The position numbers and the translations under genes were made by a program. From a virus: a stretch of DNA of 23,650 nucleotides. The stretch spans positions 1 to 23,650 of the IMG/VR virus record IMGVR_UViG_3300006916_000392. One strand, 5' to 3'. Under the pieces are notes generated by a model that saw only the letters and a program-made list of their open reading frames with translations, was not told where the DNA came from and searched no databases. Positions 1-23,650 of this stretch are shown here, one piece after another (the first letter of the stretch is position 1; each line of letters opens with the position of its first letter).

Positions 1-750
1 GATGGGATAGTTGGACCAAAAACATGGTCAGCAATGGGTCTGGATGAACTATCCACTACAGACACCTCAGAAAAATTTATCACAATTGGTAATTTAGAAA
101 TAGAACAATACTTTTTACCTAAAGGAGAATATAAAGAAGGACCAACCAATAAAGAGTACTTATTCTTACACCACACAGCAGGTTGGCACAATCCTTACCG
201 CACAATTGATCATTGGGCTCGTGATAGCAGAGGAGCAGTAGCAACAGAATTTGTGTTAGGCGGACAATCTGTAAAAGGAGATGATGACACATATGATGGT
301 AAATTATTACAATGTATTCCTGCGGGTGGGTATGGCTGGCACTTAGGTAAAAATGGTTCACAACACATGCACACCCATTCAGTAGGTATTGAAGTTAATA
401 ACTTTGGTTATGTTGTTGATGGTAAAACATATGCAGGAACTAAAGTACATGAATCACAAATTGTAACCTTACCTGAATCATTTAGAGGTCATAAGACTTG
501 GCACAGATATTCAGATAAACAAATTGAGGTTCTTAAAAATTGGATTCTTTATATTGCGGATCGCGATAGCATTGATATTAGAAAAGGTTTAGTAGAACAA
601 GTTAAAAAACACGGTGCTAAAGGTTTTGAGTTTAATGAAGATGCCTATTATGGTAAAATTAAAGGAATGTGGACTCATACCAATACTCGTAAAGATAAAG
701 TAGATATGTTTCCTCAGCCAGAACTATTAGATATGTTATTGAGTTTATGA
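1..750 (+). CDS. Endolysin: N-acetylmuramoyl-L-alanine amidase with peptidoglycan-binding domain (5' end outside window)
   Basis: The reading frame is open from base 1. Its first residues, DGIVGPKTWSAMG, match the end of a PG_binding_1 repeat, so the first ATG in the window (34) is internal and the gene starts upstream. The rest is a zinc-dependent Amidase_2 domain, which cuts the bond between MurNAc and L-Ala in peptidoglycan. Visible landmarks are HHTAGW (first zinc His), a GWHLG stretch, THSVGIEVNNFG, and a C-terminal GMWTHTNTRKDKVDMFPQ block that carries the last zinc His. No signal peptide can be judged because the N-terminus is missing. Its stop overlaps the next start by 4 bases (ATGA), so it is translationally coupled to the histidine kinase. 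A virion-borne role is possible, but a lysis enzyme is more likely. Confidence 0.9.
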   Translation, partial: DGIVGPKTWSAMGLDELSTTDTSEKFITIGNLEIEQYFLPKGEYKEGPTNKEYLFLHHTAGWHNPYRTIDHWARDSRGAVATEFVLGGQSVKGDDDTYDGKLLQCIPAGGYGWHLGKNGSQHMHTHSVGIEVNNFGYVVDGKTYAGTKVHESQIVTLPESFRGHKTWHRYSDKQIEVLKNWILYIADRDSIDIRKGLVEQVKKHGAKGFEFNEDAYYGKIKGMWTHTNTRKDKVDMFPQPELLDMLLSL

Positions 751-2009
751 TAAAACTAAGTGGAAAAAGTATATTTGCATTAGGCCTTGCCGTTCTTATA
801 ATGTTATCATTCTTTGTAGTGAAAACATTAGTAATGATAGATTGGCTCCCATGTGATAAAACTGTACAATGGTTTGAATACCTATCAGTTATATGCTTTA
901 TGCCTCCTTTCTTTTATGTTTTATACAACATTTACAAAACACAATATCTAGAAACCTTAAAAAAACGAACATTAGAATCTATTTTAGATGAATCCTGTTT
1001 AGTATCACGCACTGATAAAAAAGGACGTATAACAGATGTAAATGCAAAATTCTGTGAAGTATCTGGATATAAAAAACAAGAACTGTTAGGAAAAGACCAC
1101 AATGTGCTCAATTCGGGAACTCATCCTAGAGAAATGTGGCAAGAAATGTATCAAACTACTTTACAATATAAATCTATATGGCATGATATAGTTACTAACA
1201 AAAACAAAAATGGAAATCTATATATTGTAGACTCATACATTATGGCTACTTTTGATCAGAACAATAAACACACAGGATTTATTTCAGTAAGACAAGACAT
1301 AACTGAATTAATGAATTCACTGAAAGAAGTAGATAGAAAAAATGCATACCTAGAACATGCAGCAAAAATACTTAGACATGATATGCACTCAGGAATCAAC
1401 ACATACATTCCAAGAGGTATCAAATCATTAGAAAGACGTTTAAGCAAGTTACTTGTGTCTTTAGATATACCAGAAGATAAAGGAGAAAAACATTTAGGTC
1501 AATCTTTACAATTATTAAAAGAAGGATTAACACATGCTCAACGAGTGTATAATGGTGTAAAAGAATTTACCAATTTGGTAAAAAAAGATGCGGTTATGGA
1601 AAAAGCATCGCATAATTTACAATGCATACTTGAAACCTATTTTAAAGGAACTGCATACAACAGTCAAGTTCATGTTGAGGACTTAGGAAAAGAAGAAGTT
1701 AATGAATCTCTATTCTGCACAGCAATAGATAATTTGGTTAGAAACGGATTACGTTATAACGATAATGATACAAAATTAGTAAAAATATACAGAGAGGCAA
1801 ACGTTATTATCATAGAGGATAATGGACGAGGAATGACTCAAGAACAATTTGAAGAATATTGTAAACCCTATACCAGAGGTGAAAATAATAAAGAATCTGG
1901 AAGTGGTTTAGGATTAAATATCTGTGTAGCAATCATGCGAGAACATGGATTTGAGGTTACAAGTGAAAAAGTAGAAACCGGAACCAAATTAAAAGTAAAA
2001 TTGCTATGA
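747..2009 (+). CDS. Membrane-bound PAS-domain sensor histidine kinase
   Basis: This 420-residue protein has the full order of a sensor kinase. Two N-terminal membrane segments (about residues 8-32 and 44-63) flank a very short loop, so sensing is probably cytoplasmic or within the membrane. A PAS domain follows (about 75-190, with GYKKQELLGKDHNVLNSG). Then comes a dimerisation/H-box helix, LRHDMHSGIN, with the likely phospho-acceptor His at about 211. Last is an HATPase_c domain with an N-box (DNLVRNGLRYND, about 328-339), G1 box (EDNGRGM, about 357-363) and G2 box (SGLGLNI). All key kinase residues look intact. It overlaps the amidase before it and the receiver after it by 4 bases each. A complete sensor kinase in a phage lysis cassette is unusual. 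The signal it senses cannot be read from sequence. Confidence 0.92.
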   Translation: MIKLSGKSIFALGLAVLIMLSFFVVKTLVMIDWLPCDKTVQWFEYLSVICFMPPFFYVLYNIYKTQYLETLKKRTLESILDESCLVSRTDKKGRITDVNAKFCEVSGYKKQELLGKDHNVLNSGTHPREMWQEMYQTTLQYKSIWHDIVTNKNKNGNLYIVDSYIMATFDQNNKHTGFISVRQDITELMNSLKEVDRKNAYLEHAAKILRHDMHSGINTYIPRGIKSLERRLSKLLVSLDIPEDKGEKHLGQSLQLLKEGLTHAQRVYNGVKEFTNLVKKDAVMEKASHNLQCILETYFKGTAYNSQVHVEDLGKEEVNESLFCTAIDNLVRNGLRYNDNDTKLVKIYREANVIIIEDNGRGMTQEQFEEYCKPYTRGENNKESGSGLGLNICVAIMREHGFEVTSEKVETGTKLKVKLL

Positions 2010-2443
2010 TTGAATCTATTATGTTAGTAGATGATGAAGATTTATTTCATCTTGTATTTGAAGATGCCTGCAGCCTGTTGGATATCACGTTATCTTTAGA
2101 AGCGGTGAATAGTGCCGATGAGGCTGCTAAAATGTTTAAACGCTGGTTTGAAGACGGACCATTAGAAGAAAGACCTGAATGCGTGTTTGTGGATCTGAAT
2201 ATAATAGGATCTTCATTTGATGGTATTGAGCTTGTAAGGCGTATCAACTTTGAGTATGGTGATAATGTTGTTATAGGAATTATTTCCTCCAGCAATGAAA
2301 CATCAGAACAGAGCAAAGCTATACAAGCAGGTGCTCAATTTTGGATTGTAAAATCAGATGATATTGAACCTCGTTTAGAAGACTTTGTAAAAGATTATGA
2401 AGGTTATAAAACTAAGACTGCACCATTTAAAATATATAAATGA
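2006..2443 (+). CDS. Stand-alone response-regulator receiver protein
   Basis: This 145-residue protein is one CheY-like receiver domain with no DNA-binding or enzymatic output domain. The acidic pocket is LVDDEDLF (D9, D10), the phospho-acceptor is D63 in FVDLNI, the switch Ser/Thr is in ISSS (about 94-96) and the conserved Lys is K116 in IVKSDD. All are intact, so phosphotransfer from the kinase encoded just upstream is likely. The start overlaps the kinase stop by 4 bases, and the stop overlaps the next start by 4 bases. With no output domain it must act by protein-protein contact. The coiled-coil membrane protein encoded immediately after it is the obvious candidate partner, by inference from gene order only. 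Confidence 0.9.
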   Translation: MIESIMLVDDEDLFHLVFEDACSLLDITLSLEAVNSADEAAKMFKRWFEDGPLEERPECVFVDLNIIGSSFDGIELVRRINFEYGDNVVIGIISSSNETSEQSKAIQAGAQFWIVKSDDIEPRLEDFVKDYEGYKTKTAPFKIYK

Positions 2444-2997
2444 CAAAAATAAAGTTATCACAAGAAGTTATTGAAGGGTTACTTGAATTAAAGAAAACAA
2501 GAAGAGTAACATTAGAGGGTAATATACTAAAAGTTATTGACCCAGGTGATAATACTGAATTTGCAGAATATATAAAAACATCGATACAAGATGATAAAGA
2601 CAAACAACGTCGCCGGTTAGATATTACAAAACAAATTCAAACACAAAACCGAGAATTACTAGAGGCACAAGCCGAAAAAGATGCACTAGTTAAACAAATA
2701 CAGGAAGCATTACAACAAGCAGAAGAATCCAAAGAAAATGCTTTAAAGGATTTGGATGTGATGCAAAAAAAGAAACAATTTGAACTTATTGGAATCATAG
2801 TAAAGATTGCTTTATTTATTATACTTGGTGTTGGTTTATGCACTACTTTACTTTACATTTATTCACTTTCAATTGATCGAGACACTGAATTAATAGGAAA
2901 TACCTGGAGCAACATGTTTGGTATACTGCTTACAAATGCATTTAGCATCATAGGAACTATAATGGGTGTAAAGTATGCATCAAAAGATTCAGAATAG
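2440..2997 (+). CDS. Coiled-coil protein with two C-terminal membrane segments; candidate effector of the two-component pair or holin/spanin-like protein
   Basis: I do not recognise a family. The 185 residues show a small N-terminal region (1-45), a long charged heptad-rich coiled coil (about 48-112, rich in Q, E and K), a first membrane segment (about 115-142) and a second (about 155-178), then a short charged tail. The cytoplasmic coiled coil plus hairpin membrane anchor would suit a docking platform for the receiver protein whose gene it overlaps by 4 bases. A class II holin-like role is an alternative given the nearby endolysin, but holins rarely carry such a long N-terminal coiled coil. 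There is no signal peptide or lipobox, which argues against a classic spanin. The function is inferred from layout only. Confidence 0.8.
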   Translation: MTKIKLSQEVIEGLLELKKTRRVTLEGNILKVIDPGDNTEFAEYIKTSIQDDKDKQRRRLDITKQIQTQNRELLEAQAEKDALVKQIQEALQQAEESKENALKDLDVMQKKKQFELIGIIVKIALFIILGVGLCTTLLYIYSLSIDRDTELIGNTWSNMFGILLTNAFSIIGTIMGVKYASKDSE

Positions 2998-2998
2998 T

Positions 2999-3027
2999 TT
3001 GTTATTTTAATAGTTTTTTCTTATATT
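2999..3027 (+). promoter_or_regulatory. Predicted promoter, leaderless spacing
   Basis: TTGTTA (2999-3004), a 17-base spacer, then TATATT (3022-3027). The ATG of the next gene (3034) lies 6 bases after the -10, so the transcript would start at or next to the start codon. The -10 context (TTCTTATATT) is shared with the promoters at 21756, 21905 and 23166. Confidence 0.55.
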
Positions 3028-3033
3028 AATATA

Positions 3034-3381
3034 ATGAACTACAGATTAATAATTATATCCGCACTTTTATTTATTATAGGCCAAGCATTAGTTTGGATGC
3101 AAGTGAATGGACCTATCATATGGCCTATAGCAAAAACATATCGATGGGTTCTCATGTTGTTAGGAGTACCAATCACATGGCTATTCATGGAAGCAACACA
3201 AACAGCAGTCAATGGATTTGATGGAGAATTTTGGCCTGCTCGATTCGTTTCATTTGTTTCTGGCATCATAATATTCACAGCATTCACTTACATGTTCCGG
3301 GGAGAATCAGTAACTGCGAAAACTGCAACATGTTTAGTTTTGGCATTTGCCATTATATTTATACAGCTCTTTTGGAAGTAA
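3034..3381 (+). CDS. Small polytopic membrane protein (about four membrane segments); holin candidate
   Basis: This 115-residue protein is almost entirely hydrophobic. Likely membrane segments lie at about 4-22, 36-54, 68-88 and 94-113, joined by short loops, with no enzymatic motif. Its size and position two genes after the endolysin make it a holin candidate. The overall look also recalls small DMT/DUF486-type membrane proteins, and I cannot separate the two. It is not coupled to the gene before it; a predicted promoter ends 6 bases before its ATG. Separate transcription would let it be timed apart from the amidase/kinase cassette. Confidence 0.8.
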   Translation: MNYRLIIISALLFIIGQALVWMQVNGPIIWPIAKTYRWVLMLLGVPITWLFMEATQTAVNGFDGEFWPARFVSFVSGIIIFTAFTYMFRGESVTAKTATCLVLAFAIIFIQLFWK

Positions 3382-3400
3382 ACATATTTATATATAAAAT
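3372..3400 (+). promoter_or_regulatory. Predicted promoter for the large lysozyme-like gene
   Basis: TTGGAA (3372-3377), a 17-base spacer, then TAAAAT (3395-3400). The -35 overlaps the last codons of the membrane-protein gene. Transcription would start near 3407, leaving about 17 bases of purine-rich leader before the ATG at 3424. Confidence 0.5.
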
Positions 3401-3423
3401 ATATCTTATAAGAAGTATAGTAT

Positions 3424-5478
3424 ATGAAAGGTAAAGAAGTAAGTCAATCTTTTTTTGATTCTGTCATGAGAAAGTTAGGCGTAACGCCAACTGCAGAAAA
3501 ACGAAGATTTTTTAGAGCATGGCAACAAGCAGAATCAACTAATGCAAACTATAATCCATTAGCTACAACCAAAAAAACAACGAATTCTAAACCATTACCT
3601 GGAAACTCGGCTGGAGTACAACAATATTCATCTGAATCTGAGGGTGTTGATGCAACAGTCGCAACATTGCAATTAGATCAATATTACAAAGAATTAACAG
3701 ATAAATTAAAACAAGATGACATTACAGCAGAAGAGTTAGCTAATAGCACCACTGCATTAAACACCTGGTCTGGAGGACATGGAACATATATAGCAAAAAG
3801 GTTAGGAATGAAAACATCTGGAAATGGGAAAATTCAAAACACAATCGATACAGAATCTACCACTGTTACTAATTTTACAGAAGTAATAAAATACATATCT
3901 TACAATTTTAGCCCCGCAGTTCGATACGATGTCAATCGAATTGGGTTTGAGTATGATAATAAACGAATTACTATTAATAGAAATGGTTCTGCTACTATAT
4001 GGGATAAACAAACCAGAACTAAATCTAAAGAAGCATGGATATTAACAAAATCTGCAACAGGACAATATACGCTTACGATAGGTAATCAAGTATACCAACC
4101 AACCTCAGCAACATCGACACAAACTGCCGACGATTCGGAAGAATGGGAAGTAATTGACTATGTTCAATTAGCAATGGATTTCCTAGGATTTATCCCGGTT
4201 ATCGGAGATATTATTGATATTATTAATGCATTAATCTATTTTTATCGAGAAAAATACGTTGACGGATTCTTATCATTGATAGCAGTTATACCAGTAGCTG
4301 GATCATTTATTAAGTTAGGACTTAAGGGAACAATTAAAGCAACAGGAGCAGCACGAGCAGCTTCATCAATTCGAAAAGCGTTAGCCGGTAATACTGCAGA
4401 TTTAACCAAATTGTTACAAACTGCGGAGAGTACCGGAAAGTTGGATAAGCTTCAATTGAAACAAATCGCTGACTTTGGAGATTCTGCAGCCCAAATGCTT
4501 AATTCGTCAAAGAAAACATTGAAACAGTATGAATCTGCTTTACAAGTAGCAGGCGTCCCAACAGATGCAGTATTAAAACAATTTGACACATATATTGCAC
4601 AAGTTAAAAATATCACATCCGCGGCTGATGCAGCACGTAAAACAAGTAAAACATCTAAGCTTGCAAAAAGAGTAATTAAAGCACCAATTAAATTAATTGA
4701 TGGTGCACTTACTATAAGTACAGTCGGAAGCTGGCTACTTGTCAAACGTTTATTTAAAATTTTGAATATGAACATTGGTCGAATTCCACAATTGTTAGAT
4801 GGACTTAAAAGTGTATATAAAAGTAAATTAATGGCCAGCCCGACACTAGCTGCTCAAATGGCAAAAACAAACAATGTTATTCCTCCAACATTACTAAAAC
4901 AATTGTCGGGAGCTCCTACGAGTATTGAAATACGCACGGCGTTGGATTCATTAAAACAAACTAATCCTAGTCAATATCGAAAAGCAATTGATGAAATTGC
5001 AAGACAGTCTGCCACGTCAAATAATCCATACTATCGAATATTCATTGCTAATCAGTTGCAAGCAGCTGGGAACGTGATACGACCAGGAGCTACGGTTTCT
5101 GGTACTGCAGACGGTAGCATTGTTAATCTACTGAAGCAAATGAAATTCGGAGTAAAAACATTAGATGTAGTTTCAAATGAAGTTCAAGACGTAGCAGAAA
5201 AACTAGGATTTGATCCACAAGATGATCCAAATGCAGTTTTTGTTCCAGCCTTAATATCTGCAGTAAATTGGGCGCTTGGTGATAAAGATGCAGGTGCAGA
5301 AGAAAATGAGCAAGCAATGAATCCAACTAATGTATTAAACGGGGATGAATTAGAACGAGCTAAATCTGCATATGAAACTGCGGAAGGTAATAATCCTACT
5401 GAAAAAATAGCTTCCATGGCAGATCAAGGATGGAATGATTTAAAACTTTGGGCATTTCAAAAAATAATGGGATTCTGA
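3424..5478 (+). CDS. Large virion-type protein: N-terminal lysozyme-like domain plus central hydrophobic region
   Basis: Residues about 10-135 resemble the lysozyme/transglycosylase-like domain found in phage virion proteins. The pattern is FFRAWQQAESTNANYNPLATT, then GVQQYSSESEGVDATVATLQ, then a late NTWSGG segment. E37 is the candidate catalytic acid. Residues about 155-225 look like a small beta-rich domain. A strongly hydrophobic, glycine-punctuated region (about 248-300, with FLGFIPVIGDIIDIINAL) could insert into membrane. The remaining 380 residues are mostly helical and Ala/Lys/Gln-rich. An ejection protein that digests the wall and opens the inner membrane would fit, but this is inference. 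There is no capsid-leader motif at the N-terminus. Its TGA shares one base with the next ATG. Confidence 0.75.
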   Translation: MKGKEVSQSFFDSVMRKLGVTPTAEKRRFFRAWQQAESTNANYNPLATTKKTTNSKPLPGNSAGVQQYSSESEGVDATVATLQLDQYYKELTDKLKQDDITAEELANSTTALNTWSGGHGTYIAKRLGMKTSGNGKIQNTIDTESTTVTNFTEVIKYISYNFSPAVRYDVNRIGFEYDNKRITINRNGSATIWDKQTRTKSKEAWILTKSATGQYTLTIGNQVYQPTSATSTQTADDSEEWEVIDYVQLAMDFLGFIPVIGDIIDIINALIYFYREKYVDGFLSLIAVIPVAGSFIKLGLKGTIKATGAARAASSIRKALAGNTADLTKLLQTAESTGKLDKLQLKQIADFGDSAAQMLNSSKKTLKQYESALQVAGVPTDAVLKQFDTYIAQVKNITSAADAARKTSKTSKLAKRVIKAPIKLIDGALTISTVGSWLLVKRLFKILNMNIGRIPQLLDGLKSVYKSKLMASPTLAAQMAKTNNVIPPTLLKQLSGAPTSIEIRTALDSLKQTNPSQYRKAIDEIARQSATSNNPYYRIFIANQLQAAGNVIRPGATVSGTADGSIVNLLKQMKFGVKTLDVVSNEVQDVAEKLGFDPQDDPNAVFVPALISAVNWALGDKDAGAEENEQAMNPTNVLNGDELERAKSAYETAEGNNPTEKIASMADQGWNDLKLWAFQKIMGF

Positions 5479-6527
5479 TGATTAACGAGTACGAAACACA
5501 AGATACACTGAATCCAGCATTATGGTCAGACGGAAAGTTTGACAGCAAGCTTCGTACGGCTTTGTTGAAAATTGCAAAGCACTTTATTGAGTTCTTGGAC
5601 GTACCGGCTAAAATCAAAGATGTCACATTAACAGGAAGCAATGTTAATTATAATTGGACTCCACAATCAGACATAGATTTGCATGTAATACTAGATTATT
5701 CGGAAGTTGACGAAAATGCAGACTTGGTTCGCAATTTAATGATGGCCAAGAAAAACATATGGAACAACAATTATCCGTTGAAGTATCGTGATATGGATAT
5801 TGAATTGTATGCTCAAGATGACACCGAGCCACACACAAGTACCGGGGTGTATTCACTGTTGAACAATCAATGGATAAATGAACCCAGTCCAGAAAAGATC
5901 CAGGTTAAAGACGCCGATATAATAGCTAAGTCGGAGCCATTTGCTTACATGATAGACAACATTAAAGCAGATGATCCAAACGTGAAAGAACGAGTTGAAG
6001 CATTGAAAGCTAAACTAAAAAAGTTTCGGCAATGTGGATTGGAATCTGGCGGAGAATATTCATTGGAAAATTTAGCATTCAAACAACTCAGAAGAAGCGG
6101 TCATTTAGAAAGATTAAACAACATATATAAACAAGCAGTTATGTCAGACTTACAACAAGGATTAACAGAAGGATGTGGTTGTGGAGACAACACAGATGTA
6201 AGCTCAATGCTTAAACGACACATTCATTCCGATCAACGCATGACAGCAACGGATTGGAAGTTTTTGTTGAAACATATGGATACCGTTGTTGATCCAAGAG
6301 GCCAATGGGATCATCCCGGCAGATGCACACTGATACCAAGCAATCAGATAACAATGCAGAACGTGATGTATCCGGTATACGGAATAGATGATACGGGTCA
6401 TGCAGAAATGATGCAACCCGGACAAAACTACACATATCCAGGACGAATGGTGTTTGAAATACCAATGACATCACAAACATATAAAAATCTAGTTAAAGAA
6501 ATAGAAACATGGAATCAAGAGGATTAG
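5478..6527 (+). CDS. Nucleotidyltransferase-like protein with extra C-terminal domain
   Basis: An open frame reaches back to 5448, but the ATG at 5478 shares its A with the upstream TGA and fits the coupling seen elsewhere, so I choose it (349 residues). The N-terminal part carries a polymerase-beta-type nucleotidyltransferase signature: TGSNVNYNW near residue 52, SDIDLH with D65 and D67 as metal ligands, and MDIELY (107-112) as the likely third acidic strand. A helical region follows to about residue 228. Then comes LTEGCGCGD and an unrelated, unrecognised domain of about 115 residues rich in Trp, His and Tyr. The LTE-G junction resembles a T4-type prohead protease site, so the protein may be cut there. 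The substrate is unknown (tRNA, protein or small molecule are all possible). Confidence 0.8.
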   Translation: MINEYETQDTLNPALWSDGKFDSKLRTALLKIAKHFIEFLDVPAKIKDVTLTGSNVNYNWTPQSDIDLHVILDYSEVDENADLVRNLMMAKKNIWNNNYPLKYRDMDIELYAQDDTEPHTSTGVYSLLNNQWINEPSPEKIQVKDADIIAKSEPFAYMIDNIKADDPNVKERVEALKAKLKKFRQCGLESGGEYSLENLAFKQLRRSGHLERLNNIYKQAVMSDLQQGLTEGCGCGDNTDVSSMLKRHIHSDQRMTATDWKFLLKHMDTVVDPRGQWDHPGRCTLIPSNQITMQNVMYPVYGIDDTGHAEMMQPGQNYTYPGRMVFEIPMTSQTYKNLVKEIETWNQED

Positions 6528-6682
6528 GTGACGACATAAAAAAGATTACACGAGCTACTGGGTTAGATCAGCTTACCAAGCGCATAGCCCAACTGCTTGA
6601 TGAAGATTGTGGTTGTGATAAAAGACAGGAACAATTAAACAGATATCCTTCGGTGCTGAACAAATTGAAAGGTAAAAAATAA
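6509..6682 (+). CDS. 57-residue conserved-type phage protein with CGC motif
   Basis: This short gene overlaps the end of the nucleotidyltransferase gene by 19 bases, and its TAA shares one base with the next ATG (TAATG). The product runs MESRGLGDDIKKITRATG... with a central DEDCGCDKRQ motif and a Lys-rich end. I know this pattern (DDIxxITxATG followed by DCGCxxR) from small proteins near tail genes of environmental phages, where no function is assigned. The CGC pair could bind a metal or form a disulphide. The tight overlaps on both sides support it as real despite its length. Confidence 0.8.
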   Translation: MESRGLGDDIKKITRATGLDQLTKRIAQLLDEDCGCDKRQEQLNRYPSVLNKLKGKK

Positions 6683-8157
6683 TGGCAATCATTAGCAAAT
6701 CTGGTATAGGCACAGGCAATACCATACAAGCAGAACATATAACCAGAATAATCGATGCATTGAATGGCACCGGTAGTGCAGATATCATTGCAACAGGTTC
6801 ATTCACAGGTTCATTCAATGGATCTGCCGACATATGGACTGTGCAGGATTTGACAGTGTTTGGAACAGCATCAATCAATTATTTTGAAACCATATATGAA
6901 ACTTCATCTATAATATATCAGTCTGGTTCAACCAAGTTTGGTAACAGTGCAGATGACACACATCAGTTTACCGGAAGCGTGTTTATTGATGGAGACACAC
7001 AGATATTAGGCAACACCACAGCAACCGGATCTTTCAGTGGTTCATTTGTAGGTGATGGTAGTGGATTGGATGGAGTTGTTGCAACTACACTATTTGCATT
7101 ATCTGAAGGATCTGGTATATCTGCATTCACGTTTGATGGATCATCTACTCAAACTATAAACATATCAGGTAGTGTCGGGTTAACGACGGACACTGTTACT
7201 AAATGGACCGGTGCTGCATTTGCTGATACTAGCATAACAGATGATGGTGCTGTTGTAACTATAACTAATGACGTTGTAGCAAACAACATTAGCGCATCAT
7301 TTACCGGGTCTGGAGCTGGCTTATATGATATACCTGCATCTGGTATAGTAGGATTAAATCTTTCACAGATAGCATCAGGCTCCGTTACGGCATCTATATC
7401 TCCGGTTAATGGAATGCAAATTAATACAGATACTACTGTTACCGGAAGTTTAATTGTAACCGAAGGAATTACCGGATCATTTACCGGGTCATTCACCGGC
7501 GATGGAGCTGGACTATATAATATACCAGCATCTGGTATTACCGGCCTCAACCTTTCGCAGATAGCATCTGGATCAGCAACAGCCAGCATAGCACCTAACA
7601 CAGGATTCCGTGTTAATACCGATTCTGCATTCACAGGTTCCATGACCATAAGTGGTTCTGCATCGCCTGCATTAAGTGTGATAGGCAGCGGAAGTGCAGT
7701 ATTCACAGTAAACGGATCGGTTGGAGAAATATTCTCTGTATCCGATAGTTTGTCAGGCAGTTTGTTTGCCGTTAACGATGCATCTGGATTTCCTATATTT
7801 GAAGTATTTTCAGATGAAACTATAAACTATGGTTCAAACTTAGCACCAGCCCTAACCACTACCGTTAAGAACACAGTTTCTTCTGCTGGTGTATTCACAG
7901 TATACTCACTACCAACGGCATCATATGATGGAGCATGGTTCGAATATGTAGCAAAATCAGGAAGTGATGCCAGAGCAGGACAAATAATGTCATTGTGGTC
8001 AGGCACCGCAGTTAACTTCACTGAAACAACTACTACGGATTTCGGAGATACAAGTGGCTTATCATTCACAGTAGCAGTATCAGGAAGCAACTTTGCTTTA
8101 ACCGGAAGTGTTGCAACAGCAGGTTGGACTATTAAAACAATTGTAAGAAGCATATAA
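6682..8157 (+). CDS. Tail-fibre-type structural protein with TGS repeats
   Basis: The 491 residues are rich in Thr, Gly, Ser and Ala with recurrent TGSF and GSFTG units, typical of fibrous phage appendages that fold as trimeric beta structures. Two homologous modules of about 50 residues (about 206-258 and 267-320) each carry GAGLYxIPASGI followed by [11 protein letters not shown]. Their DNA has diverged while the protein is conserved. The C-terminal 115 residues (from [10 protein letters not shown] to TIVRSI) are homologous to the C-terminus of the fibre encoded at 11674-13338, which suggests a shared trimerisation or attachment tip. It has no signal peptide, as expected for a virion protein. 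It is coupled to the small gene before it and followed by the next gene after one base. Confidence 0.85.
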
Positions 8158-8158
8158 C

Positions 8159-9358
8159 ATGGCAATAAGTTTTAAAGGATCGATGGTTATTGGGCCAAGA
8201 AGAAGTACAGTTATTCAAACTGAATTCATTATGCTCGTTAAAACTGATAATGCTGGTACAAGTGCTAGTGATCAATTTACTATACCGACAGCATTCGGAG
8301 GGTATAATTATGATGTTGATTGGGGTGATGGTACTACTTCAACAGGAGTAACAGGAAATATTACACACACTTTTACGAGTGCTGGTAATTACGTAGTAAA
8401 AATTAGTGGTTCTTTTCCTCGTATTTACTTTAATAATGGCGGTGATAAACTTAAATTGTTAGAAATACAGAATTGGGGTAATATTGTTTGGGGTTCATTA
8501 GAAAGTAATTATTTTGGGTGTTCGAACATGGATATTACTGCGAACGATATACCTAATTTATCAAATGTTACTACAACGCTTCAAGCGTTTAGAAATTGTA
8601 CTTCATTAGTTGGAAATTCTTTCATGAATAATTGGGACGTTTCAAATGTTATGAATATGAGTAGTATGTTCAATGGTGCTTCTTCATTTAATCAAGATAT
8701 TGGTAGTTGGAACGTGTCAAGTGTTGCGAGTATGCAATCTATGTTCCAAAATGCAACATCTTTCAACCAAGATATTGGTAGTTGGAACGTGTCAATTGTT
8801 GCGAGTATGAATGGTATGTTCAGTGGTGCTTCATCATTCAACCAAGATATAAGTAGCTGGAATACAAGTAACGTTACTAACATGAGTAATATGTTTGCAA
8901 ATGCCTCATCATTCAACCAAGATATAAGTAGCTGGAATACAAGTAACGTTATTACTACCAGTTTAATGTTTCAAAATGCTGATTCATTTAATCAAGACAT
9001 TAGCAGTTGGGATGTTTCAAATGTCTCCAATATGCAACAAATGTTTTTTCTAAATAGTTTATTTGATAAAAATTTAGGAAGTTGGGATATATCAAATGCT
9101 TCAAATATGACCTTTATATTTGCTTCTTCTGTAATGTCAACAGCTAATTATACAGATACCATAGTTGGTTGGGCTAATTATGTATTTACAAGCGGAGTTC
9201 CTATCAATGTAAATATGAGTAGTCAAACAGGTAGAACATTTGACACCTCAAGAAGCGGAGGGGCTAACTTTGCAGACGCTGGCGCAGCACGAACATACCT
9301 AACAACAGCAACACCAACAGGAGCGGGGTGGACAATATCAGGAGACACAGTAATATAA
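8159..9358 (+). CDS. BspA-like repeat adhesin (PKD-like plus DUF285 repeats), likely tail-fibre receptor-binding protein
   Basis: The 399-residue protein has a short N-terminal anchor ([16 protein letters not shown]), a PKD-like beta domain (about 20-90, with VDWGDG and [16 protein letters not shown]), a linker, and a run of 25-residue BspA-like/DUF285 repeats from about 160 to 320. The repeat pattern is SFNQDIxSWNxSxVxxMxxMF. A C-terminal block ([16 protein letters not shown], then [13 protein letters not shown]) closes it. DUF285 repeats are common in surface proteins of Bacteroidota, mycoplasmas and other bacteria and in some environmental phages, where they probably bind ligands. It lies 1 base after the fibre gene and is paralogous to the C-terminal two-thirds of the product of 9585-11621. 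Confidence 0.85.
8641..9110 (+). repeat. 75-base in-frame repeats encoding DUF285 units
   Basis: About six units of 75 bases (25 codons). Two neighbouring units starting near 8829 and 8904 share more than 40 identical bases, and two units near 8690 and 8765 share a similar block. Such near-identical copies point to recent duplication or recombination and could allow unit-number change. Confidence 0.8.
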
Positions 9359-9365
9359 TAAGAAT

Positions 9366-9581
9366 ATGTTAAAACAAATAGTAGATAGAGACACATGGTT
9401 TATAGCGCACAATGAGGACTTGAGCGTGATACACTACGGATTTTGTCCGACAGGTACTGCCTTGGATAGTGGGCAACCAATTATAGAAGAATTTGATAAC
9501 GAGGCGGATTGGCTTATTCGATTAGCCGAGTTAGGAATAACACCTGCAGAAAACGAATTAACAAATATTAATCCGGAGTAA
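9366..9581 (+). CDS. Small protein between adhesin genes, unknown function
   Basis: This 71-residue acidic protein has no recognised family. Visible features are DTWFIAHNEDLSVIHYGFC and an acidic C-terminal half (EEFDNEADWLIRLAELG). Small acidic genes of this kind often follow fibre genes in phages and some are fibre assembly chaperones or baseplate accessories, but nothing in the sequence proves that here. It starts 7 bases after the previous stop and ends 3 bases before the next ATG, so it belongs to the same transcription unit. Confidence 0.75.
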   Translation: MLKQIVDRDTWFIAHNEDLSVIHYGFCPTGTALDSGQPIIEEFDNEADWLIRLAELGITPAENELTNINPE

Positions 9582-9584
9582 CAA

Positions 9585-11621
9585 ATGAGTGTACAGACAG
9601 GGCCAACATTAGTTAGAGACGGATTAGTATTTTTTCTGGATGCTGCAAATCACAGATCATATGTCAGTGGTAGCACTCAGTGGATTGATTTAATTGGCGA
9701 TAACAATGCAGCACTCACTACCGGCACAGGATATGATCCAGGCAATGCAGGAAGCATAACATTCGATGGCATAGATGATTATGTACAGTTATCAGAAAAA
9801 CTGTTTGCAGGAGCAGAAGATTTTAGTATAGCTATAACATTCAAGAATACTAATAAAAACTACACGTTTTATGGTGGGCCATTATATGCAGAATGGACTA
9901 CTGGTGCCGGAACTGATAACAATGCAATAATTTCTTTATCACAAGGAAACTCAGCAGCATCATCAACTCCATACAATATACGGTTCACCTGCCAGATAAA
10001 TAATACATTCTATACTATTAGCAGTAATCGTGTAGCACAATTAAACAAGATTACTCATATAACCGTTACCAGAAGCGGCACTGATGTTAAACTGTATTTT
10101 AATGGGCAGTTGGATGCATCGGGCAGTATTGCCGCAGATCCAATTGATGATAGAACAAATAATCCGTTAATTGGCAATGCTGGGTATGGTGCAGATTATA
10201 AAGGAAGCATCTACAACATATACAAATACAATCGAAGTTTAACTGCAGCAGAAGTTGCTACAAATTATAATTCGTTACGAGAAAAGATCAATATACCGCC
10301 ACCGCGACCTAGACCTGAATTCATCATGTTGGTAAAGACTGATAATGCTGGTATCAGTGATCAATTTACTATACCGACAACCGGAACTGGTTACAATTAT
10401 ACAGTAGATTGGGGAGATGGGAACACAGACACAGGAGTAACTGGTGGCATAACACACACTTACGCAATTGCGGGAACTTATACGGTTAAAATTAGCGGAG
10501 CGTTCCCGCGGATTTACTTTATTGGTGGTAGTGGTGATAGACTTAAGCTGTTAGAGGTTCAAAATTGGGGTAATATTGCGTGGAGTAATATGTCATATGC
10601 TTTTTACAATTGTTCTAACATGGATGTAACAGCTCAGGATACACCGGATTTATCTGGAGTTACAACTATCACTAACATGTTCTACGGATGTTCTTCATTA
10701 GTAGGTAATTCAAGTTTTAATAATTGGAATACAAAATCTGTCACATCCACGAGTTCAACGTTTCAGAATTGCACGTTATTCAACCAGCCACTAAACAATT
10801 GGAATACAAGCAATGTTACGAATATGTCATATACGTTCGCTGGCGCTCCGAATTTCACCGGCGACATAAGCACATGGGATGTTTCAAATGTTACGAATAT
10901 AAGTTATATGTTCAGGGATGCTTCAAATTTCAACTCAAATATTAGCAGTTGGGACGTATCGAGTGTGGGGGGTACGAACATGCAAGCTATGTTCAATGGA
11001 GCCGCATCTTTTAATCAACCAATTGGCTCATGGAATGTATCCGGCGTTACCAGCATGAATTCAGTATTTCGTGGTGCGTCTAGGTTCAATCAAGATATCG
11101 GCGCATGGGACATATCAAATGCTACGGATCTGATCAGAATGTTTTTTCAAGCAACTGCTTTTAACAACGGCGGGTCGAATAGTATCAACAATTGGAATAC
11201 ATCAGCTGTTACGAATTTAACTGCAACTTTCCGTGAAGCGAGTAATTTCAATCAAGACATAAGCAGTTGGGACGTTTCAAATGTTACGAACATGTTCGAA
11301 TGTTTTGGTCATGTTAACGTAACGCCGAACTCATTCAATCAAAATCTGTCAGCGTGGCAACTACGAACAGCTGGTGTTAATTTGAGAACTATATTTTACA
11401 GATCCAGTATGTCGACAGCTAATTATACTGATACTATTGTCGCTTGGGCCAATCAGGTATTCACAAATGGAGGACCACTCAGTGTAGATATGTCATTGCA
11501 AGGTAGTCGTGTGTATGATACTTCCAGAAGCGGTGGAGCTAATTTCGCAACGGCAGGCGATGCCCGTACTTATTTAACAACTACTGCAGGATGGACGATT
11601 TCTGGAGACTCAGTAATATAA
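9585..11621 (+). CDS. LamG-like lectin plus PKD-like plus BspA-like (DUF285) adhesin
   Basis: The 678-residue protein combines three parts. Residues about 10-235 form a concanavalin-A/LamG-like jelly-roll domain (GLVFFLDAANHRSY, then SITFDGIDDYVQL, DFSIAITFK, VKLYFNGQLD, IYKYNRSLTAAEVATNYN), a common glycan-binding fold in phage fibres. Residues about 245-320 are a PKD-like domain (VDWGDGNTDTG, THTYAIAGTYTVKISG). From about 375 to 580 run DUF285 repeats (FNQDIxxWDxSNVTNM). The end block ([29 protein letters not shown]) matches that of the protein at 8159-9358, so the two genes share everything after the lectin. A GGAG lies 9 bases before the ATG (6 bases between), one of the few clear ribosome-binding sites here. 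It is a likely receptor-binding protein. Confidence 0.87.
   Translation: MSVQTGPTLVRDGLVFFLDAANHRSYVSGSTQWIDLIGDNNAALTTGTGYDPGNAGSITFDGIDDYVQLSEKLFAGAEDFSIAITFKNTNKNYTFYGGPLYAEWTTGAGTDNNAIISLSQGNSAASSTPYNIRFTCQINNTFYTISSNRVAQLNKITHITVTRSGTDVKLYFNGQLDASGSIAADPIDDRTNNPLIGNAGYGADYKGSIYNIYKYNRSLTAAEVATNYNSLREKINIPPPRPRPEFIMLVKTDNAGISDQFTIPTTGTGYNYTVDWGDGNTDTGVTGGITHTYAIAGTYTVKISGAFPRIYFIGGSGDRLKLLEVQNWGNIAWSNMSYAFYNCSNMDVTAQDTPDLSGVTTITNMFYGCSSLVGNSSFNNWNTKSVTSTSSTFQNCTLFNQPLNNWNTSNVTNMSYTFAGAPNFTGDISTWDVSNVTNISYMFRDASNFNSNISSWDVSSVGGTNMQAMFNGAASFNQPIGSWNVSGVTSMNSVFRGASRFNQDIGAWDISNATDLIRMFFQATAFNNGGSNSINNWNTSAVTNLTATFREASNFNQDISSWDVSNVTNMFECFGHVNVTPNSFNQNLSAWQLRTAGVNLRTIFYRSSMSTANYTDTIVAWANQVFTNGGPLSVDMSLQGSRVYDTSRSGGANFATAGDARTYLTTTAGWTISGDSVI
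10720..11340 (+). repeat. DUF285-encoding repeats, degenerate at DNA level
   Basis: In-frame units of roughly 75 bases recur with shared pieces such as TGGGACGTTTCAAATGTTAC. They are less alike than those in 8641-9110 and include insertions (for example around 11160-11200), which suggests an older array. Confidence 0.7.
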
Positions 11622-11662
11622 CAACAACATATTTATAATAAATAATAAACATAATCTTGGAT

Positions 11663-11666
11663 AGGG
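11663..11666 (+). promoter_or_regulatory. Shine-Dalgarno-like site AGGG in an AT-rich gap
   Basis: AGGG lies 7 bases before the ATG at 11674. The 52-base gap before it is very AT-rich (TATTTATAATAAATA, a small inverted repeat). It may hold a promoter, but I found no -35/-10 pair of the type seen elsewhere. Confidence 0.4.
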
Positions 11667-11673
11667 AAAAGAT

Positions 11674-13338
11674 ATGGCAAATGAATTCATAATACGTAAT
11701 GGTTTCCAATCACGTGGAGACTCGCAAGTAACCGGGTCATTAGATGTTAATGGTACAACAAGACATAGAGATGATGTTTTAATAGATAATACTAGACAGA
11801 TATATTGGGATGATAATACAGGAGTCTATCCAACATCAACCAATAACAGAATAAGATGGAGATTAAATACTGATGCTGCAGAAATATATGCTTGGCAATC
11901 CTCATCAAATGACATTGATTTCGTATTTAAAGTAACTGATGATGCTTACACATCTGCAGATAATTATGTTTTCTGGATAGACAATACCAATGCCGTAGGA
12001 GGCGAAGCAAATGATAGATATCCATTAGAAATGAATGGAAGACAATTTATTGTTAATGCTCAACGACGATATGCAGTAACAGGTTCTAATGTTAGTTCAA
12101 GTAACGTAGATTTTTATGTTTTAAATTCTGGATCATCAGGTATTACTGATTCTTTAATTCATGGAGATGTTAGTACAAATAGAGTAGGTATAAATAAGTC
12201 TAACCCTGAATATACTTTAGATGTTAATGGTACTACAAATATTAACGGAAATACTACAATAACCGGATCACTTACAGCAACTGGCCTAACCCAAGGTGCA
12301 GGTACAAATACAGTTGCAATGTATGACACTGGATCAGGCCAATTTTTCTATACAGCATCTAGTGCTATTGGGGGAGGTACTGACACTAACTTTGCTAATA
12401 CAGATTTAACATTTACTGCAGATAGAAATCATGATAGTAATGGCTTTGATTTCATTGTAACAGCAGATAGTGGTGCTTTTAATAGTGCTTATGTTGGTTA
12501 TTCATTAACTCCTTCATTAGGCATGGGACTCCCTGCTACTACTAGTTCTTTTATAGGTATTGGTAACAGCTATTTACAAATCGATTCTTCATCTACAGGG
12601 AATACATTTAGTGAAATACGCATTGCAGGAACCTCTAGCATACTCGCAGGAGATTCAGAATTAACTATTAATTCTCAAAATAAAAATCACGATTTTGTAG
12701 TATATGGAGCTACCGATACTTCATTGTTAGTAACAGATGCTAGTACAGATCGTGTTGGTATTGGTAAAAACACACCTAACTCCAAACTAGATGTTAACGG
12801 AGACACTATTATTTCGGGGTCTACTACGATAAAAAATCTAGGATCAACTGCATTAAATGTAATAGGAAGTGGTAGCAATAACATATTAGAAGTAAACGGA
12901 TCAGTAGGAGAACTATTATCAGTAACTGATTCAAACACCGGAGCTTTATTCACAGTAAACAATTCGGCATCTGAAACCATGTTACAAGTTAATTCCGACA
13001 ACACCATAACATATGGTATTCCTTCTAAACCTGCTCTTCAAACAACTACTACTGCAAACGTAGGAACGTCTCCAACCGTAATTTATAATATCCCAACCTC
13101 TTCATACACAGGAGCATTTGTTGAATATACCATAACAAGCGAGAGTAATGCGCGCACCGGCAAAATTGATGCTATTTGGAACTCAGGCACAATAAACTTT
13201 GCCGATGTAACTGGATCTGGAATCGGAACTACGTCTGGATTTACATTTGCTGTAATTTTATCCGGTAGTAATGCTGTTATAACAGGATCTGCGTCGACAA
13301 CAGATTGGACGGTAAATGCTATTATAAGAAGTATATAA
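11674..13338 (+). CDS. Tail-fibre-type structural protein, paralogue of 6682-8157 at its C-terminus
   Basis: The 554-residue protein is rich in Thr, Ser, Gly and Asn. It has two short repeats of a fibre pattern, STNRVGINKSNPEYTLDVNG and TDRVGIGKNTPNSKLDVNG, typical of phage fibre and endosialidase-like shafts. The part from about residue 385 (ALNVIGSGSNNILEVNGSVG) to the end (AIIRSI) aligns by eye with the C-terminal part of the protein at 6682-8157. The middle region is unique. It has no membrane segment or signal peptide. It probably forms a distal or side fibre sharing an attachment tip with its paralogue. It is followed by the lectin-like gene after 3 bases. Confidence 0.83.
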   Translation: MANEFIIRNGFQSRGDSQVTGSLDVNGTTRHRDDVLIDNTRQIYWDDNTGVYPTSTNNRIRWRLNTDAAEIYAWQSSSNDIDFVFKVTDDAYTSADNYVFWIDNTNAVGGEANDRYPLEMNGRQFIVNAQRRYAVTGSNVSSSNVDFYVLNSGSSGITDSLIHGDVSTNRVGINKSNPEYTLDVNGTTNINGNTTITGSLTATGLTQGAGTNTVAMYDTGSGQFFYTASSAIGGGTDTNFANTDLTFTADRNHDSNGFDFIVTADSGAFNSAYVGYSLTPSLGMGLPATTSSFIGIGNSYLQIDSSSTGNTFSEIRIAGTSSILAGDSELTINSQNKNHDFVVYGATDTSLLVTDASTDRVGIGKNTPNSKLDVNGDTIISGSTTIKNLGSTALNVIGSGSNNILEVNGSVGELLSVTDSNTGALFTVNNSASETMLQVNSDNTITYGIPSKPALQTTTTANVGTSPTVIYNIPTSSYTGAFVEYTITSESNARTGKIDAIWNSGTINFADVTGSGIGTTSGFTFAVILSGSNAVITGSASTTDWTVNAIIRSI

Positions 13339-13341
13339 GTT

Positions 13342-14352
13342 ATGAGTGTAAACACAAAACAATTGGTAATATCAGGTAGTACTACAGTTGGACCTGCATA
13401 CGAATATTATGGTATGGGCCGGTTAGGTTGGACTGACATACCGGGAGCAGTTGATTTTTTAGATAGTTCTTCTAGAATATTTTATCCGTCAACACAAGAA
13501 TCAACTACAGATTTACGTTTAACTGCAACAGATCCATTTTCGATTAATTTTTGGGTAAAAGCAGGATGGGATGCGAATCTGGATACAGAAGGAAGATATA
13601 TATATATTATTAGCTGGGCCGGCAGTGATACAGGATCTAATAGTAATAATTTCTATAATAATCACATAGAAGTATATTATGATGAACGAGACAACCGACT
13701 ATGGTTTTCAATGTCCAATATATCAGCATCTTTAAATGTAATTACTTCGAATTTTTATTTTTTTCATAACCCCACAACATCAGCTGTTACAGGACATGGA
13801 ACTAATTATCCTACAGATAACTGGACTGCAACTAACCCAGGAAATACTAATGATAATGGTTTTAGTATGTTAACCATTACATATGATGGAAGTGAAAACT
13901 TAGTTACTGGATTTCGAATGTATTGGAATGGGAATGACGCCGGAGCTCCATTTGGCACGGAACAAAATCTAAATGGCGGTATAACTAATATGGACACATC
14001 TACTCCTAGATTATTCTCAGTTTTAGGAAGATCTACAGCCGCTGTAGGATCAGGTGATGAAGGAGCTGGTAGACAAGGTGGTAATACTGGGACTACAATT
14101 ATAGATGAAGTGAGCATATGGAATGAAGAATTATCTGCCAGCGATATAACTAATTTATGGAATAATGGAGAAGGTGGCACGATATCTAGATATAACCAAC
14201 CTCCTAATTTAATTACTTATTATTCTTTTGACAAGCCCTACATAAATACTACTGAAAGACTAATCAATCCTGTTTGGCCTAATAATGGTTTAGGATTATT
14301 ACAATATAGCGGTAGTAGTGGACTTACATCAGGATCAAATAAAATATATTAA
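13342..14352 (+). CDS. LamG/concanavalin-A-like lectin-domain phage structural protein
   Basis: The 336-residue protein is mostly one jelly-roll lectin-like domain (about 45-310). Landmarks are PFSINFWVKAGW, a central SMLTITYDGSENLVTGFRMY strand pair, TIIDEVSIWNEELSASDITN, and NLITYYSFDKP near the end. This pattern is typical of LamG-like domains in phage fibres and hydrolases, binding carbohydrate. No catalytic residues are recognisable. The first 30 residues resemble the N-terminal anchors of its neighbours. It lies between the TGS-repeat fibre and small genes, consistent with a receptor-binding role. Confidence 0.8.
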   Translation: MSVNTKQLVISGSTTVGPAYEYYGMGRLGWTDIPGAVDFLDSSSRIFYPSTQESTTDLRLTATDPFSINFWVKAGWDANLDTEGRYIYIISWAGSDTGSNSNNFYNNHIEVYYDERDNRLWFSMSNISASLNVITSNFYFFHNPTTSAVTGHGTNYPTDNWTATNPGNTNDNGFSMLTITYDGSENLVTGFRMYWNGNDAGAPFGTEQNLNGGITNMDTSTPRLFSVLGRSTAAVGSGDEGAGRQGGNTGTTIIDEVSIWNEELSASDITNLWNNGEGGTISRYNQPPNLITYYSFDKPYINTTERLINPVWPNNGLGLLQYSGSSGLTSGSNKIY

Positions 14353-14353
14353 T

Positions 14354-14620
14354 ATGACATACTGGTATAAAATAAACATAACAGATTTTTGGTCATTAGA
14401 CTCTTCAATTGTTTTAACTTTTAATTGTAAAAAAACTGACAGCGTAATGATTATACAAACAAATACAGAACTAGATTCGTATTTAGAACAATATTCATCA
14501 CTAAACGAAGTAATAACTGTTTGTAATACACCTAATTCAGGTTATGCTACAATGGATCCAGATTTCCAACCCAATTATCATTCTGAGTGTGATGATGTTA
14601 TAATAAGATATTATGAATAA
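14354..14620 (+). CDS. Small unknown protein at the end of the fibre cluster
   Basis: The open frame extends back to 14318, but the ATG at 14354 directly follows the previous stop (TAA at 14350-14352) and is the better start, giving 88 residues. The protein has no recognised family. Aromatic residues (MTYWYKINITDFW), three Cys and an acidic end (SECDDVIIRYYE) are the only visible features. It ends 2 bases before the SET-domain gene. It could be a fibre accessory protein. Confidence 0.7.
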   Translation: MTYWYKINITDFWSLDSSIVLTFNCKKTDSVMIIQTNTELDSYLEQYSSLNEVITVCNTPNSGYATMDPDFQPNYHSECDDVIIRYYE

Positions 14621-14622
14621 AA

Positions 14623-14943
14623 ATGTTCAATCAAACATACATATCAAAATCTGATATACATGGTTATGGAGTATTTGTTACGGAAGATGTTGCTGCAGGT
14701 GGCATCATAATACAACATCCATGTGTACCAATACAATCACGTAGACCAATACCACCAGAAATTGCTACTTATTTGTTTGGAGATGGAAAGGGCATTGCAG
14801 CAGTGTTTGGAAATGCTTCATACATCAATTCAAGCAAAACACCGAATGTCCGGCATGAACTAGATTTCAAATCAAATGTTATAACAGTGACAGCCGTACA
14901 AGATATTGCTGCACACACGGAAATAACATTGAATTACATGTAA
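14623..14943 (+). CDS. Minimal SET-domain protein (putative protein-lysine methyltransferase)
   Basis: The 106 residues follow the SET-domain plan from end to end. SDIHGYGVFVTEDVAAGGII gives the first strand pair with the GxG of the S-adenosylmethionine site, GNASYINSSKTPNVRHE corresponds to the NHSxxPN block, and AHTEITLNYM matches the closing E-[IL]-x-x-x-Y motif with the catalytic Tyr. The usual NHS is INSS here, so the His that helps hold the cofactor is missing and activity is uncertain. This size matches the short viral SET proteins, which lack pre- and post-SET parts. The target could be a phage structural or host protein; the sequence does not say. It sits between fibre and internal-protein genes. 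Confidence 0.8.
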   Translation: MFNQTYISKSDIHGYGVFVTEDVAAGGIIIQHPCVPIQSRRPIPPEIATYLFGDGKGIAAVFGNASYINSSKTPNVRHELDFKSNVITVTAVQDIAAHTEITLNYM

Positions 14944-14957
14944 CAAATATTTATATT
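14929..14957 (+). promoter_or_regulatory. Predicted promoter, leaderless spacing
   Basis: TTGAAT (14929-14934), a 17-base spacer, then TATATT (14952-14957). The ATG at 14963 is 5 bases after the -10, so the mRNA would begin at or within the start codon. It would drive the run of small genes that begins with the first leader-bearing protein. Confidence 0.55.
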
Positions 14958-14962
14958 AAAAG

Positions 14963-15259
14963 ATGAAAAAGGCCACTCACATATTAAATGAAGCCATGGT
15001 AATACCATTACAACAATATGTTACTAAGATGGTACAGCAAGGATTTCAATACAATTATGACACTGCATTCAAAGCAGAATTAAAAAGAGCTATTGAAGCT
15101 GCGATAATGCCAATACTTAAAAAATATGGGTATATTGTTCAAACAGAAACTGGATACGATTGGTCAGGAATCAAAGATGTGGATTTGGATGAGTCTGCAG
15201 AACGTGCACTACGAGAATCAATTCACAAATATATGAAATCTAACAAATGGAAAAACTAA
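14963..15259 (+). CDS. Small unknown protein with capsid-targeting-like leader
   Basis: The 98-residue protein has no recognised family. Its first ten residues are MKKATHILNE, ending in L-N-E followed by Ala. This matches the T4 capsid-targeting pattern, in which a short basic/hydrophobic leader is removed after (I/L)xE by the prohead protease. The rest is helical and charged, with DWSGIKDVDLDESAERALRE near the end. It overlaps the next gene by 13 bases. It is a candidate packaged internal protein by leader only. Confidence 0.72.
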   Translation: MKKATHILNEAMVIPLQQYVTKMVQQGFQYNYDTAFKAELKRAIEAAIMPILKKYGYIVQTETGYDWSGIKDVDLDESAERALRESIHKYMKSNKWKN

Positions 15260-15651
15260 AGCACTTACTCATAGAACAACAAACCAAATGTCCTATTGCT
15301 ACACAAGACATCGATGTTAATTTAAAAAATCGCAAAAAGGCAATTGACGAATACATGTATGGACCATTAGATCCAAATCAACCAAATGAAGAATACTGGG
15401 AAGGTATTGCTGCAGAATGGAATATGGATGACGCAGCCCAAGCAAAGAGTGCAGTCTGCGGTAATTGTGCAGCATTTGATATCACAAAAAAGATGCAAGA
15501 CTGTATTGCTAAAGGTATCGGATCAGAACCAGGGAGTGATGCATATGATACTATCGATGCGGGAACATTAGGATATTGTAAATTTTTAAAATTCAAATGT
15601 GCCGCTAAAAGGACTTGCTCTGCTTGGGTGGAAGGCGGACCAATAAAATAA
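15247..15651 (+). CDS. Cys-containing phage protein with capsid-targeting-like leader
   Basis: The 134 residues start MEKLKHLLIE, again a 10-residue leader ending in L-I-E. The remainder has conserved-looking Cys pairs: VCGNCAAFD, QDCIAKG, GYCKFLKFKCAAKRTCSAW and a closing VEGGPIK. Six Cys in this spacing suggest a metal site (zinc or iron-sulphur), although none fits a named motif exactly. I recall this CGNCAAFD...GYCxFLxFKCAAxRTC pattern from unassigned proteins of marine phages. If the leader is cut in the capsid, this small metal-binding protein would be delivered with the DNA. Confidence 0.78.
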   Translation: MEKLKHLLIEQQTKCPIATQDIDVNLKNRKKAIDEYMYGPLDPNQPNEEYWEGIAAEWNMDDAAQAKSAVCGNCAAFDITKKMQDCIAKGIGSEPGSDAYDTIDAGTLGYCKFLKFKCAAKRTCSAWVEGGPIK

Positions 15652-15655
15652 ACAA

Positions 15656-16222
15656 ATGACACCAAACTTCATACCACATACTAAATTTCATCGAGCGTCA
15701 TGGTACAATGAACCGGGACAGTGTGATTGGTATTGGTATGCTCCAAGAAAGTCATGGAAGTTAAACCGAGATAAGAATTTTTATGATAGTCTGGATCCGC
15801 AGCTTGTTGATATAGTTAAAATGCTTCATGCACGCGGAATGCTTACCACTCCAAGTTGTACAGGTCATGTCAGAGATGAATCTTATTATTCAGATATATG
15901 GAATTCATTGAAACAGCAAGAATCCAGAATACAAAAGAATGGCATTCAGCTTGTTAATCCAGAAAACAATCACGATGTGCAATACAAAGACTCAGCATAT
16001 AAACTTCCATGGTCACAACAGAAGTTTGTTAGTACTGGAATGAAACATGGACCAATTGGTTGTTTAGGAGTACATCCAGGTAAACACAGAAATCAATTGC
16101 CAGATCGAGTCCCAGGATTCATCACAAAACAGGATGGCGCATTTACTATATATTTAACTAAATCTGATTCAGCTGACGAAATTGCAGAAAAATGGAATCA
16201 GTTTAAAATGAAACTGTCATGA
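15656..16222 (+). CDS. Unknown protein, 188 residues
   Basis: I do not recognise a family. The N-terminus is rich in Trp, His and Tyr (HRASWYNEPGQCDWYWYAPR), followed by LVDIVKMLHARGMLTTPSCTGH, a central helical part, and a C-terminal HGPIGCLGVHPGKHR and GAFTIYLTKSDSADEIAEKW. The two Cys/His clusters (PSCTGH, CLGVHPGKH) could form a metal site. It lacks the (L/I)xE leader of its neighbours. It overlaps the lysozyme gene by 4 bases, so the two are probably translated together. Confidence 0.72.
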   Translation: MTPNFIPHTKFHRASWYNEPGQCDWYWYAPRKSWKLNRDKNFYDSLDPQLVDIVKMLHARGMLTTPSCTGHVRDESYYSDIWNSLKQQESRIQKNGIQLVNPENNHDVQYKDSAYKLPWSQQKFVSTGMKHGPIGCLGVHPGKHRNQLPDRVPGFITKQDGAFTIYLTKSDSADEIAEKWNQFKMKLS

Positions 16223-16992
16223 TAAGTTTACGGAACATATTGTTAGAAGTTAAAACCTCAGATTTTATACAGAAACTAAAAAAGTGGGAAAACAGCATAA
16301 TGAAAGGCTGGGATCCTAAACAAAAGAAATGGTTTCCTCATGACAGTTTAGAAGGCGGCACTCCTACTATTGCATATGGCCATAAGCTAAAAACAAATTC
16401 AGAATATGCAGCTGGGATATCAGATGACGATGCTACCGAACTGTTGTTAGCTGATATTGATAAAGCAATCAACAAGATTAAAACAAAATTGGAAATTTCT
16501 AACTTTGATTCATTTCCGTTGTCGATTCGACAAGCTCTGGTAAATGCAGCATATCGTGGAGAATTGAAATCTGGACACAAAACGGTTGAGTATATCAGAA
16601 CCGGGCAGTGGAACAAGGTCGCAGATGAATATTTGGACAATCAAGAGTATAGAACCGGCGACCAAGGTGTCAAAACAAGAATGGATTGGAATGCGGCTCA
16701 ATTCAGAGACTATGCAAATAAAATAGCTCAGACTGCATTGAAGAATGACGACATCATGATATTGCCTGCAATCACAGAACCAACTCAAGAAGTTACTATC
16801 AAGGTGAACAAGCAAGTGCTACCAATCAAGCTGATTGTGTTGAAAATATATGATGCCGCCGGCAGGGAAGTTAAAATGCATCGATGGTTGGATGTAAAAC
16901 AAGGCATATTGCAATTTAAATCACCAAATGAACCAGGAACATACATTTTACGTTTAAATAACTCGGCATCTACACGATTACAAGTAAAGTAA
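16219..16992 (+). CDS. GH24 (T4-type) lysozyme with capsid-targeting-like leader and T9SS-like C-terminal domain
   Basis: This 257-residue protein has three parts. The leader MISLRNILLE ends in L-L-E, as in T4 internal proteins. Residues about 14-180 are a GH24 lysozyme, cutting MurNAc-GlcNAc: the catalytic Glu is E24 in KKWENSIMKG, and the following EGGTPTIAYGHKL is the active-site hairpin. The last 75 residues (from about 183) form a beta-sandwich-like domain, LKIYDAAGREV then PGTYILRLNN and LQVK. This strongly resembles the type IX secretion C-terminal sorting domain of Bacteroidota, though the classic KK ending is absent. Together these suggest a virion-packaged or ejected wall-cutting enzyme rather than the main endolysin (the amidase at 1-750). 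Confidence 0.83.
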   Translation: MISLRNILLEVKTSDFIQKLKKWENSIMKGWDPKQKKWFPHDSLEGGTPTIAYGHKLKTNSEYAAGISDDDATELLLADIDKAINKIKTKLEISNFDSFPLSIRQALVNAAYRGELKSGHKTVEYIRTGQWNKVADEYLDNQEYRTGDQGVKTRMDWNAAQFRDYANKIAQTALKNDDIMILPAITEPTQEVTIKVNKQVLPIKLIVLKIYDAAGREVKMHRWLDVKQGILQFKSPNEPGTYILRLNNSASTRLQVK

Positions 16993-16995
16993 ATT

Positions 16996-17024
16996 TTGGA
17001 TAGTATTATTTATTTATATATAAT
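16996..17024 (+). promoter_or_regulatory. Predicted promoter, near-consensus, leaderless spacing
   Basis: TTGGAT (16996-17001), a 17-base spacer, then TATAAT (17019-17024), the best -10 in the window. The ATG at 17031 lies 6 bases on, at the expected +1. It would drive the small-gene/ClpS unit. Read the Bacteroidota way (TTTTG, 20 bases, TATAAT) it fits as well. Confidence 0.65.
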
Positions 17025-17030
17025 ATAGAT

Positions 17031-17258
17031 ATGAATAGTAATAGTACTTATTTAGATAGAATTATTAAAACAGCTTTAACTGTGTTTACTAGTTCTGAGT
17101 TAGATCCATTGGATGCCTTCCCTGAAAATTGGCCGTTGGATCGATGCAATTTGTTTCTAGACAATCTGTTAGAATATTGCGCACACCCAGATCGAGAAAT
17201 GTGGGAACAAGCAGCAATTATACGAGATGTCAAAGAAGAAATCAACAAAACGTGGTAA
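17031..17258 (+). CDS. Small unknown acidic protein before the ClpS-like gene
   Basis: The 75-residue protein has no recognised family. It has a Pro/Trp-containing stretch (LDPLDAFPENWPLDRCNLF) and a helical end (EMWEQAAIIRDVKEEINKTW). It begins at the predicted transcription start, so it is probably leaderless. Its 3' end overlaps the ClpS-like gene by 32 bases in another frame. A co-factor for the adaptor is possible but not supported by any motif. Confidence 0.68.
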   Translation: MNSNSTYLDRIIKTALTVFTSSELDPLDAFPENWPLDRCNLFLDNLLEYCAHPDREMWEQAAIIRDVKEEINKTW

Positions 17259-17481
17259 ATACGAAGTGTTTGTGCTCAATGATGATACTCATTCGTTTGG
17301 CGAAGTAATCAGTGCGTTAATGGAGGTTTGCGGTCAAAACAGATTTCAAGCCGAACAATGTGCTGTGATTACACATAATACGGGCCAATGCTCCGTGTTT
17401 ATCGACAAACATGACATTAGTATGGAGATTTACGAAGACCTTGTAAAAACCGGGTTAAACTGCAAAATACAAAAACAGTAA
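17227..17481 (+). CDS. clpS: ClpS-like N-degron adaptor
   Basis: The 84 residues match the ClpS core along their whole length. ClpS delivers proteins with N-degrons (Leu, Phe, Tyr, Trp) to the ClpAP/ClpCP protease. The N-degron pocket residues are visible: N18-D19-D20 in VLNDDTHSF and H50 in AVITHNTGQCSVF. The phrasing LMEVCGQNRFQAEQCA and DLVKTGLNCKI is closer to Bacteroidota ClpS (IEVCxHxxxQAEQC, LxxRGLSAxI) than to the E. coli protein, which hints at capture from a Bacteroidota host. The pocket looks intact, so it may redirect the host Clp protease. Alternatively it could act as a decoy that blocks host ClpS. It shares one base with the next gene (TAATG). Confidence 0.85.
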   Translation: MSKKKSTKRGKYEVFVLNDDTHSFGEVISALMEVCGQNRFQAEQCAVITHNTGQCSVFIDKHDISMEIYEDLVKTGLNCKIQKQ

Positions 17482-17657
17482 TGCGAATACTATATTACAA
17501 TATCCGTACGGCCTTTGCCCATGCTAGATATCATCGCTATCTGAGAAAAATGACATATTACAGAGAACGTAAAGACTTAGTAAAATTTAAACAAGCTGTG
17601 CATCAGGCAGAAGATGCTTGGCGCAAAGTAGTATATTTCACACAAAAATTAAAATAA
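17481..17657 (+). CDS. Small basic protein, 58 residues
   Basis: The ATG shares its A with the ClpS-like gene's TAA, giving a tight TAATG coupling. The product starts MRILYYNIRTAFAHARYHRY and is rich in Arg, Lys, Tyr and His with one likely long helix. I do not recognise a family. A nucleic-acid- or protein-binding role is possible. The coupling and absence of another frame in the gap support it. Confidence 0.68.
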   Translation: MRILYYNIRTAFAHARYHRYLRKMTYYRERKDLVKFKQAVHQAEDAWRKVVYFTQKLK

Positions 17658-17664
17658 ACAAGTT

Positions 17665-18051
17665 ATGGGTAAAAAAGCAGCACATACCGGAATGTCTCCG
17701 AAAGATATTTCTGTGAATGCAATGGATAAATTTATTTCCAGAAATGATCGTAAGCGAGAAATCGAATTTCAACGATTAGGACGTTACAAACATGAGTCTC
17801 AGGCAATTGACCTGTGGCCGATGCAAGATCAAATTGATTATTATGAAAAGAATGCAGACCGACTTCGCTTTCAAAGAACTTATCCTAGCTATTCAGTGTG
17901 GAGACAAGCAGTTCTAGACAAGTCCGGAGTGTATCCTTCTACATTCATAACATTCACTGCACCACACCGTGAAATGATGCGAAACATGTATGCCGCACAA
18001 ACATCGATAGCAGAAGCAGTTGATCGTTTAAGAACCTTGGGAGTGTACTAA
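17665..18051 (+). CDS. Unknown protein, 128 residues
   Basis: The protein is basic at the N-terminus (MGKKAAHTGMSPKDI, then ISRNDRKREIEFQRLGRYKHE) and helical towards the end (EMMRNMYAAQTSIAEAVDRL). No motif is recognised. It starts 7 bases after the previous stop and ends 1 base before the HNH gene, so it is in the same unit as the ClpS-like gene. Confidence 0.7.
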   Translation: MGKKAAHTGMSPKDISVNAMDKFISRNDRKREIEFQRLGRYKHESQAIDLWPMQDQIDYYEKNADRLRFQRTYPSYSVWRQAVLDKSGVYPSTFITFTAPHREMMRNMYAAQTSIAEAVDRLRTLGVY

Positions 18052-18052
18052 T

Positions 18053-18619
18053 ATGGATATGGCAGAAAAAGAAAAGAAGTACAAGTATGTGTACGGACGG
18101 GGACGCAGTGCTCTTAATATAGGAGAGTCTGAAATACGTTATGCAATGGAGAATACCAAGTCCAATGCAGAAGCAGCCCGGTTCATGAAAGTGTCTTTTA
18201 CTACTTATAAAAAGTATGCCAAAATGTATACGGATCCAGCAACAGGAAAGACTCTGTATGATATGCATACCAACCAAGAAGGATATGGAATCACAAAAAA
18301 TGTCTCTAGAGCTAAAGCTGGAAAGTATTCTATAGAAAAGATACTGTCAGGCGAGCATCCAAATTATCCAACATGGAAACTCAGAAATCGATTGTTAGCA
18401 TTAGGCATATTAACAGAAGAATGTAGTAGTTGCGGATATGCAGAACGCAGAATAACAGATGACACTGTGCCTTTGCTACTGGATCATGTTGACGGAGACA
18501 CAACCAATCACCGCATAGAAAACATACAGCTGTTGTGTTTAAATTGTTACTATCAACAAACCGGCAATCCTTACAACCAAAACAAAGAGCAGTATTGGAA
18601 CTATAATCTGCTAGACTGA
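18053..18619 (+). CDS. HNH-type endonuclease-like protein with N-terminal helix-turn-helix-like region
   Basis: The 188-residue protein ends in a zinc-ribbon HNH module: C124-x2-C127 (ECSSCGY), then LLLDHVDGDTTNHRIENIQLL with the His (about 145) and Asn/His of the beta-beta-alpha-metal fold, then C162-x2-C165 (CLNC). The N-terminal part has a NAEAARFMKVSFTTYKKYAKMY stretch that looks like a DNA-binding helix-turn-helix. This layout is common in free-standing phage HNH homing endonucleases. There is no intron sign in this window, so the target is unknown. A second in-frame ATG lies at 18059. It is followed after 8 bases by the tandem repeat at 18628. Confidence 0.8.
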   Translation: MDMAEKEKKYKYVYGRGRSALNIGESEIRYAMENTKSNAEAARFMKVSFTTYKKYAKMYTDPATGKTLYDMHTNQEGYGITKNVSRAKAGKYSIEKILSGEHPNYPTWKLRNRLLALGILTEECSSCGYAERRITDDTVPLLLDHVDGDTTNHRIENIQLLCLNCYYQQTGNPYNQNKEQYWNYNLLD

Positions 18620-18625
18620 TATATT
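18595..18625 (+). promoter_or_regulatory. Weak promoter candidate before the tandem start repeat
   Basis: TTGGAA (18595-18600) and TATATT (18620-18625) are 19 bases apart, two more than in the other promoters, so this is uncertain. Transcription would start just before the first repeated ATG (18635). Confidence 0.3.
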
Positions 18626-18627
18626 TA

Positions 18628-18708
18628 TTAATATATGAAACTACGAGATATACTTTAATATATGAAACTACGAGATATACTTTAATATATGAAACTACGA
18701 GATATACT
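18628..18708 (+). repeat. Perfect 3 x 27-base tandem repeat spanning the gene start
   Basis: Three identical head-to-tail copies at 18628-18654, 18655-18681 and 18682-18708. Each contains an ATG followed by codons for MKLRDI. Copies 1 and 2 give seven-codon ORFs (18635-18658 and 18662-18685) that end in TAA; only the third ATG (18689) opens the long gene. The unit is a multiple of three, so all three starts are in one frame. Confidence 0.95.
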
Positions 18709-20353
18709 ACTAGAACAATCAAATAAATTTGATGCAAAGGCAGTAGCAGATAAAATCTACAATGCCAAAGGCTATGTTTACGATAATGAACAAGAAGCCA
18801 TTAACGCCGTGAAGTCGATAAAAGATATAAATCAATTGGAACAGGTTGAAGACAAGTTTATAGAACTATCAGAAGGTCGTACCATATCCGAATATCTTAT
18901 AAGCTTCTTAGATAATTTTAAACAAAATTTCACAGTATTAAACCATTTATATTCAATATCAAAAAACAATCGTATTGCATTAGAATCTCTGGTATATCCA
19001 TATGCAGCAGAGTTAATATATGAATATAAAAGAGATATAGCCCGGGTTGGATCTGATATTCAAAAGAAACAAGGACAAACTAATACGGTTGGTTTGAAAG
19101 ATGCCGGACTTTTATTCGACTGGTTTAAACCGTATTTAGGTGAAGCTAACTTTAAAAAGTGGGTTCCGATAGTTCAAGATCCGCAGTATATTGATAATCC
19201 ATTTAATGCGTATCAAGCTGAAGAACAATTTAAATATGGAAAAACTAAAGCAGTATCATCTAGTACAATTTTAGTTGGTCAATTAATTGTTGGAATAATT
19301 GCAACGGTTGCATCGGGCGGGTTAGCAGCACCAGCAGTAGTCGGATGGCTTGCATTAGGAACTGCTACTGGAATGGGGCTATACGATGCAGCACAAGAAT
19401 ATAATCTAGGAAACAAGCAGACAGCTGGAATCATGGCAGCAATCGAAGTATTGCCATTAGTATCAAAAATACCTGGAGTTAAACAAGCAGTTAGAACGGT
19501 TGGTAAAAGTTTGGCCACGAAGTTAGCTGCAGGTTCGAAATATCTTACTAGCCAAGAACGATTTTTAGCAAATCAGCTAGCAAAATATGAAGAAGCAATC
19601 CAAGCTGAGTTAAAAGAATTAGAAAAAACTGTTAAAAATCAAGGCGATTTGCCTTCATCGATGGAGGTGCCTTCATCAGTTAAGACTGGTAAGGAGGATA
19701 TCCCGTTGCAAAAAATCTATGGTACTGGATCTGGCGTAAAAATAGGAACATACGGCAAGACGGCAGTTGGTAACCCTCAAGCTGTATTCGGGATAATAAA
19801 TGATTCTGGCCTAAGCAAATATATCGGATATTATGCTGTAAAAGACGGAGCAGAGACAATATATAAATTAACTACGAAAATGGAATGGGAAGGAGAAGGA
19901 TTTAAACGAGTATTAACTGCGATTTCTAAAATTCTTCCCGATCACATTTTATTTGAAAAAACGAGTATATCTACAGATGCAATTAAATGGTGGCACAGTC
20001 AGATAAAAAATGGATATAAACCAACAAGCAAAACATTTGAAGTGCCATTAAATAACGCCGGCGTAAAGTTAAAAGTAACTAAACCAACCAATTTTGCAGA
20101 TGCGTTACTTAGTAAAGAAGAAGCTGAGTTAGCAATCGAAACAATTGAGAAACAGGACTGGTTTAAACGGATTCCTGGTGCTAAATTAACTATCGGCCCG
20201 CAGGAGACATCTGTGCGCTCGGCTTATCCTGTTTTTAAAATTGAGGTTACATTGCCAGAATTACAGTCGACTACTAAATCATTAAATAACTTAGGCATAG
20301 CACGTTCAATGATAGCACCAGCCGTTGCTGACAAATTAAATTCAAAAGAATAA
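18689..20353 (+). CDS. Large protein with capsid-targeting-like leader and central hydrophobic region
   Basis: The 554-residue protein starts MKLRDILLE, a 9-residue leader ending in L-L-E, matching the prohead-protease pattern. Residues about 190-270 are hydrophobic and glycine/alanine-rich (QLIVGIIATVASGG, VVGWLALGTATGMGLYDAA, GIMAAIEVLPLVSKIPG), like a membrane-inserting hairpin. The layout is similar to that in the product of 3424-5478. A coiled, charged stretch follows (about 285-320), then a C-terminal mixed region ending near LNSKE. No enzymatic motif is recognised. An injected pore or ejection protein is a fair inference. The start at 18689 is the third copy of a tandem repeat and the only one leading into the full frame. 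Confidence 0.78.
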   Translation: MKLRDILLEQSNKFDAKAVADKIYNAKGYVYDNEQEAINAVKSIKDINQLEQVEDKFIELSEGRTISEYLISFLDNFKQNFTVLNHLYSISKNNRIALESLVYPYAAELIYEYKRDIARVGSDIQKKQGQTNTVGLKDAGLLFDWFKPYLGEANFKKWVPIVQDPQYIDNPFNAYQAEEQFKYGKTKAVSSSTILVGQLIVGIIATVASGGLAAPAVVGWLALGTATGMGLYDAAQEYNLGNKQTAGIMAAIEVLPLVSKIPGVKQAVRTVGKSLATKLAAGSKYLTSQERFLANQLAKYEEAIQAELKELEKTVKNQGDLPSSMEVPSSVKTGKEDIPLQKIYGTGSGVKIGTYGKTAVGNPQAVFGIINDSGLSKYIGYYAVKDGAETIYKLTTKMEWEGEGFKRVLTAISKILPDHILFEKTSISTDAIKWWHSQIKNGYKPTSKTFEVPLNNAGVKLKVTKPTNFADALLSKEEAELAIETIEKQDWFKRIPGAKLTIGPQETSVRSAYPVFKIEVTLPELQSTTKSLNNLGIARSMIAPAVADKLNSKE

Positions 20354-20357
20354 TTTT

Positions 20358-21104
20358 ATGATATCATTGAAACCACTCATACTAGAAGGTCGTTATGATG
20401 CAATGGTTACTCAACTATCTAAACGACTGCTACAAGTAGTAAAAGATAGTTACGCGGCAGTTTCAGATCCACAAGGCGAATTTGCAGGAGAAAAAATATA
20501 TTTCACTGCACAGGAAACAGTGCCTCCTATAGATGATGATAGTAGGTTTAGACACATATATTTTGAAGAAGTAGAAAATGAAACTATTCCATTAGAATTT
20601 TATCTGCAACTCAAAGTGCAGTGGATTCAAGATTATGATGATTTCCGTAAAGGTGGTGATGCATACAACGAAGTAACTCGTAACGGCGAAGAAGTTCCAT
20701 TAATCGAATTACGGTTTGAACTAGACCCAGCAGAATATCCTAAGATACTAAGCCACGTGGCCATGGAGATGCGAGACACACTTCGTCATGAAATAGAACA
20801 TTTAACACAGAGCGGATGGAATACTAAAGGCAACAAGTTTATGCCATCTGATTTAGCAACCAGAAAAAAGATACAATACGGTCAGTTACCAGCATTCAAA
20901 TACTTCACGCTTCCAAAAGAAGTAGATGCAAACATTCAAGGTTTATATTTTCAAGCCAAGAAACAAAGAACACCATTTAAAACTGTAGCAAATGATTATT
21001 TAGATTTATTTGTTCCGGATGTAATAACACCACAAGAAAAAGAAATGATATTGGATGTTTGGCGAGCAAGACTACCAGCATTATCAATAAGACAGGAACT
21101 ATAA
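20358..21104 (+). CDS. HExxH metallopeptidase-like protein with capsid-targeting-like leader
   Basis: The 248 residues start MISLKPLILE, a 10-residue leader ending in I-L-E, followed by Gly. A zincin-type motif, RHEIEHLTQSGW (H144, E145, H148), gives two zinc ligands and the catalytic Glu; the third ligand is not obvious. The region before it (ELRFELDPAEYPKILSHVAMEMRDTL) would be the edge strand and helix. After it, the protein is Lys- and Phe-rich with no clear domain. Leader plus HExxH suggests a protease carried in the capsid and released into the host, or a maturation enzyme. This is inference from motifs. It starts 4 bases after the previous stop. Confidence 0.75.
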   Translation: MISLKPLILEGRYDAMVTQLSKRLLQVVKDSYAAVSDPQGEFAGEKIYFTAQETVPPIDDDSRFRHIYFEEVENETIPLEFYLQLKVQWIQDYDDFRKGGDAYNEVTRNGEEVPLIELRFELDPAEYPKILSHVAMEMRDTLRHEIEHLTQSGWNTKGNKFMPSDLATRKKIQYGQLPAFKYFTLPKEVDANIQGLYFQAKKQRTPFKTVANDYLDLFVPDVITPQEKEMILDVWRARLPALSIRQEL

Positions 21105-21119
21105 TAAAGGAACACCAAG

Positions 21120-21758
21120 ATGCCATACACTTATAAAAAACAAGACAACAAGTATTGTGTATACAAAAAGGACTCTGGAGAAAAGGTTGGATGTACCGAT
21201 GGTACCAAGACAGCATTAAAGAAATATTTAGCAGCATTGCATATCAATGAAAAAATTAAGGGAGCTGATGGAAAGGCTTGTTGGGATGGATATCGATATG
21301 CAGGAACGGAGAATGGCAAAGATAAATGCGTAAAGGTGAAAACAAAAAAAGAAGCTAAACTACCAAAAACCGGGTTTTCACGTAAAGAAGACATGATTAT
21401 GTACGAAGAAGGCGAAATGTGTGACAAATGTGCAGCTGACCTATTAAGAGACATACAAGAAGGCATGTACGCCGACACAATAACAGAAGCAGAATACAGA
21501 GGACGCAAAGTTAAATTGAACAAGCCGATGCGTGGTGATGTTAAAAAGTTCAAAGTGTATGTGAAAGATCCTAAAACAGGAAATATTAAAAAGGTAAACT
21601 TTGGACATGGAGGTACCAGTGCCAAAAAAGCCGGACAGAAAACTATGCGTATTCGAAAAAATAATCCTAAAGCTCGTAAGTCATTCAGAGCACGTCATAA
21701 CTGTGATAACCCAGGACCAAAGACCAAAGCCAGATATTGGTCGTGCCGCAAATGGTAG
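21120..21758 (+). CDS. Basic Cys-containing phage protein with internal prohead-protease-like site
   Basis: The 212-residue protein has an N-terminal part (1-85) with Cys pairs and GCTDGTKTALKKYLAALHINE, a linker with MCDKCAADLL, then ADTITEAEYRGRKV. The last 85 residues are very basic (KVYVKDPKTGNIKKVNFG, KSFRARHNCDNPGPKTKARYWSCRKW). I recall this C-terminal block from unassigned proteins of environmental myoviruses; it may bind nucleic acid. The I-T-E followed by Ala just before the basic block fits the (I/L)xE cleavage rule, so the basic part may be released in the capsid. AAAGGA lies 8 bases before the ATG, a good Shine-Dalgarno site. Confidence 0.78.
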   Translation: MPYTYKKQDNKYCVYKKDSGEKVGCTDGTKTALKKYLAALHINEKIKGADGKACWDGYRYAGTENGKDKCVKVKTKKEAKLPKTGFSRKEDMIMYEEGEMCDKCAADLLRDIQEGMYADTITEAEYRGRKVKLNKPMRGDVKKFKVYVKDPKTGNIKKVNFGHGGTSAKKAGQKTMRIRKNNPKARKSFRARHNCDNPGPKTKARYWSCRKW

Positions 21759-21784
21759 GATATTTGAATTAATTTTCTTATATT
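21756..21784 (+). promoter_or_regulatory. Predicted promoter, leaderless spacing
   Basis: TAGGAT (21756-21761), a 17-base spacer, then TATATT (21779-21784). The ATG at 21791 is 6 bases after the -10. The -35 overlaps the stop of the previous gene. Confidence 0.55.
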
Positions 21785-21790
21785 CATATC

Positions 21791-21916
21791 ATGAAACAAA
21801 TACAAGTTACCCAGCAAGAAATTTATGATGCAATGCGACCCAACGTGGAACGCAACAAGAAAAAGTATACCCGTAAGAAAAAACATAAAAAATCTGAAAA
21901 TAATTTGGATTCGTAA
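21791..21916 (+). CDS. 41-residue basic protein
   Basis: This very short gene has its own promoter-like element ending 6 bases before its ATG. The product starts MKQIQVTQQEIYDAMRPNVE and continues into a Lys/Arg-rich end (RNKKKYTRKKKHKK), with a small acidic tail. It is probably nucleic-acid-binding. No family is recognised. The separate promoter and clean start argue that it is real. Confidence 0.65.
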   Translation: MKQIQVTQQEIYDAMRPNVERNKKKYTRKKKHKKSENNLDS

Positions 21917-21933
21917 CTTATTATTCTTATATT
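21905..21933 (+). promoter_or_regulatory. Predicted promoter of the AAA+ gene
   Basis: TTGGAT (21905-21910), a 17-base spacer, then TATATT (21928-21933). The sequence around and after the -10 is identical for 24 bases to that of the promoter at 23166, and both contain ATG-TAA (here 21938-21943) at the expected +1. The real start of the gene is 21961. Confidence 0.7.
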
Positions 21934-21960
21934 ATATATGTAATAAAAAATTAATGAGTT

Positions 21961-23100
21961 ATGAAAGAAGTAATTGGATTACCAAAATTAGTAAACGGAG
22001 TTTACACTGTAACAGATGCAACAACTGCAGAAGATATCACGCATATGTTTCGTGATGACATGATTAAATTAGCAGTAGAAAACAGTCAAATTTTAAAATT
22101 TAATCCGGAAACGGGTCGCGGAAAACGAGTAGACAATGACTCAGTGGCAAATGACCTAATCACAGAAACAAGACAATCAACAGTTGATATGACAGATCCA
22201 GTATTGCAATTTATTAATAATGCAGCAAGCATTAAGCCAGACACATTGGAGATGTCTGACATCAAATGGAAGTATTTAATTAGATCGGTAGTTCGAGGAA
22301 AGAACATCATGATGTGTGGTCCCGCAGGCTGCGGTAAGACAATGGCAGCGCAAGCATTGCCAGAAGCAACCGATAGACCATTCTTTTATTTTAACCTTGG
22401 AGCTACGCAAGATCCTAGATCCACTCTGATTGGTAACACTCATTTCAAAGATGGAGCAACGGTGTTTGACAAATCATCATTTGTTAAGGCAATTGAAACT
22501 GAGAATGCTGTGATATTGCTTGATGAGTTATCCAGAGCACATCCAGAAGCATGGAACATCTTGATGACAGTGCTAGATGAAAAACAGCGTTACCTGAGAT
22601 TAGATGAAGATGTTGATTCTCCGGTAATCCAAGTAGCATCTGGTGTATCATTCATAGCAACTGCCAATATCGGTACCGAGTACACATCCACCAGAACATT
22701 GGACCGTGCCTTGATGGATCGTTTCGAAATTATTGAAGTAGATATTCTGAACAAAGAACGTGAAGCTGCACTATTGGCCAAGAAGTTCCCGAAGTTAGGA
22801 TCTGAACAAATTGCCTCGGTTGCAGATATTGCTGGCATCTCCCGACATGAATGGAGAGAAGAAGAAGGCAAACTAAGCACAATGATGTCTACCAGGATGT
22901 CGGTACGAGTGTGTGAATTGCTTGAAGATGGTTTCACACTAGAAGAAGCCGCACAGGTAGCAATCTTTCCTTTCTTTGATGCAAACGGAGGAGTAGACTC
23001 AGAAAGAACATTCATCAAGCAAGTAGTTCAAAAGCATTTGGCTACTGCCGAGCAAGACATATTCAACACGCAAGGTGTCGACAAGGAATTGTCTCTATAA
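21961..23100 (+). CDS. MoxR/CbbQ-type AAA+ ATPase
   Basis: The 379-residue protein has an N-terminal extension of about 105 residues, then an AAA+ core. Walker A is GPAGCGKTM (about 120-128), Walker B is ILLDELSRAHPEAW (D188, E189), sensor 1 is FIATANIG (N236), and DRALMDRFEIIE carries the arginine finger. The GNTHFKDGATVFDKSSFVKAI hairpin before Walker B is typical of the MoxR group, which remodels or activates partner complexes, usually with a VWA-domain protein. The next gene, also under a matching promoter, starts a plausible partner. Co-regulation is supported by the shared 24-base promoter core. Its role in this phage is unknown. Confidence 0.9.
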   Translation: MKEVIGLPKLVNGVYTVTDATTAEDITHMFRDDMIKLAVENSQILKFNPETGRGKRVDNDSVANDLITETRQSTVDMTDPVLQFINNAASIKPDTLEMSDIKWKYLIRSVVRGKNIMMCGPAGCGKTMAAQALPEATDRPFFYFNLGATQDPRSTLIGNTHFKDGATVFDKSSFVKAIETENAVILLDELSRAHPEAWNILMTVLDEKQRYLRLDEDVDSPVIQVASGVSFIATANIGTEYTSTRTLDRALMDRFEIIEVDILNKEREAALLAKKFPKLGSEQIASVADIAGISRHEWREEEGKLSTMMSTRMSVRVCELLEDGFTLEEAAQVAIFPFFDANGGVDSERTFIKQVVQKHLATAEQDIFNTQGVDKELSL

Positions 23101-23119
23101 CAATTTTTCATAGCTCAGG

Positions 23120-23156
23120 AAGAAGTTGGCAGGTGAAATAAACTGCCTTCTTTTTC
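23120..23156 (+). terminator. Rho-independent terminator after the AAA+ gene
   Basis: The stem AAGAAG-(TT bulge)-GGCAG pairs with CTGCC-TTCTT across a 10-base loop, and is followed by a T-run (TTTCT). It lies 20 bases after the stop codon and before the next promoter. Confidence 0.75.
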
Positions 23157-23165
23157 TATATCTGG

Positions 23166-23194
23166 TTGGATATTAACAAAATTATTCTTATATT
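23166..23194 (+). promoter_or_regulatory. Predicted promoter of the HExxH partner gene
   Basis: TTGGAT (23166-23171), a 17-base spacer, then TATATT (23189-23194). An ATG-TAA minimal ORF (23199-23204) sits at the expected transcription start, as in the AAA+ promoter. The real ATG is at 23215. Confidence 0.7.
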
Positions 23195-23214
23195 ATATAT
23201 GTAAATTAGAAGTT

Positions 23215-23650
23215 ATGAAAAAAATTGAAATTAATGAAATGCAAGGTAGTCGAAGCAGCTTCTGGATGGATAGAACCATGTTTGGAGATTGGAAAGTGGG
23301 TAGTAGTATTGACTACACTAAACTGGCTTCCACACAGAGAGCTATAGGTAACTTTGTTAACATTGTTACTGGCAAACAAATTCCAGTAGTATTTAAATCT
23401 TCAGACGCAAGTTACACTGATGGAGAACGAATTGTAATTGGTACGGATATGTCAGCTAAATCATTTGATTCGACGGTTGGTTTAGCATTGCATGAAGGTT
23501 CGCATATCGCACATACAGATTTCCAACTACTTAAGAAGTTCAGTGCCGAAGTATCAATGCAAGGCTTAGATCCGGATATGAAATTTGGCGATCATGAATA
23601 TTCTATAATCAAAGATTTATTGAATTGGATAGAAGATCGCCGTATTGATA
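23215..23650 (+). CDS. HExxH domain protein, likely VWA/metallopeptidase-type partner of the AAA+ ATPase (3' end outside window)
   Basis: The frame runs from the ATG at 23215 to the window end without a stop, giving the first 145 residues. It starts MKKIEINEMQGSRSSFWMDR. A zincin motif, ALHEGSHIAH (H93, E94, H97), is followed by NWIEDRRID, where the Glu could be the third zinc ligand. This layout resembles the N-terminal metallopeptidase-like region of VWA-domain proteins encoded next to MoxR-type ATPases. The VWA part, if present, lies outside. Its promoter matches that of the AAA+ gene almost exactly, which supports a shared job. Confidence 0.75.
   Translation, partial: MKKIEINEMQGSRSSFWMDRTMFGDWKVGSSIDYTKLASTQRAIGNFVNIVTGKQIPVVFKSSDASYTDGERIVIGTDMSAKSFDSTVGLALHEGSHIAHTDFQLLKKFSAEVSMQGLDPDMKFGDHEYSIIKDLLNWIEDRRID

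Follow-up and report, generated by a model that had tools for sequence, protein, structure and literature searches.

In phage T4, the internal proteins IPI, IPII and IPIII as well as Alt carry an N-terminal capsid-targeting sequence (CTS), a leader of about ten residues ending in (L/I)xE that goes together with the S77 prohead protease gp21. The T4 bearers are small basic proteins and an ADP-ribosyltransferase only; leaders of this kind mark proteins that are coinjected with the DNA, and three of these inhibit restriction enzymes. A study on T-even phages (PMC12373910) describes Ip1-3 as inhibitors of type IV restriction enzymes and cites Repoila et al. 1994 for the location of the internal-protein loci at two hotspots in E. 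coli phages. Mutants of T4 IPIII demonstrated that positions 4 and 7 govern targeting and that positions 8 and 10 govern processing (PMC9026906). In the giant phages phiKZ and SPN3US, which lie outside the T4 head lineage and may be comparable, two reports (PMC5694885, PMC10052503) describe many virion proteins whose propeptides are cut by the prohead protease and which are ejected alongside the DNA.

Here we examine a 23,650-nt fragment (the window; positions 1 to 23,650 of the IMG/VR virus record IMGVR_UViG_3300006916_000392) from an uncultured T4-related phage, in which 30 genes were counted. The initial annotation proposed that five of its proteins share a T4-like capsid-targeting leader, and the five ORFs and N-termini were confirmed where claimed: MKKATHILNE (14963), MEKLKHLLIE (15247), MISLRNILLE (16219), MKLRDILLE (18689) and MISLKPLILE (20358). 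The T4 sequence used for comparison, MKTYQEFIAE, was verified as opening both IPII and IPIII. As had also been claimed, the bodies of the five bearers differ, with no mutual similarity once the leader was removed (all E > 0.19), and a leader of some 10-20 residues at the N-terminus of otherwise unrelated proteins is one mark of a T4-type CTS. The likeness extends to hydrophobic residues at the positions critical in IPIII, whereas the consensus here, MI(K/R)LKxLLxE, differs from the T4 sequence. We read the leader, with a probability of roughly 0.86, as a signal of the T4 type for capsid targeting and cleavage that has a consensus of its own; this reading passed every available sequence test.

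The simplest alternative is that the shared N-termini are short, composition-driven chance matches to a loose motif. Some 8-10% of internal Mets are followed by an (L/I)xE within residues 8-14, which makes 5 of 30 genes unremarkable, and for this reason the loose motif was dropped as a test. In the wording of the initial annotation, with (L/I)xE ending at residue 9 or 10, the motif is found in 5/30 window genes versus 2.7% of internal Mets (P = 1.2e-3). A strict rule was built from the published T4 IPIII mutants: hydrophobic residues at E-6 and E-3, Leu or Ile at E-2, and then Glu. Four of the 30 window genes conform to it as compared with 0.18% of internal Mets (P = 2.9e-7). These are four of the five leaders, with hydrophobic residues at the equivalents of IPIII positions 4 and 7, Leu or Ile at that of 8 and Glu at that of 10. 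The rule has its own error rate, as it yields ten matches in T4, of which three are known substrates, while IPI and Alt escape it; since the T4 matches include replication proteins such as DNA ligase and RNase H, a single match is no proof. Most strict matches in T4 and in cyanophage S-SM1 could be accidental, but the enrichment in the window speaks against chance, as does the conservation of the leader among homologues. The strict leader is kept in 33/39 homologues of the strict-leader window genes and in 0/154 homologues of the remaining window genes, and by these counts the leader is gene-specific among relatives. Together with the genome comparisons described below, this leaves chance with almost negligible probability.

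Of the five proteins, the 98-aa product of 14963..15259 (+ strand) is the weakest. Its leader, MKKATHILNE, has (L/I)xE at residue 10 but Ala at E-6, and homologues were found only in near-identical contigs; because of both features it is regarded as a doubtful member. The 134-aa Cys-rich protein with the leader MEKLKHLLIE (15247..15651, + strand) conforms to the strict rule, which also holds for 14/15 of its homologues, and E10 is invariant across 17 aligned homologues. Relatives in other phages are annotated as 'high potential iron-sulfur protein'; a PDB profile search with this protein returned noise only, and the predicted fold (pLDDT 53) was too poor for interpretation. The 257-aa protein with the leader MISLRNILLE (16219..16992, + strand) is lysozyme-like by profile matches to Pfam Phage_lysozyme (E 2.3e-4, slightly below the curated cut-off) and to the PHROG baseplate hub/tail lysozyme family (E 1.2e-6), and six of its eight homologues have the strict leader.

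The 554-aa protein with the strict-rule leader MKLRDILLE (18689..20353, + strand) had been labeled membrane-active, a label whose sole basis is a hydrophobic central stretch; it has no match in Pfam or PHROG and is weakly similar (27% over 119 aa) to a leader-bearing 342-aa protein on contig G008. The start of its leader lies in three perfect 27-bp tandem copies (18628..18708, + strand, 100% match), of which the two upstream copies read MKLRDIL-stop. Three copies are present in the window and in contig L001, and two in the 99.56%-identical L002. The 248-aa protein with the leader MISLKPLILE (20358..21104, + strand) is a putative zinc metalloprotease, gluzincin-like in type. The initial annotation described it as an HExxH protein, and this is borne out by the residues H144, E145 and H148 and the candidate third ligand E188, all invariant in 20 homologues; a Foldseek search of the model (pLDDT 73.6) against the PDB gave no match at E <= 0.001. 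The leader residues are disordered in the model (pLDDT about 29), and 13/16 homologues have the strict leader. Additionally, the 212-aa product of 21120..21758 (+ strand) is probably a sixth cargo protein that was missed in the initial annotation, given its layout of a variable N-terminal part followed by IQE|G and ITE|A sites and a basic C-terminal domain (phrog_7595, E 2.2e-13).

The prohead protease expected for such a system was sought in the window, and no S77 protease is encoded in this 23.6-kb fragment. Syntenic relatives of 145 and 160 kb, among them G054 and G047, do encode it as a T4-type gp21 (E 1e-33 in these two), and an alignment to T4 gp21 shows that the GELxHP and G(V/I)SSRG motifs are conserved. 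The relatives also encode portal, terminase and gp23 proteins, with the gp23 cleavage Glu conserved; in G054, gp17, gp20, gp21 and gp23 homologues were identified by PHROG matches, and the window fragment covers none of this module. In nine S77 genomes that were selected independently of the leader, the strict rule holds at 93/1943 N-termini versus 45/6932 internal Mets (odds ratio 7.7, p = 1e-30), with up to about 18 matches per genome. A further protease-selected pair gave 24/450 N-termini and 20/1675 internal Mets. Six contigs without S77 showed no enrichment (2/673 N-termini versus 26/2626 internal Mets), and this difference between the two groups speaks against chance; contigs G113 and G114 lay outside the tested contigs.

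If the leader is cut after (L/I)xE, the body of each protein should begin at the next residue, and several observations fit this. Conservation drops after the Glu, and the best-conserved leader positions are the terminal Glu and the Leu or Ile at E-2 (both fixed by the rule, which does not fix E-8, E-7 and E-5). The basic domain begins after (L/I/V)xE|AEYxG in T4-like phages, and its stand-alone versions in small phages start at the same position, as MAKYxG. In all 16 contexts listed an (L/I/V)xE|A site precedes the domain. The bodies of kinases can be aligned from the first residue past the Glu despite leaders of different type and length, and in fusions with an HExxH domain of the 20358 type the junction is MAE, MSE or LME followed by GRYD. 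Counting against the reading, the P1' residues after the leaders are mixed, not mainly Ala, Ser or Gly. A leader that docks proteins onto the head core and is never removed by proteolysis is conceivable, since an Asp at position 10 leaves T4 IPIII targeted but unprocessed (PMC9026906), so that docking and cutting are separable, and the support for cutting comes from sequence evidence. Docking alone is nevertheless improbable considering the conserved (L/I)xE end, the body domains that begin directly past the Glu, and the gp21-like protease of the relatives with its conserved motifs.

The leader is also a short amphipathic N-terminal stretch, the lysozyme-like bearer weakly resembles tail lysozymes, and another has a hydrophobic stretch, all of which would suit a signal for membrane targeting or secretion, a role in translation initiation, or an address for a different assembly intermediate, for example the tail. 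These purposes are likewise unlikely, as the fixed (L/I)xE end and the link to S77 favour a head function, the leader matches T4 positions 4, 7, 8 and 10, and the major capsid proteins of the relatives bear similar leaders (MKVNNILAES, MELNSLLNES). A cyanophage bearer points the same way: of the 225 proteins called in S-SM1, the cytidylyltransferase T4-GC190 alone has a strict leader; it keeps the leader in three of four diverged orthologues and, according to the main text of PMC3037559, was detected in purified virions by mass spectrometry.

Under the proposed capsid-targeting and cleavage function, the first 9-10 residues (hydrophobic at E-6, E-3 and E-2) would dock onto the scaffold core of the immature head, taking the protein in with them, and the gp21-like S77 prohead protease would cut past (L/I)xE as the head matures. 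The freed proteins would remain with the packaged DNA and are probably injected with it into the bacterium at infection. The cargo would comprise the lysozyme-like enzyme, the putative HExxH metalloprotease and the Cys-rich protein, together with the large protein that has a hydrophobic stretch and probably the basic one. It probably acts within the first minutes, for example by countering host defences. In contrast to the anti-restriction proteins Ip1-3, the bearers here (HExxH protein, lysozyme-like protein, kinases, iron-sulfur-like Cys-rich protein) are known from sequence alone, and unlike the T-even Ip loci, their leaders are scattered across the genomes of T4-superfamily phages that are uncultured and probably aquatic.

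The leader tag is widespread in distant T4 relatives, as judged from a back-translated leader pattern that matched 103 stretches in IMG/VR versus 34 for a register-shifted control, a difference that also disfavours chance. ORFs of at least 40 aa begin with the match in 84/106 matches of this pattern, and 266 unique leader proteins fell into 104 body clusters. Our literature search found no published description of such leaders outside T-even phages, which does not prove that none exists, and no virion proteomics for the window phage or its close relatives. We give even odds to the broader idea that uncultured T4-superfamily phages load at least ten different enzymes per head by a lineage-specific import-and-cleave tag on unrelated genes, a large unexplored arsenal, metalloprotease included, that would enter the cell with the injected genome and disarm the host immediately. 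If the rule is valid across distant T4 relatives, hypothetical proteins could be ranked from their N-termini as candidate injected effectors, and the leaders could serve as transferable tags by which cargo is packed into the heads of phages beyond those of E. coli.

Among isolates, the Flavobacterium phage vB_FspM_immuto (Immutovirus) is the nearest as judged by its major capsid protein (57.5% to G054). Like the relatives of the window it has annotated gp21 and gp23, and 13/226 genes follow the strict rule; its leaders differ in type, being mostly MENFDLKKFLVENK, MKKSELVKLIKEE and the like, and its HExxH domain forms a fusion with a nucleotidyltransferase-like protein. The idea that the leader was recently copied as DNA from one window gene to another was considered and rejected, as codons were identical in 10/24 same-residue comparisons among the window leaders and 10.5 are expected from codon usage. 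A slight overall excess of codon identity was observed, mainly from a few genomes (immuto, G115 and G112), and perhaps reflects paralogous families.

A leader common to unrelated T-even proteins is already known to direct them into the head, and three of these leader-bearing proteins inhibit type IV restriction enzymes (PMC12373910). A review of T4 suggested that T4-like phages can package a range of proteins by means of such leaders (PMC9026906). Judged from sequence, the novelty lies in a distinct leader consensus, its breadth across uncultured T4-superfamily phages, and the proteins that bear it.

The initial annotation described five window proteins, starting at 14963, 15247, 16219, 18689 and 20358, that share an N-terminal leader ending in (L/I)xE. 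All five N-termini were confirmed, and the proteins are unrelated in body, with no similarity once the leaders are removed. In the 10-residue leader of T4 IPIII, residues 4 and 7 serve targeting and residues 8 and 10 serve processing (PMC9026906). We used the IPIII data to build a strict rule that requires a Glu between residues 8 and 14, Leu or Ile two positions before it (E-2), and hydrophobic residues at E-3 and E-6. Window genes were called as greedy longest ORFs with no trained gene finder, and the internal Met residues of the same proteins served as the null. With Glu at 9 or 10, the strict rule is matched by 4 of 30 window genes versus 0.18% of internal Mets (P = 2.9e-7); for the broader motif of the initial annotation the figures are 5 of 30 versus 2.7% (P = 1.2e-3). 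Four members of the proposed set fit the strict rule and one, MKKATHILNE (14963), does not. It is the weaker case because it has Ala at E-6 and because homologues were not found outside the contigs near-identical to the window.

The leader is specific to certain genes. Across all fetched loci, it is kept in the strict form by homologues of three strict-leader genes (14/15, 6/8 and 13/16), with no qualifying homologue of 18689, and it is found in 0 of 154 homologues of the other genes of the window, many of which lie between the leader genes (e.g. ClpS-like, HNH). The window, though a full 23,650-base IMG/VR record, is a fragment of a larger phage. Two near-identical contigs overlap it (L001, 99.91%; L002, 99.56%), and the ~7.4 kb by which L001 extends it downstream, including a groEL-like gene read by eye from the sequence (L001 13579-15201), does not reach the head genes. 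Synteny links the window to contigs G054 (160 kb) and G047 (145 kb), and G054 encodes a terminase, a portal, a T4-type major capsid protein and an S77 (gp21-like) head-maturation protease (phrog_207, E 4.5e-55). The motifs GELxHP and G(V/I)SSRG are conserved in the relatives' protease, as is the Glu of the T4 gp23 cleavage site in their capsid protein. Among isolates, Flavobacterium phage vB_FspM_immuto has the closest capsid protein (57.5%); this phage also has both groES and groEL.

The leader is associated with the protease. In nine S77 genomes selected independently of the leader, T4 and cyanophage S-SM1 among them, the strict rule is matched at 93/1943 N-termini versus 45/6932 internal Mets, an odds ratio of 7.7 (p = 1e-30). 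No enrichment is seen in six contigs lacking S77 (2/673 versus 26/2626), a small and imperfect sample made up of contigs in which a control-pattern match lay outside a clear gene start. Two further genomes picked by protease alone gave 24/450 versus 20/1675, and the HExxH protein (20358) is present in both and in two more protease-picked contigs >100 kb (4/4). Additionally, MIR(L/F)Kx(L/F)(L/F)xE was back-translated into a degenerate DNA pattern and searched for in viral contigs. This returned 103 stretches, versus 34 for a control with the Glu shifted by one residue, eight of which also match the first pattern. An ORF of at least 40 aa is opened by 84 of 106 leader-pattern matches, and S77 is found in 5/5 contigs >100 kb with a leader-pattern gene start versus 0/11 control contigs. 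Pattern matches and strict-rule proteins of other contigs together give 266 unique leader proteins in 104 body clusters. In relatives, the leader is found on, among others, a zeta-toxin-like kinase, a HEAT-repeat protein, a HAD-phosphatase-like protein and a DUF6267 protein whose Pfam match begins at residue 16.

Two other leader families were observed. MKHIKLFExFINE, with its (L/I)xE end at residue 13, starts several unrelated proteins in contigs G039, G042, L037 and L043; G039 has an S77 match (E 1.2e-14) inside a 724-aa open frame. M(E/A)NFDLKKFLVENKLTxNSKLL recurs in immuto, G014 and G031, with several proteins per genome in the first two.

Several features point to cutting after the Glu. 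With pattern-selected loci excluded, the leaders give M-I-(K/R)-L-K-x-L-L-x-E as their consensus; directly after the Glu, information content falls. In the T4-like contexts listed, (L/I/V)xE|AEYxG stands in front of the phrog_7595 basic domain, with close variants of the site in HTVC008M and Melnitz. Small phages have this domain stand-alone, starting MAKYxG, so that the predicted cut would leave nearly the same N-terminus. The kinase alignment starts at the residue after the Glu, despite leaders of 10 to 15 residues and differing type. HExxH fusion proteins retain MAE, MSE or LME at the junction before GRYD, and in the HExxH structure model residues 1-12 are disordered and the fold starts thereafter.

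In S-SM1, the strict rule is matched by only 1 of 225 called genes, the cytidylyltransferase T4-GC190 (MKKFSAFLNE|A), whose leader is kept in 3/4 diverged orthologues. T4-GC190 is among the 41 proteins detected in purified virions (PMC3037559); with that many detected, the lone match could be coincidence. Ten T4 genes match. Those of the known substrates IPII, IPIII and gp24 are among them, but several of the rest probably match by chance, and a single match is therefore not proof. The starts of gp61.1 (MKTFKEFIKED; T4 18966-19130) and gp2 (MAIFQIINES; T4 76061-76885) fit the rule, and these proteins may be unrecognised prohead substrates.

The 16219 protein is lysozyme-like by a marginal match. 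In 20358, a putative zinc metalloprotease, HExxH is invariant and Glu188 conserved; a match to a solved structure was not found. The 15247 protein is Cys-rich, with relatives annotated as high potential iron-sulfur proteins. For 18689, described as membrane-active in the initial annotation, a hydrophobic stretch is the only feature seen. The product of 21120-21758 is likely a sixth cargo protein. Just upstream of 18689 lie three perfect 27-bp copies of the leader-start DNA (18628-18708), the first two reading MKLRDIL-stop and ending beside the following ATG. L001 likewise has three copies and the near-identical L002 has two, so copy number varies in the population. A possible parallel comes from the T4 annotation, where alt.-1 and alt.-2 are ascribed to an old duplication of the initial part of alt.

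Elsewhere in the window, a small SET-domain protein (14623-14943; Pfam E 1.3e-10) is encoded immediately upstream of 14963, and a ClpS-like protease adaptor (17227-17481; Pfam ClpS E 1.3e-12) keeps its synteny in six related contigs. A PAS-domain histidine kinase adjoins a response regulator (747-2443), a pair also found together in contig G007. The tail-fibre region encodes repeat proteins of the DUF285 (BspA-like) type that carry PKD-like or lectin-like domains (8159-9358, with DUF285 and PKD from domain search, and 9585-11621, assigned by sequence likeness). Just 3 of the 29 genes on the plus strand have a Shine-Dalgarno-like site, which would be consistent with a Bacteroidota-like host. 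A nucleotidyltransferase-like protein (5478-6527) starts M(I/L)xEYxTQ in 5/5 compared homologues, with (I/L)xE already at residues 2-4.
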